64,000 nucleotides of DNA from positions 62,001 to 126,000 of the forward strand of contig JAFXTC010000031.1 of the NCBI GenBank assembly GCA_017525235.1. The letters run 5' to 3'. The notes under the pieces are model-generated. The model made no database searches. It worked only from the letters and a program-made list of their open reading frames with translations, and was not told the DNA's origin. The DNA comes from Bacteroidaceae bacterium (lineage in GTDB: Bacteria > Bacteroidota > Bacteroidia > Bacteroidales > Bacteroidaceae). Numbering within the stretch: the stretch's first letter is position 1; every line of letters starts with the position of its first letter. This document shows positions 1-64,000 of this stretch, one piece after another. Both the position numbers and the translations under genes were made by a program.

Positions 1-2023
1 TGAAAGTTGAGAGTTTCACATTCACTGGTGCATAGCGGGTATCGAAGTCAAAATAATGTTTCAGGCTGTCAGGGATAAAGGCAGGAGTAGTATAAATGTC
101 CTTATGCGTTGTCCTTACCTCCTTTATATCGGTGATACGATACTGATGTTCATCATCCTCACGAACAACAGTCATAAGACTGTCATTATAGCTGATGTTG
201 GTGATGCTGCCGGCATCCTCTTGCTGAACACTACCCGGTAACAGAACAGTATTGTCCTCGTGAGTGGATGCCACATCATTGCCAATCACATATAAGGCAG
301 CAGGAGTCTTGGCATTGATATACTCTTCCTCGTTATACTCATCATGAGCCCATGAATCCTTCGTCATTTCCTCATCAAAGATGGTATAGTTTATTTTCAG
401 GAAGTTCATCATGAATTCTACTTCTTCCTGAGGTGTGTCAGCAATCTTAATCTCATTCTTATAACTTGATTGCCAGCGAGCCTTTTCTCTCTCCCACGCA
501 CCGGAAGTAGCAAACAGAGTGGCGTACTTTTCCATCACAGCCCTGATATTCTCGAGCGACAATTGGTGCGTCTTGAGGTATTGCCAGCGGTTATTCATAA
601 TAGTGGCATAGCCGTCAGGACGTAACTTCTTGTTCTTGAAAACATGTATGGTATGGTGATATCCCAATTTCTCGCCCCATGCCATCTGCTTGGTGTCTGT
701 TGTGTCTATAATTCCACCGCCTGCAGCACGGCCGATAGATCCATCCAGGTCCCAAAGCGTGAACAAGAACTTCTGTTCTTTCCCCCAATTTCGTGTGCTA
801 AAGTAATAGTTCTTCTTTTGATTGTCCATCAATCGGAATATCTGTATAAAAAGAATGTAATCAGTGACATTGTCTTCATACAACTTATCTCTCCAGTTTG
901 CAACGAACTCCTTGGAGTTCTGATAGTCCATAAAATAGCAAAGAGGATCAAAGAAAGCTTGGGAAATAGTATCATCGGGATACTTCTGCTCCCATCCGTA
1001 TGATTTCTTCGATGATATATAGGGCCAAAGGAAGGAATCGTTGGTAGGCCACTCTTTATAACTTGACAGGTATGCTTCGCTGCACTCCCAAATAGCTTTC
1101 CACAACATCCCTCGTTTCACCTCTGGTGTTGTTTCTGTAGCCTCTTTCGTCTTCTTCAAATTCAGTTTCTTTCGGTCAATCTTATCAGTGAAGCAACAAA
1201 GTCCATAATAGGCACCATTCATAAACACCTCCACAAACTCACCCTGAGTGCCATTACCCTGGTATCGGTTGTCCTTCTCGTAAGGTAAATCATCAACACT
1301 GTTCCACAAATCCATCAGCACACGGTTACGCATACGACTGTAATCAGCGTATTCGGCAGCCAAAATCCAATCGTCATCCTTTCGATAGCCAAGGAGATGA
1401 GCTTCGTTACTTTCGCCATCTTTTTTCAGTTCAATGCTGAAGCTGTTCTTGGGATACGAGCCCGAGGTCTGTCCGCGCAGTCGGATTCCTATTTCCGTAT
1501 CAAAGCAAGCCATACCCTCTACCTGTGAATCCTTCAGCTTAGTACGGCATCGGGCATCGATGACACTCATATAACCAGGAAATTTTCGATAATGGTTTTC
1601 GTTATCCTTGCTGATGGAGTAATTACTCCTGACTTCGTTCAGAGGACAGTCTATCACAATAAAGGGGAGTGTACTAAAGATAAGTTTCCATTGCTTGCTC
1701 TCGCCATCGGTAATGGTAAGTGTATTGGTGGCGTTAGCTGTCCAGTCGGCAAGTTCCAGATTACCCCGCCTGCCATTTTCCAATGGAGTATCGTTGAGGG
1801 TTACACCACTAAAACGACTCTCATCCCAGCGCAATGTTCCCTTCAGAGAACAATCAACACGAGGCTCGATAGTAGCATAAATACTATTGGCTGTTGTATC
1901 GGCCACCAAGGGCACTTCGTTCAACCAGAGTCCGCAATTACGCTGAGCTTTGAGTTCACTGAACATCGATGGTTGAACAATGAACATTATCAGGGCTAAG
2001 AGAAAGTATATAAGTCGTTTCAT
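1..2023 (-). CDS. CotH-family secreted protein, C-terminus cut by window edge
   Basis: An open frame runs leftward from 2023 through the window edge, so about 674 residues are visible and the C-terminus is missing. The protein begins MKRLIYFLLALIMF, a signal peptide, and has a CotH-like kinase-fold core. The recognisable stretches are IGIRLRGQTSGSYPKNSF, then LLGYRKDDDWILAAEYADYS, and later LFTLWDLDGSIGR, which matches the family's conserved aspartate-containing 'WD.D.S.G' region. CotH proteins are atypical protein kinases in spore formers; in Bacteroidales they are secreted and their substrate is unknown. An in-frame ATG at 2032 also exists, but the 2023 start resembles the start of the upstream gene (MKRLTQFLAAFLL). 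It follows the beta-helix gene by 12 bases, so the two are probably one operon. Confidence 0.85.
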   Translation of the reverse strand, partial: MKRLIYFLLALIMFIVQPSMFSELKAQRNCGLWLNEVPLVADTTANSIYATIEPRVDCSLKGTLRWDESRFSGVTLNDTPLENGRRGNLELADWTANATNTLTITDGESKQWKLIFSTLPFIVIDCPLNEVRSNYSISKDNENHYRKFPGYMSVIDARCRTKLKDSQVEGMACFDTEIGIRLRGQTSGSYPKNSFSIELKKDGESNEAHLLGYRKDDDWILAAEYADYSRMRNRVLMDLWNSVDDLPYEKDNRYQGNGTQGEFVEVFMNGAYYGLCCFTDKIDRKKLNLKKTKEATETTPEVKRGMLWKAIWECSEAYLSSYKEWPTNDSFLWPYISSKKSYGWEQKYPDDTISQAFFDPLCYFMDYQNSKEFVANWRDKLYEDNVTDYILFIQIFRLMDNQKKNYYFSTRNWGKEQKFLFTLWDLDGSIGRAAGGGIIDTTDTKQMAWGEKLGYHHTIHVFKNKKLRPDGYATIMNNRWQYLKTHQLSLENIRAVMEKYATLFATSGAWEREKARWQSSYKNEIKIADTPQEEVEFMMNFLKINYTIFDEEMTKDSWAHDEYNEEEYINAKTPAALYVIGNDVASTHEDNTVLLPGSVQQEDAGSITNISYNDSLMTVVREDDEHQYRITDIKEVRTTHKDIYTTPAFIPDSLKHYFDFDTRYAPVNVKLSTF

Positions 2024-2035
2024 ATTCGTCATTTT

Positions 2036-3979
2036 TCACTTCTTGCTCCCCAACGTGGTAGCTATGTTCTCTACGTTAAATTCATACTCCACTACAGGGG
2101 TGTCGTTGAATGAATGTTCGTAACTTAATATCTTGTAACTGTTTCCAACAACGATTTTCTCGTTAGCAAACACCACGCATACCGTGTTATATGTGTTGGG
2201 GGTGGGGATGGCTCTGATAATGTTTCCCTCAGCATCAGCCAAGGCCACGCCGCTTATATTCTTGTGTATCCAACACAACACATTGGGCATAGTGGTCTTT
2301 CTGTTCGGCTGACAGTTACGTGCACCCAGCGCAATAATCTCACCACCTGTCACCTGAAAAGTCTTTCCGTCTGTGTCCATACCCATTTGAGCGATATCTC
2401 CACCTATAGTATATAACATACCATCATACATATTCAGGTAGCCGGTATCAAAGCCATCGTTCTCAGTGCTGCATATCAGCACATCGCCACCTCTCATGTT
2501 ACAGCCCGAAGCATTCATGCCATCATCAACACAGTAGGTGCGTATCTTACCGCCATTAATATCAATAACCCTCTTTGATTCTATACCCTCAGCAGCAGCT
2601 CCACCGGAACATCTGACATATATGTTACCTGAATTAATTGTCATTTTACCAACAGACTTCATGCCCTTAGGCGATGTGGCAACCTCTGTTGCTTCGCCGT
2701 GACCATTCCCGTGCTTTACTTCCGGAATACGTTTTCCACCAGTACGGATATAGATGTCAGCATTGGCAATGGTCAGTTCACCATTATATATCTTCTTTTC
2801 GTTCACAACCTCCAGATTACCTGCACTAATACCCTTACCACCGGTTCCGGTCGAGAGACAATAAATCTGTCCTCCAGAGATTTTCATATCCCAGTTACTC
2901 TTTATCGCACAGCACGAGCTATAGTCCTGTTCATTCTCGTCCCATACAGCATCACTGGTGGTAATGGACTTTATCACACCGCCTGTTACGGTCAATAGCG
3001 AATCAGAAGAAAGACCTTTGCCAGCAGCTCCATCCGTGAAGGTACGCAGAACGCCACCACCTATAATGATATTGTCCTTGCCATAAACAGCCTTACCCTT
3101 TGGGGCATGAGCATTAACATGTACAAAGCCACCCAGCACATGCACATAATCGTCAGAAGCAATGCCACACTTCTTATTGCCATTCACGTATAATTGGCCA
3201 ATACCCGAGATACAAATCTTACCTTCGGCAAAGATACATCCGCGCTGGTCCTCACCTTTCACCTTGGTGTATGAGGTACCGTCGGTAAGTGTATTGATTG
3301 TGTTGGGGGCAAGGTCAATGAATAGTCGCTTTTTCAACTGACTGTTGATTACAGGTCCTTGCGGATTGGTCAGTTCTACCTCGTTAAGCACTACGCATGC
3401 CTTTTTTTCGCTGTACAACTTGAAACTCGCATTATTACTGCTTCCTGATATGATGTATCTTATCCCTACGGCAGAGGTCTCAATTGTCAGATGTGCCCCA
3501 TCCTTCCTTATGTTGATAGAGTCCGTATCACCTGTCACATTAACATCTGCGCCATCAAAGGCAATGTTCACCGTTTTGCTCCAAGTGCTATGCTCCACAA
3601 AATCATCGTAATAATTGTCGGACTCCCCGTCCTTACGGGTGGGGCTTTCTGCCGTAACCAGACTCTTATCGGCTTCCTCGAAAGCAATATCATAATCAAA
3701 GTCGGCAAGGTATCTCTCTGGCATCACCTTGGCACGCCAAGAGTCCTTTTCTTTGAGACTCATCAGGCTGATAGCGTCAACCTTAAAAGTTGAGGGATTT
3801 GAAGCGCTCCAGATAGTCACAGAGTCTGTTCCGTATTCTATCTTGTCAACATTATTGATGATACGTGTTCTGCCAGCCTCATTGACATAAACGTTTGGCT
3901 GCGCCTTAAGTTCATTGAACATTACACATTGAACAATAAACAACAAGAAGGCTGCGAGGAATTGTGTAAGTCTTTTCAT
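2036..3979 (-). CDS. Secreted beta-helix carbohydrate-binding protein (Cthe_2159/DUF4353-like)
   Basis: This 647-residue protein starts with a signal peptide (MKRLTQFLAAFLLFIVQCVMF). From about residue 150 it is made of glycine-rich turns of the kind 'NGGKIRTY.. DDGMNASG.. MRGGDVLIC' and 'GGVIKSITTSDA', repeating every 20-30 residues. This is the pattern of the Cthe_2159 family, a parallel beta-helix fold whose founder binds acidic plant polysaccharides. The C-terminal 80 residues (ISGVALADAEGNIIRAIP onward) form a small separate domain. It lies between the small sorting-tail protein and the CotH protein in a leftward operon. Bacteroidales often pair this family with CotH, which suggests a common surface function. 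The ligand is inferred from the family, not visible here. Confidence 0.8.
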   Translation of the reverse strand: MKRLTQFLAAFLLFIVQCVMFNELKAQPNVYVNEAGRTRIINNVDKIEYGTDSVTIWSASNPSTFKVDAISLMSLKEKDSWRAKVMPERYLADFDYDIAFEEADKSLVTAESPTRKDGESDNYYDDFVEHSTWSKTVNIAFDGADVNVTGDTDSINIRKDGAHLTIETSAVGIRYIISGSSNNASFKLYSEKKACVVLNEVELTNPQGPVINSQLKKRLFIDLAPNTINTLTDGTSYTKVKGEDQRGCIFAEGKICISGIGQLYVNGNKKCGIASDDYVHVLGGFVHVNAHAPKGKAVYGKDNIIIGGGVLRTFTDGAAGKGLSSDSLLTVTGGVIKSITTSDAVWDENEQDYSSCCAIKSNWDMKISGGQIYCLSTGTGGKGISAGNLEVVNEKKIYNGELTIANADIYIRTGGKRIPEVKHGNGHGEATEVATSPKGMKSVGKMTINSGNIYVRCSGGAAAEGIESKRVIDINGGKIRTYCVDDGMNASGCNMRGGDVLICSTENDGFDTGYLNMYDGMLYTIGGDIAQMGMDTDGKTFQVTGGEIIALGARNCQPNRKTTMPNVLCWIHKNISGVALADAEGNIIRAIPTPNTYNTVCVVFANEKIVVGNSYKILSYEHSFNDTPVVEYEFNVENIATTLGSKK

Positions 3980-4001
3980 TTCTGTCCCTAAGGTCTAAAG
4001 A

Positions 4002-4481
4002 CTAACGTCCAACACTGAACTTAATGCAACTCTCGTCCACCTTAAGCAAATAAGTTCCTTTGGGTAACTTATTCACATTGAACACAGAACCTTGTACAGA
4101 GAACATTAACCGTCCATTCGTGTCATAAACAGCAGCTTGCGAATTTTGCTCCTTGAATTTTGAATTATGAATGATGATTCTTCCTTCTTCAATCCTAATC
4201 TGAGGCTTTTCCGCCTTTACCTTATCAATAGCATCTATCTCATCCTGATCCAGACAATCAGAGAATTTCCACGACTCGACATCGGAGAAACTCCACTGTC
4301 CTACTTCACCAACAAGAGAGGTCAGTGTAATAGACTTCTCGCCAAACAACATCTGTGGTTCTTTGGCAAGACTGCATACAATCTCTGTGCCGTCAGTCAG
4401 ATTAATAACCAATGAACTGGAAAAGCCGGGTAAAGCACCCAGCATTGCAACAACAAAAGCAGTTAATGCCTTCTTTTTCAT
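4002..4481 (-). CDS. Small secreted protein with type IX-like C-terminal sorting tail
   Basis: The 159-residue product has a signal peptide (MKKKALTAFVVAMLGALPGFSSS) and a short N-terminal beta domain (LVINLTDGTEIVCSLAKEP). Its end, 'AVYDTNGRLMFSVQGS..NVNKLPKGTYLLKVDE', has the layout of a type A sorting domain used by type IX secretion. It is the first gene of the leftward operon with the beta-helix and CotH genes and is preceded by a good Bacteroidetes -7 element. Residues IHNSKFKEQNSQ just before the tail are encoded by a 'gaattttgaattatgaat' simple repeat of a type that also occurs between genes in this window. Function is unknown. Confidence 0.75.
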   Translation of the reverse strand: MKKKALTAFVVAMLGALPGFSSSLVINLTDGTEIVCSLAKEPQMLFGEKSITLTSLVGEVGQWSFSDVESWKFSDCLDQDEIDAIDKVKAEKPQIRIEEGRIIIHNSKFKEQNSQAAVYDTNGRLMFSVQGSVFNVNKLPKGTYLLKVDESCIKFSVGR

Positions 4482-4525
4482 AGTAATTACCCCAAAAAAC
4501 TATATACCTAATTATATTTTGGACG

Positions 4526-4533
4526 CAAAGATA
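4526..4533 (-). promoter_or_regulatory. Bacteroidetes -7 element TATCTTTG for the CotH operon
   Basis: On the minus strand the sequence TATCTTTG matches TAnnTTTG exactly and lies about 45 bases before the 4481 start. A TTGTTGTT tract stands about 20 bases upstream, as expected for a -33 region. Confidence 0.7.
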
Positions 4534-4579
4534 CAACTTTTCTCTGTTTAACAACAAAAATAACAGGAAAAAATCGGCT

Positions 4580-4780
4580 TTAGTTCTCGAGCCCCTCTAA
4601 ATCCCTTTACGAGGGCGAGTTCGAATTATAAGGAAGAAACTAAGGATGAGGCTGTGTCGAAATAAAGAGATTACGTGGAAGGTAATAGTCCGTCGAAGGC
4701 GAACTCTCAGTCCGACACTTACGGACTCTTTGTCCGTCCCGTTCGGACTCGAAGTCCGTCACCAACGGACTATATACACC
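4580..4780. repeat. Non-coding stretch with two tandem perfect hairpins
   Basis: No gene is seen between the operon promoter and the nuclease fragment. The DNA contains ACGGAC-5-GTCCGT (4721-4737) followed six bases later by CGGACT-3-AGTCCG (4744-4758). Further GTCCG/CGGAC copies surround them (4689, 4710, 4765). At 4590-4615 a 'cccctctaaatccctttacgagggcg' tract resembles dispersed CCCCTC..GAGGGG elements such as the one at 28120. The hairpins lack a following T-run on the plus strand, so they are not typical terminators. Confidence 0.6.
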
Positions 4781-4786
4781 TAAGGT

Positions 4787-4999
4787 ACATCGGGACAAAT
4801 GCAATGGCACCATGTTGAGCCAATATATATGGGAGGAGCCCGTAATGGTAAATTAATTCAAATTGATGCGGCATACCATCAGATGATAACCAACGAATTT
4901 AGAAGTCATCATGCATTTGGTACTAGAATAATGTTGGAAGATGCTGCTAGACGTGACATTATGCAAAAAGTATATATGAAATACCCTCTTCCGCAATAA
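4787..4999 (+). pseudogene. 5'-truncated WHH/HNH-type nuclease toxin tip
   Basis: The open frame is bounded by a TAA at 4781-4783. From the first ATG (4799) it encodes 66 residues containing 'QWHHVEPIYMGGARNGKLI' and later 'YHQMITNEFRSHHAFG'. The W-H-H motif followed by spaced histidines resembles the C-terminal nuclease domains of polymorphic toxins (WHH/HNH-endonuclease VII group). There is no signal, delivery domain or linker upstream, so this is the end of a larger toxin whose 5' part has been lost. The zinc-ribbon gene 78 bases downstream is a candidate immunity gene. The family call rests on the motif and on context. Confidence 0.55.
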
Positions 5000-5038
5000 A
5001 TTTCAAATAAAAGGACAAGTAATAAATAATAAATTTCG

Positions 5039-5046
5039 TATATTTG
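5039..5046 (+). promoter_or_regulatory. -7 element TATATTTG before the candidate immunity gene
   Basis: TATATTTG matches TAnnTTTG and lies 32 bases before the 5078 start. The -33 region is poor. If used, the zinc-ribbon gene has its own promoter and can be expressed without the truncated toxin. Confidence 0.45.
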
Positions 5047-5077
5047 CATTGTATAATATTGTATAATAATTTTCTAT

Positions 5078-5992
5078 ATGAAAGAGATTGTCGAATTTCG
5101 TATTATAATGAGATATGCTCATTTTCTGTTCAGGGATGATGAAGGTACAAACCTTGGTGATTCAGTTAAGGTCGTTAGAATAGATAAGAATGACCCTCGT
5201 TTTAATGCTATTGGAGAATTGCAGAAGAAGGCGTGTGAAAAAAATAATCTATTCTTTACTTACTTCGAATATAAGAGAAGTTACACAGAAACTGAAATAA
5301 ATAATGCAGAGTGGTTTCAGATGTTTCAGACTCGCCATTTTGAGCCATCAGGTGAAGAATGCGGAACCATATATGACGAAAGTTCCGCTTGTCCAATCTG
5401 CGGATCTGGAGCAAAGCAACTGTCGCCACTGAAACTGAAAAGAAGTTCTATTCCTAAAGCGGATATGGCAGTAACTATTGCATGGGGAGATGAAAAGGTG
5501 GTTTCGGAAAGGTTTGTAAATTTGGTTAGGGACAATAATCTTAAGGGAATGGACTTTGAACCTGTAATCAGTTCTGCAAATCGAGGTCAGAAATTGAACT
5601 ATTATCAGGTACGTCCTCAGTACTATTTGGATTTCTCGAAGAAAACCGTATTCGGGCGGACCCCTTTTGATTTATCAGGAAAAGTTCCTGGCTATACTTT
5701 GGAAGGTGTACAGCCAGATGGGACACTGGTAAAAAAGGTAATTCCTCCTGAAATATATAAATGTCCGAATGGAGACAATATGGGATTGTGTCTTCTGACT
5801 GAAGCTTATATTAAATCGGATTCTGTCTTGAACGGGTTGGATTTTTTCGCAAGTAAACAGACTATTGGTGGAAGACGTGGGGTAATTCGGCAAGACCATC
5901 TGTTCTTCTGCTCCAATCGAATGATGAGACTTATAAAGGAGAACAACCTAAAAGGGTTCAAGTTTGAAGTTGCTCATATTGTAGATGAATAG
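5078..5992 (+). CDS. Zinc-ribbon protein, candidate immunity protein
   Basis: The protein has 304 residues and no signal peptide, so it is probably cytoplasmic. It has an N-terminal domain with CGTIYDESSACPICGSG around residues 95-112, offering a possible zinc knuckle (C..CPIC). Two related phrases follow, 'NNLKGMDFEPV' near residue 155 and 'ENNLKGFKFEVAHIV' at the very end, suggesting an internally repeated imm11-like fold. It follows a WHH-type toxin fragment directly, the usual arrangement for a toxin-immunity pair. I do not recognise a named family with certainty; immunity is inferred from position and general resemblance to CXXCG immunity proteins. Confidence 0.55.
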   Translation: MKEIVEFRIIMRYAHFLFRDDEGTNLGDSVKVVRIDKNDPRFNAIGELQKKACEKNNLFFTYFEYKRSYTETEINNAEWFQMFQTRHFEPSGEECGTIYDESSACPICGSGAKQLSPLKLKRSSIPKADMAVTIAWGDEKVVSERFVNLVRDNNLKGMDFEPVISSANRGQKLNYYQVRPQYYLDFSKKTVFGRTPFDLSGKVPGYTLEGVQPDGTLVKKVIPPEIYKCPNGDNMGLCLLTEAYIKSDSVLNGLDFFASKQTIGGRRGVIRQDHLFFCSNRMMRLIKENNLKGFKFEVAHIVDE

Positions 5993-6039
5993 TATTAGGA
6001 ATTGAAGTGTACCCTAAATAGATAAATTCATCGTACAAG

Positions 6040-6075
6040 CAAACACCCATCACCCATCAGGCACCCATCAGGGTT
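6040..6075. repeat. ACCCATCA short tandem repeat
   Basis: Three ACCCATCA copies occur between 6046 and 6071 ('acccatcacccatcaggcac'). Related sequence recurs at 17488-17508 and, inverted, at 18240-18253. It is a dispersed intergenic motif with no evident gene. Confidence 0.6.
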
Positions 6076-6177
6076 ACTGATATTGAAAAAACACCTAACC
6101 TGAATTGCTCTGAATGCCGATGATTTTCGGGATTGCGGTATTTTAAGATGCGTTGTTAAAATTACGAATAAGGCAGT

Positions 6178-6585
6178 TTAGTCTTCTTTTAGCAGTTCTG
6201 TTATCTTATTAATGAAAGAAATTGTCTTAGGTGTATATTCGTCAATCATTTCTTTGTCACAATAAACGAAGTCGTCATAATCTCCGCTATGTCGGATTTC
6301 GAATAATCGGCTGAAGGTTTTACCATGTTCCTTTTCCAGCATACCCTTTGAGACGAAGTGAAGTCCAAGCATTGTTTTTACACCAGCATGGGTTGCTGTT
6401 GTGAGATTATTTGCAACAAGTAATGCTTGTGCTGAATAAAAGCAAGCATAATACAATCGGTTGGCGGCTGCATTGTAGTACCCTTCTTTTGCTAACAACT
6501 CCGCTTCCTTTACGGTCTCGTTGGCTCTGTTTATCCTATATTCAATAAGGGACTTACGGCTTTGATTGTCTAATGTCTCATTCAT
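6178..6585 (-). CDS. HEPN-domain protein of a MNT/HEPN pair
   Basis: This is a 135-residue all-helical protein. It has the PF05168-type HEPN pattern 'YYNAAANRLYYACFYSAQALL' at residues 36-56 and 'FSRLFEIRHSGDYDDF' at 91-106. Arg93 and His99 are spaced as R-x5-H, within the range of the HEPN RNase motif, but this subfamily often departs from the active form, so catalysis is uncertain. Its start overlaps the end of the nucleotidyltransferase gene by four bases (ATGA), showing translational coupling. In known MNT/HEPN systems the HEPN protein is the toxin and the nucleotidyltransferase inactivates it by adding AMP to a tyrosine near the active site. Confidence 0.8.
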   Translation of the reverse strand: MNETLDNQSRKSLIEYRINRANETVKEAELLAKEGYYNAAANRLYYACFYSAQALLVANNLTTATHAGVKTMLGLHFVSKGMLEKEHGKTFSRLFEIRHSGDYDDFVYCDKEMIDEYTPKTISFINKITELLKED

Positions 6586-6896
6586 ATTTCAACTCCTTCA
6601 TTCATTACATTGATATAGAAAGGTGTTTTAAACGGACGGGTTTCCCATTGTTTGCGAAGCATTATCATGGGACTGATAAGTATGCCTGTGGTTAATTCTA
6701 TATTGTAAAGTTCGCCTGCCAGTTCATCTTCACGCTTCGGGTCGCGATTGTCGCCATCAAGCAGAATAAGTACATCTATGTCGCTATCTTTTCTGGCATC
6801 GCCACGAGCCTCAGAACCATATAAAATAGCGGTTGCTGAAGGAGCAACTTGCCGTATGGCTTTACTTATTTTCTTTACTATTTCTGGGCGTCTCAT
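6582..6896 (-). CDS. mntA: Minimal nucleotidyltransferase (MNT), HEPN antitoxin
   Basis: This 104-residue protein carries the minimal polymerase-beta-type motif: YGSEARGDARKDSDIDVLI at residues 26-44, that is G27-S28 and the D39/D41 metal pair. Length and motif match MntA-type proteins, which transfer AMP to their HEPN partner. It is the upstream gene of a two-gene leftward unit and overlaps the HEPN start by four bases. A -7 element (TATATTTG, minus strand) lies 26 bases upstream. Frame and start are unambiguous. Confidence 0.85.
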   Translation of the reverse strand: MRRPEIVKKISKAIRQVAPSATAILYGSEARGDARKDSDIDVLILLDGDNRDPKREDELAGELYNIELTTGILISPMIMLRKQWETRPFKTPFYINVMNEGVEI

Positions 6897-6921
6897 AACC
6901 TTTAATTAAACAAAAACACTG

Positions 6922-6929
6922 CAAATATA
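6922..6929 (-). promoter_or_regulatory. -7 element TATATTTG for the MNT/HEPN operon
   Basis: The minus-strand TATATTTG has TTCG 19 bases upstream (6949-6952), close to the TTTG consensus. A second partial match (TATTTTTG, 6933-6940) overlaps the same region. Confidence 0.55.
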
Positions 6930-7019
6930 GTGCAAAAATACAATTAAGCGAAAATTCTGCAAATGTATTTGTATATATGAGTGTGAAAATTATCTAAACC
7001 ATGTTATAATCCACCGGCT

Positions 7020-8312
7020 GTGATGGAGATTCACGAGTTTACCGGTCCCAGTCTCTACCATATCAGTAGGGATAACCTGGGAAGCGTATTGCTGTATGAA
7101 AACTCCCTGGGTATGCATTACCAGTATTCGTATTCCCCTTGGGGAGTAAGAACATATCTGACGGGGGACACCATCCATTTCTGCCAGCCTGGTGAGGAGC
7201 CCTTAATTGCTCCGTTCTACAGAACATACACAGGGCATGAGGATTTGTGGATGTTTGGCCTCTTGAATGCCAATGCCCGTTTGTATAGTCCTTATCTTGG
7301 ACGCTTCATCAGTCCAGACCCGTTGCTGAACGAAGACGGCGGTCCCTTAGATTACAACCCCTATATCTATGCAAGGAATAACCCATATAGATATATTGAC
7401 AGGAATGGGGAATTCTGGTGGTTGGCTCCCATAATTATAGGTGCAGCAATGAATGCAGCGACATATTCTATCACTGCTGCTATTACGGGCGACTGGAACG
7501 TTGGTGATTTCTTTAAATCCATGGGAATGGGAGCCGTAACGGGGACGTTAAGTGTTGGTACGTCTATGTTAGGGACTTCTCTTTTGGGAACTTCATTGGG
7601 CTCATTTGGTAATAATTTCACCTATGGATTATTATCTAATATGGTGAATAATACTATTACAAATACCATTTTTGGAGAGGGGCTGTCATTTGGAGATATC
7701 CCTAGCATGATTGTTGGCGCAGCTTTCAGCGCAGTGTTGCCGACTTACTCGCCTGTTGGGGCAAACCTTTTCAAGAATGTGGTTTCTGAAATAGGTTTTA
7801 ACACTTTAAGAGGGGCGATAACAGGTTCCGCATCAGGCTCCATTAATGCTTTAGTACATAATGATCCATCATTAATATGGAAAGGTGCTGTAGGTGGTGC
7901 AATAAGTGGTTTTTCAAGAACCGTATTAGTTAATGCCATCTTTGGTGCCGCATACCAACCACTTGACGAAAATAATGAGCCCATTTCTTACGGTGTTGAG
8001 GGAGTATATAGGAAAGGTGGTATCACAGGTTTTGTGATGAATACACTTAATAGAGGAGGTGATGGTGTCACTCTTGGAAGACATGTTTTCTCTGTTGAAA
8101 AGGGAGAAAGTATAGAGTCGATTCATGATACTCGAGCTCACGAAAATAAACATCTACAGCAAATAGAGTTTTATGGAGTTGCGAGATTCTATGGGAGTAT
8201 TTGTCGTCAGTATGTGATTTCTGGATTTGGTCGTGGCGCTCTTGAAAAAGAAGCATATCGTTATGGACACGAATGGGTAAAAAAATGGTTTGAGACGGGA
8301 CGTAATCGGTGA
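7020..8312 (+). CDS. Orphan Rhs C-terminal tip with HExxH toxin-like end
   Basis: The 430-residue frame begins inside an Rhs core: residues 11-45 look like the last YD-type repeats, and 'LLNANARLYSPYLGRFISPDPL' at 81-102 is the Rhs core signature. Everything usually upstream is absent. An in-frame TGA lies at 6984, so this is an orphan tip starting at a GTG (7020) or ATG (7023). Residues 137-310 are glycine-, serine- and alanine-rich. The C-terminus contains HENKH at 374-378, an exact HExxH zincin motif, with Glu409 and Glu411 (ALEKEAY) as candidate third ligands, so it may be a metallopeptidase toxin. A lipoprotein gene follows and may be the immunity gene. It could be silent unless recombined onto a full rhs gene. 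Confidence 0.75.
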   Translation: MMEIHEFTGPSLYHISRDNLGSVLLYENSLGMHYQYSYSPWGVRTYLTGDTIHFCQPGEEPLIAPFYRTYTGHEDLWMFGLLNANARLYSPYLGRFISPDPLLNEDGGPLDYNPYIYARNNPYRYIDRNGEFWWLAPIIIGAAMNAATYSITAAITGDWNVGDFFKSMGMGAVTGTLSVGTSMLGTSLLGTSLGSFGNNFTYGLLSNMVNNTITNTIFGEGLSFGDIPSMIVGAAFSAVLPTYSPVGANLFKNVVSEIGFNTLRGAITGSASGSINALVHNDPSLIWKGAVGGAISGFSRTVLVNAIFGAAYQPLDENNEPISYGVEGVYRKGGITGFVMNTLNRGGDGVTLGRHVFSVEKGESIESIHDTRAHENKHLQQIEFYGVARFYGSICRQYVISGFGRGALEKEAYRYGHEWVKKWFETGRNR

Positions 8313-8446
8313 TAGAATAATAGTTGTTTAAAAAAATACTGTGGCGATTAAAGTGTAATCGTAATATGTATTTATCGTGTAAGTTAAAACTTCTCGTTTA
8401 TTCGATAATTTAACAATGGAAATTGGGGAAGGATAAAAAAAATGGC

Positions 8447-8454
8447 TAATTTTG
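8447..8454 (+). promoter_or_regulatory. -7 element TAATTTTG before the lipoprotein gene
   Basis: TAATTTTG matches TAnnTTTG 33-40 bases before the start of the lipoprotein gene. This gives the putative immunity gene its own promoter. Confidence 0.5.
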
Positions 8455-8486
8455 CGTTAGGAATATGTGTAGAAATAAATATTTAA

Positions 8487-8912
8487 ATGCATATGAAGAA
8501 TAAATTAATAAATCTTTTATTGATGTTATTAATCTTTGGCGCGTGTCTGGTTTGGGGGTCATGCAGTTTTCCTCGAATCTACGTGGATATAATTAATCAA
8601 ACATCTTCAACGGTTCATGTGAGTTTTTCTCATGGAGGATTGAGGACCCAAAATCATCCATTATGTTATGATACTATTAGATATGAAATAAAAGCTGGTA
8701 TGAGGGAAAAAATAGGTTTTCCTGTTTTTGGGAACAAGAGGTCAATCGAAAAGCTAGTTAAGCAAATTCCCTTCATCATACTTGAGACACCGACAAAATC
8801 TAAACGTTTTAAGGAGACAGATGAAATAATAAAAATGTTTAGCAAGAGAACAGCATTTAAATATGAATACGAATTCGTTATTACTGACAGTCTGTTTGAT
8901 TCTGGGAAATAA
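8487..8912 (+). CDS. Small lipoprotein, candidate immunity to the Rhs tip
   Basis: The product has 141 residues (or 139 from the second ATG at 8493). The N-terminus, MKNKLINLLLMLLIFGACLVWGSC, is a signal with two possible lipidated cysteines. The rest is a beta-rich domain beginning 'IYVDIINQTSSTVHVSFSHGG'. I do not recognise the family. It directly follows the HExxH-type Rhs tip, has its own promoter and would act outside the cytoplasm, as an immunity protein against a periplasm-acting peptidase would. That role is inferred only from position and localisation. Confidence 0.6.
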   Translation: MHMKNKLINLLLMLLIFGACLVWGSCSFPRIYVDIINQTSSTVHVSFSHGGLRTQNHPLCYDTIRYEIKAGMREKIGFPVFGNKRSIEKLVKQIPFIILETPTKSKRFKETDEIIKMFSKRTAFKYEYEFVITDSLFDSGK

Positions 8913-8952
8913 TACAGCATCGTCGAACGATATAATCAGGAAACGATTTAAC

Positions 8953-9009
8953 ATGAAAAGAAAAAGACTTATCATCATAGCATCGGTTCTGACGTTAGGC
9001 CTTAGACTT
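8953..9009 (+). pseudogene. Signal-peptide remnant of a lost secreted gene
   Basis: The ATG at 8953 opens only MKRKRLIIIASVLTLGLRL before a TAG. The peptide closely resembles the start of the frameshifted gene at 17141 (MRRSLIIFVASVLVLS). The sequence then runs into the 'ccttagactttagaccttag' intergenic repeat. It appears to be the stub of a deleted relative of the 17.1-kb gene. Confidence 0.45.
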
Positions 9010-9077
9010 TAGACCTTAGCTGTTGTTTAATAAGAAATATAAATTCATTGGTTATGAATGAGGTGAGACTACGTCTC
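9000..9077. repeat. CTTTAGACCTTAG repeat tract and short hairpin
   Basis: 'ccttagactttagaccttag' at 9000-9018 belongs to a simple repeat family also seen near 3987, 14303, 23110, 44235 and 48605. At 9065-9077 GAGAC-TAC-GTCTC forms a small perfect hairpin. No gene lies between the remnant and the toxin-antitoxin promoter. Confidence 0.55.
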
Positions 9078-9121
9078 GAAGATACTATCGTTCGGAAAAA
9101 CAAAGAAAAATAAGCTTTTCT

Positions 9122-9152
9122 TTTGTGTTTCTCTCACTTAATTGTATCTTTG
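9122..9152 (+). promoter_or_regulatory. Consensus promoter of the ParE-type module
   Basis: TTTG (9122-9125), 19 bases, TATCTTTG (9145-9152) fits the Bacteroidetes sigma consensus exactly. The next bases, GCAAACGGAAA, are identical at the VapC-module promoter. Confidence 0.8.
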
Positions 9153-9178
9153 CAAACGGAAACAAGAATTAATGCATT

Positions 9179-9457
9179 ATGAGTACAGCAACATTGACTA
9201 ACCTGCGAGATTACCTCTACGGCACACTGACACCAGCCAATATGATATGGTTGGCTAAGCAATTGACAGAGTATGCTGAAAAGGAAGAAGTAGAGTACTC
9301 TTTGAAGCCTTTCACCATGCAAGAAGTTGATGCCATGCTTGACGAGGCAGAAGCCGATTTTGATGCAGGGCTAGGCATTCCTCACGAGGAGGTAATGCGA
9401 AAATGGAAAGAGAGACTTGCACACGAGAAAAAACAGGAAATGGCTGAAGCTGTATGA
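9179..9457 (+). CDS. Antitoxin of a ParE/RelE-type module
   Basis: The 92-residue acidic protein (MSTATLTNLRDYLYGTLTPAN...) has a helical C-terminal half rich in E and D ('EVDAMLDEAEADFDAGLGIPHEEV'). This is the usual pattern of the toxin-wrapping region of small antitoxins. Its stop overlaps the toxin start by four bases (ATGA). It probably binds and represses its own consensus promoter, as antitoxins of this type generally do. Confidence 0.75.
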   Translation: MSTATLTNLRDYLYGTLTPANMIWLAKQLTEYAEKEEVEYSLKPFTMQEVDAMLDEAEADFDAGLGIPHEEVMRKWKERLAHEKKQEMAEAV

Positions 9458-9765
9458 AAATAATCTGGCATCCAAGGGCAGAAAAGGAGAAGGATAAAAT
9501 TGCCGACTATATTCGTTGGCGCTTTGGGGACAAACACACAGAAGAGTTTATGCAAGAGGTTGATGAGACTGCCCAAATGCTTATGCACAGCCCGAATATT
9601 GGGACAATTGACCCACTCTATGCCCACCGAGCCAGAACATACCGTAGCATCATCATCAACGGGTTGAGTAAAATGGTTTATTACATTGATCATGATACAA
9701 TCCGTATTGCAGCATTTTGGGACACACGCAGAGAACCTAAAAAGCAAGCAAAGCAAACAGAATAA
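9454..9765 (+). CDS. ParE/RelE-family toxin
   Basis: The 103-residue protein begins MKIIWHPRAEKEKDKIADYIRWRFGD and ends '...YRSIIINGLSKMVYYIDHDTIRIAAFWDTRREP', the core pattern of the RelE/ParE fold. The final 'FWDTRREP' is typical of the ParE branch, which poisons gyrase; the RelE branch cleaves mRNA on the ribosome. The target cannot be decided from sequence alone. It is translationally coupled to the upstream antitoxin. Confidence 0.82.
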   Translation: MKIIWHPRAEKEKDKIADYIRWRFGDKHTEEFMQEVDETAQMLMHSPNIGTIDPLYAHRARTYRSIIINGLSKMVYYIDHDTIRIAAFWDTRREPKKQAKQTE

Positions 9766-9837
9766 GCGCTGCTGTTTGTAAGAATCTACGAAGGAGAAGG
9801 AAGAGGAGCGTACAGCCTTTGGAGATAAGGAATAAAT

Positions 9838-9969
9838 GACTGAAGTGTACTAAACAAGTTGACAGTTTTGCGCATAAAAAACAGTTTTGGTTATACAAAA
9901 TATTTTTTGTCCACAATTTTGGACCAAAAAGTTGTGTACCTATCCTCTGGCTATTGTCAGACGCTCAGC
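9838..9969. repeat. Uninterrupted copy of the split repeat (with covarying hairpin)
   Basis: This segment, ending in the last codons of the TPR regulator, matches 17554-17611 plus 18119-18198 with few differences. It contains an imperfect hairpin: 9909-9922 pairs with 9924-9940 around a single A. The right-hand copy has a perfect 17-bp version with paired changes in both arms. It sits just downstream of the regulator's stop codon. Confidence 0.75.
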
Positions 9970-11546
9970 AGGTCGCCGCAGATTTCCTCGGCACGTTTCA
10001 CACGGTTCCAGACTGTTTGTATCTTTGCATCCATCACCCTGGATATCTGAACAGGTTTCAGACCTATCTTCAGCAGGCATATTGTATGAAGTAGCGATTC
10101 GCGCATCTGTCTTTGCATACGTCCTTGTACAGCCTCCAGGAATTCTGGATACAAGGTTTCTATCGCAGCCATAAGTGCCTCCCACGAGCCGTCTTTTAGC
10201 CTCGACCTGCCTGCGGCAATATCATGGAAGTGTGCAATAACGTCTTCCGCTTTCCCCGTCGCGTTGTTCATCAGGGCTATGCGCGTCAGTTCCTTGTTGA
10301 TAAGATTCCTTTGTTCCAGCATCTTCTCTTTATCGATGATCTCTTCCACAAATCTTTTCTTCCTGAAGTTATAGAATGCCACCATTCCCAAGACGATGCT
10401 CAACAAGGCAAGTAGCGTTACTGCCGAAATGAATTTGATGCGTTCGTCGCGTAGCATGATGGCCTGCTCTTCCTCCATGTTGCGATAATAGGTATATGAA
10501 TCCTTGGCTCTTTGTGTTTCCTCAAAGGCTCGTTGGGCGATAATGGAGTCGTTGATTTCATACAGGCGACTTCCCCACAGAGCTGCTTGTCGGAAATCCC
10601 CCTTCTGCAGATAGCATCGTTGCAGGCCGGCAGATGCCTCGTATTTCCCCGACATGCTATATACCTTATCTATATATGTCTTGTAGTGAAGGATTGCCGA
10701 GTCGGTATGGTTTGCATCCTCGTGAAATCTGGCAAGACACAGCTCATAGTTGTGAGGACGCCGATTCTCTGGCAGTTGCAACAAGTGCTGCAACAAGGTG
10801 TCTGTCTTTTCCTGACGATTGTATTTTGAGTATAAGGTCAGCATATACGCCAATGTCCTTCCGTATTTGGACGGAAAGTTCTCTTCGCGGATAATCTGAT
10901 ATGCCTGTTCAGAATAATAGAAACAATGAAGCGTGTCGTTCAGATGCTCATACGCAGATGCCACATCTGTCAGATAAAAAACCTCGTTTTTCCCTGATTG
11001 CTTTGCCAATTCAACGGATTGTAACGCAGCATTCAGCGCATCCTCGTAATTGAGTTGCAGCATATATAGGTTCCCCAATTGCGAAAGGGCGTTTTGCCAT
11101 ATAAGCGTATCGGCATTTTTGCTTTGCCTTGCAGCCTCTACGGTTTTCAGAAAACAGTTAACGGCTCTTGGATAATCCTTCAGGTCGCGATAGGCACTGC
11201 CCAGATAGTAGTAGGCACGCTCTTTGTCGACAGCGTCCTTCCGTTTCTCAAAATAAACTGTTGCCTGCATGGCAGAGTCAGGAGAGGATGGGAGGAGGTT
11301 ACGTTTGTCGCGCAGTCGAATGGTCAGCAGGTTGTATTTCTGCTGCACAAATGCTGAAGACTTTTGTACAGAATCCCTCATCGACTCTGTACGCATTCGG
11401 GCTATAGGCAGTGAAGTCTCGCATTGCTGCCACACCTGTTCGATATTGTATAACAGATGGCGCTCCGTAGAATCTTCCCTGCAAGAAAGCAAAGAAAGCA
11501 TACAGATTCCTAAAAATAACAACCTACGTTTTACCATCATCTTCAT
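9957..11546 (-). CDS. TPR lipoprotein/membrane regulator with C-terminal HTH
   Basis: Starting at the ATG at 11546 (rather than an upstream TTG at 11564), the protein has about 529 residues. It begins with a signal and lipobox (ICMLSLLSC). A TPR region follows ('AYYYLGSAYRDLKDYPRAVNCF', 'LSQLGNLYMLQLNYEDALNAALQSVE'), then one membrane helix (FISAVTLLALLSIVLGMVAFYNF), a linker of about 75 residues, and a terminal helix-turn-helix-like end 'GLKPVQISRVMDAKIQTVWNRVKRAEE'. Bacteroidetes have many such one-protein sensor-regulators. It is transcribed away from the LRR surface gene, with the CTCCCAA operator array between them, so it is the obvious candidate regulator of that gene. Confidence 0.8.
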   Translation of the reverse strand: MKMMVKRRLLFLGICMLSLLSCREDSTERHLLYNIEQVWQQCETSLPIARMRTESMRDSVQKSSAFVQQKYNLLTIRLRDKRNLLPSSPDSAMQATVYFEKRKDAVDKERAYYYLGSAYRDLKDYPRAVNCFLKTVEAARQSKNADTLIWQNALSQLGNLYMLQLNYEDALNAALQSVELAKQSGKNEVFYLTDVASAYEHLNDTLHCFYYSEQAYQIIREENFPSKYGRTLAYMLTLYSKYNRQEKTDTLLQHLLQLPENRRPHNYELCLARFHEDANHTDSAILHYKTYIDKVYSMSGKYEASAGLQRCYLQKGDFRQAALWGSRLYEINDSIIAQRAFEETQRAKDSYTYYRNMEEEQAIMLRDERIKFISAVTLLALLSIVLGMVAFYNFRKKRFVEEIIDKEKMLEQRNLINKELTRIALMNNATGKAEDVIAHFHDIAAGRSRLKDGSWEALMAAIETLYPEFLEAVQGRMQRQMRESLLHTICLLKIGLKPVQISRVMDAKIQTVWNRVKRAEEICGDLLSV

Positions 11547-11577
11547 AAAATTATACCTTCTCAAATAGATTTTGCCG

Positions 11578-11585
11578 CAAAGTTA
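11578..11585 (-). promoter_or_regulatory. -7 element TAACTTTG for the TPR regulator
   Basis: The minus-strand TAACTTTG lies 31 bases before the 11546 ATG. Upstream TTTG copies are 16-20 bases away. A start site here would fall close to the alternative TTG at 11564, which favours the downstream ATG. Confidence 0.6.
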
Positions 11586-11616
11586 TGGGTTTTTCGCAAA
11601 CCAAACAAGTAAATTT

Positions 11617-11753
11617 ACTCCCAACCACTCCCAAATATGCTCATTAACATATAATAACTGGTTATGTGTCGAATTCCCTAACATACAACGACTTACAACC
11701 CATCTTCCCTCCGTTTGTTATTTTTTCTTCAAAAGTTGGGAGTACTTGGGAGT
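11617..11753. repeat. Paired CTCCCAA operator array, copy 1
   Basis: ACTCCCAACCACTCCCAA (11617-11634) has an inverted partner, TTGGGAGTACTTGGGAGT (11736-11753), 101 bases away. Each arm is a direct repeat of an 8-mer with a 10-base period. From 11638 to 11754 the sequence is nearly identical (117 bases, two differences) to 15326-15442 upstream of the second surface gene. The right arm stops 7 bases short of the -33 element, a position suited to an activator. Confidence 0.75.
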
Positions 11754-11760
11754 GAAATTA

Positions 11761-11792
11761 TTTGGCAGCAAAACAGAAACCCTGTAATTTTG
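11761..11792 (+). promoter_or_regulatory. Promoter of surface protein A
   Basis: TTTG (11761-11764), 20 bases, TAATTTTG (11785-11792), 34 bases before the ATG at 11827. The same layout with the same spacing precedes gene B. Confidence 0.75.
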
Positions 11793-11826
11793 CAAGCGAA
11801 AAATTGTTTTATGCAAAAAAGTCTAT

Positions 11827-14310
11827 ATGAAAAGAAATTTATTGCTTTTGCTGTTTCTGTTTTTAGTAGGGGCACTGTTTGGTGTTAATGCTCAATATGT
11901 TACCATTGATGGATTAGAATACAATCTTAACCTAGACACTCATGAGGCTGTATTATATCGCGGAAATACTTGGGTGGGCGAACTGATTATCCCATCTAGT
12001 TTGAACTATGAGGGTCAAGAATACATCGTGACAAGCCTTAACCCATTCTCGTTCCATAGTGATGCAGCATTGACTTCTGTTACAATTCCTGGTAGTGTAA
12101 CTGTAATTGGCGAATGTTCATTCATTGACTGTATCAACCTGAAAAATGTTATTATTTCTGAGGGTGTAAGGACTATAGATTATCGAGCTTTTTCTGGCTG
12201 CCGCAATCTGTCTAGCATCACAATTCCTAGGAGTGTGACTTGGATTAGTTATAGTGTTTTCGAGGAAACCCCTTGGTATAATAATCAGCCTGACGGCTTG
12301 GTTTATGCAGGCAGAATTGCCTATAAATATAAAGGAAACGTGCCCGAGAAAACTCATATTACAATCACTGAAGGAACTTGTGCAATTGCTAAAGGTGCTT
12401 TTAAAGAGTGTCGCGGTCTAATATCCGTCACAATCCCTGAAGGTTTAACCAAGATAGCAGAAGATGCTTTTTATGGCTGCAGTGATTTGGTGTCTGTTAT
12501 TATTCCTAAAACACTATCCTGCATTGAAGACGGATGTTTCAATGGATGCAATAGTTTGAAATCCATTGTTATTCCAGAGAGTGTAGAAAGAATAGGAATC
12601 GCAGCCTTCCAAAATTGTACGAGCCTTTCAACGGTTAACATTCCCGAAGGATTCACCTCAATCTATAATTATACTTTTAATAATTGTAGCAATCTGACGG
12701 CTATTAACATACCAAAGAGTGTAACTAGAATAGGTGACAAAGTTTTTTCTAATACTAGTTTGGAATCTGTCACAATCCCAAAGAACGTGACATACATTGG
12801 GATCTCTGCATTTGAAGGTTGCGGTAAACTGACGAATGTCTATATCCCGCGAAGAATTGCTCCTAATACAGGAAAAGATGTGTTTAAAGATTCCAATATT
12901 GCTTCTGCCACGTTACATGTTCCGGCAAGTTCCATAGAACAATACAAAACGACATTACCTTGGAGCAATTTTGGGAACTTTGTTGGACTAACACCAGCAA
13001 GCATAGAGATTAACGAGTATAACTTTCCAGATGAGAACTTCCGCAGTTGGTTGCTTGCACAAGAGTACGGAGATGATGGCGTGCTGACAGATGCAGAGAT
13101 TGTCACTGTCAAAAAAATCAAAGTGAACGATAAAAATATCCAAAACCTAAAGGGAATAGAGTATTTCACCGAACTACTTAGGCTTGAATGTAACAATAAC
13201 CAATTGACCACATTGGATATATCTGAATGTACACAATTATTACGACTACAATGCAAAAACAACCAACTAACTTCGCTTGATGTATCGCAGAATACAGCGT
13301 TAATAGAATTACAATGTGATGGCAATCAGCTTGCCTCGATTAATGTCGTAGGATGTACTTCTTTGACAAGTTTGAGTTGCTCCAACAACAAGTTGTCAGC
13401 ACTCAATGTGTCAGGATGCGAATCACTTTCTAGCTTGTTTTGCTCAAACAACCAATTGAGAGAACTTAATATATCAGATACCCAACTCTTAAGACTAGAA
13501 TGTTTCCAAAATCAGATTAAAGGCGCAGCAATGGACGCATTAGTGGAGAGTTTGCCATCGCTATTTGGCCGATTGCATGTCATTTTCTACGAAAACGAAC
13601 AGAACATAATGACTACCAAACAGGTGGAAATGGCTTTGGCAAAGAACTGGATGTCATATTATAATCCAGATGGACGTGTTTGGCGGCGATATGAAGGCAG
13701 CGAACCTAAAGAATTTGTGTCTTTTACCAAAGACCAAATGGCGACAATAATTTTACCAACAACACCTGATGCGGAGAAAGGAAAATATTACAAATTGGAT
13801 AGAAGCGAAAAAAACCAGATTATCTTCACAGCGGAGATTAATCCACAAGCACGGGTACCTTATATTATTATACCTAACGAGGATTTTAGTGTTGAATTGA
13901 GTGAAGACATAGACGGTTTGCAAAGAGATACGGTTTCGACTAAGGATGTTTTATTTATTGGCTTATATCACCGAGAGGAGTTGAGTTTCCAAGAGGATTA
14001 CTACATTGATATTATAGATATCACTCCAGACTGTAAAGTTCCTGAAAACAATTCAGAACAATTTATAATAGGTGCTCTACGTTCATATCTGAAAGTAACT
14101 TGGGACGATCCATACGGACAAGGCCCCACAAGGGGAGTGACAAGAAAGAAGGCAATTGTTCTTGAAGACAATCCAAACAGCATTGCTGAAATGAAAAATG
14201 AAAGTGAAAAATATGATGATGCCATCTATGACCTTTCTGGTCGCCGCCTTTCTGGTAAACCAGCCAAAGGATTGTATATTCAGAACGGTAAAAAGGTTGC
14301 AAGACCTTAG
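11827..14310 (+). CDS. BspA-like leucine-rich repeat surface protein (A)
   Basis: This 827-residue secreted protein has a signal peptide (MKRNLLLLLFLFLVGALFGVNAQ). Residues 60-390 hold about ten BspA-type LRRs ('ITIPRSVTWISYSVFEE', 'IPEGLTKIAEDAFYGCSDLVSV'). A linker containing 'INEYNFPDENFRSWLL' follows, then about seven short LRRs of the 'CNNNQLTTLDISECTQLLRL' type at residues 450-580. The last 190 residues ('SFTKDQMATIILPTTPDAEKGKYYKLDRSEK...' and the tail 'YDLSGRRLSGKPAKGLYIQNGKKV') closely match protein B. The tail looks like the sorting tail used in this genus. BspA-like proteins often mediate adhesion; the target here is unknown. Confidence 0.85.
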   Translation: MKRNLLLLLFLFLVGALFGVNAQYVTIDGLEYNLNLDTHEAVLYRGNTWVGELIIPSSLNYEGQEYIVTSLNPFSFHSDAALTSVTIPGSVTVIGECSFIDCINLKNVIISEGVRTIDYRAFSGCRNLSSITIPRSVTWISYSVFEETPWYNNQPDGLVYAGRIAYKYKGNVPEKTHITITEGTCAIAKGAFKECRGLISVTIPEGLTKIAEDAFYGCSDLVSVIIPKTLSCIEDGCFNGCNSLKSIVIPESVERIGIAAFQNCTSLSTVNIPEGFTSIYNYTFNNCSNLTAINIPKSVTRIGDKVFSNTSLESVTIPKNVTYIGISAFEGCGKLTNVYIPRRIAPNTGKDVFKDSNIASATLHVPASSIEQYKTTLPWSNFGNFVGLTPASIEINEYNFPDENFRSWLLAQEYGDDGVLTDAEIVTVKKIKVNDKNIQNLKGIEYFTELLRLECNNNQLTTLDISECTQLLRLQCKNNQLTSLDVSQNTALIELQCDGNQLASINVVGCTSLTSLSCSNNKLSALNVSGCESLSSLFCSNNQLRELNISDTQLLRLECFQNQIKGAAMDALVESLPSLFGRLHVIFYENEQNIMTTKQVEMALAKNWMSYYNPDGRVWRRYEGSEPKEFVSFTKDQMATIILPTTPDAEKGKYYKLDRSEKNQIIFTAEINPQARVPYIIIPNEDFSVELSEDIDGLQRDTVSTKDVLFIGLYHREELSFQEDYYIDIIDITPDCKVPENNSEQFIIGALRSYLKVTWDDPYGQGPTRGVTRKKAIVLEDNPNSIAEMKNESEKYDDAIYDLSGRRLSGKPAKGLYIQNGKKVARP

Positions 14311-14374
14311 ACCCTAGCAATTGTTTAATGGAGAAACCATCCTAATAAGAGGGGTAACAGGCATACTGGAAAAT

Positions 14375-14408
14375 GGCCAGCAGGAGCAATCTTGCAGGCC
14401 TTTTTTTT
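14375..14408 (+). terminator. Intrinsic terminator after surface protein A
   Basis: GGCCAGCAGG (14375-14384) pairs with CTTGCAGGCC (14391-14400) with one mismatch around a six-base loop. Eight T residues follow (14401-14408). Confidence 0.8.
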
Positions 14409-14457
14409 GACTTTCCTGCATAGCTGCCCCTTCGGAAGAAAAAAGGAAACCTTTTAT

Positions 14458-14488
14458 TTTGAATTCCGCCCAATTCCTTGTATCTTTG
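14458..14488 (+). promoter_or_regulatory. Consensus promoter of the VapC module
   Basis: TTTG (14458-14461), 19 bases, TATCTTTG (14481-14488) is a perfect match. It lies downstream of the earliest in-frame start (14459), so translation must begin at 14516. Confidence 0.8.
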
Positions 14489-14515
14489 CAAACGGAAATA
14501 CAAAAAACGCCAATT

Positions 14516-14764
14516 ATGATAGGAACATTAAGAACAAGCGACGTATATATGGATATTCTTGGTACGTTGCCTAATGAGGATAAGTTAGACTTGATCTCCA
14601 AACTTCTCAAGTCCATGAAAAAGGCTGTCACAACCAAGAGGGAGACCAAGGACATCTTTGCCCGTTTCTCCAGCGACTGGGGTGGCGATATGTCCACAGA
14701 GGAATATGCTGATATGCTGCGCAACGAGAATGTTGAGAACACAAGAAATGTTGAGAATTGGTAA
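14516..14764 (+). CDS. Antitoxin of the VapC-type module
   Basis: The 82-residue protein starts MIGTLRTSDVYMDILGTLPNEDKLDLISKLLKSM and ends in a charged region (STEEYADMLRNENVENTRNVENW). A longer frame from 14459 would overlap the promoter, so the 14516 ATG is chosen. It precedes a PIN-domain toxin by six bases. There is no recognisable AbrB or MetJ motif. Small Bacteroidetes antitoxins of this kind commonly pair with VapC. The function is inferred from the partner. Confidence 0.75.
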   Translation: MIGTLRTSDVYMDILGTLPNEDKLDLISKLLKSMKKAVTTKRETKDIFARFSSDWGGDMSTEEYADMLRNENVENTRNVENW

Positions 14765-14770
14765 ATTACT

Positions 14771-15166
14771 ATGGTACAGTATTTGCTTGATACATGCGCT
14801 TGCATCTCTATGTTTCGTAATGAAGGGCGCGTTCGTGAGACCCTCATGGAGGTTGGTGTCCAGAATTGTTATATCTCAGAGATTACCGTGGCCGAACTAT
14901 ACTTTGGGCTGGCTAAGGCCACCGACAAGAAGCGCAAGTTGGATGATATCCGCGAAGTTCAGCGCCTTTTCCGAGTTATTCCCGTTTATTCTTCATTTAA
15001 GGAATATGGAGAGATTCGCTATTCACTTGAGCACACTGGCCAGCGTGTTGACCAGTTCGACCTGCTCATAGGAGCCACGGCTCTACACCATAATATGACA
15101 CTTGTTACCTCCAACCTAAAGCACTTCGAACGCATGGAAGGGCTAATGATTGAAAATTGGAGATAA
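14771..15166 (+). CDS. vapC: VapC-family PIN-domain ribonuclease toxin
   Basis: The 131-residue PIN protein begins MVQYLLDTCACISMF. Its acidic active-site residues are in the expected places: Asp7, Glu42 (TVAELYFGL) and Asp97 (QFDLLIGATAL), with Asn115 (LVTSNLKHF) at the fourth position, a common variant. VapC toxins are metal-dependent RNases that usually cut tRNA or rRNA. A UUCG-loop hairpin 51 bases downstream ends the unit. Confidence 0.9.
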   Translation: MVQYLLDTCACISMFRNEGRVRETLMEVGVQNCYISEITVAELYFGLAKATDKKRKLDDIREVQRLFRVIPVYSSFKEYGEIRYSLEHTGQRVDQFDLLIGATALHHNMTLVTSNLKHFERMEGLMIENWR

Positions 15167-15216
15167 AACAATGATAAATCATGGAAATGGGCATTTCAAG
15201 CCCCCAAGCATACAAG

Positions 15217-15239
15217 CCATCACTCTTCGGAGTTGATGG
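15217..15239 (+). terminator. UUCG-tetraloop hairpin after vapC
   Basis: CCATCACTC (15217-15225), loop TTCG, GAGTTGATGG (15230-15239) pairs with one bulged T, followed by the T-rich TTTAGTTTTTA. The stable cUUCGg loop and T-run suit termination of the toxin-antitoxin transcript. Confidence 0.7.
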
Positions 15240-15303
15240 TTTAGTTTTTATGGATGGATTTTGGATTCAAAAAACGAATCACTTCACCTTTCCCCCTTTT
15301 CAT

Positions 15304-15442
15304 CACTCCCAAATACTCTCAAACATGCTCATTAACATATAATAACTGGTTATGTGTCGAATTCCCTAGCATACAACGACTTACAACCCATCTTCCCTCC
15401 GTTTATTATTTTTTCTTCAAAAGTTGGGAGTACTTGGGAGTG
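15304..15442. repeat. Paired CTCCCAA operator array, copy 2
   Basis: CACTCCCAAATACTCTCAA (15304-15322) and TTGGGAGTACTTGGGAGTG (15424-15442) are inverted copies matching at 17 of 19 positions, 101 bases apart. The region 15326-15442 differs from copy 1 at two of 117 positions. The right arm, adjacent to the promoter, is identical in both copies, while the left arm differs. Confidence 0.75.
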
Positions 15443-15448
15443 GATTTA

Positions 15449-15480
15449 TTTGGAGGCAAAACAGAAACTGCATAATTTTG
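15449..15480 (+). promoter_or_regulatory. Promoter of surface protein B
   Basis: TTTG (15449-15452), 20 bases, TAATTTTG (15473-15480), the same architecture as at gene A, 46 bases before the ATG. Confidence 0.75.
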
Positions 15481-15526
15481 CAGGTGAAATCAAAATATTG
15501 ATAATAACACAACTTAACAAAAAAAT

Positions 15527-17122
15527 ATGAAAAAGTATTTCTTTCTTATTGTTTTGATGTTCTTGCCACTTATGGCTAATGCCAGTTTGAACGATAATTG
15601 GGATCAAGCCAAACAAAAGATGGCACCGTTATACAAATATGCCGATAGATATATAGACAAGCTGAAGGGTGATGAGGGTATATTATTCTATAATAACATC
15701 AGCAACCCTGACTCGCTTGCTGATGCAAACATGGATGCTGACCTAAATATGTATCTCCAACTTGGCCGACAAAACCAGGATGCAGAGATATCCATACCCA
15801 AAGAAGTATATAACCCTGACATTGATGTGGAGGTTGATACTGATGTATTTTATGACAAAAATAATTCATTCTATTATAAGGTAGGAAGTGATTCAAAATC
15901 CATAGTTTTTGACAATGAAACTTTTTCCGACATAGCCCAAAAGTATGGAAGTGTTGGCTGCAACAATTTCTATTACCTTGCGCCTTCAGCCCCATTAATC
16001 AGTTCATTCGTAGAGATTAAACTTCAAGGAAACACACGCTGTGACTCCGATGAGACTGGGACAGAACGGCCAGCTCAGGTAATGAGTGGAAAGTATGATA
16101 TCTATGTGATTATGGTACCATATTGGTACAAAACCATTGCCGAAGGAGAGACTGCATATGCCAATTTCCTAGATTTGGCATACGTAGACTCAATCTCTGC
16201 CATTTCCAAGATGAGCTTCATCTGCCAGCTTACTTACAACGACAATGCCGCTAAAGGGAAGGATGTCACTTCTAAAAAAACATCTACTATAGAGTATGAC
16301 GGTAAGAGGGTTGACACACTGATGGTATTCGAGGATTTCGAGTTCCCCTACTCTTATAAGGACCTTAATTATAGCTATCCTACCCTAAGACTGCAAGGGG
16401 CTACAACAGTAAAGATGGTTAAGCAGCAAGGTTTCATTATGGATCTGTGCATAGACCGTGTAATAATGAAAAGCAAGGAAAGCGACGAAGAGATAGTAAT
16501 TACTCCTAAAGCTTTCGCATCCTATACTAAAGATCAGATGGCGACGATTATTCTGCCTACAGAACCAGATGCGAGCAAAGGTAAATACTACAGACTGGAT
16601 AGATGTGAGGATAGGAAGATTATCTTCACGGAAGAAGCTCAACCCAAAGCAAAAGTACCTTATATTATTGTGCCAAGTGAGGATTTCAGCATCGACCTGA
16701 GTACCTTGGATTTGGAGGGACTGACCCAAGCTAGTGTTTCTGTAGGAGGTGTATCATTCATCGGTTCATACAGCCATGCTGAATATAATTGCGAGGAAGG
16801 CTACTATATTGACATAATAGACAAGACGCCAGACTGCCATGTTGACGATGTCAACCTGAGGAAAGCTACGATAGGAGCCTTGCGTGCCTACCTGAAAGTC
16901 AACTGGGATGACCCATACGGTCAAGGTCCCACAAAGGGCGTAAGAGATAAGTTGGAAATCGTTCTAGAAGACAATCCAAACAGCATTGCTGAAGTGAAAA
17001 GTGAAAGAGTGAAAAGTGAAAAATATGATGATGACATCTATGACCTTTCTGGTCGCCGCCTTTCTGGTAAACCAGCCAAAGGATTGTATATTCAGAATGG
17101 TAAAAAGGTTATGGTTAAATAA
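15527..17122 (+). CDS. Secreted surface protein B, paralogue of A's C-terminal half
   Basis: The product has 531 residues with a signal peptide (MKKYFFLIVLMFLPLMANA). Residues 20-325 form a unique beta-rich region with no LRRs and no family I recognise. Residues from about 335 ('ASYTKDQMATIILPTEPDASKGKYYRLDRCED') to the end match protein A residue for residue over long stretches, including the tail 'YDLSGRRLSGKPAKGLYIQNGKKV'. Before the tail, 'EVKSERVKSEK' comes from a 'gtgaaaagtgaaa' simple repeat that is one unit longer than in A. The shared control region upstream points to co-regulation with A. The N-terminal part looks like a swapped module. Confidence 0.75.
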   Translation: MKKYFFLIVLMFLPLMANASLNDNWDQAKQKMAPLYKYADRYIDKLKGDEGILFYNNISNPDSLADANMDADLNMYLQLGRQNQDAEISIPKEVYNPDIDVEVDTDVFYDKNNSFYYKVGSDSKSIVFDNETFSDIAQKYGSVGCNNFYYLAPSAPLISSFVEIKLQGNTRCDSDETGTERPAQVMSGKYDIYVIMVPYWYKTIAEGETAYANFLDLAYVDSISAISKMSFICQLTYNDNAAKGKDVTSKKTSTIEYDGKRVDTLMVFEDFEFPYSYKDLNYSYPTLRLQGATTVKMVKQQGFIMDLCIDRVIMKSKESDEEIVITPKAFASYTKDQMATIILPTEPDASKGKYYRLDRCEDRKIIFTEEAQPKAKVPYIIVPSEDFSIDLSTLDLEGLTQASVSVGGVSFIGSYSHAEYNCEEGYYIDIIDKTPDCHVDDVNLRKATIGALRAYLKVNWDDPYGQGPTKGVRDKLEIVLEDNPNSIAEVKSERVKSEKYDDDIYDLSGRRLSGKPAKGLYIQNGKKVMVK

Positions 17123-17140
17123 AGGTAAGTAAAAGATAAT

Positions 17141-17483
17141 ATGAGGAGAAGCCTTATTATTTTTGTCGCATCAGTTCTAGTGTTGTCGGTTGCTGCTAAA
17201 GGAACCAGACAAGGCATACTTTACTCCTCGTAGGCTGACTGTTGAAGAGATGCAAAAACAGAAGAAAAACGGTATCGGAGTTTACCAGACAGACCGCTCG
17301 CTTTCTCTTACACATCGTGTCATATTCTGTGATAAGGATTACTGGATTATTGATTTGGCTGGTAATGTGCTTATGCACTTCACCAAGCCCATTTTGCAGA
17401 CTGAGGTCATGGAAAATGTACTGGTAGGTTTGACTGACCAGAATGTTATTTTCCAATTCGACTTAAGTTCGTTAAATCTCTAA
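17141..17483 (+). pseudogene. Frameshifted small secreted protein
   Basis: The ATG at 17141 gives a signal peptide MRRSLIIFVASVLVLSVAA and then stops at a TAG after 30 codons. The next frame continues without a break from about 17190 to 17483 ('LLKEPDKAYFTPRRLTVEEMQKQ...QNVIFQFDLSSLNL'). A single-base indel near 17190-17200 separates the two. Repaired, it would encode a secreted protein of about 114 residues of unknown family, following gene B by 18 bases. It could be a real mutation or a sequence error; no classic slippery heptamer is present. Confidence 0.65.
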
Positions 17484-17553
17484 AGCAAAAACCCATCAGC
17501 CCGTCAGGGTGCTTATATGGATTCTCTTATAAATCTTCGAGCAGGAAGGGGAT

Positions 17554-17611
17554 GACTGAGGTGTACTAAACAAGTTGACAGTTTTGCGCATAAAAAACAG
17601 TTTAGGTTGAC
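17554..17611. repeat. Left half of the split repeat
   Basis: 'gactgaggtgtactaaacaa' onward matches 9838-9895 up to the phrase 'cataaaaaacagttt.ggtt'. The match then breaks off, and resumes at 18119 after about 507 intervening bases. Confidence 0.75.
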
Positions 17612-17637
17612 AAAAAAAAATCAAAAAAACACGAAAC

Positions 17638-18079
17638 AGCCTACATGCCTACATAATTTTGCTCTTGAGCACCGATGGTTATCGTGTTCTCTTTTGCTTC
17701 GAGCCTACATAAAGCCTACATAAAGCCTACATGATGCCTACATAAAAATGGCCGAAAAACGCGTTTTTGGCTGCTTTTACGCTTGCTTATAAACGATACT
17801 TCACTTGACTGTTTATAAATTCTCTAGAGAATTTTTCGGAATGTAACTTAGTTTCGGTTGGAATGAAACGTGAATACAACAAAATTCTCTAGAGAATTTC
17901 ACGACTTGTAACATCGCAGAAACTTGCTTATAACGAGCTTCGAAGCCGTTTAACAGCTAAAATGCCCCAAAATCATGTAGGCTTATGTAGGCATCATGTA
18001 GGCTTTATGTAGGCTTGCGACTGCCCGAATCCCTTTATTTATCGGGGCTCATTGCCATTTTTATGTAGGCATGTAGGCT
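17638..18079. mobile_element. Nested inverted-repeat element built from GCCTACAT units
   Basis: The 442-bp element has perfect 19-bp ends: AGCCTACATGCCTACATAA (17638-17656) and its reverse complement (18061-18079). Inside is a second perfect inverted pair of 34 bp (17712-17745 and 17983-18016), also made of GCCTACAT units. Two copies of the 18-bp palindrome AAATTCTCTAGAGAATTT (17817-17834 and 17882-17899) lie in the centre. No open frame of note is present. The uninterrupted relative at 9838-9969 shows it was inserted or expanded within a pre-existing sequence. It could be a MITE-like element, a recombination site or a structured RNA. Confidence 0.65.
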
Positions 18080-18118
18080 GATTAGCGAAAACCAAAACGA
18101 AAACCAAAATGTAGTCTT

Positions 18119-18198
18119 TATACAAAATATTTTTGGTACACAACTTTGTGGACCACAAAGTTGTGTACCTGTCCTTTAGCCGTTGTCAGACGCTCAGC
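18119..18198. repeat. Right half of the split repeat, with perfect 17-bp hairpin
   Basis: The sequence from 'tatacaaaatattttt' to 'ttgtcagacgctcagc' matches 9892-9969, ending in what are the last codons of the TPR regulator in the other copy. GGTACACAACTTTGTGG (18135-18151), one A, then its exact complement (18153-18169) form a hairpin. No regulator gene follows, so only the tail of a second copy survives. Confidence 0.75.
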
Positions 18199-18300
18199 CT
18201 GGCACGATTGTTACGGTTGGGGAATTTAATGTGAGACCTTGTTTGCCCTGATGGGTGACTAGTGTTTTAAATTTGTGCTGACATTTTCCCTTTGTGGGAG

Positions 18301-20907
18301 TTAACGCTTTTTCTTTCCTTTGGCAGGAGCTTCAGGAGCAGGGTTTACCTTGTCCATGAGCACACGGAACCAGTAACCACCGATTACCGAGCGAGCCTTG
18401 AAGCCTGTCATGTAACCAGTCTTGGTGTCGCTCCAGTCTGAGATGGGAACACGGCTCTGAGTCTCGTTGATGTACTTATAAACGGGACTGACGAACTTCT
18501 TGAACGTATCAGCATCGGGAGCCATAGCAGCGGTCCACATAATCCAGTCGCTCTTGGTGTAATCCTTGCGGCAATCCAAAGGCAGACCATACTTGTTCTG
18601 CTTGGTCAGGTAATACTTGATTTCTGTCTGCATGGCATCGTTGGGGATAACGCCAGTATTCCACAATTTATCCCATACCATATTATATTTCTGACTCCAA
18701 GTGTCCTTGCCGGCACCATATGCCAACTCGTAATGGTCGCCCACCTTGGTTTCCTTCTCCCAGGCAGCAGCCATCTCCTTGGCCTTGGCATTATACTTCT
18801 GGTAAACATCATCCTGGCCCTTCATCTTTGCCATCTCGGCATAACCGGCAATACCCATGATGGCCTTCAGAGCCAAGTTACAGTTACCTGCCCAGTGACC
18901 GGCAAAGTCGTCGGTACAGAGCTGATTAGCAGGATGCAAGCCGTTCTCCACAAGATAATCAACCCAAATGGTCATCATATCCCAGTAGGGATCCACGTAA
19001 GCCGTATTGCCATCCAGTTTGCAGATTTCTGCAGCCAAGGTGAGCATGTTACCAGACTCCTCCAATGGCATATCGCCACCATATACCTGCTTGTTAGCCA
19101 AGGGGTACTGACCCAGGTCGTGAGCAGCGAAGGGCTTAGTCCAACGGCCGCTCTTGCTATAATCGAAGATTGAGGTCATCATGGCTTTTTGCAGGTTAGG
19201 GTTGTAGCAAAGAACCAACGGAGCCTCAGGATAAGTAAGGTCAACGGTGTTCACGCAACCGTTAGAGTTGTTCTCCTTTGAGAACCACAGCAGGTTGCCG
19301 TCCTTATCCTGGAAGAGCTTATGGGCTGCCATCACATGACGGTAAGAGCCTGAGAGAATTTCGGCATATTCCTTGCCACCAGACTTGAAGCCGTCGTCAT
19401 AAATCATCTTATCGAAGGCACGGCAGCGCTGCATGATGTTAGCATAGCCGTTCTGCATATTCTTGAAAGCATCAAAGATGGTCACGCTGCCACCATGAGC
19501 CCAATAGCCCTTATAGCGATTGTAGAAATACTCGATGTCTTCGATTTCATCGTAACCCATCATCATAAAGCTACTGGCAGTTTCTACACTGCCGAAGTCG
19601 TGGGTGTAAGCCAATACTGGCATCTCGGCAGGCTTGCGAGCAATGATGCCGCGGTTCCACTGACCGAAGCCGCCACGCTGACCAGCCTGAGGACGCTGCC
19701 CGCCTTGTGGGCGCTGGCCCTGACGGAAGGTGCGGCCTGTTTCAACAAAGTTGTTCTGAATCTCTGAAGCATCGCCCATCATAACACGACCGTTGATGGC
19801 GGGGATGTAGAAGTAACCCCAGTCGATGCAGATACCGTCACCAGATTTAGCCAAAATGGGTTGCTCGATGGTACCGGTACGAACATACTGCACACCCTTC
19901 TCGTTACCCATCGTAGTAATGGTGGGTTGTGTGTTAGTATTTACAGCCTGCAAAGGATTGGCGCTGATGTACACCTGAACATCGTGCTTCTTGCCATCGG
20001 TGGCACGAACCTGATAAGAAATATAGTTGACGGGAATAGAGATGAGGTCGTAGTCGTCAATCAGCATGGGAGCGGTGAAAACAACATCCAACTCTACAGG
20101 ACCACAGGCAAAAGTATAATAGGTATTGGTAGCCAATACATCTACGCTCTTCTGCTCAGCCACCAGGATGTTGGCACCCTTGGGCTTGATGTTCTTGAAC
20201 AGGCCGAAGTCGACATACGCACCACCCGTTGTGTTGTGGCAGTGAGCGGAGATAATGTTCTTGCCGGCATGGAGGAGGTTCTTCAGGTCGCCATCAAGAT
20301 GCAGCACCACATTATTGACCCAAGTCTCGCCTGTATCGGCCACCTTGGTGCCATTGATATAAAGCTCGAATACATCATCGTGCGAATACTTCACGTACAA
20401 ATCCTCCTGCAACTGCTGTGCTGTCAGCTCCACCTCACGACGGATATAGATATCACTCTCTGCACGACCAAAGCGACGATTGCTGATATTCTCGCCTTCG
20501 GTACCCCAAGCAGCCTTTTCGGTGCGCCATTCAGCATCGTTGAAACCCTCCTTTTGCCAACCGTCGGCAGGTGTCTGATGGGTTACCTTACCTTCCCAAC
20601 GCTCCTCGTCGGACATGGGAGCAACAGAAGAGAGCACATAGGTCTGCTCAGCACCCATAAAGCGATAAGCTGTGCCGTCAACACGCAGGAGTCCCAGAAT
20701 GGGCTTCTCGTCGTTAGTCCAGTGACGAGTGGTTCCATCGGTCAACTTATCGTAGGGCGACCAAATAGAAAAATAAGGGTCATTTACTACCAAAGGCACA
20801 GAAGGCAGACGCAGGTCTGTGCTGGCGTATGGCTTAAAGAACTCTGCAGTCTGTGCGAAAGCCATTGTCGCAGCAAACAAGCAAGCGGATAAAATTTGTT
20901 TTCTCAT
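18301..20907 (-). CDS. Secreted glutaminase-A-family protein (GtaA-like)
   Basis: The 868-residue protein has a signal peptide (MRKQILSACLFAATMAFAQ). The N-terminal phrase 'DLRLPSVPLVVNDPYFSIWSPYDKLTDG', the central region and the C-terminal helical part ('DWIMWTAAMAPDADTFKKFV', 'YMTGFKARSVIGGYWFRVLMD') follow the DUF4964/5127/4965/1793 order of GtaA-like proteins. Residues 105-245 are an inserted galactose-binding-like sandwich ('LYVKYSHDDVFELYINGTKVADTG'). Residues 395-420 are a low-complexity QRPQGGQRPQAGQ loop. Fungal GtaA hydrolyses glutamine; Bacteroidetes members lie among glycosidase genes and their substrate is uncertain. It follows the GH127-like gene by 59 bases on the same strand, probably in one transcript. 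Confidence 0.8.
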   Translation of the reverse strand: MRKQILSACLFAATMAFAQTAEFFKPYASTDLRLPSVPLVVNDPYFSIWSPYDKLTDGTTRHWTNDEKPILGLLRVDGTAYRFMGAEQTYVLSSVAPMSDEERWEGKVTHQTPADGWQKEGFNDAEWRTEKAAWGTEGENISNRRFGRAESDIYIRREVELTAQQLQEDLYVKYSHDDVFELYINGTKVADTGETWVNNVVLHLDGDLKNLLHAGKNIISAHCHNTTGGAYVDFGLFKNIKPKGANILVAEQKSVDVLATNTYYTFACGPVELDVVFTAPMLIDDYDLISIPVNYISYQVRATDGKKHDVQVYISANPLQAVNTNTQPTITTMGNEKGVQYVRTGTIEQPILAKSGDGICIDWGYFYIPAINGRVMMGDASEIQNNFVETGRTFRQGQRPQGGQRPQAGQRGGFGQWNRGIIARKPAEMPVLAYTHDFGSVETASSFMMMGYDEIEDIEYFYNRYKGYWAHGGSVTIFDAFKNMQNGYANIMQRCRAFDKMIYDDGFKSGGKEYAEILSGSYRHVMAAHKLFQDKDGNLLWFSKENNSNGCVNTVDLTYPEAPLVLCYNPNLQKAMMTSIFDYSKSGRWTKPFAAHDLGQYPLANKQVYGGDMPLEESGNMLTLAAEICKLDGNTAYVDPYWDMMTIWVDYLVENGLHPANQLCTDDFAGHWAGNCNLALKAIMGIAGYAEMAKMKGQDDVYQKYNAKAKEMAAAWEKETKVGDHYELAYGAGKDTWSQKYNMVWDKLWNTGVIPNDAMQTEIKYYLTKQNKYGLPLDCRKDYTKSDWIMWTAAMAPDADTFKKFVSPVYKYINETQSRVPISDWSDTKTGYMTGFKARSVIGGYWFRVLMDKVNPAPEAPAKGKKKR

Positions 20908-20966
20908 TGGGTTTTAATTTATTTCTGATTATTCTGAATTTTCTGAATACTCTGATTACTCCGATT

Positions 20967-22985
20967 TTATCTCATCGGCGGAAACGCCGAGATTCTCAAC
21001 CTTGCTGCTCCCATGGGGATAAGGGTAATCTCCTCTACCTTACCACGCTTGGCACGGACATCGGGCAGAATCTGACAAAGGCCGGTGGCATCCTGCTCCC
21101 AACCCTCCACACGAGCACCCTTGGCCTTGATGCGAATGGGGGCATTCTCGTGGTTAAACGGATAGTTGTTTTCAGGCCAAGGGCGCTTCTCTATCTTCAT
21201 ACCGTGCAGGTTCTCCACCAAAGCATAGTTCCAAGGACTATCGGCATAAATCTCGAAGGTGGGCCACTTGCTGGCATCGGCACCTTCCTGCCAATGCGAG
21301 TCACCGATGGCCGTCTTACGGCTGTCTTTCTGCTCGTAACGCTCCTTAATCTGCAGGCTCATGGTAATGGGGCCGTAGTTGATGCTTACGCTATTCTTGT
21401 TTAACGCCCAAACACGCTTAGTGAGACGCATGGGGAAGAAGAGCTTTACCTCGTCGCCATTCTTCCACTCGTTCTGAATCTGTAGCAATCCGCTGTGTAT
21501 CTGACAGTCTATGGTCTTGCCGTTCACCGTTACGTGGGCACCTTTTGTCCAAGTGGGGATGCGCAGGTAAAGAGGGAAACTGACCGTTTGATTTTTCTTT
21601 AGGCCGCCAATGGTAAGCAAAATATCCTCAGAGAAGGGATAGTGTGTCTGCTCATCGATGGTTACGGTCTGGCCGTCAGCCACTTTTAGTGTAGCCTTGC
21701 AGTCGGCATAGATAAGGCAGGCAGCACCACCATCGGCGCTTGCCAAGACTAAGTTCTGGCTGTAGTATGGCCAGCCCATAGCGTGGTTATGCTGGCAGCA
21801 ACGACTGCTGAAAGGGTTCATACTAAAGAAAGGACCACTATTGTCCACACCAGGATTGTGGTTTCGACTGTCGCTCTGTACCATGTTGGGACAGGTCAAG
21901 TAGCGCAGGGCACGCATGTCCTCGGTCATGCTGGCAGGATAGCTGTTGAAGGCCACATCCTCCAGATTTTCCATCCACAGCAGGTCGCCCGTTTGAGCCA
22001 TCAAAATCTCATCGCTTAACATCTGCTCCACAAAGCCGCAGGTTTCTGTTCCCTGGCGTGGATCGATATAACCATGACGGCAGTTCTCATCACTTCCGAA
22101 CATACCTCCGGGTACCTGTCCGTAGATACGACGAATGAGGCTGTAATTATTATAGGTAGCTTTGAGGGCAGCAGGGTCTTTGGTAATGAGGAAATATTCG
22201 GCTGGTTCGCGGAAGCACTCTGCCACATTCACATTGTGCCAATTGGGCAAACCGCTCTCCTGCATCCAGTTGGCAGTGCACTGGTGAATCTTATGACAAA
22301 GGTCAAGTAGCCAGCTCTCTCCAGTACGGTTGTAAAGCCATATAACAGACAACAGGTTATCGCCGCCACGAGAGTTCTCCCAGTAATCGCGCAAGAACTT
22401 TTCCTTGGGGTATTGCATTTCCCATTGGAAATAACCTTTCATAACGCTGAGCACGCGCTCATCGCCGCAATAATCGTAATAATCTTGCAAAATCTGTAAG
22501 GCAAGCATATTGGCCCAGAGCTCACGGCGTCCGTTCTTGTCCTCATTCACTGGTCCGAAGTATCCATCAGGCTGAGCGCTCTTGATGATAGCCTCGATCC
22601 AAAACTTGGTCTCATCCAGCATGGCTTTATCACCCAAGATATAAGCCAGGTTGCTATAGCCGCGCAACCAATAGGGAACCTCCTCCCAACCATGCGAGCC
22701 ACCTGGTTCCAGCCAAGCATTGCCTTTCTTGTCAAGCCAGTCACTAATCTCGCCCAGGTTTCCGCTCAGGCCATTCTTCTGTCGTTGCAGGATTTCCCCT
22801 ACCCAACCACGAGGCGTGATAGCATTGACAGGAAGTTTCAGGAACGGATTGGCAGGCAGCGGAGCCTTATTATTAATGTAATTGGTTTGTGTAGCCTCGA
22901 TACTACGAGCCTTTACCATTTTTGCCGTCTGCGCAGAGACAGTGATAGCAATAAAAAAGAGTAAAAAAGCGGTCTTAATTTTCAT
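20967..22985 (-). CDS. Secreted GH127-like beta-L-arabinofuranosidase
   Basis: With the start at 22985 (MKIKTAFLLFFIAITVSAQ, a clear signal peptide) the product has 672 residues. An earlier TTG-type frame start at 23027 lies inside the upstream terminator hairpin region and is rejected. The GH127 active-site pieces are present: ETC at residues 314-316 and the cysteine pair CC at 396-397 (FSSRCCQHNHAMGWPYY). These match the glutamate and zinc-binding/nucleophile cysteines of HypBA1. The helical barrel ('GYSNLAYILGDKAMLDETKFWIEAII') and C-terminal beta domains are in the expected order. It likely removes terminal arabinofuranose from plant glycans in the periplasm or outside the cell. Confidence 0.85.
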   Translation of the reverse strand: MKIKTAFLLFFIAITVSAQTAKMVKARSIEATQTNYINNKAPLPANPFLKLPVNAITPRGWVGEILQRQKNGLSGNLGEISDWLDKKGNAWLEPGGSHGWEEVPYWLRGYSNLAYILGDKAMLDETKFWIEAIIKSAQPDGYFGPVNEDKNGRRELWANMLALQILQDYYDYCGDERVLSVMKGYFQWEMQYPKEKFLRDYWENSRGGDNLLSVIWLYNRTGESWLLDLCHKIHQCTANWMQESGLPNWHNVNVAECFREPAEYFLITKDPAALKATYNNYSLIRRIYGQVPGGMFGSDENCRHGYIDPRQGTETCGFVEQMLSDEILMAQTGDLLWMENLEDVAFNSYPASMTEDMRALRYLTCPNMVQSDSRNHNPGVDNSGPFFSMNPFSSRCCQHNHAMGWPYYSQNLVLASADGGAACLIYADCKATLKVADGQTVTIDEQTHYPFSEDILLTIGGLKKNQTVSFPLYLRIPTWTKGAHVTVNGKTIDCQIHSGLLQIQNEWKNGDEVKLFFPMRLTKRVWALNKNSVSINYGPITMSLQIKERYEQKDSRKTAIGDSHWQEGADASKWPTFEIYADSPWNYALVENLHGMKIEKRPWPENNYPFNHENAPIRIKAKGARVEGWEQDATGLCQILPDVRAKRGKVEEITLIPMGAARLRISAFPPMR

Positions 22986-23016
22986 TATTGGTTGGTTTTT
23001 AGGATAATTTCGGGTG

Positions 23017-23024
23017 CGAAGGTA
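23017..23024 (-). promoter_or_regulatory. -7-like element TACCTTCG for the GH127-glutaminase unit
   Basis: The minus-strand TACCTTCG differs from TAnnTTTG at one base and lies 32 bases before the 22985 ATG, directly after the terminator of the preceding gene. Confidence 0.55.
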
Positions 23025-23030
23025 CAAAAA

Positions 23031-23061
23031 AATCCCGTACTATGGAAATAAGCACGGGATT
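23031..23061 (-). terminator. Intrinsic terminator after the 23.1-kb gene
   Basis: AATCCCGT (23031-23038) and ACGGGATT (23054-23061) form a perfect 8-bp stem with a 15-base loop. On the minus strand the stem is followed by TTTTT. It separates the 23120 gene from the GH127 promoter. Confidence 0.75.
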
Positions 23062-23119
23062 TTTTCGTTATCGTTTTCGTTTTCGTTATCGTCAAACTCC
23101 GCCGAAACGGCCTTAGACT

Positions 23120-25204
23120 TTAACGTAAGACTTTTCTGGCATTCTGAATAACTATACCTCTGTAAGTGCGGGTTACAGGCTGACCGCTCAAATTATAGAG
23201 TTTCGTGTTAGCGTTATCGTTAGCGTTAACGTTCCCTATAGCATTGGGATCATCGCCACCGGTAGAGAAGGTTACCTTATAGTTTTTATCCTCTCCGCCG
23301 TTGTTGTAACGCATGGGAGTGCCATCCTCGTACTCTGCATAAATGAAGAACTCGAAGGTCTTTGTCTTGTTCTTTATCAGCCACTCACTCTCTACAAGTT
23401 CCATTCCTTCACCCAAATCAATGACCCAAGTGCCGTTGTCTTGTTTCTGGAAATCAACCGTACGCCAAGCCTCCTTATCATCTTGCCAACCATCTTCAGC
23501 ATCGTACATAGTACCGACAAATCCTATGTATTTCATTGGCTTGCTGGTTTCAACTTCTGCCTTCATAATCTTAAGAGAAGTCGTCTTCCCTTCTATAACA
23601 ACGTTCTGCCAGCCAGAAGCGGGGATTGTCTTGGTGAACACCTCACCATCGTGGCTAATGGTCAGTTTGAGGCTCTTGATGCCCGTATCACCGCTTGCCT
23701 TCTCCTCAAATTTGGTAAGATAGAGCTGGTTGGTAAGGGTCTGGTTCTTCCAATAAATGCAACCCATACCTTCCAAATCGTACTTGGTGCCAGCCTTCAG
23801 ACCATTTGCCTCGTCATCAATTTTAAGGTTCCATTGGTTGTAAACAGCCAGCGTCTCATCGCCTACCTTGAAGGTCAGGTTCTTACCGTCAGCAGCAACG
23901 AATTCGGCATTCTCAATCCGCAGATACTCGTTCATGTTAGTCTGGTTCAATTCCTTTAAAGCGATGGTCTTAGGCTCAACGGGATTGCCGCTCGACTTAA
24001 CAACGAACTCCACGTCCTCCTTATTTACAGCCAACTCCAACAGACCGTTGTAAGACTTCATGGTACCATAAATTCCGCCAAAACCCTGGTCGTTACCCAA
24101 ATCACCAGAAATCTTATCACCAGTCTTATATCCTAAACCGCTGCCATAAAGCAAAAGGGATCCGAAGTCGTCCTTGATATAAGTATAAGAACCGTTGGCG
24201 TATGTTACCAGAGCCTCCTTACCCTTGGGCTCGCTACCTTCAGGCATATCTACCTGCCAGTAAGAAGCCTGATAGCCCTTGTTCCATTCTGCTTCCTTGG
24301 TTGCCCAAGAATCGCCACCTACCTGGGGGAACTGCTCCAGAACATCCTGAATATTTATAAAGCCTTTGTAAGTCTTCAGGGTATAACTCTTTGCGCTTGC
24401 CTCATAAGTATCATCACCATCATATTTGGCGGTCAGGGTCAGGTCGCCGCTGCTGCCACTGGGGATATAAACCTTGCCGTCGCCAATGCTGGGCTCTTCT
24501 TCGCCCATAATCCAGTTGCTGCCCATCTTCAGGCTCCACTTAATAGCAGCACCTTCCACAGCAACATCGCCAGCCTTTACTACAGCCGTGGGAAGTTTTG
24601 TCTCATCACCATCCTTACCGGGAGTAAAACGTGTCAGATAGTCGCCAGAGAGTTCAACTACAGTTTCTGTTTTAACATCTCCCTGGGGCTCTTCCCAAAC
24701 AACAGTTATCTTGTCGATATAGATAGCACCACTATGAGCCACCATACCAACATACTTGTAGCTAACCTCGGGTGTCACAGTGAAAGATTCGCCATTAGCA
24801 GCAATAGAACCAATCAGTTCACCCTTCTTATCGGCATCATACATATCAGGACCAGCCTCGTAAGGCTCGTTCTTACCATAAATATCAATGGCACGGTCTG
24901 TGGTACCAGCATTAAAAGCAATGGTAACGGACTTCAGTTTACCACCTGACTTTGTGGTGACAATACCAGCATCGCTCTTGTTGGAACGGAGCTGAATGTA
25001 CTTACCTGTACCAGATGATGCGGTTCCAGCATAAATGGCAGGAGAATTAAATGATATGCCTTCAAATGGGGCATAGTTGGAGTTGGTACCACCAAGCCCC
25101 AATCCTTCCCATGTCAGCTCATCAGTTTTGTCATCGGCAAAAACAACACTTGTGCCAATAAAGCCTAAGAGGGCTACGAAGAAAAAGCGTAAAATTTTAT
25201 TCAT
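23120..25204 (-). CDS. Secreted beta-rich protein with sorting-like tail
   Basis: The 694-residue protein has a signal peptide (MNKILRFFFVALLGFIGTSVVFA). The region at residues 30-175 resembles a jelly-roll domain ('GGKLKSVTIAFNAGTTDRAIDIYG'). An Ig-like stretch follows (175-285), then an OB-fold-like domain around 'KYDLEGMGCIYWKNQTLTNQLYL', and a starch-binding-like module near 'PMKYIGFVGTMYDAEDGWQDD'. The end, 'KLYNLSGQPVTRTYRGIVIQNARKVLR', is a variant sorting tail. Just before it, 'NVNANDNAN' is encoded by a 'gttagcgttatcgttagcgtt' repeat. No enzyme motif is visible, so binding or display is the likely role. It is a separate transcription unit from the genes downstream. Confidence 0.7.
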   Translation of the reverse strand: MNKILRFFFVALLGFIGTSVVFADDKTDELTWEGLGLGGTNSNYAPFEGISFNSPAIYAGTASSGTGKYIQLRSNKSDAGIVTTKSGGKLKSVTIAFNAGTTDRAIDIYGKNEPYEAGPDMYDADKKGELIGSIAANGESFTVTPEVSYKYVGMVAHSGAIYIDKITVVWEEPQGDVKTETVVELSGDYLTRFTPGKDGDETKLPTAVVKAGDVAVEGAAIKWSLKMGSNWIMGEEEPSIGDGKVYIPSGSSGDLTLTAKYDGDDTYEASAKSYTLKTYKGFINIQDVLEQFPQVGGDSWATKEAEWNKGYQASYWQVDMPEGSEPKGKEALVTYANGSYTYIKDDFGSLLLYGSGLGYKTGDKISGDLGNDQGFGGIYGTMKSYNGLLELAVNKEDVEFVVKSSGNPVEPKTIALKELNQTNMNEYLRIENAEFVAADGKNLTFKVGDETLAVYNQWNLKIDDEANGLKAGTKYDLEGMGCIYWKNQTLTNQLYLTKFEEKASGDTGIKSLKLTISHDGEVFTKTIPASGWQNVVIEGKTTSLKIMKAEVETSKPMKYIGFVGTMYDAEDGWQDDKEAWRTVDFQKQDNGTWVIDLGEGMELVESEWLIKNKTKTFEFFIYAEYEDGTPMRYNNGGEDKNYKVTFSTGGDDPNAIGNVNANDNANTKLYNLSGQPVTRTYRGIVIQNARKVLR

Positions 25205-25242
25205 AATGATATGTTTTAGGTTATTTTTGTTTTAGTTTGCCG

Positions 25243-25250
25243 CAAAGATA
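25243..25250 (-). promoter_or_regulatory. -7 element TATCTTTG for the 23.1-kb gene
   Basis: The minus-strand TATCTTTG matches consensus and lies 39 bases before the start. An A/T-rich 'ttgaaaattggaaattgatgattgaaaatt'-type simple repeat (25255-25290) occupies the -33 region. Confidence 0.6.
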
Positions 25251-25334
25251 TGAATTAAAATTGAAAATTGGAAATTGATGATTGAAAATTATTTGATTGG
25301 CCGTTTTTTTTGATTTCTCAACTATTAACTGCCT

Positions 25335-26477
25335 TTAACTGCCAGCTAAAATGCAGTGCATTTTCTGTGCCGCCCGTTTTGGCGCTCCTGGCTCACCTAA
25401 TCGCTGCGCCATCAGTTCATAGCCTGCCAGTTGCTTTTCTCTAGCTTCTCCACCAGGAAGAATGGACAGCAGATGCTGACGTGTAGTCTTAACTGTCATT
25501 TCATTCGCCACAAGTTCAGGAACTACTTCTTTGTCAGCAATCAAATTTACGAGCGAAATATAAGGAATCTTTAACATCAACCTACGAGCAAAAGAAGCCA
25601 AACGGCCCGCCTTCATATAATAGCAGACTACTTGAGGAACACGGAAAAGAGCCGTCTCTAATGTTGCCGTTCCACTGGTGACAAGAGCCGCAGTAGCATA
25701 TCGGAGAATGTTGTACGTCTGACCGCGTAACACTTTCACATCCGCCTCTTGCATACACTTTTCATAATAATCGTCTTCTATGCCTGGAGCAGCAGCCAGA
25801 ACCAATTGGTATTCGGCAATAAGGGAAGAAGCTGCCAGAATCATACGAGGTAGATTGTCGCGAATCTCCTGCTTACGGCTCCCAGCTAAAAGGGCAATGA
25901 TGGGCCGATTGTCCAATCCTGCCGCTTTTCTGAACCCTTCTTCGTCCGCAGGATTCTCCTTTAAAAAAGCATCTACCTCATCTACCGTTGGATTGCCCAC
26001 ATAATGAATGGGATAGTGATGTTTCTGTTCATAGAACTCCACCTCGAACGGAAGAATACTGAACATTTCATTTACATTCCTGCGGATTTCCTTGATACGC
26101 CCCTCCTTCCAAGCCCAAATCTTTGGCGAGATATAATAAAAAACGGGGATTTTCGTTTTATCATGCAGGAAACGGGCAATCTTTAGGTTAAAGCCCGGAT
26201 AATCCACCAGTATCACTACATCTGGGTTCCAGGCAACAATATCGTCTTTGCACTTTTTCATTCCCCTCAAAATAGTGCGTAAATGCAAAGCCACATCCAT
26301 GAAACCCATATAGGCAAGATCCTTATAGTGACTAACCAAAGTGCCACCTTGGGCCAACATTTTGTCGCCACCGAAGAAGCGGAATTGCGCCTGCGCATCT
26401 TCTTCCTTCAAGGCTGCCATCAAATGACTGGCATGAAGGTCGCCACTGGCCTCGCCTACTATAAGGTAATACTTCAT
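25335..26477 (-). CDS. lpxB: Lipid-A-disaccharide synthase
   Basis: LpxB joins UDP-2,3-diacylglucosamine and lipid X into the lipid A disaccharide at the inner membrane. Starting at 26477 the protein is 380 residues, the normal length. A longer frame to 26570 would overlap surE by 97 bases and is rejected. The N-terminus 'MKYYLIVGEASGDLHASHLM' and the internal 'ISPKIWAWKEGRIKEIRRNVNEMFSILPFEVEFY' and 'GSRKQEIRDNLPRM' are LpxB signatures. Its ATG overlaps the surE stop by four bases, so the two are co-translated. Confidence 0.95.
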   Translation of the reverse strand: MKYYLIVGEASGDLHASHLMAALKEEDAQAQFRFFGGDKMLAQGGTLVSHYKDLAYMGFMDVALHLRTILRGMKKCKDDIVAWNPDVVILVDYPGFNLKIARFLHDKTKIPVFYYISPKIWAWKEGRIKEIRRNVNEMFSILPFEVEFYEQKHHYPIHYVGNPTVDEVDAFLKENPADEEGFRKAAGLDNRPIIALLAGSRKQEIRDNLPRMILAASSLIAEYQLVLAAAPGIEDDYYEKCMQEADVKVLRGQTYNILRYATAALVTSGTATLETALFRVPQVVCYYMKAGRLASFARRLMLKIPYISLVNLIADKEVVPELVANEMTVKTTRQHLLSILPGGEAREKQLAGYELMAQRLGEPGAPKRAAQKMHCILAGS

Positions 26478-27229
26478 CTTTGTAATGATTTCAGTATTTC
26501 CAGAGAAGAATAATCTGTCATATCTAAACTCAGCGGGGTAATGGAAGCCATACCATGATCCAAAGCCCAATAATCTGTGTCTTCGGCTTCAGGTTCCAGA
26601 TTGGTGAAATTGCCCGTCAACTGATATACGTCGGGGACATCCGTATCTTTCCATTCCGATTGCCAGATTCCCCTTGCCATTCTACAAACAGAGACACCCT
26701 TCAAGGCAGGAACCTCCGGGAAGTTTACATTCAGGCATACATCTTGTGGAAGTCCGTTTTTAAGAACATGTGATGCGACATCCTTTACTACTTGAAGGTA
26801 AGGCCGAAAATCACATTCCTGCTTACGGGTACGCAAACTATAACCAATGGACGGAATACCTTTCATACACCCCTCCAAGACAGCTCCCATTGTACCGCTA
26901 TAATGCAGACTGACACTTGCATTATCGCCATGATTAATACCGGAAACCACTAAATCGGGCTTGCGGTGAACAACCTTCTCGTACGCTAATTTCACACAAT
27001 CAACAGGCGTTCCGCTACAAGAGTAAATTGACAAGTTTTCTTCCTCTCTCTCTAACTTTAAGGTGACTGGCACAATAGGGGTTATAGAACAGGCCGAGCC
27101 AGACCGTGCACCATTCGGTGCAACCACAACAACCTGCCCCAATTCCTGCATACATTTGATAAGTACAGAAATACCCTGTGCATTCAATCCGTCGTCATTT
27201 GTTACTAATATCAAGGGCTGTTTTTGCAT
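26474..27229 (-). CDS. surE: 5'/3'-nucleotidase SurE
   Basis: SurE is a metal-dependent phosphatase that acts on nucleoside monophosphates. The 251-residue protein has the metal site 'VTNDDGLNAQGI' at residues 9-20 (Asp12, Asp13), 'ARSGSACSIT', and 'SGINHGDNASVSLHYSGTMGA', all conserved in the family. It is the first gene of a two-gene unit with lpxB, an arrangement found widely in Bacteroidetes. A TACTTTTG -7 element lies 21 bases upstream. Confidence 0.95.
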   Translation of the reverse strand: MQKQPLILVTNDDGLNAQGISVLIKCMQELGQVVVVAPNGARSGSACSITPIVPVTLKLEREEENLSIYSCSGTPVDCVKLAYEKVVHRKPDLVVSGINHGDNASVSLHYSGTMGAVLEGCMKGIPSIGYSLRTRKQECDFRPYLQVVKDVASHVLKNGLPQDVCLNVNFPEVPALKGVSVCRMARGIWQSEWKDTDVPDVYQLTGNFTNLEPEAEDTDYWALDHGMASITPLSLDMTDYSSLEILKSLQR

Positions 27230-27249
27230 ATCTTCAGTTCATTTGCTTG

Positions 27250-27308
27250 CAAAAGTAATAAAAATGTGACAATTCTGCCCCATATTCCAAAAGAAAATCA
27301 TACCTTCG
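27250..27308. promoter_or_regulatory. Divergent promoters of surE and parA
   Basis: On the minus strand TACTTTTG (27250-27257) serves surE. On the plus strand TACCTTCG (27301-27308) serves parA, 30 bases before its ATG. Both are within one base of TAnnTTTG; the -33 regions are weak. Confidence 0.55.
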
Positions 27309-27338
27309 CATTTAATTTAGGATAGAAAACAGAAACAA

Positions 27339-28112
27339 ATGAGCAAAATCATTGCTATAGCAAACCAAAAAGGCGGCGTAGGGAAAACCACCACCTGTAT
27401 GAACCTGGCAGCCTCCTTGGCAGCCTTGGAAAAGAAAGTTTTGCTAATTGACGCAGATCCGCAAGCCAATGCGTCAAGCGGATTGGGTGTGGATGTTAAT
27501 AAGATTGACGGTTCTATATACAACGCTTTATTAGGGGAAATGGACATCCGGGATGTCATCTATACCACAGACATTAACGGATTGGACATCATACCTTCTC
27601 ATATCAACCTTGTGGGAGCAGAAATAGAGTTGTTGAACGTAAAGCATCAGGAGCAGGTGCTAAAAAAACTGCTGGCTTCCATCGCAAGCGAATATGATTA
27701 CCTGCTTATCGACTGCAGCCCCAGCTTGGGCCTCATCACAGTGAATGCGCTTACTGCTGCCCATAGCGTTATCATACCTGTACAGTGTGAATATTTTGCA
27801 TTGGAGGGAATCAGCAAACTGCTGAACACCATAAAGATTGTAAAGTCGAGAATGAATCCCGCCCTTGAGATAGAAGGTTTCCTGCTGACGATGTACGACA
27901 GTCGTTTGCGCTTGGCAAATCAGATCTACGAGGAAGTAAAACGTCATTTCCGCGAACTGGTCTTCAAGACCGTTATCCCGCGAAACGTAAAACTGAGCGA
28001 GGCACCCAGTCATGGAATGCCCGCCATCTTATACGACGCAGATGCCGTAGGGGCAAAGGTTCATCTGAAGTTGGCAGAAGAAATTATTGAGAAGAATTCG
28101 GTTAGCGGTTAA
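27339..28112 (+). CDS. parA: Chromosome-partitioning ATPase ParA (Soj)
   Basis: ParA ATPases drive segregation of origin-proximal DNA with ParB. The 257-residue protein has the deviant Walker A motif KGGVGKT at residues 11-17, '[17 protein letters not shown]' and '[18 protein letters not shown]'. This is the short chromosomal form without an N-terminal HTH. It is followed by parB at 88 bases, with a 'cctcacccccaccccctctcc' dispersed repeat in between. The pair's presence suggests, but does not show, that the origin or parS sites are not far away. Confidence 0.95.
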
Positions 28113-28117
28113 CAGCC

Positions 28118-28152
28118 TCACCCCCACCCCCTCTCCTAAGGCGAGGGGAGTA
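28118..28152. repeat. CCCCACCCCCTCTCC..GAGGGGAG dispersed element
   Basis: 'acccccaccccctctcctaaggcgaggggag' forms a C-rich/G-rich imperfect hairpin (CTCTCC..GGCGAG/ CCCCTC..GAGGGG) between parA and parB. A degenerate relative is at 4588-4612. Such elements are widespread in bacterial genomes; no gene is involved. Confidence 0.5.
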
Positions 28153-28200
28153 TTGGTTAGAGAAAAAATGAATGGTAAGTGTTTTAAAATGAATTGAAAG

Positions 28201-29106
28201 ATGGCAATACGTAAGAAATATCAGGGGCAGGCTTTGGGTAGAGGCCTTGATGCTTTGTTGAACACAGATACAGAGGTTCAGACGGCAGGATCATCTAACA
28301 TCTGCGAGGTGAGCGTTGAGAAGATTAACCCCAATCCCAACCAACCCAGACGAGACTTTGACGACGACAGTCTACAGGAACTGGCCAACAGCATTCGGCA
28401 AATAGGCATTATTCAGCCCATCACGCTGCGCGATATGGGCGACGGCACTTATGTCATCATCGCTGGTGAAAGGCGTTGGAGAGCGAGCCAGCGTGCAGGA
28501 CTTACCCATATTCCCGCTTACATCAGAACGGTTGACGACGAGAATATGATGGAGATGGCGTTGGTGGAGAACATTCAGCGCCAAGACCTTACAGCACTGG
28601 AAATCGCATTAGCCTATCAACATCTGATTGAACAATATCACCTTACACAGGAACAGCTTAGCGACAAGGTAGGTAAGAACCGTGCGACCGTAGCCAACTA
28701 CCTGCGCTTGTTGAAGTTGCCAGCCCCCATTCAGATGGCGCTCAAGAACAAAGTTATAGACATGGGACATGCCCGTGCTCTTTTAGCCTTGAACGACCCC
28801 AAAACTCAGTTGGAAGTTTTCAACGAGTTTAAGAAAGACAAAATCAGTGTTCGCAAGATAGAAGAAATGGTAAAGGAACTGAGCCAGGGCGGAAGCGTGA
28901 AGAACAAGGAAGGCAAGCGCATCCGCCAAAAAGGTTCTAACCTAAGCAGCGAATACGGCGCTTTGCGTACCAGCCTGAGCAAATTCTTCCAGACAAAAGT
29001 ACAGCTTACATGCGCCGAGACGGGCAAGGGAAAAATCACCATTCCCTTTGCTAACGAAGAAGAACTGGAACGTATCATTGCCATTATTGACAAATTGAGA
29101 AGTTGA
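28201..29106 (+). CDS. parB: Chromosome-partitioning protein ParB
   Basis: The 301-residue protein starts with 'KKYQGQALGRGLDALL', the conserved N-terminal ParA-stimulating box. It has the CTP-binding motif GERRWRA at residues 89-95, 'LVENIQRQDLTALEIALAY', and an HTH ('LTQEQLSDKVGKNRATVANYLRLLKLP', about 145-171) that reads parS. The dimerisation domain is at the C-terminus. Its stop codon overlaps the putative TTG start of the next gene. Confidence 0.95.
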   Translation: MAIRKKYQGQALGRGLDALLNTDTEVQTAGSSNICEVSVEKINPNPNQPRRDFDDDSLQELANSIRQIGIIQPITLRDMGDGTYVIIAGERRWRASQRAGLTHIPAYIRTVDDENMMEMALVENIQRQDLTALEIALAYQHLIEQYHLTQEQLSDKVGKNRATVANYLRLLKLPAPIQMALKNKVIDMGHARALLALNDPKTQLEVFNEFKKDKISVRKIEEMVKELSQGGSVKNKEGKRIRQKGSNLSSEYGALRTSLSKFFQTKVQLTCAETGKGKITIPFANEEELERIIAIIDKLRS

Positions 29107-29816
29107 GAATACAGGAAACATCATACACGTTCAGAACGCTTCTGCTCTTTTTCATCGTATGGTGCAGCGGAGCATTTACCCTTCTGGCCCAAGAGCAGGA
29201 GATAGTACTTCCCGACTCTGTTGAGCGGATTGTACTGGAGGACTCTGCACGTGTGGTTGCTGTTTCCGACAGCCTTCTCCAGGCATCGATAGAATCGTCT
29301 CTGAAACGGGAACGCTTTGTCCCGGACCCCATCCGTTCCATGTGGCTAGGACTTGTATTTCCTGGGGGCGGACAAATTTATAATCACAAATACTGGAAGT
29401 TACCCATCATTTATGGAGGATTTCTGGGATGTGTATATGCATTGACTTGGAACTCCCAGATGCTTCATGACTACTCCCAAGCGTATTTGGACATCATGGA
29501 CTCAGACCCCAACACAAAGAGCTATGAGAAAATGTTACCCATAGGTTACGATATTTCAGGAAAAGAGGAACGATTCAAGAGTATATTCAAACACAAGAAA
29601 GACTATTTCAGAAGAAACCGCGATCTTAGTATCTTTGCATTCGTGGGAGTATACCTGCTAGCCGTAATAGATGCTTATGTAGATGCCGAGCTCTCGACCT
29701 TTGACATCAGTAAAGACCTAAGCCTGCACCTAGAACCCACTTTTATTCAGACCTTACCCAAGAAAACGTATGGAAGAGAGAGTGTTCCCGGTGTTAAGGT
29801 CGTCCTATCCTATTAG
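29103..29816 (+). CDS. DUF5683-like membrane/secreted protein
   Basis: The 237-residue product begins at a TTG overlapping the parB stop (TTGA). Residues 10-30 (FRTLLLFFIVWCSGAFTLLAQ) form a signal peptide. 'MWLGLVFPGGGQIYNHKYWKLPIIYGGFLGCVYALTWNSQM' holds a membrane hairpin, and a second helix follows ('LSIFAFVGVYLLAVIDAYVDAEL'). This pattern is that of DUF5683 proteins, which commonly stand between parB and a lytic transglycosylase in Bacteroidales. The function is unknown; the context suggests the envelope. Confidence 0.8.
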   Translation: MRIQETSYTFRTLLLFFIVWCSGAFTLLAQEQEIVLPDSVERIVLEDSARVVAVSDSLLQASIESSLKRERFVPDPIRSMWLGLVFPGGGQIYNHKYWKLPIIYGGFLGCVYALTWNSQMLHDYSQAYLDIMDSDPNTKSYEKMLPIGYDISGKEERFKSIFKHKKDYFRRNRDLSIFAFVGVYLLAVIDAYVDAELSTFDISKDLSLHLEPTFIQTLPKKTYGRESVPGVKVVLSY

Positions 29817-29832
29817 AATATAAAGATAAAAC

Positions 29833-31116
29833 ATGAAGATAAGATTAATAAGACTTTTTACATTCAGTTGCGCATTATTAATGGCTGTAGCCACTTATGC
29901 ACAAGAATATGCAGATACAATAGGCACTGACGACACTTTGTTGCCAGAAGGTATGCAGATGTATGAACTTGACAGCCTTCTGAACGACTGGATGACCAAG
30001 AACTATCTGACCAACGTGGAGAACTGTCTGTCAACAGGCGTGAATCCCGAGTTTGATGACGAGACCTACGCTAAACGTCTTAGCCGCCTACCCAACGTAA
30101 TTGAAATGCCATATAACGAGATAGTACGCAAATACATAGACCGTTATTGTGAGCGTCTGCGTCCATCGGTAAGCATCATGCTGGGGGCTTGCAACTTCTA
30201 TAATCCCATCTTTGAAGAAGCGCTTGAGAGTTATCAGGTCCCCTTGGAACTACGCAATCTCCCTATCATAGAAAGTGCCCTCCATCCCAATGCTGTGAGC
30301 AGAGCAGGAGCCGTTGGACTTTGGCAGTTCATGATAGGAACAGCAAAGAAATATGGTCTTGAGGTTACCAGCCTTATCGACGAGCGCAAAGACCCCATTA
30401 AGGCAAGTTATGCCGCAGCGCACATGTTGAAGGATCTTTATGACATCTTTGGCGACTGGTCTCTTGCCATTGCCGCTTACAATTGCGGTCCAGGCAACGT
30501 TAGCAAAGCCATACGACGCTCTGGCGGCAAGAAGGATTTCTGGGGCATATATCAGTACTTGCCCGCAGAAACCAGAGGCTATGTGCCAGCTTTCATCGCC
30601 GCCAATTACGTGATGAACTATTACTGCGACCATAACATCTGCCCCGTAGGCACCACACTTCCCCAGGCAACAGATACGCTTCTGCTAAACAAGAACGTCA
30701 GAATGGAACAGATTGCCGCCACATGCGACATCAGCATAGAAGAATTGAGGGCACTCAATCCCCAATACCGCACGACACTTATTCCTGGAGATTCGCACGA
30801 CTGCATCTTTTGCATGCCCTCCGATAAGATTAATGCCTTCATAGATGCCGGCGACTCCATCTATGTAACACCAACTTACATGTCTGCCATCAAGGAAGTT
30901 CCCATTACCGATGACAGGAACAGCAGTGCGACAAGAACGCGCAACAACAAGAAAAACAGTCGCACCAAATCCTCTTCCGGTTCTGTAATTGTGAGGAAAG
31001 GCGACACCCTAGGCGCAATTGCTCGTCGCAACCATACAACGGTTGGGGCAATACAACGTGCCAATGGTCTTAAGGGAACCAACATCAGAGCGGGGCAAAA
31101 ATTGAGAATGCCTTAA
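29833..31116 (+). CDS. MltD-like lytic transglycosylase with LysM
   Basis: This enzyme cleaves peptidoglycan between MurNAc and GlcNAc. The 427-residue protein has a signal peptide (MKIRLIRLFTFSCALLMAVATYA). The SLT domain is at about 130-250, with the catalytic glutamate in 'PIIESALHPNAVSRAGAVGLWQFM' and 'AIAAYNCGPGNVSKAI'. A degenerate LysM-like segment lies near 290-330, and a C-terminal LysM ('IVRKGDTLGAIARRNHTTV...AGQKLRMP') binds glycan. It is 16 bases after the DUF5683 gene and probably in its operon. Confidence 0.92.
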   Translation: MKIRLIRLFTFSCALLMAVATYAQEYADTIGTDDTLLPEGMQMYELDSLLNDWMTKNYLTNVENCLSTGVNPEFDDETYAKRLSRLPNVIEMPYNEIVRKYIDRYCERLRPSVSIMLGACNFYNPIFEEALESYQVPLELRNLPIIESALHPNAVSRAGAVGLWQFMIGTAKKYGLEVTSLIDERKDPIKASYAAAHMLKDLYDIFGDWSLAIAAYNCGPGNVSKAIRRSGGKKDFWGIYQYLPAETRGYVPAFIAANYVMNYYCDHNICPVGTTLPQATDTLLLNKNVRMEQIAATCDISIEELRALNPQYRTTLIPGDSHDCIFCMPSDKINAFIDAGDSIYVTPTYMSAIKEVPITDDRNSSATRTRNNKKNSRTKSSSGSVIVRKGDTLGAIARRNHTTVGAIQRANGLKGTNIRAGQKLRMP

Positions 31117-31138
31117 ATGGCATATTATATATATTATA

Positions 31139-33406
31139 ATGTTAAAGGATTTAGATATGGAAGATGTTGCCAAGAAAGAATTGGAAGACGAGAAGATGGT
31201 AAGCGAGGCTTATCAGCATCTTGTTGAGACGTATCTTAATTCCAAACACCGAAAGCATGTTGAGATCATTGACAAAGCATTTAACTTTGCCAAGGAAGCA
31301 CATAAGGGTGTTCGCAGACTCTCTGGCGAGCCTTACATTATGCACCCCATTGCCGTTGCCCAGATTGCGTGTGAAGAAATTGGGCTTGGCAGCACAAGCA
31401 TTTGTGCCGCACTCTTGCATGATGTTGTTGAAGATACTGATTACACAGCAGAAGATATTGCCAACATCTTTGGCGATAAGATTGCTCAAATTGTAGACGG
31501 CCTTACCAAGATCTCCGGTGGCATCTTCGGCGATAAGGCTTCTGCACAGGCAGAGTCGTTCAAGAAACTGCTACTCACCATGAGCGATGACATCCGTGTT
31601 ATCCTTATCAAAATATCCGACCGACTGCACAACATGAGGACACTGGGCAGTCAATTGCCCAATAAGCAGTATAAAATTGCAGGAGAAACACTCTACATTT
31701 ATGCTCCCTTGGCCAACAGATTAGGCCTCAACAAGATAAAAGAAGAGTTGGAAGACCTCAGTTTTAGCTACGAACATCCTGAGGAATATCACGCTATCAA
31801 AGCCAAACTGGCTAGCATGAAGGAACACCTTACTTCCATCTTCGACCAGTTTACGGCTCCCCTTAGAGAAAAGTTTGATGAGGCAAAAATAAAATACGAG
31901 ATAAAGGCACGTATCAAAGCTCCTTATAGCATCTGGAGCAAGATGCAAAACAAACACGTAACATTTGAGGAGATTTACGACATCCTAGCTGTACGCATTA
32001 TCTTTGACTGCGACGACATCAGTAAGGAGATTGCAGAATGCTTCCAGATTTACGCCATCGCCAGCAGCATCTATAAGCCGCATCCAGAACGTCTACGCGA
32101 CTGGCTATCACATCCCAAGGCAAATGGTTATCAGGCTCTTCACACTACACTCATGAGCAAGACCGGTCGATGGGTGGAGGTACAAATCCGGAGTCGCCGT
32201 ATGGATGATAAAGCAGAACAAGGGTTTGCCGCACATTGGAAATACAAAGAAGGCGGAAAGACTAGTGAGGACAGCGAAAACGAGTTGGACAGGTGGTTGC
32301 TTACCATCAAGGAGATACTTGATGACCCGCAACCCAATGCCATTGATTTCCTTGATGCCATCAAGCTCAATTTATACGCCAGTGAAATTTTTGTCGTTAC
32401 TCCAAAAGGCGAATTCAAAACCATGCCTGCCAACTGCACCGTGCTTGACTTTGCTTTCAATATCCACACTTTTTTAGGGACTCATTGTATTGGTGCAAAG
32501 GTCAACCATCATCTGGTTCCTATCAGCCACATCTTGCAAAGCGGTGACCAGGTTGAAATTCTTACATCCAAAAACCAAAAGGTGGAACGCGAATGGATGC
32601 AGTTTGCTACTACCGCAAAGGCAAAGGGCAAGATTCAGGCCATACTACGCCGCGAAGACAGAGAAAAGCAAAAAGAGGGTGAAGAACTTCTGAATGAATT
32701 CTTCCAAAAGATAGAAAAAGAGCCCAATAGCATTAACATTGATAAGCTCTGCCGTCTTCACAACATGCAAACAAGAGAAGAACTTCTTGTAGCTGTTGGC
32801 GAGAAACGCATCAATCTTGGCGATAACGACGAGGCTACAATCCTTGACAAGTTACCAAACAAAAAAGGATGGGGACGCTACATTCCCTTCTTTAAAAAGC
32901 ATACAAAAAACATTGAGAATACAAACTCAGAAATCAATGTTACTCCGTTAAAGATTGATAAGAAGAAACCATTAATCCTTAACGAAGAAAACATGAGCCA
33001 TTATATTATCTGCCAATCATGCCACCCCATTCCAGGTGACGATGTGCTGGGCTATTTTGATGGAATCAGCACCATCACCATTCACAAGCGTCAATGTGAA
33101 GTTGCCTCAAAGTTGAAAGCCAGCGACGGCAATCACATTCTTGCAGCCAAATGGGACACGCACAAACAAATCTCTTTCCCTGCCATCCTACATGTCGAGG
33201 GTATAGACCACATTGGCGTGCTACACCAAATAACCGGCGTCTTATCTCAGCAACTGAATGTGAATATTCACAACTTAATTATTGACTCTACAGACGGAAT
33301 CTTCAAAGCCGAGATTCAACTGGCTGTCCATGATGTTAACGACATCCGGTCTATCTGTAAGAATCTCAAGAAAATAAAGGAAATAAAGGACGTTAAACGC
33401 TTCTGA
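31139..33406 (+). CDS. Bifunctional (p)ppGpp synthetase/hydrolase (RelA/SpoT)
   Basis: The 755-residue Rsh enzyme controls the stringent response. The hydrolase HD domain is near residues 60-200 ('IMHPIAVAQIACEEI', 'ALLHDVVEDTDYT', 'SDRLHNMRTL'). The synthetase domain is near 240-370 ('GYQALHTTLMSKTGRWVEVQIRS'), the TGS near 420-485 ('VTPKGEFKTMPANCTVLDFAF'), and the C-terminal ACT near 685-755. Both catalytic domains look intact, which fits the single bifunctional Rsh typical of Bacteroidetes. The stop abuts the stop of the convergent merR-type gene with no gap. Confidence 0.95.
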   Translation: MLKDLDMEDVAKKELEDEKMVSEAYQHLVETYLNSKHRKHVEIIDKAFNFAKEAHKGVRRLSGEPYIMHPIAVAQIACEEIGLGSTSICAALLHDVVEDTDYTAEDIANIFGDKIAQIVDGLTKISGGIFGDKASAQAESFKKLLLTMSDDIRVILIKISDRLHNMRTLGSQLPNKQYKIAGETLYIYAPLANRLGLNKIKEELEDLSFSYEHPEEYHAIKAKLASMKEHLTSIFDQFTAPLREKFDEAKIKYEIKARIKAPYSIWSKMQNKHVTFEEIYDILAVRIIFDCDDISKEIAECFQIYAIASSIYKPHPERLRDWLSHPKANGYQALHTTLMSKTGRWVEVQIRSRRMDDKAEQGFAAHWKYKEGGKTSEDSENELDRWLLTIKEILDDPQPNAIDFLDAIKLNLYASEIFVVTPKGEFKTMPANCTVLDFAFNIHTFLGTHCIGAKVNHHLVPISHILQSGDQVEILTSKNQKVEREWMQFATTAKAKGKIQAILRREDREKQKEGEELLNEFFQKIEKEPNSINIDKLCRLHNMQTREELLVAVGEKRINLGDNDEATILDKLPNKKGWGRYIPFFKKHTKNIENTNSEINVTPLKIDKKKPLILNEENMSHYIICQSCHPIPGDDVLGYFDGISTITIHKRQCEVASKLKASDGNHILAAKWDTHKQISFPAILHVEGIDHIGVLHQITGVLSQQLNVNIHNLIIDSTDGIFKAEIQLAVHDVNDIRSICKNLKKIKEIKDVKRF

Positions 33407-33754
33407 TTACAAATCCTTTAGTTCGTTACTGATCTCTACCAACTCCTGACGCAAGGATTGCAGGTAGCCTAGCAACACTGCTGTATTATTGGCCCCCTCA
33501 TGGTTCTTTGCCAACACTTGCTTAGCAGCACCAATTTTCATACCCCTTACCTTCAACAGGTTGTAAACGAGTTGAATTTCAGCAATATCCTCGACGGTGT
33601 ACTTTCGCACGCCTCTGCCTTCTGTCTTCTTAGGCTTGATGTTCGGGAACTCTTTTTCCCAATAACGCAAAAGAGACTCTGCCACATTAAATTTAGCAGC
33701 AACTTCGCTTATTGAATAAAACTTCTTCAGCTCTTTATTCGGATTGTAGGGCAT
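33407..33754 (-). CDS. MerR-family transcriptional regulator
   Basis: The 115-residue protein has an N-terminal MerR winged helix: 'YSISEVAAKFNVAESLLRYWEKEFPNIKPKKTEGRGVRKY', then 'VEDIAEIQLVYNLLKVRGMKIGAAKQVL', and a coiled end. There is no effector domain, so it is a short MerR form whose signal is unknown. It is transcribed towards the rsh gene, with its promoter overlapping that of alaS. Confidence 0.9.
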   Translation of the reverse strand: MPYNPNKELKKFYSISEVAAKFNVAESLLRYWEKEFPNIKPKKTEGRGVRKYTVEDIAEIQLVYNLLKVRGMKIGAAKQVLAKNHEGANNTAVLLGYLQSLRQELVEISNELKDL

Positions 33755-33789
33755 AATTGTAGATATTACTTCCTTTTGTAATCAAATTC

Positions 33790-33821
33790 TTTGCAAAAAT
33801 AGGTAAAATAAATTACCTTTG
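33790..33821. promoter_or_regulatory. Overlapping divergent promoters of alaS and the MerR gene
   Basis: Plus strand: TTTG (33790-33793), 20 bases, TACCTTTG (33814-33821) for alaS. Minus strand: TATTTTTG (33794-33801) with TTGC about 19 bases further upstream (33821-33824) for the MerR gene. The two occupy the same 35 bases, so the regulator could affect both directions. Confidence 0.65.
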
Positions 33822-33894
33822 CAAAATTTTTGATGAATTATACATCATAAATTGGAAAATAAGCAAACAAGAAAAAGTCAAAATAACAAATAAT

Positions 33895-36528
33895 ATGATG
33901 ACAGCTAACGAAATTAGAGACTCGTTCAAGAAATACTTCGAGTCAAAGGGACATGTGATTGTACCTTCTGCCCCCATGGTTGTGAAAGACGATCCCACAC
34001 TGATGTTCACCAATGCTGGCATGAACCAATGGAAGGACATCATTCTGGGTACTCGCGATCCGGAGCCACGCCGTCGTGCCGACAGCCAGAAGTGCTTGCG
34101 TGTCAGCGGTAAGCATAACGATCTAGAAGAAGTAGGCCACGACACCTACCACCACACTATGTTCGAAATGCTGGGTAACTGGTCGTTTGGCGACTATTTC
34201 AAAGAAGGTGCTATTGATATGGCATGGGAATATCTGGTGGATGTGCTAAAGCTTGATCCCAAGGACCTTTACGTCACCGTATTCGAAGGTTCACCTGAAG
34301 AAAACCTCGTTCGCGACGACGAAGCGGCAGGTTACTGGCTGAAGCATGTTCCTGCTGATCATATTATAAATGGTAATAAGCACGACAACTTCTGGGAGAT
34401 GGGAGATACCGGTCCATGCGGTCCTTGTTCCGAGATTCATTTAGACAGCCGTACCCCCGAGGAGAAAGCTAAGGTGCCCGGTCGTGAGATGGTGAACAAG
34501 GACGACCCACAGGTTATCGAAATCTGGAACATCGTATTCATGCAGTACGAGCGTAAGGCCGATGGCCATCTTGAGCCCCTTGGCATGAACGTTATTGATA
34601 CCGGTATGGGCTTCGAGCGTTTGGTTCGTGCTATCCAGGGCAAGCACTCTAACTACGATACCGATGTGTTCCAGCCTATTATCAAAGCTATCGGCGACCT
34701 GAGCGGCTACAAGTATGGCGACAAGGAAGAAACGGATGTTGCTATGCGCGTTATTGCCGACCATCTGCGCACCATCGCTTTCAGTATTGCCGACGGTCAG
34801 CTGCCCGGTAATGCCAAAGCCGGTTATGTTATCCGCCGAATCCTGCGTCGTGCCGTTCGATATGCCTATACGTTCTTGGGACAGAAAGAGGCCTTTATGT
34901 ACCGACTGCTGCCTGTTCTTATCCAAGAGATGGGTGCTACTTATCCCGAACTGGAGGCTCAACGCGAATTGATCACCAAGGTTATGAAGGAAGAGGAAGA
35001 CAGTTTCCTGCGCACTCTGGAGACTGGTATCAAACTGCTCGACGGTGTAATGAAGGAGACCAAGGCTGCCGGTAAGTCAGAGATTGCCGGTGAGAAGGCC
35101 TTCACCCTTTTCGATACCTACGGATTCCCCCTCGACCTAACCGAACTTATCTGCCGCGAGAATGGACTGACTGTTGATGAAGCAGGCTTCAATGTAGAAA
35201 TGGAGAAGCAGAAAGCACGTGCCCGCAATGCTGCTCAGGTGGAGATGGGCGACTGGCACATCGTTTCTGAGAGTCAGAGCGAAAACGGCGAGATATCCAC
35301 TTTCGTCGGCTACGACTATACAGAATACAGCTGCCATATCGTGAAGTACCGCGAGGTTAAGCAGAAGAAAGGCGTTGTGTATGAAGCCATCCTCGACCAG
35401 ACTCCCTTCTACGGCGAGATGGGTGGTGAGGTCGGTGATACCGGCGTGCTGGTAGGCGAGAACGAGACCATCAAGGTTTTAGATACAAAGAAGGAGAACG
35501 GTGTAAGCATTCACTTGCTGGAGCGCATCCCCACCAACCCCGAGGCTGAGTTTATGGCTTGCGTGGATGTCGACCGCCGTCGTGCCATCGAGGCTAACCA
35601 CTCTTGTACTCACTTACTGGATGAAGCATTGAAGGAAGTGCTGGGCAACCACGTAGAGCAGAAGGGTTCACTGGTAACACCCGACTATCTGCGTTTCGAC
35701 TTCTCACACTTCGAGAAGGTAACGCCCGAGCAGATTCGCGAGGTAGAACACCTCGTTAACGAGCGCATCCGCGAGAACCTTCCCTTGCAGGAGTACCGTG
35801 ACACACCTATCGAAGAAGCCAAGAAGTTGGGTGCTATTGCACTCTTCGGTGAGAAATACGGCGACAAGGTACGTGTTGTTCAGTTCGGCAGCAGCGTAGA
35901 GTTCTGTGGCGGTTGTCATGCTAAGAGCACAGGTTGCATAGGTATGGTTCGCATCATCTCAGAGAGCAGTATTGCCGCTGGCGTTCGTCGTATCGAGGCC
36001 ATTACCGGTAAGGCTGTAGAGGAGGTAATGGACAAGCAGCAAGACCTGCTAAATGGTCTCCGAAGCCTCTTTAACAATGCACCCGACCTGATGGCAACCA
36101 TCCGCAAAGCCATCAATGACAATGCAGAGTTGAAGAAGCAGGTAGAGGACACCATGCGCGAAAAGGCCGCCGAGCTAAAGAAGCAGATGGTTGAAAAGAA
36201 ACAGGAGATAAAGGGTGTGACCGTGTTAAGGGCTTATACCACCCTAAATGCCGAGTTCGTAAAGGATATCGCCTTCCAACTTCGCTCCGAGGTAGAGAAC
36301 AGCCTGATAGTCGTAGGTTCCGTTGCCGATGGCAAACCTCTCCTCACAGCCGCTGCATCAGACAACGTTGTGGCTGATGGAGTAAATATCGGCAAGAACA
36401 TCCGCGAAGCTGCCAAGCTTATTCAGGGTGGCGGCGGCGGTCAGCCTCATTTTGCCACAGCCGGTGGGAAGAACCCCGAAGGTATCCACGCCGCCGTAGA
36501 GAAACTCATTGAGATTCTTTTGAATTAG
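33895..36528 (+). CDS. alaS: Alanine-tRNA ligase
   Basis: AlaS charges tRNA-Ala. The 877-residue protein has the class II core ('[22 protein letters not shown]', '[35 protein letters not shown]'). The editing domain has the zinc-binding '[12 protein letters not shown]' and '[14 protein letters not shown]'. A C-terminal DHHA1 domain ends in '[28 protein letters not shown]'. The order and length are normal. The start is one of two adjacent ATGs. Confidence 0.97.
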
Positions 36529-36552
36529 TCTTTAGATAATAGAAACTTTATA

Positions 36553-36583
36553 GCAAAAGCGCCCTCTTTGAGAGCGCTTTTGC
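36553..36583 (+). terminator. Intrinsic terminator after alaS
   Basis: GCAAAAGCGC (36553-36562) and GCGCTTTTGC (36574-36583) form a perfect 10-bp stem around an 11-base loop that can pair further (CTC..GAG). The T's in the right arm provide the tract. The next 140 bases hold nothing recognisable. Confidence 0.75.
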
Positions 36584-36727
36584 TTGCATCATATATTTAA
36601 ATGCTCAACGTCGATTCTCACAATAATTCCTCCTCACCAAACTTTTGAAACGGGGATTTCTGCAGAAATCAACCGCTTCCTTACAACTTTTTGCACCCCA
36701 AACCCTTGTTATTGAACAAAACATTCG

Positions 36728-36735
36728 TATCTTTG
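36728..36735 (+). promoter_or_regulatory. Promoter for the 36.8-kb secreted-protein gene
   Basis: TATCTTTG with CTTG 19 bases upstream (36705-36708). The predicted start site leaves a leader that contains a 20-codon open frame. Confidence 0.65.
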
Positions 36736-36748
36736 CACCGTGATTATC

Positions 36749-36811
36749 ATGAAAATCAAATTTTTACTGCATACATTTACGTTATATAACAGATTAACGA
36801 CAGGCGTATGA
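36749..36811 (+). CDS. 20-codon upstream open frame
   Basis: ATG at 36749 encodes MKIKFLLHTFTLYNRLTTGV and ends in a TGA overlapping the next gene's ATG by four bases (ATGA at 36808-36811). It lies inside the predicted mRNA leader. The overlap suggests translational coupling or a leader peptide, but nothing proves it is translated. Confidence 0.35.
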   Translation: MKIKFLLHTFTLYNRLTTGV

Positions 36812-37509
36812 AAAAGGTTTTATTACTCATGCTCGTGTTGGTCTCAATGACAGCAACTGCACAAAGAGACGTCACAAAGTTCCTCGGTATTCCTGTGGAT
36901 GGCTACAAGCCGGAGATGAAGAAAAAATTGATGGAAAAAGGGTTCACCTACAACTCCCCATACGATTACTTTGAAGGTAAATTTGATGGACGAGATGTAC
37001 AGCTATTTATTACGACCAACAACAATAAGGTTTGGCGCATTATGGTTTACGACAAAACGCCCTACGACAAGGAGGGTATCAAGATTCGTTACAATCAACT
37101 TTGCCGCCAATTCTTGAATAGTCAAGATTATGTTGCAGCCAATTTAATTGGATCTAATTACCTGATTTTTGATGGCGAAGACGTTTGCTACGAGATGTCG
37201 GTGTATAAAAAAACATACAAAGCTTCTTTTTTCCAATGTTTAGAACAGCCTGTAACAGAATCTTGTGTGGACAGGAACAGGGTAAAAGAATCACTTTTAC
37301 AGGAATATACTCAAGAAGAAATTGTTCATCCTTCAGATAAACTAGAGAAGAAAATTAAAGATGCCATCCAACGCGAGACAGAAGGAATCGCATTAGAAAA
37401 ACTAGGAAAAAAATCTGTATGGTTTATGATAAGGAAAGATTTTGGTCAATATTCCATAGTAATGTCCTTTGAAAACGAATATAACCATCCTGCTGGCGAA
37501 GATTTATGA
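36808..37509 (+). CDS. Secreted protein of unknown function
   Basis: The product has 233 residues with a clear signal peptide (MKKVLLLMLVLVSMTATAQ), so it is periplasmic or exported. The mature part begins 'RDVTKFLGIPVDGYKPEMKKKLMEKGFTY' and alternates strands and helices, with many aromatic residues. I recognise no family. Its 3' end overlaps the convergent helicase gene by six bases. Confidence 0.7.
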   Translation: MKKVLLLMLVLVSMTATAQRDVTKFLGIPVDGYKPEMKKKLMEKGFTYNSPYDYFEGKFDGRDVQLFITTNNNKVWRIMVYDKTPYDKEGIKIRYNQLCRQFLNSQDYVAANLIGSNYLIFDGEDVCYEMSVYKKTYKASFFQCLEQPVTESCVDRNRVKESLLQEYTQEEIVHPSDKLEKKIKDAIQRETEGIALEKLGKKSVWFMIRKDFGQYSIVMSFENEYNHPAGEDL

Positions 37510-38964
37510 TTCTATCTGTCCAATCGGCCAGTTTACCAGGAATACTTTCTCTGTGGCGCGGGTCAAAGCGGTGTAAAGCCAACGGAAGTAATCAGGTGTG
37601 AGCATATCCTCTGTAACGTAGCCTTGGTCGATATAGACATGCTGCCACTGCCCACCTTGAGCCTTGTGGCAAGTTACGGCATAGGCATACTTTATCTGTA
37701 GCGCATTGTAATAAGGGTCCTGACGCAGACGCTTCATCCGCTCTCGCTTGTCTCTAATTTCTGGGTAATCCTCCCAAACGGCATTAAAGAGTTGTTCCTG
37801 CTGCTGACGGGTGAGTGCTGGAGCTTCACTTTGCAAGGTATCCAACAGAACCGTCACGTCCAATTCCAAGTTGTCATAATCGGGGAACCGCAATGTGGCA
37901 TCGGCAAAACGGAAGCCATAAAGTTCGCGTTCGTTCCTAAATCGCTTTACTACAGCCACATCGCCATTGGCAATAAAAGACATCGAACATTCACTCCCAT
38001 CCCTTTTGAATTCTGAATTTTGAATTTTGATTTCCAGCTCTGTCCAATAGTAGTTATTCTTTGCCACCATTACTAAATCATTACCCGACATTTCTTCCTC
38101 GTAGTCCAATATCCTTGCCCTTATACCATTATTAAATATATTAGCCCGCTTGTTGCTGCGTGTTACTACAATGGTCTGGTCTACACCGCAAAGATGGTAA
38201 CTTTCCTCTAAAGCCTCTATCAGTTCGTCGCCAGGCATCACACAAACATCAGGGAAGTTTGTTCGCAAGCGGGGAAACTCATAAAAACCTTCCTCCTGCA
38301 TCACGCACCTCAACTGCGTAGCATTCCAAAGAATTCCAGATTCCCGTTCCTGCCTCACCACCTCTGTCAGACAAACTTCTGTAACATCCAGATTGTATCC
38401 TTCCAAATCATACTTGTTCAGTGCCGGGCTCTCTTCTTCGCCTACAGGAGGCAACTGGGCCGTATCACCAACCAACATCAAACGGCATCCTTCACAAGAA
38501 TAGACATACTGCATCAAATCATCCAACAAACGACCCGTCCCGAACATGGAGCCAGAAAGTCCCTCGTTGGAAATCATGGAAGCCTCATCAACAATAAAAA
38601 GTGTATGTTTATTCAGGTTGATATTAGCCTGAAAGTTATTCATGTCTATGATTGATTTCTGCCGGTAAATCCGTTTATGAATGGTAAAAGCAGGTGCATC
38701 AGCATAAGAAGAGAACACTTTAGCGGCTCTTCCCGTAGGAGCCAGCAACATGACAGACTGTTTCAACTGTAACAATGTTTTCACCAAAGCAGAGATAAGT
38801 GAGGTCTTTCCTGTTCCGGCATAACCCTTCAGCAGAAAGAGAGTATTGGTGTTTCTGTTAAGCAGGAACTCTTCACACTTACATATCACCATTTCCTGCT
38901 CTTTCGTTGGTTCGTGAGCGAAATTCTGTCTTATTAGACCACACAAATCATCACTTATCATCAT
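37504..38964 (-). CDS. RecD/Dda-like superfamily 1 DNA helicase
   Basis: The 486-residue ATPase has Walker A GYAGTGKTS at residues 47-55, Walker B 'LFIVDEASMIS', a 'GDTAQLPPVGEEESPAL' motif III, and the C-terminal UvrD-like 'AYAVTCHKAQGGQWQHVYID' and 'WLYTALTRATEKVFLVN'. This is the SF1B layout of RecD2/Dda helicases but without the N-terminal RecD2 extension. Residues 'EIKIQNSEFKRDGS' in the middle are encoded by a 'gaattctgaattttgaattt' simple repeat and probably sit in a surface loop. It likely acts in replication or repair. Confidence 0.85.
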   Translation of the reverse strand: MMISDDLCGLIRQNFAHEPTKEQEMVICKCEEFLLNRNTNTLFLLKGYAGTGKTSLISALVKTLLQLKQSVMLLAPTGRAAKVFSSYADAPAFTIHKRIYRQKSIIDMNNFQANINLNKHTLFIVDEASMISNEGLSGSMFGTGRLLDDLMQYVYSCEGCRLMLVGDTAQLPPVGEEESPALNKYDLEGYNLDVTEVCLTEVVRQERESGILWNATQLRCVMQEEGFYEFPRLRTNFPDVCVMPGDELIEALEESYHLCGVDQTIVVTRSNKRANIFNNGIRARILDYEEEMSGNDLVMVAKNNYYWTELEIKIQNSEFKRDGSECSMSFIANGDVAVVKRFRNERELYGFRFADATLRFPDYDNLELDVTVLLDTLQSEAPALTRQQQEQLFNAVWEDYPEIRDKRERMKRLRQDPYYNALQIKYAYAVTCHKAQGGQWQHVYIDQGYVTEDMLTPDYFRWLYTALTRATEKVFLVNWPIGQIES

Positions 38965-39013
38965 TCTTTTTGAAAAAAAAGCACGAATTATCGTTTATGT
39001 GAATTAAATTTTT

Positions 39014-39021
39014 TATTTTTG
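39014..39021 (+). promoter_or_regulatory. -7 element TATTTTTG before the 39.1-kb operon
   Basis: TATTTTTG matches consensus and lies 37 bases before the ATG at 39058. The -33 region is weak. Confidence 0.5.
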
Positions 39022-39057
39022 CGATGCGAATATACAAAATAAAATACAAATAACGAC

Positions 39058-39747
39058 ATGAACAAGAAGCTAATTAATGTATTTTTAGGTCTTTGTGTAG
39101 TAGGATTGCTCTTCATCACATGGCGCAGCATCCAAGATACAGAAGATTTTGATGCCGATGTAACTGCCCGCGAAGACGTTGTAAAGGCTCGTTTGATGGA
39201 AATCCGTAGTGCGGAAGAAGCCTACAAGGCTCAACATGGTGAATATTGTGCTGATTGGTCAGTGCTAATCCAATTTGTTAAGACAGGCAAACTTCCCGTA
39301 GTCATGAAGCAAGGTGTGCTTAGCGACAAGCAAATGGATGCCGGCCTTACCGAAGCCAAGGCTGCAGAAATTGTAAATAGTGGTGACCAGGCAGCTATTA
39401 TTGCCAACGGATTGCAGAACTTCCGTCGCGATACCGTTTGGGTTTCACTAAAGGACTCTCTGTACAACTATGAAGGCTTTGTTGCAGACTCTATGCGTTA
39501 CATTCCCTTCTCTGGCGGTGACACCTTCGAGATTATTGCTGTTCCCAATACTACACGTTCTGGTGCTATCCAGATGGTAATGGAGTGTAATGCTCCTGAC
39601 AGTTCTTTCCTCAAGGGTATGGGCAAACAAGGTAATCGCCTTATCTACAACCGTGCAGAGGAAGCAGATGCCAAGGGTGCATATCCTGGCCTGAGGATTG
39701 GTGATGCCGGTAACAACTGGAACAACAATGCAGGTAACTGGGAGTAA
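39058..39747 (+). CDS. Membrane-anchored protein of unknown function
   Basis: The 229-residue protein has one N-terminal membrane helix (LINVFLGLCVVGLLFITW). A helical 'ARLMEIRSAEEAYKAQHGEYCADWSVLIQFVKTG' segment follows, reminiscent of pilin-like N-domains, then a beta-rich end. It heads a run with a DUF3822-like gene and rsmD, an order seen across Bacteroidales. I cannot assign a function. Confidence 0.7.
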   Translation: MNKKLINVFLGLCVVGLLFITWRSIQDTEDFDADVTAREDVVKARLMEIRSAEEAYKAQHGEYCADWSVLIQFVKTGKLPVVMKQGVLSDKQMDAGLTEAKAAEIVNSGDQAAIIANGLQNFRRDTVWVSLKDSLYNYEGFVADSMRYIPFSGGDTFEIIAVPNTTRSGAIQMVMECNAPDSSFLKGMGKQGNRLIYNRAEEADAKGAYPGLRIGDAGNNWNNNAGNWE

Positions 39748-40465
39748 TCTGCTTAATACATATAGATTATCCATCCGACTCTTCTCGGATGGATTTTCTT
39801 TGTCTATTCTATATACTGCAGATAATTCTCTGGTACAGAAGGAAGATGTAACCGCAAATGGTAGCGTGCCCTTATACCAATTGCTTGAGAAAGCCCTCAA
39901 GCATCCGAACCTCACAAAATACACATTTCAAAGTGTTGAGTTATTAGTCTTATCGCCTAGCACTTGTGTTCCCTTGGAATACTTCCGCCGCGAAGAAGTA
40001 TTTCCCCTTTATAATCTCACCTTCCCCACCCTAAAGGTCAGCAAAACTGAAGTCCACTACCAGATACTTCCTTCTTTGGAAGTTGTGGAACTCTTCTCTG
40101 TTAACCAACAGATGCTGCAAACTGTTCAGGCCTTATATCCCGAGGTGGAAATTATCAGCCTTGAAGGACGGGCAATAGAGACCATTTCCAATGCCGATCG
40201 CAAAAAACAAGACCCTGATATACACTTCTACACCATGATTGCGCAAAAAAATATGCTTGTGTGTTGTTTAAAAGAGCAGCATCTGCATTTTGCCACTACT
40301 TTTAATGTTGACAACGATGCTGATCGACTCTATTATATCATGGGGGTATGGAAAAACCTTCAAATGAATGAAAAGACACAGCCTTTACATCTTAACAATG
40401 CCAGCCAAAGACTGTTGGAACAAATACAACGCTTAATACCGAGAACCACTGTATGCGAGTTATAA
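39728..40465 (+). CDS. DUF3822-like protein
   Basis: From the ATG at 39728 (20-base overlap with the gene before) the product has 245 residues. A start at 39698 is possible but overlaps more. It begins 'MQVTGSNLLNTYRLSIRLFSDGFSLSILY' and contains 'LPSLEVVELFSVNQQMLQTVQALYPEVEI'. These features resemble DUF3822, an actin-like ATPase-fold family encoded next to rsmD in Bacteroidetes. The function is unknown. It overlaps rsmD by 13 bases. Confidence 0.75.
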   Translation: MQVTGSNLLNTYRLSIRLFSDGFSLSILYTADNSLVQKEDVTANGSVPLYQLLEKALKHPNLTKYTFQSVELLVLSPSTCVPLEYFRREEVFPLYNLTFPTLKVSKTEVHYQILPSLEVVELFSVNQQMLQTVQALYPEVEIISLEGRAIETISNADRKKQDPDIHFYTMIAQKNMLVCCLKEQHLHFATTFNVDNDADRLYYIMGVWKNLQMNEKTQPLHLNNASQRLLEQIQRLIPRTTVCEL

Positions 40466-40986
40466 CCGGCAAATACAAAGGTCGCCATTTTGATGTGCCA
40501 CGCACCTTCAAGGCACGTCCCACAACAGACTTTGCTAAAGAGAATCTGTTTAATGTCCTACAAGGATATATTGATTTCGAAGAAGAACCTACCGCCCTCG
40601 ACCTCTTTTCTGGCACAGGCAGCATTACGCTAGAGTTGCTCAGCCGTGGTTGTGGTCGTGTAGTTTCCGTCGAGGCTGATGCTCTGCACTATAGCTTTAT
40701 TTGTGGGTTTGTGGATAAACTGCAAGACTTAAACGCATTTCCTATTCGTGCCGATGTATTCCGTTTCCTGAACAAATGTCACGAGCAGTTCGACTTTATC
40801 TTTGCCGACCCGCCATATGCGCTTCCTCAGTTAGGGCAATTGCCCGATATTGTACTCTCACGCCATCTTTTACGTGAAGACGGACTCTTCGTTCTTGAGC
40901 ACGGAAAGACACAAGATTTTTCGCAGCATCCACGCATCGTAGACCATCGTGCCTACGGAAGCGTAAATTTTTCTTTTTTTAAGTAA
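40453..40986 (+). CDS. rsmD: 16S rRNA (guanine966-N2)-methyltransferase
   Basis: RsmD methylates G966 of 16S rRNA. The 177-residue protein has 'MRVITGKYKGRHFDVP', the SAM-binding 'ALDLFSGTGSITLELLSRG' and the catalytic 'FIFADPPYALPQL' (DPPY). Its length is normal. It overlaps the DUF3822-like gene and converges on the large beta-barrel gene with a six-base gap. Confidence 0.93.
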   Translation: MRVITGKYKGRHFDVPRTFKARPTTDFAKENLFNVLQGYIDFEEEPTALDLFSGTGSITLELLSRGCGRVVSVEADALHYSFICGFVDKLQDLNAFPIRADVFRFLNKCHEQFDFIFADPPYALPQLGQLPDIVLSRHLLREDGLFVLEHGKTQDFSQHPRIVDHRAYGSVNFSFFK

Positions 40987-40992
40987 GCGGAC

Positions 40993-43900
40993 TTAGAATC
41001 TTCCGCCACCCCAGCCGCCTCCACCGCCGAAGCCTCCGCGACCGCCACCCCAACCGCCTCGGTCACCGCCGAAACCGCCATTAGCGCGTGTTTCCTTGTT
41101 ACCTAACAGATTTAAACGGTAAATAAAGTGAACCATTACATAACTATTAATGGCATTTGTCCAAGTATTGGTACGCATGGTCGCAGAAATGTTACGACTA
41201 ATATTGCTACGCTCTTTCAGGATATCGTACCATTGTACACTGATAGTTGCAGCATTATTCTTCAAGAAACTCTGACTAAGTTGCGCATTCCATATTAGCT
41301 CATTAGTATTCATGTTGGCGTCCTCATAACCACGGCGACATTGCTCGCTAATATCTGTACTGAGTGCCATTCCCCAAGGCATGTTCAGGATGACGTTTCC
41401 GCCATAATTGAACGTCCAAGTATCCAAATTGGCGTTACGCTGAATTGAGTTTCTGTCGTGCCTGTATGCTCCACTACCGTTCACGCCAACCTCATAACTG
41501 CCACTTTCACCTATATTACCACGAACATTCAAGCGAATTGTTTCGCGCAAGTTCATGGTCTTGGTGGTAGACTTCTGCAACAGATTGTTATCATACGCAT
41601 AACTGAACAGGCCATTCATATCTACTCCACCATCAGGAGCACTTGTCAAAAACTTACGGGCCTCATCGTCTATGTTACTACTGATATATCCTACATTATG
41701 GCTATAGTCAATGTTGGTGTTGGTGGAGAAGTTCCACATCTTCTTCTTGTCGATAGCTGTATTAAACATCAACCATGTACGAATGGCCCAGTTACCGTCT
41801 ATGTTCATGGGACGTGTGTAGCGGGCACCTGTCTGCTCATCATAAATGGTACTCGATTCTATAGTCCTTCTGCTGATGTCACCATTCAGGTTGACAGACC
41901 ATCCACGCTGGGCCTCTGTATTGTACCCATTATAAAAAAGGTTAAAGTTGTCTGTCCACGAACTCTTCAATCCAGCATTACCCGTGCTGATGTTCAGGGG
42001 GTCGCTACTATCCACCGTTTCTATCAGGTCGGTCATGGATGGTTGATTCATACGACCGTTATAACGCAAACGTAATTGACTGGTGTTACTGATTTTCCAA
42101 CGAATATCAATACGTGGAGCCCAGTTCTGGGTTGTTCTTACTATGGTGGTATCTATGTTACCCTTCTGATAGTCCATGTGGGTGTTTTGTGGCTGATAGC
42201 TGACACCCGCATTGAAACGCAACTCCTGCTGATTTTCGAACTTGGCAGTGTAGCGATACATCAGGTTAGCATTATGGTTCCACTCTTTATATGTTGCATA
42301 CTGGCTGTTAACCTTATCCAAAACAAGGTTGGTCAGGTCTATGCCGTATTCACTCAGGTCATGAATGCTTCCGTCCTTCAACTCCACTTGGCCGGTATAC
42401 AGATTAAATGCTGTTATCTTTGTCAGCTCTCCGTAATTATTGAGGGCATCTTGAATATCATCAGCCAAGGTGGGTTGTGTCATCATACTGCGATCCCTGT
42501 CTTGGAATCTGCGTTGCAACTGATAACTAATTTGCAAATTTCCTCCTGTCAACAAGGGTTCGCTATAGCTCAGTCTTCCCTGATATCTGTAGGTGGTAGA
42601 GGGAGCAATGGTGTTTTGGTAGGTTGCAGTCAAAGGCTGACGAGCACTCTCCTGGAAATATCTAACCAAAGAGCGACTATAAGAATTACTCTCACTGGTC
42701 TGATATTCACCACCCAGATTTAGTGTTATGTTACGTCCCTGCTTAAACAACTGGCGATTAACTTGCAACTCACCATCTACACTAGTGTTCTTTGAGTCTC
42801 CAAAGTTGTAACGTTCGTTATGGTTCACCACAGTTTCAGATGTCCCCGTTGCCCAGTCTACCAATTCCTCATATTGCTCCAGTGGGTCAACCAGTCCAGC
42901 CTTGTATGGACTGCTGTTAAATGTCGCACTTTCACTGTTCCCGAAGTTATCGCTCTTCGAATATGAGAAATTAGGACGAAACAGTATGTTGGTCAATGAG
43001 TCGGGCATCCACTCAAAGCGGAAGTTTGCATTCAGGTTGTAGTTGCGATTCTCGTTGTGATTTTTGTTGTTGTTGAAAGTACTTTTTGTATCAGAAAGGA
43101 AGGTTTCGCTATTAGATTGCGAATCTGACATACTGTTACGTTGACTATATCTTACATTACCACCCAGTTTAATAAGACCTGCCGAATAATCGGGTTTTCC
43201 ATTCTCCCAAGCAAAATTTACACCTGTCATTGTGCTGGTGGTGATGCCTCCGCCACCGCCCCAGCCGCCCCAGCCACGACCACCGCCAGGGAAACTGTTA
43301 TCATTTATGTTATTACGACTGAAAATAACCGTAAACTGCGAATGGTCTAGAAAACGGTTAACATTCAGCTTAATTGAGTATAGATCGGTAGGAAGGGACG
43401 AATAGGTTGAATTAAAACCTTCCGCTGCGTTTTTTTCGGCCGTTGGCGTTCCGTATGCAAGGTCTACATTGCTAACCCATCCTTCTTTCATGCCCTTCTG
43501 AACAGTAAGATCTAATACTGTTTCTTCTTCGCCATCATCAATGCCAGTTATACGACTATAATCGCTTTTACGCTCGTATGCCTTCAGCTTCTTAATCATT
43601 TTGCTGGGCAAATTCTTCATCGCCATTTTCGTGTCGTTCTGGAAAAACTCTTTTCCCTCCACCATAATCTTTGTGACGCTCTTTCCGTTAATCTTTATGT
43701 TGCCATCATCATCTACCTCAGCTCCAGGCAACTTCTTCACCAACTCCTCCAAGGCAGACCCTTCTGGTAGTCTGAAAGCATCAGCATTATACACAAAAGT
43801 ATCAGCCTTCATTTCCACCTGTGCTAACATAGCCACAACATCGGCCTCCTTCAGCACCTTACTATCTTCCTGCATAGTAAAGGTCCCCAAATTAACCGTC

Positions 43901-44193
43901 TTGTTGCCCTTTCCCAAAGTAAGATTCTTGTATTGAGCCATATAACCAACATACGATATACGCATGATGTAGCTTCCTGCCTTTACGGCGGGCAAGGAGA
44001 ACTTACCATCTTCTCCCGACAGGGCACCCGTAGCCTGGGTACTGTCCTTTGGATGAAGCAACACAACTGTGGCACCAGGTAATGCCTCGTTATTAGTGCC
44101 GTCAATAATCAATCCACTAACTGTTACCTTCTGTGCCAACATCATCAAGGGGCAGAGAATCATCACAAATAAATATAATAATGTTCGCTTCAT
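40993..44193 (-). CDS. TonB-receptor-like outer-membrane beta-barrel protein
   Basis: The 1066-residue protein has a signal peptide (MKRTLLYLFVMILCPLMMLAQ). An N-terminal carboxypeptidase-regulatory-like domain follows ('TVSGLIIDGTNNEALPGATVVLLHP'), then a plug-like region ('LVKKLPGAEVDDDGNIKINGKSVTKIMVEGKEFF'). The rest is a long barrel of alternating strands from about residue 250. It matches the 'outer membrane beta-barrel family' group that lacks a TonB box and a SusD partner. Two glycine/tryptophan-rich tracts occur: GGGRGWGGWGGGGG near residue 310 and the C-terminal GGFGGGGGWGGGRF. The ligand is unknown. It is preceded by TAACTTTG. Confidence 0.85.
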   Translation of the reverse strand: MKRTLLYLFVMILCPLMMLAQKVTVSGLIIDGTNNEALPGATVVLLHPKDSTQATGALSGEDGKFSLPAVKAGSYIMRISYVGYMAQYKNLTLGKGNKTVNLGTFTMQEDSKVLKEADVVAMLAQVEMKADTFVYNADAFRLPEGSALEELVKKLPGAEVDDDGNIKINGKSVTKIMVEGKEFFQNDTKMAMKNLPSKMIKKLKAYERKSDYSRITGIDDGEEETVLDLTVQKGMKEGWVSNVDLAYGTPTAEKNAAEGFNSTYSSLPTDLYSIKLNVNRFLDHSQFTVIFSRNNINDNSFPGGGRGWGGWGGGGGITTSTMTGVNFAWENGKPDYSAGLIKLGGNVRYSQRNSMSDSQSNSETFLSDTKSTFNNNKNHNENRNYNLNANFRFEWMPDSLTNILFRPNFSYSKSDNFGNSESATFNSSPYKAGLVDPLEQYEELVDWATGTSETVVNHNERYNFGDSKNTSVDGELQVNRQLFKQGRNITLNLGGEYQTSESNSYSRSLVRYFQESARQPLTATYQNTIAPSTTYRYQGRLSYSEPLLTGGNLQISYQLQRRFQDRDRSMMTQPTLADDIQDALNNYGELTKITAFNLYTGQVELKDGSIHDLSEYGIDLTNLVLDKVNSQYATYKEWNHNANLMYRYTAKFENQQELRFNAGVSYQPQNTHMDYQKGNIDTTIVRTTQNWAPRIDIRWKISNTSQLRLRYNGRMNQPSMTDLIETVDSSDPLNISTGNAGLKSSWTDNFNLFYNGYNTEAQRGWSVNLNGDISRRTIESSTIYDEQTGARYTRPMNIDGNWAIRTWLMFNTAIDKKKMWNFSTNTNIDYSHNVGYISSNIDDEARKFLTSAPDGGVDMNGLFSYAYDNNLLQKSTTKTMNLRETIRLNVRGNIGESGSYEVGVNGSGAYRHDRNSIQRNANLDTWTFNYGGNVILNMPWGMALSTDISEQCRRGYEDANMNTNELIWNAQLSQSFLKNNAATISVQWYDILKERSNISRNISATMRTNTWTNAINSYVMVHFIYRLNLLGNKETRANGGFGGDRGGWGGGRGGFGGGGGWGGGRF

Positions 44194-44234
44194 TAATACC
44201 TCTATTCAAAATTAATAAATCCAAAATTATAAAC

Positions 44235-44360
44235 GTCTAAAGCCTAAAAACTAAATCTAAGACCCAACCTATATAATATGGTTTAATTATGTCGCGACAA
44301 AGTTAGCATTTTTTTTACTTTTTCAACATAATTCTCAATTCTCAATTCTCGATTCTCAAT
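44235..44360. repeat. Intergenic simple-repeat tracts
   Basis: 'cgtctaaagcctaaaaacta' (44236 onward) is another CTAAAG-type tract. 'tctcaattctcaattctcga' (44334 onward) is an AATTCTC repeat. Between them lies TAACTTTG (44298-44305, minus), the -7 element of the barrel gene. Confidence 0.55.
44298..44305 (-). promoter_or_regulatory. -7 element TAACTTTG for the barrel-protein gene
   Basis: The minus-strand TAACTTTG matches consensus. It gives an untranslated leader of about 100 bases. Confidence 0.6.
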
Positions 44361-44369
44361 TATATGTAG

Positions 44370-44377
44370 TATTTTTG
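44370..44377 (+). promoter_or_regulatory. -7 element TATTTTTG for aroB
   Basis: TATTTTTG overlaps the alternative TTG start at 44375. This makes the ATG at 44396 the better start for aroB. Confidence 0.55.
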
Positions 44378-44395
44378 TCCCCAAAATCACAAAAG

Positions 44396-45457
44396 ATGAT
44401 GAAGCAAGACGTAGTTATAAGCCAAAACCTGCAAAAAGATTTGCAGCAAGCCATCAGTCGCTGTTCAAACGATAAACTTTTTGTCCTTACCGATACCACC
44501 ACGTTTCGACTTTGCTGGCCTGTGATAAAGGACTTTCCTTACTTACAGAAAGCGAAGATGATAACCATTGGTGCTACCGATGAGAACAAGACCCTGCAAA
44601 CACTCTCTTTCGTTTGGGAAGCCCTGCAACAGGGAGGCGCCACCCGTCACAGTCTGCTCATCTGTTTGGGAGGCGGAATGGTAACAGACCTTGGAGGCTT
44701 TGCTGCCAGCACCTTCAAGCGAGGCATTCAGTACATCAATATCCCCACAACCTTATTAAGCATGGTAGATGCCAGCGTAGGCGGCAAGACGGGTATCAAT
44801 TTTGGCGGTCTGAAGAACGAAATTGGTGTTTTTAACTGCGCCAGTACAGTTATCTTGTGTGCAGAGTTCCTCCGCACTTTGGATGATTACAATATCCGTT
44901 CCGGTTATGCCGAAATGCTCAAACACGGCATCATCAGCAATACAGAGAATTGGGCAGAACTCATCACCTTTGATTTAGATAACATCGACTACCCCCACCT
45001 TCAGCAAATGGTAGCCAAAAGTGTTGCCATCAAGGAACATATTGTAGAAGAAGACCCAACAGAAAAAGGCATCCGTAAAGCCTTGAACTTGGGGCATACA
45101 GCTGGGCACGCCTTGGAGAGTTTGGCTTTAGCAGAAAACCGCACCGTTCTGCATGGCTATGCGGTAGCCTGGGGCTTGGTTTGCGAGTTGTATTTGAGTG
45201 CCAAGCGGCTCAACTTCCCCAAGGACAAACTTAGCCAGACCCTGCAGTTCATTAAGGAAACATATGGTGTCTTCACCTTCAACTGCAAGCAGTACGACCG
45301 CCTATATCAGTTTATGCAGCACGACAAGAAAAACCAGTCAGGCATCATCAATTTTACCCTTATGGCTGATATTGGCGACATCCGTATCAACCAAACCGCC
45401 ACACAGGAAGAAATCCTTGATATGTTGGACTTCTATCGTGAAAGCATGGGATGCTAA
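44396..45457 (+). CDS. aroB: 3-Dehydroquinate synthase
   Basis: AroB makes 3-dehydroquinate from DAHP in the shikimate pathway. With the start at 44396 (MMKQDVVISQNLQ) the product has 353 residues. The NAD-binding region 'CLGGGMVTDLGGFAASTFKRGIQYINIPTTLLSMVDASVGGKTGIN' and the metal-binding 'NLGHTAGHALESL' are conserved. The upstream TTG start is inside the promoter. Confidence 0.95.
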   Translation: MMKQDVVISQNLQKDLQQAISRCSNDKLFVLTDTTTFRLCWPVIKDFPYLQKAKMITIGATDENKTLQTLSFVWEALQQGGATRHSLLICLGGGMVTDLGGFAASTFKRGIQYINIPTTLLSMVDASVGGKTGINFGGLKNEIGVFNCASTVILCAEFLRTLDDYNIRSGYAEMLKHGIISNTENWAELITFDLDNIDYPHLQQMVAKSVAIKEHIVEEDPTEKGIRKALNLGHTAGHALESLALAENRTVLHGYAVAWGLVCELYLSAKRLNFPKDKLSQTLQFIKETYGVFTFNCKQYDRLYQFMQHDKKNQSGIINFTLMADIGDIRINQTATQEEILDMLDFYRESMGC

Positions 45458-45589
45458 GAACCAAAAATAAACTAATATGTTTGGATCTTTCCCACCTCCG
45501 AATATTGTAAAATAATTCACTTGGTGCGAAATGAACGCAGTTTTTTTACATTTTATACCCCATCGGGGCAAAAATCAGCGAAAAAGTTG

Positions 45590-45597
45590 TACCTTCG
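45590..45597 (+). promoter_or_regulatory. -7-like element TACCTTCG just before the AraC-type gene
   Basis: TACCTTCG ends only four bases before the ATG at 45602. A transcript starting at the usual distance would have almost no leader. Confidence 0.45.
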
Positions 45598-45601
45598 CGA
45601 C

Positions 45602-46702
45602 ATGATTACTATTGGCGAGATGCAAATAAGTGGTGTACTGACGATGTTAATGTTGTCGGTAATGCTCATGTTATGTGTACCCCACCGCTCTATTCGTAGG
45701 AACAGTTTTGCGCGTGCAAGATGGTTGATGGCTGTCGGCACAGGACTAATAGCCGTGCAGTTTTTACTGCAATACATATTTGGGTTCCGGCAGATGGGCA
45801 TTACTCAGGCGGTGTTCTGCAACCTGCTATTGTTTACCCCTGCTACACTATGTTGTAGTATGGCAATTTTGTATATGCAAAACCACGGAAAAGTAGCGCT
45901 CCGCACATGGATGACGGTGTGCTTGCTTTGTGCTATATCGACTTTGCTATTAATAGGGACTATGTTGCTGGACGATGTACCCATCCGACAGGAATCCCCT
46001 TTGCTCAGAATGGCTGATTATACAGGAGCACTTATCTACGTTGTGATGCAGAGCTACATCTTCTCCCTACAGTTCAAAGCCTACAAACAGTTGGAGTTGG
46101 CTGTAGATGAGTACTTTGACCGCGAACGCCACGACCTCTTTGGATGGATGGGATGGAGCATGAGAACCATGGCGTTCCTCGCGTTCTTTGTTCCACTGGT
46201 CATCTTTATGGAAGGTAAAACATTAGTGCTTTTTTCTGTAGCTTATTTCTTCAGTATCGCCTACAGCACAATCAGTCTTTACACTTATGGTGTCAGCGAG
46301 GATATATCAAGAGTGGAAGAAGCGGAAACAAGTGAAAAGATAACAGCGAAAAACGAAAAATATGATGCCGCAATAGAAAAGCCCATAGAAAAGTGGATAA
46401 AGAGTGATGCATACAGAGAACACAATCTGACACTGAGCGTGGTGGCCCGACAGATGAAAGTTCCACGTAGACAGTTACAAGAGTGGCTACGGCAGTCAGA
46501 GTATAAAAACCTGGCTGGATTAGTTACACCGCTCCGAATAGAAGAAGCTAAACGCATACTGATTGAAAGGCCTGAATGGTCAATGGAGACGATAGCTGAC
46601 CACTGCGGTTTCAGCAGCCGTGAGTATTTTCATCGCGCATTCCGACAAATTGTTGGAACCACACCAGCAAAATTCCTACAGAAAAACGAAGAGGGCTATT
46701 AA
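45602..46702 (+). CDS. Membrane-anchored AraC-family regulator
   Basis: Starting at 45602 the protein has 366 residues. The N-terminal half holds about six membrane helices ('VLTMLMLSVMLMLCV', 'MAVGTGLIAVQFLLQYIFGF', 'TLVLFSVAYFFSIAYSTISLY'). The C-terminal 100 residues hold the AraC double HTH ('LSVVARQMKVPRRQLQEWLRQSEY', 'WSMETIADHCGFSSREYFHRAFRQIVGTTPAKFLQ'). Such membrane-bound AraC regulators are common in Bacteroidetes; the signal is unknown. An upstream start at 45521 would begin before the promoter and is rejected. Confidence 0.85.
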   Translation: MITIGEMQISGVLTMLMLSVMLMLCVPHRSIRRNSFARARWLMAVGTGLIAVQFLLQYIFGFRQMGITQAVFCNLLLFTPATLCCSMAILYMQNHGKVALRTWMTVCLLCAISTLLLIGTMLLDDVPIRQESPLLRMADYTGALIYVVMQSYIFSLQFKAYKQLELAVDEYFDRERHDLFGWMGWSMRTMAFLAFFVPLVIFMEGKTLVLFSVAYFFSIAYSTISLYTYGVSEDISRVEEAETSEKITAKNEKYDAAIEKPIEKWIKSDAYREHNLTLSVVARQMKVPRRQLQEWLRQSEYKNLAGLVTPLRIEEAKRILIERPEWSMETIADHCGFSSREYFHRAFRQIVGTTPAKFLQKNEEGY

Positions 46703-46730
46703 TCAACCTCATTTTATAACCGCAAAAGAA

Positions 46731-46758
46731 AGAGAGAGAATCTTTCGATTCTCTCTCT
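46731..46758 (-). terminator. 12-bp hairpin ending the tRNA transcript
   Basis: AGAGAGAGAATC (46731-46742), loop TTTC, and its exact complement (46747-46758). On the minus strand it is followed by TTCTTTTG, downstream of the tRNA. It could also serve the AraC-type gene from the other side. Confidence 0.65.
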
Positions 46759-46765
46759 TCTCAGG

Positions 46766-46838
46766 TCGGGATGACAAGACTCGAACTTGCGACCTCGCGC
46801 CCCCCAGACGTGTGCGCTACCAACTGCGCTACATCCCG
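46766..46838 (-). tRNA. tRNA-Pro(GGG)
   Basis: On the minus strand the acceptor arms CGGGATG/CATCCCG pair fully. The D-arm GCGC..GCGC and T-arm GCAAG-TTCGAGT-CTTGT are intact. The anticodon loop is C-T-GGG-G-G, so the anticodon is GGG (reads CCC/CCU). The anticodon stem CACGT/GCGCG has one A-C mismatch at 28:42 and a T-G wobble. The CCA end is not encoded. A TACCTTTG promoter lies 30 bases upstream (46868-46875, minus). Confidence 0.9.
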
Positions 46839-46867
46839 TTCCCTAACGATTTCTCCTAATCGCGCTG

Positions 46868-46915
46868 CAAAGGTAGGGCATTTTTTTGTTACTTGCAAAT
46901 TTTTATATACTTTTG
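46868..46915. promoter_or_regulatory. Divergent promoters of tRNA-Pro and aroA
   Basis: Minus: TACCTTTG (46868-46875) with TTTG 20 bases upstream, for the tRNA. Plus: TTTG (46885-46888), 19 bases, TACTTTTG (46908-46915), for aroA. Both fit the consensus. Confidence 0.7.
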
Positions 46916-46948
46916 TACTCAAATTTGACGTAAAACGCAGTATTAAGG

Positions 46949-48217
46949 ATGGCCATAACCCTTTTCCCTACTTCAAGACTGCAGGCTGAGATAACTCTTC
47001 CGGCCAGCAAGAGCATCAGTAACAGGGCTCTTATTATACATGCATTGGCAAATGGCGGAAAGATAACGAAAGATTCGTTTGGAACGGTGCTTAAAAACAT
47101 CTCAGATTGCGACGACACCTTTGTGATGGTTCGCGCCCTTACCCAAATGCCAGACACAATCGATATTAAGGCAGCTGGGACGGCTATGCGCTTTCTAACA
47201 GCTTACCTGAGTGTGACACCTGGCACACATATCATAACGGGAACGGAGCGTATGCGCCACCGTCCCATTGGTATTTTGGTAGATGCCCTCAGACAACTGG
47301 GCGCTCAAGTGGAATATGCAGGCAAGGAAGGTTTTCCTCCCCTATGCATCACAGGCGGCAACCATAAAGGCGGACGATTAGAACTGCCTGGCAATGTAAG
47401 CAGTCAGTATATCAGTGCCCTGCTGATGATAGGCCCTGTTCTGGAAGAGGGAATCAGTCTGACGCTGACAGGGGATATAGTAAGTCGACCATACATAGAA
47501 ATGACGCTGAGTATTATGCGCGACTTTGGTGCTCAGGCGGAATGGATTTCTTCCGAAGAATTGAAGGTAATGCCTGGTGGCTACCAAACTACACCTTATT
47601 TAATAGAGAACGACTGGAGCGCCAGCAGCTATTGGTACGAGATGATAGCTCTGGCGGAGGATAATACACCAACCATAGTGTTGCCAGGTCTTTTTAGCAG
47701 GAGCCTACAAGGTGACTCGGCCATCGCAGACATCTTCCGTCCCCTCGGTATAGTAACGTCTTTTGTGAAAGATACCGAAGGATTAGAATGCGTACGTTTG
47801 ACACGAGTTGGAGAGGCTTGCCAAAGAATGGATTACGATTTTGTGAACCAGCCCGATCTGGCACAGACATTGGTGGTTACTTGCGCTATGCTTAGCATAC
47901 CTTTCCGCTTCACTGGCTTACAGAGTCTTAAGATAAAAGAGACTGACCGCATGGCGGCATTACAAACGGAGTTACGCAAATTAGGATATGTCATTAAGGA
48001 ACAGGACGACAGCATTCTCTATTGGGAAGGCGAGCGTTGCCCTGCCCAAGATAACCCTATTATTGACACATACGAGGATCACCGTATGGCTATGGCCTTG
48101 GCACCATGTGCCATGAAGCGGGGAAGCCTGCGCATCAACAATCCAGAGGTGGTAAGCAAAAGCTATCCCACCTTCTGGGAAGATTTGGGAAAAGCTGGTT
48201 TTAAGATATGCAGATAG
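46949..48217 (+). CDS. aroA: 5-Enolpyruvylshikimate-3-phosphate synthase
   Basis: AroA adds enolpyruvate to shikimate 3-phosphate. The 422-residue protein has 'ITLPASKSISNRALIIHALANG', 'GTAMRFLTAYLSV', 'LKIKETDRMAALQTELRKLG' and 'YEDHRMAMALAPCA', all active-site segments. It overlaps the next gene by ten bases. aroB lies 1.5 kb upstream, so the window holds two shikimate genes that are not adjacent. Confidence 0.95.
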   Translation: MAITLFPTSRLQAEITLPASKSISNRALIIHALANGGKITKDSFGTVLKNISDCDDTFVMVRALTQMPDTIDIKAAGTAMRFLTAYLSVTPGTHIITGTERMRHRPIGILVDALRQLGAQVEYAGKEGFPPLCITGGNHKGGRLELPGNVSSQYISALLMIGPVLEEGISLTLTGDIVSRPYIEMTLSIMRDFGAQAEWISSEELKVMPGGYQTTPYLIENDWSASSYWYEMIALAEDNTPTIVLPGLFSRSLQGDSAIADIFRPLGIVTSFVKDTEGLECVRLTRVGEACQRMDYDFVNQPDLAQTLVVTCAMLSIPFRFTGLQSLKIKETDRMAALQTELRKLGYVIKEQDDSILYWEGERCPAQDNPIIDTYEDHRMAMALAPCAMKRGSLRINNPEVVSKSYPTFWEDLGKAGFKICR

Positions 48218-48609
48218 TTCTCTACATGATAATAGCCCTCGCCGTTCTAGGCTTTGTGGCTGGCATCGTCAGTTGGTGGCATTATAGGCACACTCCCAAA
48301 GAGGAACCTATAATAAACCCAGTCGACATGGAGTGCTGTGGGCAACATGAGGTATGCGAGAAAGAGAGTCTTTTGGCTGCCATCAGCAAGCAGATAGAAT
48401 ACTACGATGATGAAGAACTGGATCGTTATAAAGGTCGTAATGGAGATGAATACACAGCTGAGGAGGCAGAGGAATTCCGTAATATACTGTACACCATGCG
48501 CTCTGATGAGGTGGCTGGATGGGTGCGTAGTCTGCAACTTAGACAAGTTAACCTGCCTGACGATGTAAAAGATGAGGTGTTCCTGATTGTGGGAGAAAGA
48601 AGACTTTAG
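48208..48609 (+). CDS. Small membrane-anchored protein of unknown function
   Basis: The 133-residue protein has an N-terminal helix (QIVLYMIIALAVLGFVAGIVSWW) and a cysteine cluster 'MECCGQHEVCEKE' at about residues 45-57 that could bind metal. An acidic helical end follows. It overlaps the aroA stop by ten bases, so it is translated with aroA. No family is recognised. Confidence 0.7.
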   Translation: MQIVLYMIIALAVLGFVAGIVSWWHYRHTPKEEPIINPVDMECCGQHEVCEKESLLAAISKQIEYYDDEELDRYKGRNGDEYTAEEAEEFRNILYTMRSDEVAGWVRSLQLRQVNLPDDVKDEVFLIVGERRL

Positions 48610-48643
48610 ACCTTAGGCTTTAGACTTTTAAACAAATAACAAT

Positions 48644-49438
48644 ATGATTGATTTCAAATTAACTGGTAAGGTGGCACTGGTAACGGGTGCGGCACACGGA
48701 ATTGGCTTCTCGATGGCCGAGGCATTGGGAGAAGCAGGAGCCAAAGTGGTGTTTAATAGTCGCAACCAAGAGCATGTAGACAAAGCGTTGGAGGCTTTTG
48801 CTGCCAAAGGTATTGAGGCACACGGCTTTGTGTGCGATGTGAACGACGAGGCTCAAGTAAAGGCAATGATTGAGAAAATAGAGAGGGAAGTGGGTACTGT
48901 GGACATTCTGGTAAACAACGCCGGTATTATTCGCAGGATTCCCATGCACGAGATGGAATTAGAAGAATTCCGGCTAGTGGTAGATACCGACCTTACGGCT
49001 CCCTTTATTGTATGTAAAGCAGTGATTCCCAGTATGATACGCAAGGGTCACGGCAAGATTATCAACATCTGCTCTATGATGAGCGAATTGGGACGCGAAA
49101 CAGTTTCGGCATATGCGGCAGCCAAAGGCGGACTGAAGATGCTAACACGAAACATTGCATCGGAATATGGTGAATATAATATCCAGTGCAATGGTATCGG
49201 ACCAGGTTACATAGCTACTTCGCAGACTGCACCGCTGCGCGAGCCACAGGCCGATGGAAGTCGACATCCGTTTGACTCCTTCATCGTTTCAAAAACGCCA
49301 GCAGCACGATGGGGAACGCCGGAGGACTTGAAGGGGCCCGTTGTGTTCCTTGCCTCTGATGCTTCGAACTTTGTGAATGGACATATCCTGTATGTGGATG
49401 GAGGTATATTAGCCTACATTGGAAAACAACCTAAGTAA
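48644..49438 (+). CDS. kduD: SDR dehydrogenase, KduD/gluconate 5-dehydrogenase type
   Basis: The 264-residue short-chain dehydrogenase has 'VTGAAHGIGFSMAEALGEAG' (TGxxxGIG at 14-21), 'VNNAGI', the catalytic serine in 'INICSMMSE' and 'YAAAKGG' (YxxxK). The sequence is of the KduD/Ga5DH type, which reduces 2,5-diketo-3-deoxygluconate to KDG, or 5-ketogluconate. The kduI gene two places downstream favours the KduD role in uronate breakdown. The next gene starts one base after its stop. Confidence 0.85.
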   Translation: MIDFKLTGKVALVTGAAHGIGFSMAEALGEAGAKVVFNSRNQEHVDKALEAFAAKGIEAHGFVCDVNDEAQVKAMIEKIEREVGTVDILVNNAGIIRRIPMHEMELEEFRLVVDTDLTAPFIVCKAVIPSMIRKGHGKIINICSMMSELGRETVSAYAAAKGGLKMLTRNIASEYGEYNIQCNGIGPGYIATSQTAPLREPQADGSRHPFDSFIVSKTPAARWGTPEDLKGPVVFLASDASNFVNGHILYVDGGILAYIGKQPK

Positions 49439-49439
49439 T

Positions 49440-50807
49440 ATGGAAACCTGGTTCTCATATATTATAAGCCTGGGGGCAGCCGTTATGATGCCCATCATCT
49501 TTACGTTGCTGGGACTGCTACTACGTATTAAGCCAGGAAAAGCACTACTATCAGGTCTGTACGTCGGCGTAGGATTTGTGGGCCTTTCTGTTGTAACAGG
49601 CTTGCTGACAAGTACGTTGGGGCCTGCTTTGGAGACCGTTGTGGGTGTATACGATCTGCAGTTAGGTATCTTTGATATGGGTTGGCCAGCTGCAGCTTCC
49701 GTAGCATACAACACGGCTGTAGGTGCTTTCATCATACCTGTATGTCTTACGATAAACGTGCTGATGCTGCTTACACGTACTACACGTACCGTGAACATTG
49801 ACTTGTGGAACTACTGGCATTTTGCCTTCCTGGGTTCCATTGTCTATTTTACTACGGATAATCTGGCCCTTGGATTCAGCGCAGCCATTTTGTGCTACAT
49901 ACTAACACTGATTATGGCCGATCGTACAGCAGAGGGTTTTCAGAAGTATTACGACGGAATGGAGGGTATCTCTATCCCCCAGCCTTTCTGTCAAGGATTT
50001 GTCCCGTTTGCCGTTATTGTAAATAAACTGCTCGACTTCATTCCTGGTTTTAGCAAATTGGATATTGACGCAGAAGGGATGAAGAAGAAGTTCGGCATAT
50101 TGGGCGAACCGCTGTTCCTTGGTGTGATAGTTGGTTGTGGTATAGGCTTACTGGCAAGATACGACGTGAAAGACATCTTGGTACTGGGTGTGAAGATGGG
50201 TGCTGTAATGGAACTTATCCCACGTATCACCCGACTGTTCATAGACGGTCTCATCCCCATTTCTGATGCCACCAAGAAGATGGTAGCCATGAAGTTTGGC
50301 GACAAGGTTAAATTGCACATAGGTATGAGTCCAGCTTTAGTAATTGGTCATCCCACCACACTGGTTGTTTCTTTGCTGCTCATCCCCGTTGTCTTGCTTC
50401 TGTCTGTGTTGCTGCCTGGTAATAAGTTCCTGCCTTTGGCCTCTTTGGCAGGCATGTTCTACCTTTTCCCCGTAGTACTCCCCATCACAAAAGGTAATGT
50501 AGTGAAAACCTTTTTCGTGGGATTAGTTGCTCTGGTCTGTGGACTATACTTTGTTACAAACATAGCAGATGCCTTCACAATGGCGGCAAATTCTGTGGCT
50601 GCTATGCATCCTGAAGATGCTTCTGTACAAATCCCAGAGGGCTTCAGTGCCGGTGCAGCCCTTGATTTTGCATCGAGTCTCATGTGTTGGGTCTGGTATC
50701 ATGTCTTTGCAAGCATAAGGTTTGCACCCGTTGTCGTCAGTCTGGTAATGGCATATCTGCTTATTTGGAATAGGAAGCAAAATGAAAAAGTGAAAAGTGA
50801 AAAATAA
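49440..50807 (+). CDS. Galactitol-type PTS IIC membrane protein, alone
   Basis: Using the ATG at 49440 (just after the kduD stop) the protein has 455 residues and 10-12 hydrophobic segments ('FSYIISLGAAVMMPIIFTLLGLLLRI', 'GFVGLSVVTGLLTSTLGPAL'). It matches the GatC/IIC-galactitol family. No IIA, IIB, HPr or EI gene is in the window, and Bacteroidales generally lack a full PTS. It may therefore work as a plain transporter, here probably for a keto-deoxy uronate between the kduD and kduI steps. That substrate is inferred from neighbours. Residues at the end (NEKVKSEK) come from a 'gtgaaaagtgaaaa' repeat. Confidence 0.8.
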   Translation: METWFSYIISLGAAVMMPIIFTLLGLLLRIKPGKALLSGLYVGVGFVGLSVVTGLLTSTLGPALETVVGVYDLQLGIFDMGWPAAASVAYNTAVGAFIIPVCLTINVLMLLTRTTRTVNIDLWNYWHFAFLGSIVYFTTDNLALGFSAAILCYILTLIMADRTAEGFQKYYDGMEGISIPQPFCQGFVPFAVIVNKLLDFIPGFSKLDIDAEGMKKKFGILGEPLFLGVIVGCGIGLLARYDVKDILVLGVKMGAVMELIPRITRLFIDGLIPISDATKKMVAMKFGDKVKLHIGMSPALVIGHPTTLVVSLLLIPVVLLLSVLLPGNKFLPLASLAGMFYLFPVVLPITKGNVVKTFFVGLVALVCGLYFVTNIADAFTMAANSVAAMHPEDASVQIPEGFSAGAALDFASSLMCWVWYHVFASIRFAPVVVSLVMAYLLIWNRKQNEKVKSEK

Positions 50808-50810
50808 AGA

Positions 50811-51752
50811 ATGACAAATATGAAGAAAGCATTAATTACTGGTATGCTCATTGCATCCACTACGCTTATGGCACAGAATCATACAAATTATGAGTTGCGC
50901 TATCCGACAAATCCGGAGGATACTCGCATGTACGACACCAATCGCCTTCGTAAGGCTTTTGCTATTGAGAAGATTTTCTCTCCCGATGAGATAAACATCG
51001 TTTATACTCTGCACGACCGTTTTGTAATAGGTGGTGCCATGCCTGTGAAAGATAAGGCCTTGCAGTTGGAGACCTTTGAATATTTGAAGGCCCCTAATTT
51101 CTTGTCGCGCCGCGAGATAGGCATTATCAACGTTGGCGGAACCGGTACGGTTACCATCAAGGATGGCGGTAAGGAAAAATCCTATGAGCTGAAATACAAG
51201 GAGGCATTATACATAGGAAGCGGCAAGCATGAGGTTTATTTTGCTTCGAACGATCCCAACCAGCCAGCACGCTTCTATTTCAATTCGGCTACAGCTCACA
51301 CGTCTTATCCTACTCGCAAGGTAACGTTGGAGGATTTGCGCAAGAAGGGGTGTTATATAGAAGCCGGTTCTATGGAGGAGAGTAATGCTCGTGTTATCAA
51401 CCAGCTTATTGTTGCAAAAAGTATGGACAACCAAATCTGTCAGTTGCAGATGGGAATGACGGAATTGAAACCTGGTAGCGTGTGGAACACAATGCCCGCT
51501 CACACTCACTCTCGCAGAATGGAAGCCTATTTCTATTTTAACGTGCCTGAGAATCAGGCAGTCTGCCACTTTATGGGTGAACCTCAAGAAACACGCCCCA
51601 TCTGGTTACACAATGAGCAGGCAGTCATTTCTCCAGAATGGAGCATCCATGCTGGTGCTGGCACCAGCAACTACATTTTCATCTGGGGTATGGCCGGCGA
51701 AAATCTCGACTATGGCGACATGGATAAATTCGGCCCCACAGATTTGAAGTAA
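50811..51752 (+). CDS. kduI: 5-Keto-4-deoxyuronate isomerase with signal peptide
   Basis: KduI isomerises 5-keto-4-deoxyuronate, a pectin/glycosaminoglycan breakdown product. The 313-residue protein has the zinc ligands H231, H233 and E238 ('[16 protein letters not shown]') and H280 ('[18 protein letters not shown]'). Unusually it begins '[19 protein letters not shown]', a normal signal peptide with a likely cut after Ala21. E. coli KduI (about 278 residues) has none. The mature part then aligns from '[17 protein letters not shown]'. It may be periplasmic here. It lies three bases after the IIC gene. Confidence 0.9.
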
Positions 51753-51819
51753 GAAGATAAAAGGTAAAAGAAGAGAGACAACACAATAATTTCTATCGCG
51801 CGCACGTTATTAAGTATAC

Positions 51820-54747
51820 ATGAAAAAGAGGAAATTCACAAAGAACAGCATAAGCATGGGGGTACTCATGCTCGTGTTGTTATGTGTTGTTTCTGCTTGT
51901 TCCATCAAGAAAAACACGCCCACTACCCGCTTTTATCATGCTATGACTGCTCGCTTTAACACGTTATACAATGGCGAGGTTGCATTTCTGGAGGGAGAAG
52001 ATGCTCAAATAAAATCACATCAAGACGATTATAACCGTCTGCTTCCCATGTACATCAGCACCAACAAAACAACAGCAGGCATTGGCAAAAGCAACTATGA
52101 GACTACCATCACAAAGTGCGAAAAAGCCATAAAGGTACATAGCATCAAAAAACGGCCTACTACTAATGCTGGACAAACAAAAACCGCAAAGCAAAAGGAG
52201 TTCTTAGCTAGAAAGGAATTTAACCCATACTTGTACCACGCATGGCTGATGATGGCAGAGGCTCAGTTCCAAAAGGGTGAATTCATTGAGGCCGCCAGCA
52301 CATACAATTACATTATTCGGTTGTATTCCACACAACCTGGCATTGCAAGCATTGCCAAAGCAAAACTAGCCAGATGCTATGTGGCATTAGACTGGGCTTA
52401 TGATGCCGAGGATGTTCTAAACAAAATGAAACGTGACAGTATCTCACGCATAGGTCAGAAGGAAATGAATAATACGATGGCAGCCTATCTAATTTTAACA
52501 GACCACTATGAGGAAGCCATCCCCTTCGTAGTAAAAACAATCAAAGATACTAAACAGAAAAAGAAAAGGACACGCCTGAACTTCCTGCTCGGACAATTAT
52601 TCCAACAGACTGGTCAATATGAAGCCGCCTATAAGTCCTATGCTAAAGTAATACGGGCCAATCCTCCATACGAGATGTCTTTCAGCGCCCGCATCTTGCA
52701 AACAGAGGTTATGCCTCCTAGCAAATTCAATCAGATGATTGCATTATTGAAACGAATGGCAAAAAGCGATAAGAACAAGGACTATTTGGACAAGGTATAT
52801 TACGCCATGGGTAACATATACATGGGTGTAAACGATACCACTCATTGTATTTCTGCCTGGGAGAAAGGGGTTAAGGACGGCACCAAGAACGGACCTGACA
52901 AGGCCATGCTCTTACTAAAACTAAGTTCTCTCTACTGGGAAATGGAGAAATACATAGATGCGGCCCGCACTTACAAGGAATGTGTAGCCATTCTGGACAA
53001 AGAACATGAGGAATATAAAGAAGCTGAACGGAGAAACAAAATCCTCTCAGAATTGGAACCTCACCTAAGTGCCATCAAATTGCAAGATAGCCTACAGGTT
53101 TTAGCAAAACTGCCAGAAGCAGAATATTTGGAAGCCATAGATCGCGTGATTGCAGAACTGAAGAGACAAGAAAAGGAAGCTGAAAAAAAAGCGGCACAAA
53201 ACGGGACAACAGCTAACGGTCAACGGCCAGCAGCCAACGGCCAACGCCCCCAAACCAATCGCCCAGTAACTGGCAATGCAGAAATGGGGAGTCAACAGAA
53301 AGGCGACTGGTATTTCTACAATGCCACAACCATAAAAAGGGGGTTGGAAGAATTCCAACGCAGATGGGGTCAACGCAAGAACGAAGACCTCTGGCAAATT
53401 AGCAACAAGGCTTCTTATGCGGCTGCCACTGGCAATGAAGATATGGCTCTCAGCGAAGAAACCGGAGGTGATGATGACAGCCTCTATGGTTCATTAGATT
53501 CAGACTCTACAGTTTCTGCCGAACAGGCTCGCAAAGATTCGCTTGCCAACGATCCACATCACAGAGAATACTATCTGAAACAGATTCCTTTTACAGAAGA
53601 ACAGATGGAGGAATCGAATGCCATTTTAAGCGATGGTCTCTACAATGCAGGTATCCTTGAACAAGAGAAACTGGAAAACTGGCTTTTGGCAGAGAAGACT
53701 ATGCAGCGTGTTCTTACGGATTTCCCCAATCGCGAAGGAATAGACAACATCTACTACCACCTGTTTTTACTTTATGGAAGATTAGGAGATACAGAGAAAG
53801 CGTCATACTACAGGGCGTTGTTGCTTGAACAATTTGCAGACACAAAACTGGCCGCACTTGTAGGCAATCCCAATTATGACATGATTGCCCGCAACGGCAA
53901 ACATGTTGAAGATTCTGTCTACGCAGCATCTTATGCAGCTTATCAAGCCTCGGATTACGATGAGGTGGAAAAGAACTACCAGTTCAGTACAGAAAACTTC
54001 CCCACAGGACCCAACCGTGCACGCATGATGTTTATACGTGCCATGAGCCAACTTTACAGCGGGCAGCGCGACAGTTTCCTGGTAACTTTAAAAGAAGTTG
54101 TACAGAAATATCCTAAAGAAGAGGTTACCGAATTAGCAAATGCTATTGTAAAAGGCTTGGCTGACGGGCGTTTACTGATGGACGATCGCTATGATGCTAG
54201 TAGTATTTGGAGCCGAAGAACCAGACAAGCATCGGGTGACAGCACAGAAGTGGCGCCAGAACTGAAGGACGACCGCTACGGGAACTTTGTATTTGTGCTA
54301 GCCTACCCTACCAACAGTCTGGATGAAAACCAACTCCTTTTTGAGATTGCCCGTTATAACTTTACCTCGTACATGGTAAGGAACTTTGATATTGAAATTC
54401 TGGAGAAACAGGGCATTACCATGATGTGCGTGAAAGGCTTCCATTCTTACGACGAAGTACATTCTTATGCCCAGACGCTTTATGCCGACAAACATATGAA
54501 TACGCTATTAGAGGGCATCAGAACATTATTGATTTCGGAAGACAATCTGAAATTGATAGGAACAGACTTCAGTTTCGATGACTATAAGACTTTCTATGAA
54601 GAAACTTTTGCACCCATGGATATCCCCGAAGATCTTCAGATAGATGAGCCTGATCTTAAGATTATTGATCCCGATGATTATATTCCTGAAGAAAAGAAAG
54701 AAGAGGATGAGGTTGAAGAAGAAGATGATTTCCCATGGGGATTCTGA
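51820..54747 (+). CDS. porW: Type IX secretion lipoprotein PorW (SprE)
   Basis: The 975-residue lipoprotein has a lipobox ending at Cys27 (LLCVVSAC). The opening mature sequence 'TRFYHAMTARFNTLYNGEVAFLEG' is characteristic of PorW/SprE. TPR units are at about residues 130-420 ('YHAWLMMAEAQFQKGEFIEAASTYNYII', 'GQLFQQTGQYEAAYKSYAKV') and again at 600-760. The region near 465-490 has a low-complexity 'ANGQRPAANGQRP' stretch, and the end is very acidic. PorW links the PorXY system to the secretion machine in P. gingivalis; the porX gene follows directly. Confidence 0.88.
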   Translation: MKKRKFTKNSISMGVLMLVLLCVVSACSIKKNTPTTRFYHAMTARFNTLYNGEVAFLEGEDAQIKSHQDDYNRLLPMYISTNKTTAGIGKSNYETTITKCEKAIKVHSIKKRPTTNAGQTKTAKQKEFLARKEFNPYLYHAWLMMAEAQFQKGEFIEAASTYNYIIRLYSTQPGIASIAKAKLARCYVALDWAYDAEDVLNKMKRDSISRIGQKEMNNTMAAYLILTDHYEEAIPFVVKTIKDTKQKKKRTRLNFLLGQLFQQTGQYEAAYKSYAKVIRANPPYEMSFSARILQTEVMPPSKFNQMIALLKRMAKSDKNKDYLDKVYYAMGNIYMGVNDTTHCISAWEKGVKDGTKNGPDKAMLLLKLSSLYWEMEKYIDAARTYKECVAILDKEHEEYKEAERRNKILSELEPHLSAIKLQDSLQVLAKLPEAEYLEAIDRVIAELKRQEKEAEKKAAQNGTTANGQRPAANGQRPQTNRPVTGNAEMGSQQKGDWYFYNATTIKRGLEEFQRRWGQRKNEDLWQISNKASYAAATGNEDMALSEETGGDDDSLYGSLDSDSTVSAEQARKDSLANDPHHREYYLKQIPFTEEQMEESNAILSDGLYNAGILEQEKLENWLLAEKTMQRVLTDFPNREGIDNIYYHLFLLYGRLGDTEKASYYRALLLEQFADTKLAALVGNPNYDMIARNGKHVEDSVYAASYAAYQASDYDEVEKNYQFSTENFPTGPNRARMMFIRAMSQLYSGQRDSFLVTLKEVVQKYPKEEVTELANAIVKGLADGRLLMDDRYDASSIWSRRTRQASGDSTEVAPELKDDRYGNFVFVLAYPTNSLDENQLLFEIARYNFTSYMVRNFDIEILEKQGITMMCVKGFHSYDEVHSYAQTLYADKHMNTLLEGIRTLLISEDNLKLIGTDFSFDDYKTFYEETFAPMDIPEDLQIDEPDLKIIDPDDYIPEEKKEEDEVEEEDDFPWGF

Positions 54748-54767
54748 TAATTGACAATTGATATAAT

Positions 54768-56318
54768 ATGGCTGCATACAAACTATTATGGGTAGATGAT
54801 GAGATCGAACTACTGAAAGCACACATCCTATATCTAGAAAAAAAAGGATATGTGGTGGAGACAGTAAGCAACGGATATGATGCATTGGACCGTTGTGCTG
54901 AAGAGGTTTTTGACCTTATTCTTCTGGACGAAAATATGCCAGGCCTAAGCGGATTGGAAACGCTGAGCCGAATAAAAGAGCAAACACCTAGCACACCTGT
55001 GGTGATGGTTACGAAAAGTGAGGAAGAGAATATCATGGAACAGGCTATTGGCGCCAAAATTGCTGATTATCTCATCAAGCCAGTAAACCCCACACAGATT
55101 CTGCTGACACTGAAAAAGAATCTTCATCAGAAGGAAATCGTTACAGAACAACAAACAACAGCTTATCAGCAAGACTTTGGGAAAATTGGCATGCAGATTA
55201 ACGACTCACTCTCGCTTGAGGAGTGGATTGAGGTCTACAAACGCCTTACATATTGGGAACTGCAACTGTCAGAGACGGACAGTGCCATGAAGGAGATGTT
55301 GGGTATGCAACGCTCTGAAGCTAACAGGGAATTTACCAAGTTCATCCGTAAAAACTATACCAAGTGGATGAGCCAACCTGACGAACGCCCCGTGATGAGC
55401 CCTGATATCTTTAAGCATAATGTATTTCCGCATCTGAATAACGGAGAGAAGGTGTTTCTGGTGGTGATAGACAATTTCCGCTACGATCAATGGCGTATGT
55501 TATATAATGAGATTGCCGACCTCTTTAATATTGAAGAAGACCTATACTGTAGCATTCTTCCTACTGCTACACAATATGCAAGAAATGCCATCTTCAGCGG
55601 TCTGATGCCTGATGTCATAGAGCGTATGTTCCCTGAGTTATGGGTAGATGAAGACAGCGAGGAGGGCAAAAATCTGAACGAAGCACCATTGGTTCAAACT
55701 CAATTTAACCGTTACAGGCGCAAGAATACCTTCAGTTATCATAAAATCAACGATTCACAAGCAGCAGAGAAGTTCGTGCAACAAATGCCACAGTTGCAGA
55801 GATACGATCTGAATGTGGTAGTAATGAACTTTATTGATATGCTCAGCCATGCCCGAACAGAAAGCAGGATGGTTCGCGAACTGGCCAGCAACGAGGCTGC
55901 TTATCGTAGTATTACTCAAAGTTGGTTTCGCCACTCACCTGTAGGTGATCTCTTCCGTTCCCTGGCTTCAAGTGATTACACCATTATACTGACAACAGAC
56001 CACGGAAGCATACGCTGTTATAACCCTATAAAAGTAATAGGCGACAAGAATACCAACACTAACCTGCGTTACAAATTAGGAAAGAACCTTAGCTACAACC
56101 AAAAAGAAGTGTTTGAAATTAAGGAGCCTCATCAGGTGGGATTACCTAGGCCTAATTTGAGCACTACCTACATCTTTGCCACAGGTGATGATTTCTTTGC
56201 CTATCCCAACAACTACAATTATTACGTTCAATATTATAAAGATACCTTCCAGCACGGAGGCATCAGTATGGAGGAAATGCTGATTCCGCTCATCACACTG
56301 CGTGGAAAGAAAAGATAA
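54768..56318 (+). CDS. porX: Response regulator PorX with PglZ phosphatase domain
   Basis: The 516-residue protein has an N-terminal receiver domain: D10-D11, phosphoacceptor Asp54 in 'LILLDENMPGLSG', 'MVTKSE' and 'LIKP'. A PglZ/alkaline-phosphatase-type domain starts near residue 200 ('VFLVVIDNFRYDQWRML', 'TIILTTDHGSIRCYNP', 'DTFQHGGISMEEMLIP'). This is the PorX architecture. Phosphorylated PorX activates type IX secretion and can cleave oligonucleotides in the family's studied members. It follows porW by 20 bases and precedes tsaE by two, a dense operon. Confidence 0.92.
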   Translation: MAAYKLLWVDDEIELLKAHILYLEKKGYVVETVSNGYDALDRCAEEVFDLILLDENMPGLSGLETLSRIKEQTPSTPVVMVTKSEEENIMEQAIGAKIADYLIKPVNPTQILLTLKKNLHQKEIVTEQQTTAYQQDFGKIGMQINDSLSLEEWIEVYKRLTYWELQLSETDSAMKEMLGMQRSEANREFTKFIRKNYTKWMSQPDERPVMSPDIFKHNVFPHLNNGEKVFLVVIDNFRYDQWRMLYNEIADLFNIEEDLYCSILPTATQYARNAIFSGLMPDVIERMFPELWVDEDSEEGKNLNEAPLVQTQFNRYRRKNTFSYHKINDSQAAEKFVQQMPQLQRYDLNVVVMNFIDMLSHARTESRMVRELASNEAAYRSITQSWFRHSPVGDLFRSLASSDYTIILTTDHGSIRCYNPIKVIGDKNTNTNLRYKLGKNLSYNQKEVFEIKEPHQVGLPRPNLSTTYIFATGDDFFAYPNNYNYYVQYYKDTFQHGGISMEEMLIPLITLRGKKR

Positions 56319-56320
56319 CG

Positions 56321-56728
56321 ATGGAAATAAAATTTAAAGAAGAAGATATTAGGCAAGCTGCCAAACAGTTTGTAGAAGGAATGGACGAACATACTGTCTT
56401 TGCCTTCTACGGTAAGATGGGAGCCGGCAAAACAACCTTTATAAAGGCTGTATGCGAAGAGTTAGGGGTGAATGATACCGTTACATCTCCCACCTTTGCC
56501 ATCGTAAACGAATATGAGGCAGCCAGTGGCCGCCCCATATATCATTTTGATTTTTATCGAATAAAAAAGGTTTCTGAAGCTTACGACATGGGATGCGAGG
56601 AATACTTCTACAGCGGTCATCCCTGTTTCATAGAATGGCCGGAACTGATAGAGGAAGTACTTCCCGAAGAAACGGTGAACATAACCATCGAAGCGTTGCC
56701 CGATGGAGAAAGACGCTTAATTTTCTAA
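56321..56728 (+). CDS. tsaE: tRNA t6A synthesis ATPase TsaE
   Basis: TsaE is the ATPase needed for the threonylcarbamoyl-adenosine tRNA modification, with TsaB and TsaD. The 135-residue protein has the P-loop GKMGAGKTT at residues 31-39, 'SPTFAIVNEY', 'HFDFYRIK' and 'IEWPELI'. It has the family's normal length. It ends 12 bases inside a convergent gene. Confidence 0.95.
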   Translation: MEIKFKEEDIRQAAKQFVEGMDEHTVFAFYGKMGAGKTTFIKAVCEELGVNDTVTSPTFAIVNEYEAASGRPIYHFDFYRIKKVSEAYDMGCEEYFYSGHPCFIEWPELIEEVLPEETVNITIEALPDGERRLIF

Positions 56729-57040
56729 AGACTCGCCGTATTCCAGTTCGCCGTCAACCACCCAACGGAGGTCTTCGGGGTCGAAGTCGCCAATCTTCTC
56801 CTTCTTGGCTTTTTGGGCAATATACGCTGCAACGTCGTCAATATCGATGTCCACTTCGTCATCGTTATCCGTCTTCTCAAGCAAATCAACATAATACTCA
56901 CCTATCACATCCAAAAAGTAGTATAGGTCGTCTTCCGTGAACTTGTCCTTTACTTCTTGTGGAAGATAGTTTTTGATAAACTCTACCGTCAAGCGGTCAT
57001 CCTCGGCATCAGCCAGAAAGTCGTCTTCAATATTTCCCAT
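56717..57040 (-). CDS. Small acidic protein of unknown function
   Basis: The 107-residue acidic protein ('MGNIEDDFLADAEDDRLTVEFIKNYLPQEVKDKF...') is rich in D and E, with helices and no signal peptide. It lies six bases after trxA on the same strand and overlaps tsaE's 3' end by 12 bases. I recognise no function. Confidence 0.7.
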   Translation of the reverse strand: MGNIEDDFLADAEDDRLTVEFIKNYLPQEVKDKFTEDDLYYFLDVIGEYYVDLLEKTDNDDEVDIDIDDVAAYIAQKAKKEKIGDFDPEDLRWVVDGELEYGESLEN

Positions 57041-57046
57041 AGTCTC

Positions 57047-57361
57047 TTACAACAAACTTTTCAGTTTCTCTTCATAAACAGGACGTGCGGCAGCTCCTAC
57101 AACCTTGTCAACTACCTCACCGCCTTTAATAAAGAATACGGTTGGAATATTGCGTACGCCAAAACGTACAGCCAATTCCTCATCTTCTTCAACATCACAT
57201 TTGCCTATGATGGCCTGCCCATCATAATCCTGTGCCAAAGCCTCAATAATAGGGCCTACACGCCTGCAGGGACCACACCATGTAGCCCAAAAGTCCAAAA
57301 CGATGGGTTTGCCGGTTGCTACCAGCGCCTCAAAATTGTTGCTGTTGATAATCTGTGCCAT
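57047..57361 (-). CDS. trxA: Thioredoxin
   Basis: The 104-residue protein has the canonical active site WATWCGPCR (Cys29, Cys32), 'VEEDEELAVRFGVRNIPTVFFIKGG' with the cis-proline, and no signal peptide, so it is a cytoplasmic disulfide reductase. It lies 25 bases after dnaE and precedes the acidic protein gene by six. Confidence 0.95.
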   Translation of the reverse strand: MAQIINSNNFEALVATGKPIVLDFWATWCGPCRRVGPIIEALAQDYDGQAIIGKCDVEEDEELAVRFGVRNIPTVFFIKGGEVVDKVVGAAARPVYEEKLKSLL

Positions 57362-57386
57362 ACCTTATTATAATGTATTTAAACTG

Positions 57387-60300
57387 TTAATTAATTTTAT
57401 AAGTCAGATATTCTGTTGCATTAAGAAAATCCATCAGTTTTTTGCTTACTTGATAGCACTTTGTTTTAGACTTCATATGCAAAACGACAGAATCTCCACC
57501 TCCGCATATATTCCATTTTACATCAACAGAGGGAGCATCTTGTCCCTTTCCCTTATTCAAACTAGAAGGTTGCTGCATCTCTCGTATATGTTTATAAAGC
57601 TCGGCCACATCATCACTTTCCAACCTGCTGGAATCAATCATTATGGTAATACTATGGATAAGCTTATCCTTTACATCAGGCAGGAACTCTATCTTTCCTA
57701 TCTTGAGTTCCAAAATATCCTGATTATACTGACGGCCTTGAACACGCCCCGTTATATATACCAGATTGCCTGGCTGTGTGAGATAGCCCTTCCATTGTGC
57801 CCAGTCATTACCGAACAAAGCAATTTCTGCAGAACCGGTATAATCCTCCACCATAACTATTCCGTAAGGTTGGTTTGTCCTGGTAATACCTTGACGTTTT
57901 AGTCCAGTTACAATGCCACCCAACCTTACGTCGGTATCTTTGAATGGAGTAAGGTCGTTCATCTGTTCCATGTGCAGATTGCAAATACCATTGAGTATTA
58001 CGCTATATTCATCCAATGGGTGTGCAGAGAGGTAGATTCCCACTAATTCACGCTCTTTGTTGAGTCGTTCCAAATCATTCCATCTTTCTGTCACAGGAAT
58101 CGGAGGTTGATGCTTGTCGATAGCCTCCATGCCGAAAAGTGAGAACTGTGCCTCCATCTGAGCTTGCTGATATTGGTTGCCGTATTTTGTAAGAGAATCG
58201 ACAAAAAGTTCACCTTTTGCATTGGGAGCAATAAATTGTTCTCGGCTTATCTGTTTAGAGAAAGTATCAAAGGCACCACTCAAAGCAAGGCATTCTATAC
58301 CGCATTTCTTGACTGAAGAAATAGAAACACGTTCTACGAAATCAAAGATATCTTTGTACTTGCCGTTCTTTTCACGTTCTGAGATGATAGCAGCAGCGGC
58401 AGCTTCACCCAATCCTTTGATTCCATTCAGACCGAAACGAATTTGCTGCTTATCGTTCACACCAAAATCAGCATGCGACTCATTGACATCAGGCCCTAAT
58501 ACCTCAATCTTCAAGTTTCGGCATTCATCCAGAAGCTTTGTTATTTCTTTGATGTCGTCTTTTCTCCTCGTTAACAAGGCAGCCATGAATTCTGCAGGAT
58601 AATGTGCTTTTAAGTAGGCCGTCTGATATGCGACCCAAGAATAACATGCTGCATGTGATTTATTAAAGGCATAAGATGCAAATTTCTCCCAATCGCTCCA
58701 AATCTTATCCAGTACAACCGGGTCATATCCTCTTTCTTTCCCACCATTGATGAAAAGCGGTTTCATCTCGTCAACAATAGCTTTCTTCTTCTTACCCATG
58801 GCCTTACGGAGCGCATCAGACTGGCCTCTGGTAAATCCTGCCAACAGACGACTTAGCAACATTACTTGCTCTTGGTAAACGGTAATGCCGTATGTATCCT
58901 TCAGGTACTTTTCCATAACCGGAATATCATACGTAATCTCTTCGTTTCCATTTTTGCGTTTGATAAACGAGGGAATATAATCCATAGGGCCAGGTCGGTA
59001 AAGGGCATTCATGGCAATAAGGTCCTCGAAGACGGTTGGCTTAAGCTCTTTCAAGTATTTCTGCATACCGGCAGATTCAAATTGGAAGGTTCCTACCGTC
59101 AAACCCTTTTGATACAATTGATATGTTAACTCATCGTCAATCGGAATATGGTCAAGGTCTATATCAACTCCGTGCGCTTCCTTGATAACCCTACAGGCCT
59201 CCTTTAACTCCGAGAGTGTTTTCAGCCCCAGGAAGTCCATTTTAATCAGACCAGTACTCTCTATAACATGCCCGTCATATTGTGTGACAGCCGTCTTACG
59301 GTCTGGAAAATCTGGGTCGTCAGCCGTAGAGATTGGCACGTGATCTGAAATCGGGTCACGGCAAATAATAAATCCACAGGCATGAATACCTGTTCCACGA
59401 ATCTGACCCTCCAATTGCTGAGCATATTTTATTGTGTCTGCCTCACGGTAATCGGGTGAAGACTGTGCTATCTGCAACTCTGGTGTACATGAGATGGCAT
59501 TCTTCAGGTTCATCTTCATGCCTTCGGGCAAACGGTCTGGTATAGCTTTACAAAGTGCATTGCTCCTATCCAAAGGAAGATCCTCCACACGAGCCACATC
59601 TTTAATGCTGTTCTTGGTGGCCATAGTGCCGTATGTAATGATATGTGCACAATTCTCATGCCCATACTTATCCATTACCCATTGCAGCACCTTACCTCGT
59701 CCGTCATCCTCGAAATCTGTATCAATATCTGGCAACGAGATACGGTCAGGGTTCAGGAAACGCTCAAATAGCAAATCGTACTTCAGCGGGTCCAGTTTGG
59801 TGATACCCAAACAATAGGCTACCACACTACCTGCCGCGGAGCCACGTCCCGGTCCTACCCAAACATCCAAATCCTTGCGGGCAGAATTGATAAAGTCCTG
59901 CACAATAAGGAAGTAGCCTGGGAAACCCATCGTTTTCATAATGTGCAGTTCAAAGCGAATACGGTCGTCTACCTCTTTGTCTAACGGGTCGCCATAGATA
60001 CGGTGAGCGCCTTCGTAGGCAAGTTTCCCTAAATAATCGGCCTCGAATTTAATCCTGTATAATTTATCATAGCCTCCCAGTTTCTTTATCTTCTTCTCAC
60101 CTTCTTCCTTGGGGAGTGGGTTCTCGCCATTTTCGTCACTGGTAAACTCCCTGAACAAGTCTTCTTCTGTAAACTTCTGCCGCCACTGCTCCTCCGTACC
60201 AAACTCCTCTGGTATCGGGAAGAAGGGCATGATGGGATCTGACTCCAGATCATAAGTCTCCACCTTATTCAGAATCTCTACTGTATTGCTGAGGGCCTCG

Positions 60301-61136
60301 GGAATATCTGAAAAAAGGTCATTCATCTCCTCCTTAGTCTTGAACCATTCTTGCTTGGTGTACAACATGTGAGGCTCAGAAATTTTCTTGCCAGTAGAAA
60401 GGCACAGCAAGCGCTCATGTGCATCGGCATCATCCTCATTAACGAAATGGCTATCGTTAGTGCACACGAGTTTTATGTTCAGCTCATGTGCAATCTTTAT
60501 CAGTTCGGAATTTGCTATCTGCTGCAAAGGAAAAGTCTCCCTGTTTGCTGCCACATTAGGATTTTTCACCTCATGGCGTTGCATCTCCAAATAGTAATCG
60601 TCGCCGAAGACACCTTTAAACCATTTAGCCGACTGGCGTGCGCCTTCCAAATCACCTTTCAGAATTTTGGATGGCACTTCGCCGGCAATGCAGGCCGAGC
60701 AACAGATAATATCCTCATGGAAGCGTACCAAATCATCGTGGTCGGTTCTTGGTTTATGGTAGAATCCGTCTACCCATGCTCGGGACACCAGTTTAATCAG
60801 ATTCCTATAGCCGTTCAAGTTCTTTGCCAAGAGTATCAGATGATTACCACTACGGTCAATAGTTGGGTCGGTCATCTGTTCTTTCTTGCGCCTTGCAACA
60901 TATACTTCACAGCCAAAGATTGGCTTAAAAGGCTCCAGACCGTCTTTTTTCCTTCCTTTATTAACAGCATTGCAGCAATCGAAGAGGTCTTTTACGCCAA
61001 ACATATTTCCGTGATCTGTCAGCGCCATTCCAAGCATTCCGTTACCGATAGCCTTCTCCACCAACTTGGAAATAGAAGCCTGACCATCAAGCAAAGAATA
61101 CTGTGAGTGAACGTGTAAGTGTATAAAATCTTCCAT
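57387..61136 (-). CDS. dnaE: DNA polymerase III alpha subunit
   Basis: The replicative polymerase has 1249 residues from the ATG at 61136. Starting further upstream would precede the promoter. The N-terminal PHP domain has 'HLHVHSQYSLLDGQASI'. The palm contains 'LPDIDTDFEDDGRGKVLQWV' and 'GPGRGSAAGSVVAYCLGI'. The fingers have 'PGPMDYIPSFIKRK'. The helix-hairpin-helix is near 'FGLNGIKGLGEAAAAAI', and an OB-fold near 'VRLGGIVTGLKRQGITRTNQ'. The domain order is that of DnaE without a PolC-type exonuclease. Confidence 0.97.
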   Translation of the reverse strand: MEDFIHLHVHSQYSLLDGQASISKLVEKAIGNGMLGMALTDHGNMFGVKDLFDCCNAVNKGRKKDGLEPFKPIFGCEVYVARRKKEQMTDPTIDRSGNHLILLAKNLNGYRNLIKLVSRAWVDGFYHKPRTDHDDLVRFHEDIICCSACIAGEVPSKILKGDLEGARQSAKWFKGVFGDDYYLEMQRHEVKNPNVAANRETFPLQQIANSELIKIAHELNIKLVCTNDSHFVNEDDADAHERLLCLSTGKKISEPHMLYTKQEWFKTKEEMNDLFSDIPEALSNTVEILNKVETYDLESDPIMPFFPIPEEFGTEEQWRQKFTEEDLFREFTSDENGENPLPKEEGEKKIKKLGGYDKLYRIKFEADYLGKLAYEGAHRIYGDPLDKEVDDRIRFELHIMKTMGFPGYFLIVQDFINSARKDLDVWVGPGRGSAAGSVVAYCLGITKLDPLKYDLLFERFLNPDRISLPDIDTDFEDDGRGKVLQWVMDKYGHENCAHIITYGTMATKNSIKDVARVEDLPLDRSNALCKAIPDRLPEGMKMNLKNAISCTPELQIAQSSPDYREADTIKYAQQLEGQIRGTGIHACGFIICRDPISDHVPISTADDPDFPDRKTAVTQYDGHVIESTGLIKMDFLGLKTLSELKEACRVIKEAHGVDIDLDHIPIDDELTYQLYQKGLTVGTFQFESAGMQKYLKELKPTVFEDLIAMNALYRPGPMDYIPSFIKRKNGNEEITYDIPVMEKYLKDTYGITVYQEQVMLLSRLLAGFTRGQSDALRKAMGKKKKAIVDEMKPLFINGGKERGYDPVVLDKIWSDWEKFASYAFNKSHAACYSWVAYQTAYLKAHYPAEFMAALLTRRKDDIKEITKLLDECRNLKIEVLGPDVNESHADFGVNDKQQIRFGLNGIKGLGEAAAAAIISEREKNGKYKDIFDFVERVSISSVKKCGIECLALSGAFDTFSKQISREQFIAPNAKGELFVDSLTKYGNQYQQAQMEAQFSLFGMEAIDKHQPPIPVTERWNDLERLNKERELVGIYLSAHPLDEYSVILNGICNLHMEQMNDLTPFKDTDVRLGGIVTGLKRQGITRTNQPYGIVMVEDYTGSAEIALFGNDWAQWKGYLTQPGNLVYITGRVQGRQYNQDILELKIGKIEFLPDVKDKLIHSITIMIDSSRLESDDVAELYKHIREMQQPSSLNKGKGQDAPSVDVKWNICGGGDSVVLHMKSKTKCYQVSKKLMDFLNATEYLTYKIN

Positions 61137-61163
61137 TTTGCCTGCTGTATAATAATAACCGTA

Positions 61164-61274
61164 CAAATATAGTGTTTTTCCCTGAAACACAAAGTCTCGC
61201 AAGCCCTTTTGTTGAAGAAAAGTCTAAAATTACCACAAAAGTTTTTGATAAATAACAAAATTACCCTAACTTTG
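61164..61274. promoter_or_regulatory. Divergent promoters of dnaE and psd
   Basis: Minus: TTTG (61190-61193), 18 bases, TATATTTG (61164-61171), for dnaE. Plus: TTTG (61244-61247), 19 bases, TAACTTTG (61267-61274), for psd. The dnaE element fixes its start at 61136. Confidence 0.7.
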
Positions 61275-61295
61275 TAACCAAAGTAAACAAACCCC

Positions 61296-61991
61296 ATGGG
61301 AAATAGACTTAAGAAACTGAAGAAGATTAAGAAGATTAGGCTACACCACGAAGGCACTCGCACGTTGGTGTTTGGCGCTATTTTTCTGATAGCTGTTAAT
61401 GCATTTCTTCATTTCTTTATTTCCAACCAATTCCCATTCTACCTTTTTGCAGGAGTTAGCATTTGTGTTTACCTGATTCTTGCCAATTTCTTCCAGTGCC
61501 CCATCCGTTGTTTTGAGGGTGACACAGAAGGTATTGTCATTGCCCCAGCCGATGGCAAGGTGGTGGTAGTTGAGGAAGTTGAAGAGACTGAGTATTTCCA
61601 CGACAAGCGCATCATGGTAAGCATCTTTATGAGCCTTTTTAATGTGCATGCCAACTGGGTTCCTGTAGACGGCACAATAAAGATGGTTAAACATTACGAC
61701 GGCAACTTCCATAAGGCTTGGCTGCCCAAGGCTAGCGAAGAGAACGAGCGTTGCACAGTTGTTATTACCACGACCGACGGCACAGAGATTCTTGCCCGAC
61801 AGATTGCCGGTGCTATGGCCCGACGTATCGTCACCTATCCGCATGAGGGGGACTCTTGCTTCGTTGACGAGCATTTGGGATTCATCAAGTTCGGTTCTCG
61901 TGTCGACCTCTTCCTGCCCTTAGGAACAGAAATCTGCGTGAAGCTGGGCGATAAGACTGTGGGCAATGAAACTATTATCGCCAAGTTATGA
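61296..61991 (+). CDS. psd: Phosphatidylserine decarboxylase (short form)
   Basis: Psd converts phosphatidylserine to phosphatidylethanolamine. The 231-residue protein has membrane segments near the N-terminus ('[19 protein letters not shown]', '[19 protein letters not shown]'), '[14 protein letters not shown]' and '[19 protein letters not shown]'. Near the C-terminus, '[21 protein letters not shown]' contains the Gly-Ser self-cleavage site that makes the pyruvoyl group. It overlaps pssA by four bases. Confidence 0.95.
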
Positions 61992-62689
61992 AAAAACATA
62001 TTCCCAACACCATAACATGTTGTAACCTGATAAGTGGCTGCATTGCCACTGGTTGTGCTTTCTATGGGCAGTACCAATGGGCAGTGCTAATGATTGTGGT
62101 GGGTGCCGTCTTTGATTTTTTCGATGGTATGACGGCTCGTGCTCTTGGCGTTTCGTCCCCTATAGGTAAGGAATTGGATTCGCTGGCCGATGTGGTGACG
62201 TTTGGCGTGGCTCCCAGCACTATTGTCTTTTATCTGTTTCACGAGGTACATTACCCCGAGTTACTTGCTCCACTAAAGAGTTTCATCCCCTATACGGCTT
62301 TTATTATGGCAGCTTTCTCTGCGTTGCGATTGGCCAAGTTCAATTTGGATGAACGACAGACAATGGGATTTATCGGCCTACCCACTCCTGCCAACGCACT
62401 GTTCTGGGGTTCTCTTGTATTGGGGCAACATGCTTTTCTGGTTTCGCTGAAATTCAACGCCGTATTCCTTTTCCTATTCATGCTGCTTTTCTGCATGTTA
62501 TTGGTATGCGAGGTTCCCATGCTTGCCCTCAAGTTCAAGGATCTCTCGTGGGAAAAGAACAAGGTAAAGTTCATTTTCCTGCTTGGCAGCCTTCCTTGCT
62601 TCCTTTTGAGCACCAGCTGCTTTGCTGCCATCATCGTGTGGTATGTTGCTTTGTCAATTATTACCGACGTAAGGGCAAGACGCAAATAG
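61988..62689 (+). CDS. pssA: CDP-diacylglycerol-serine O-phosphatidyltransferase
   Basis: PssA makes phosphatidylserine, the substrate of the Psd enzyme encoded just upstream. The 233-residue membrane protein has the CDP-alcohol transferase motif in '[27 protein letters not shown]' (DG..AR....G...D...D) and about seven hydrophobic segments. The four-base overlap with psd (ATGA) couples translation of the two consecutive steps. Confidence 0.95.
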
Positions 62690-62714
62690 TTTTGGAATTA
62701 TTTGCGCATTTCTA

Positions 62715-63695
62715 TTACCTCTTCTTGGTAAAAGAAAGGGCGGCGGCACCATACAGACCCAAAGCTATAACCAAGAGTGTTTGGATGGTGTGAACTACCA
62801 AAACGAAGAGGGCTGCATCAATCTGACTGACACCATAGAGAACTAGCACGGTCTTAACGGCAAAATGCCAAGGGCCGGCTCCGTTGGGTGTGGGAACCAA
62901 AACAGCGAAGCAGCCTACCACAAAAGCTACCAATGCGGCCATCGGTCCCAGCTGGGCGGTGTACTGGAAGCAGTAGAACGTCAGGTAGAAATGCAGGTAG
63001 TAGCTGGCCCAGATTCCTATAGAATAAAGGAGGAACAAGACGGGATTCTGCACGTGACGGACGGAGAAAAGACCATCCTTCAAGTCAGTTAGCACAGCCC
63101 GAGTGCGAGAGAAGAAGTTCAGTCGCCACACCAACAAAGCCACTGTGCACAGGATGAGAATGCCGCAAACTACCGTCACCAACCATCCTGCAGTAGTGAA
63201 AGTACCCAAAAAACCACGAAGAGAGAGACCAGTCTCGGAAAAGAAATTCATGAAGATTGGAATCTGGCAAGCTACCGTTACCAAGGCCAACAATATCACC
63301 ATGGTGCTGTCTATTACTCGCTCTGTAACCACCGTTCCTATTCCCCGGCTAAAATTGGTGCCCTCCCAGCGACGTAGGATGCCGCAGCGTAGCATCTCAC
63401 CAACTCGGGGTACAACAAGGCTGCTGGCATAAGAGACGAAGACAGCATTAATGCACGTATGCAGTCGGGGCTTCTCGCCCAACGGAGCCAGCACCTGCTT
63501 CCAGCGGAGGGCGCGAAACACCTGTGCCATGATGCCGAAGGGGAAGCTGAGGAGCATCCACGTCCAGGACATCTCGCTCTCAAGGGCTTGCTTCACATCA
63601 TCCCAGCGGATGCCGCGATACATCCACCACAAAATGGCGGCTGCCAGGATTAATGGAAGAACAATCTTACCCGTCGAGGAAAATATCTTTTTCAC
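62715..63695 (-). CDS. Flippase-like membrane protein (LPG synthase TM domain family)
   Basis: The 326-residue protein has about eight membrane helices ('IVLPLILAAAILWWMYRGI', 'TMVILLALVTVACQIPIFM', 'MAALVAFVVGCFAVLVPTPNGAGPWHFAVK'). It matches the YbhN/lysylphosphatidylglycerol synthase transmembrane family without the catalytic C-terminal domain. Such proteins may move lipids across the inner membrane; the substrate is unknown. It converges on pssA with a 25-base gap and diverges from rsmA. Confidence 0.8.
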   Translation of the reverse strand: MKKIFSSTGKIVLPLILAAAILWWMYRGIRWDDVKQALESEMSWTWMLLSFPFGIMAQVFRALRWKQVLAPLGEKPRLHTCINAVFVSYASSLVVPRVGEMLRCGILRRWEGTNFSRGIGTVVTERVIDSTMVILLALVTVACQIPIFMNFFSETGLSLRGFLGTFTTAGWLVTVVCGILILCTVALLVWRLNFFSRTRAVLTDLKDGLFSVRHVQNPVLFLLYSIGIWASYYLHFYLTFYCFQYTAQLGPMAALVAFVVGCFAVLVPTPNGAGPWHFAVKTVLVLYGVSQIDAALFVLVVHTIQTLLVIALGLYGAAALSFTKKR

Positions 63696-63740
63696 CTTCC
63701 TAATTATGAATTATGAATTGTGAATTATGAATTATTATCG

Positions 63741-63748
63741 TAACTTTG
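63741..63748 (+). promoter_or_regulatory. -7 element TAACTTTG for rsmA
   Basis: TAACTTTG matches consensus 29 bases before the ATG. The -33 region is inside a 'gaattatgaattgtgaatta' simple repeat (63703-63735). Confidence 0.6.
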
Positions 63749-63776
63749 CAGCAAAATTACAAAAATATCAGCACGT

Positions 63777-64000
63777 ATGAGAAACGTTAAGCCAAAAAAG
63801 TTTCTTGGACAGCACTTTTTGACTGATTTGGGTATCGCCCGCGACATTGCCGAAACGGTGGATGCCTGTCCCGACATCCCCATACTGGAGGTTGGGCCCG
63901 GCATGGGAGTAATGACGCAATTTCTGGTTCAGAAGCCCCGACTGGTGAAGGTGGTAGAGATAGATTTCGAGTCGGTGGCCTACCTGCGCGAGCACTTTCC
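63777..64000 (+). CDS. rsmA: 16S rRNA dimethyladenosine transferase, 5' end only
   Basis: RsmA (KsgA) dimethylates A1518 and A1519 of 16S rRNA. Only about 74 residues are in the window: 'MRNVKPKKFLGQHFLTDLGIARDIAETVD' and the SAM motif 'ILEVGPGMGVMTQFLV', then 'VVEIDFESVAYLREHF'. The rest lies beyond the right edge. No defect is seen. Confidence 0.93.
   Translation, partial: MRNVKPKKFLGQHFLTDLGIARDIAETVDACPDIPILEVGPGMGVMTQFLVQKPRLVKVVEIDFESVAYLREHF

Follow-up and report, generated by a model that had tools for sequence, protein, structure and literature searches.

The question raised by this locus is what kind of element is formed by the nested inverted repeat at positions 17638 to 18079 of the window, the whole stretch of 64,000 nucleotides from a Bacteroidaceae bacterium analysed here, and which protein might act on it. 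The repeat is real and lies far beyond chance. Its basic word, GCCTACAT, occurs exactly 13 times on the two strands of the window with 1.84 occurrences expected, a count reached in none of 100 shuffles, and 12 of the 13 lie within the element. Perfect 19-bp ends (17638 to 17656 and 18061 to 18079), a perfect 34-bp inverted pair (17712 to 17745 and 17983 to 18016), twin identical 18-bp palindromes and the absence of a gene inside had been described in a sequence-only reading; all of these were verified, the element containing no open reading frame of at least 60 amino acids. The symmetry at three levels is that of one architecture, in which an outer GCCTACAT pair is separated by a 48-bp gap from four GCCTACAT words in each arm. 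On the plus strand the left outer iteron pair GCCTACATGCCTACAT (17639 to 17654) forms one end of the element, and the same pair, with at most two mismatches, bounds the complete copies discussed below. It is followed by a spacer of 48 bp (17655 to 17702) and by the left inner array of four GCCTACAT in 11-bp steps (17703 to 17743, words starting at 17703, 17714, 17725, and 17736). The core carries palindrome 1 (17817 to 17834) and palindrome 2 (17882 to 17899), both AAATTCTCTAGAGAATTT and 65 bp apart from centre to centre, with the core interior at 17835 to 17881 between them. On the minus strand lie the right inner array of four GCCTACAT (17975 to 18014, words at 17975, 17985, 17996, and 18007, hence steps of 10, 11, and 11 bp), the right spacer of 48 bp (18015 to 18062) and the right outer iteron pair GCCTACATGCCTACAT (18063 to 18078). 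An A/T-rich left extension (17619 to 17638) adjoins the end pair and a right extension (18079 to 18098) continues past the other; as loose A/T-rich similarity is seen for about 20 bp outside the end pairs of many copies, the outer boundary of the element is uncertain.

The element sits between the 3' ends of two convergent genes. Its right-hand neighbour encodes a GtaA-type protein, and the two nearest genes on the left had no Pfam match. The GC skew is 0.008 to the left and -0.044 and -0.024 to the right. Two further repeats were noticed in the surroundings. To the right of the element, at 18135 to 18169, two perfectly inverted 17-bp halves (GGTACACAACTTTGTGG/CCACAAAGTTGTGTACC) enclose a loop of one base, and the half motif also adjoins an element in another genome (L160). 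Repeats of the CGAAAACCAAAACG type (18086 to 18109 in the window) flank the element and occur free of it at eight further places of the same genome (listed G000 contigs are C3, C7, C10, C28, C50, C52, and C67).

Five places of its own genome carry the element, which are the window, complete copies on contigs C34 and C65, and copies with one arm missing on C33 and C56. The further copies for which a search had been proposed from the window alone were thus found, four in the same genome and others in relatives, and the refuting case of a single copy in all genomes was not borne out. Of 139 genomes of the genus, its own included, 21 have the exact end pair, the richest of them with 18 pairs in forward and 14 in reverse orientation. 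When named bacterial contigs were scanned, 85 stretches with the element were obtained, mostly from ruminant metagenome-assembled genomes (MAGs) and labelled Prevotella, Prevotellaceae, Bacteroidaceae, or Bacteroidales, with a single Pseudobutyrivibrio; the isolates among the carriers are Prevotella sp. ne3005 and Xylanibacter ruminicola Ga6B6. One IMG/VR contig has a complete element (L206). No match to the element was found in phage records, and the plasmid search gave nothing beyond a match of 32 bp, or 7% of the query, on which grounds an origin of the element from phages or plasmids was rejected. Most genomes used here are draft assemblies, which break at repeats.

From 80 of the 85 contig stretches, ten stretches of the own genome and its relatives, and the window, 57 distinct complete elements of 143 to 624 bp were collected, allowing up to two mismatches per end pair. 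The distance from outer pair to array is 46 to 48 bp in 106 of 113 arms, the array step is 11 bp in 315 of 338 cases, and four words, one mismatch allowed, make up the inner array in 69 of the 113 arms. An exact palindrome pair (AATTCTC-NN-GAGAATT) occurs in 30 of the 57 elements, 65 bp (24 elements) or 66 bp (six elements) apart; the remaining 27 have fewer than two exact palindromes. In the palindromes seven-base arms flank two variable bases (TA, GA, TC, or AA). This geometry might be read as that of a serine-recombinase site; no recombinase was found among the neighbours scanned. The spacings of 11 bp and 65 bp are kept, and much of the intervening sequence is not.

A home for the element, which could not be seen from the window alone and was therefore missing from the sequence-only reading, became apparent from the genes around its copies. 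One gene family recurs beside it in nine of 86 loci, with the start codon facing the element at a distance of 54 to 166 bp; the copy on contig C65 of the own genome is one of these loci. The encoded protein has about 704 amino acids, three of the nine being cut or longer, and a protein of 127 to 164 amino acids diverges on the other side of the element in five of the nine. Pfam searches with two proteins of each kind found a BT4734-like_N and a VapE-like domain in the larger one (3.2e-35 for VapE-like) and HU-HIG in the divergent one; the HU-HIG assignment is by Pfam in two loci and by similarity in the others. In the 13 distinct loci that have a helicase at least 76% identical and sequence available beyond the element, a HU-HIG-like gene stands on the far side of the element in nine (L042, L113, L141, L153, L166, L327, L385, L386, and L145, the last via its contig neighbour L136), a fragment of one in L112, and none in L174, L178, and L269. 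In the PDB the large protein matched a single entry, 7pds_A ('Similar to D. nodosus vapE'; E 1.1e-9 for a single-sequence query, 2.3e-16 for a profile), which we take to be the structure of the Rep protein of the staphylococcal satellite SaPI, and comparison with PHROG gave helicase/primase families down to 8.8e-42. The ATPase motifs GxxGxGK[ST], N[IL]DEFD, and GTTN are kept in 21 homologues of at least 42% identity. In all 21 aligned homologues of this group D-x-D of primase motif I is replaced by E-x-N, and only L302 among 67 aligned homologues retains D-x-D; as the primase motif is degenerate, the helicase would need a priming partner.

The other neighbours of the helicase-linked loci are metabolic genes and, on the opposite side, genes of restriction or toxin-antitoxin type. 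No integrase or phage gene was found among 17 neighbour proteins, which cover a few kb per locus. In L113, L141, L153, and L174 restriction-modification, nuclease, Fic/antitoxin, or HigB-type genes lie opposite the helicase, as if the loci bordered a hotspot of defence genes. In genome G507 the close helicase gene adjoining its element is interrupted.

A homologue at E 1e-30 is present in 85 of the 139 genomes, one of at least 62% identity in only nine. The end pair is found in six of these nine as compared to 21 of 139 overall (P 3.7e-4, at a cut-off of 62% that was set once the data were known). Another word accompanies the helicase of G033, which is one of the six, and other words are also found with the helicases of the three genomes outside the six (G087, G137, and G143). 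On the other hand, no helicase of at least 62% identity was seen in 15 of the 21 genomes that carry the end pair, including the multi-copy genomes G125, G090, G083, and G074. These are MAGs of 62 to 89% completeness, and missing sequence is unlikely to account for every case, so that the element apparently can be kept in the absence of a close helicase.

The regions upstream of 82 helicase homologues (three loci being counted twice) were searched mechanically for any 7-mer that occurs first in forward and then in reverse copies. With at least three copies per inverted arm as the criterion, a threshold chosen after seeing the data, an array was found in 15 of 16 distinct loci at 62% identity or more having 600 bp or more upstream, in three of four loci at 42 to 44% (the 7-mer of L273 among these being that of the core palindromes), in one of 59 homologues below 38%, and in one of 100 control regions upstream of other genes. 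Beating all of 40 shuffles, a weaker sign, was seen in 16 of 16, four of four, 17 of 59, and 12 of 100, respectively. Among the close homologues L145, L267, and L268 were left out of this search for having less than 600 bp upstream; L267 shows half an element, L145 has the left end pair, and no element was seen in the 496 bp upstream of L268. L286, L328, and L341 were counted once with L178, L174, and L329. In L272 the automatically selected word CGCCCTG is not an iteron, and by eye one arm of CTCTACA is visible.

The words differ between homologues. They include GCCTACAT, AACTACAT in Ga6B6, GCCTACAC in G137, ACATACAT/ACCTACAT in G143, TCGACAT and AACCCTA in ne3005, CCTCTAC in G087, and CTACTAA in G165; at 42 to 44% they are ATGTCAT in Ga6B6 and GCCGTCA in ne3005. 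The layout, judged by eye, is much alike across words, with an outer word, about 47 bp, an array, a core, and the mirror image. Prevotella sp. ne3005 has four full-length paralogues of at least 42% identity with one word each, GCCTACAT, TCGACAT, AACCCTA, and GCCGTCA, and a fifth at 38% (L346) without an array. Between word groups the last 80 or so amino acids of the helicase vary most, with a mean identity of 0.72 to 0.81 inside the GCCTACAT group and of 0.43 towards the other groups, and the ATPase is nearly constant. In this comparison the effect of the word cannot be separated from that of distance, the other word groups being the more distant relatives. In Ga6B6 the GCCTACAT elements stand away from any helicase, and the nearest helicase (83% identity) has AACTACAT upstream and shows no shift in its C-terminus. 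The matching of helicase and word argues strongly that the one would bind the other. That binding would lead to replication at the element is a weaker step.

The core of the element is a palindrome pair in many members. In others it consists of palindromes with a different sequence that recur every 22 bp, examples being TTCCCA-TGGGAA (G087) and GTTTCA-TGAAAC (G125). A 22-bp period is the best one in five of 34 cores as compared to one of 112 control stretches. In G283 the core interior clearly holds a pair of 22-bp units, from which about four sites spaced by 22 bp would result. Arrays of 21 to 23 bp adjoin 11 of 22 palindrome-less complete elements, many of them from RUI569, and two of 35 with a palindrome. 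In RUI569 the short, core-less elements have arrays of a 22-bp unit (CTGCTTGCTGTCGCATCGTCTC type) beyond one of their ends; these arrays are common to several loci, including L101, L110, L128, L129, L149, L154, L161, L171, L178, and L180; other genomes have other 22-bp units. Upstream of a VapE homologue of 30% identity in G148 (L282) about eight 22-bp units with a TCACG-CAC-CGTGA palindrome were noticed. The single contig of G386 holds four palindrome-pair cores, three of which were sampled (L376, L379, and L382) and have no detectable iteron arms; the VapE homologues found in this genome are of the C-terminal type only (35 to 38%).

Solitary copies exist for at least two words, GCCTACAT and TCGACAT, as ne3005 contains another two TCGACAT elements that lack a helicase match in their vicinity. 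One of these two (L349, contig C6, about 57458 to 57966) is a chimera in which a palindrome core joins a TCGACAT arm to a GCCTACAT arm. In the 99% complete genome G283 there are ten palindrome cores, with GTGCCAC words in the three that were sampled, and one half element of this kind, core included, immediately precedes a remote VapE-like gene (L398, 28% identity). In Ga6B6 a search showed that a solitary element (L217) directly adjoins what is left of a lost helicase gene, namely its last ten codons; in G507 the counterpart (L377) has by eye the same stretch with one substitution. Both are remnants of a deletion. Such remnants were seen at one locus in two genomes only, so that the solitary copies are not deleted helicase loci in general. 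By eye, five one-ended copies (L105, L116, L125, L142, and L175) resemble halves that arose by decay or recombination.

The closest parallels come from origins of replication that lie next to a helicase gene. The C-terminal domain of SaPI Rep reads origin iterons beside its gene, apparently as two hexamers (PMC7581432), and the opposite-orientation repeats of the SaPI and SV40 origins are described as loading two head-to-head rings or hexamers (PMC9894130). The arrangement resembles that of SaPI, and also of the SV40 T-antigen and SCCmec Cch2 origins, in that a gene for a VapE-type or SF3 helicase adjoins repeats of opposite orientation around a central region; by analogy, the C-terminal domain implicated in recognition (PMC7581432, PMC9894130) may have its equivalent in the variable C-terminus found here, and the ATPase motifs of the VapE/SF3-type helicase are intact. 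There are also differences. The SaPI origin lies downstream of rep, whereas the array here is upstream of the start codon; the arms are larger and stereotyped in two parts (pair, about 47 bp, array), with a palindrome or 22-bp core; unlike in SaPI, integrase and phage genes are missing among the 17 neighbours scanned; solitary extra copies are spread across the chromosome; and the primase motif is degenerate.

On balance, and with a confidence only a little above even, we take the element to be the cognate, origin-like site of a VapE-like AAA+ helicase, of which the window would hold a solitary, dispersed copy. The SaPI-like plan, a helicase of that kind, and its variable C-terminus are the grounds on which the element is read as a putative loading site. 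Its home would be upstream of the chromosomal gene of this SF3-type, self-loading, Rep-like helicase, often with HU-HIG diverging on the opposite side. The words would be iterons bound by the helicase, and the two inverted arms would load one ring each, head to head; it is because of this presumed mode of loading that the element is called origin-like in the sense of SaPI and SV40. The core, whether palindromes or 22-bp arrays, may serve as the melting or architectural part and perhaps be bound by HU-HIG or another factor. Solitary copies would then be non-autonomous derivatives, spread or copied in trans. This reading also draws on the helicase-linked copies, the arrays of other words upstream of other homologues, the four words of the ne3005 paralogues, the enrichment of the end pair, and the rigid spacings. 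Several points weigh against it, namely the 15 genomes that have the end pair but show no close helicase, the array placed upstream of the gene where SaPI has its origin downstream, the degenerate primase motif, the GCCTACAT elements of Ga6B6 away from any helicase, the scarcity of arrays at homologues below 38% identity, the single visible arm of L272 and the 496 bp without an element at L268, the 27 complete elements short of an exact palindrome pair, and the interrupted helicase gene of G507.

A conventional miniature inverted-repeat transposable element (MITE) is a rather unlikely alternative. The arms would then be ends bound by the transposase of some unseen DDE or tyrosine-recombinase element, and copies next to a helicase gene would be ordinary insertions favouring the promoter side of VapE-like genes. 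The element looks like a MITE in many respects, being short (143 to 624 bp, within the 50 to 1000 bp usual for MITEs) and non-coding, with inverted ends and several to many dispersed copies per genome, and a MITE-like mobile unit had been suggested for the window from the sequence alone; dispersal, lack of coding capacity, and copy number bear this suggestion out in part, while a transposase-bearing relative, a constant target-site duplication, and an empty site were not found in the loci examined. The position in the window is not shared by the seven closest homologous loci of the right-hand gene (87 to 90% identical, in seven genomes, 1.5 kb on each side), from which the element is absent; as these stretches have no match to the left side of the window, no precise empty site can be read from them, and none was seen in the other loci examined. 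The copies of one genome are far more alike than those of different genomes, the median share of common 9-mers outside the words being 0.404 and 0.009, respectively, with the pairs not independent. Copies in the 15 genomes without a close helicase would also fit a MITE, as would up to about 200 bp outside one element end that are common to different loci of RUI569. By eye no constant target duplication lies beside the ends, whose outer limit is uncertain as stated above. What argues against a MITE is that the only open reading frame of at least 90 amino acids between the ends in 86 loci has 95 amino acids (L144), so that no autonomous copy with a gene between its ends was seen, and that no transposase occurs among the recurrent neighbours of these loci, in assemblies which tend to break at repeats. 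Nor is there one among the 17 neighbours of the helicase-linked loci, where the sole exception is an AAA/DUF4143 ATPase of L141 with a weak TniB-type match, and no transposase-bearing relative was found in plasmids, in phages, or at the array sites of the own genome. A MITE would also leave the arrays of other words at the same place upstream of other helicase homologues unexplained.

The ends of Tn7, Mu, and Tn916 carry several transposase or integrase sites each, at fixed spacing and in inverted orientation. The several fixed-spacing, putative protein sites per inverted end are shared by the element described here; unlike in those elements, no transposase or integrase was found, both ends are alike, and the words vary with the helicase homologue. 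Within the Bacteroidota a parallel is BrickBuilt of Porphyromonas gingivalis, an intergenic, non-coding, multi-copy MITE with internal tandem repeats of 23 nt (PMC4596501). It and other P. gingivalis MITEs share with our element the phylum, the intergenic position, the lack of coding capacity, and the occurrence in several copies, and 22-bp arrays are found in or beside some elements here. The ends of BrickBuilt, however, are of the IS5 type (GAGACCTTTGCA) and match ISPg elements, whereas here iteron arrays with GCCTACATGCCTACAT form the ends and the linked gene encodes a helicase, and the 23-nt minisatellite AGAYCATARTATCCTCTCRTRTG differs in sequence from the internal and flanking repeats found here.

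It is improbable that the element is an autoregulatory operator, by which the helicase or HU-HIG would control their own divergent promoters and of which the solitary copies would be decoys or remnants with no role in replication. The position between divergent genes fits such an operator. Of 23 distinct loci with at least 42% identity, 17 also have a TAnnTTTG box, presumably the Bacteroidota -7 box, at 31 to 89 bp ahead of the helicase start codon, which may point the same way. The helicase remnants beside the solitary elements of Ga6B6 and G507 also agree with it. Against this, the array lies upstream of the box and not over it in the loci read by eye, an operator of 400 to 600 bp with two mirrored arms would be a large one, convergent genes flank the copy in the window, and the number of solitary copies would need another reason.

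A site of centromere or partition type, with 11-bp iterons bound by a ParR- or ParB-like protein and dispersed for chromosome organisation, is very improbable. The parC site of plasmid R1 has 11-bp iteron arrays in two blocks with a central region between them, a layout that the element resembles. The linked protein is a helicase, however, and not a partition protein, the arrays are inverted, and the exact end pair is absent from 118 of the 139 genomes of the genus. A structured non-coding RNA, which had been considered from the sequence alone, or a terminator is scarcely tenable and was rejected, as the strong predicted fold of the window element as single-strand DNA (z = -9.5) stems largely from the inverted arms, the helicase-linked copies lie between divergent genes even though the window copy lies between convergent ones, the 11-bp and 65-bp spacings are conserved more than the sequence between them, and in positions 17400 to 18400 of the window no Rfam family reached its gathering score, the one match below threshold being mir-186 with 25.9 bits against 70.

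The linked genes belong to the BT4734-like/VapE-like and HU-HIG Pfam families of the Bacteroidota. A cognate arm-core-arm element beside such genes, together with solitary copies, does not appear among the literature matches listed, neither in the open-access texts on BT4734, HU-HIG, and VapE with HU and amidase nor in those on Prevotella repeats or MITEs, as far as the accessible portions of these texts go. The putatively helicase-bound, origin-like element favoured above would offer a testable role for these genes.

If taken one step further, the element might even represent a self-spreading origin of replication, that is, a class of non-autonomous elements that would use a self-loading replicative helicase instead of a transposase as the factor acting in trans. 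This extension is tentative, and we regard it as unlikely in its full form. Paralogues with diversified words would each maintain and scatter their own solitary origins, and these could recombine through the shared core, as the chimera of ne3005 suggests, giving many conditional initiation sites per Prevotella-type chromosome.

Satellites, plasmids, and viruses are known to combine iteron origins with self-loading helicases, every replicon being served by a pair of its own. In the present case such a pair is found among ordinary chromosomal genes, with a word that varies by helicase homologue and with orphan copies throughout the genome. Should the helicase fire these elements, local over-replication, changes in copy number, or dispersal would arise from them in gut bacteria. 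Should it do no more than bind them, they would provide natural matched pairs of protein and word from which it may be learned how VapE-type helicases read DNA.
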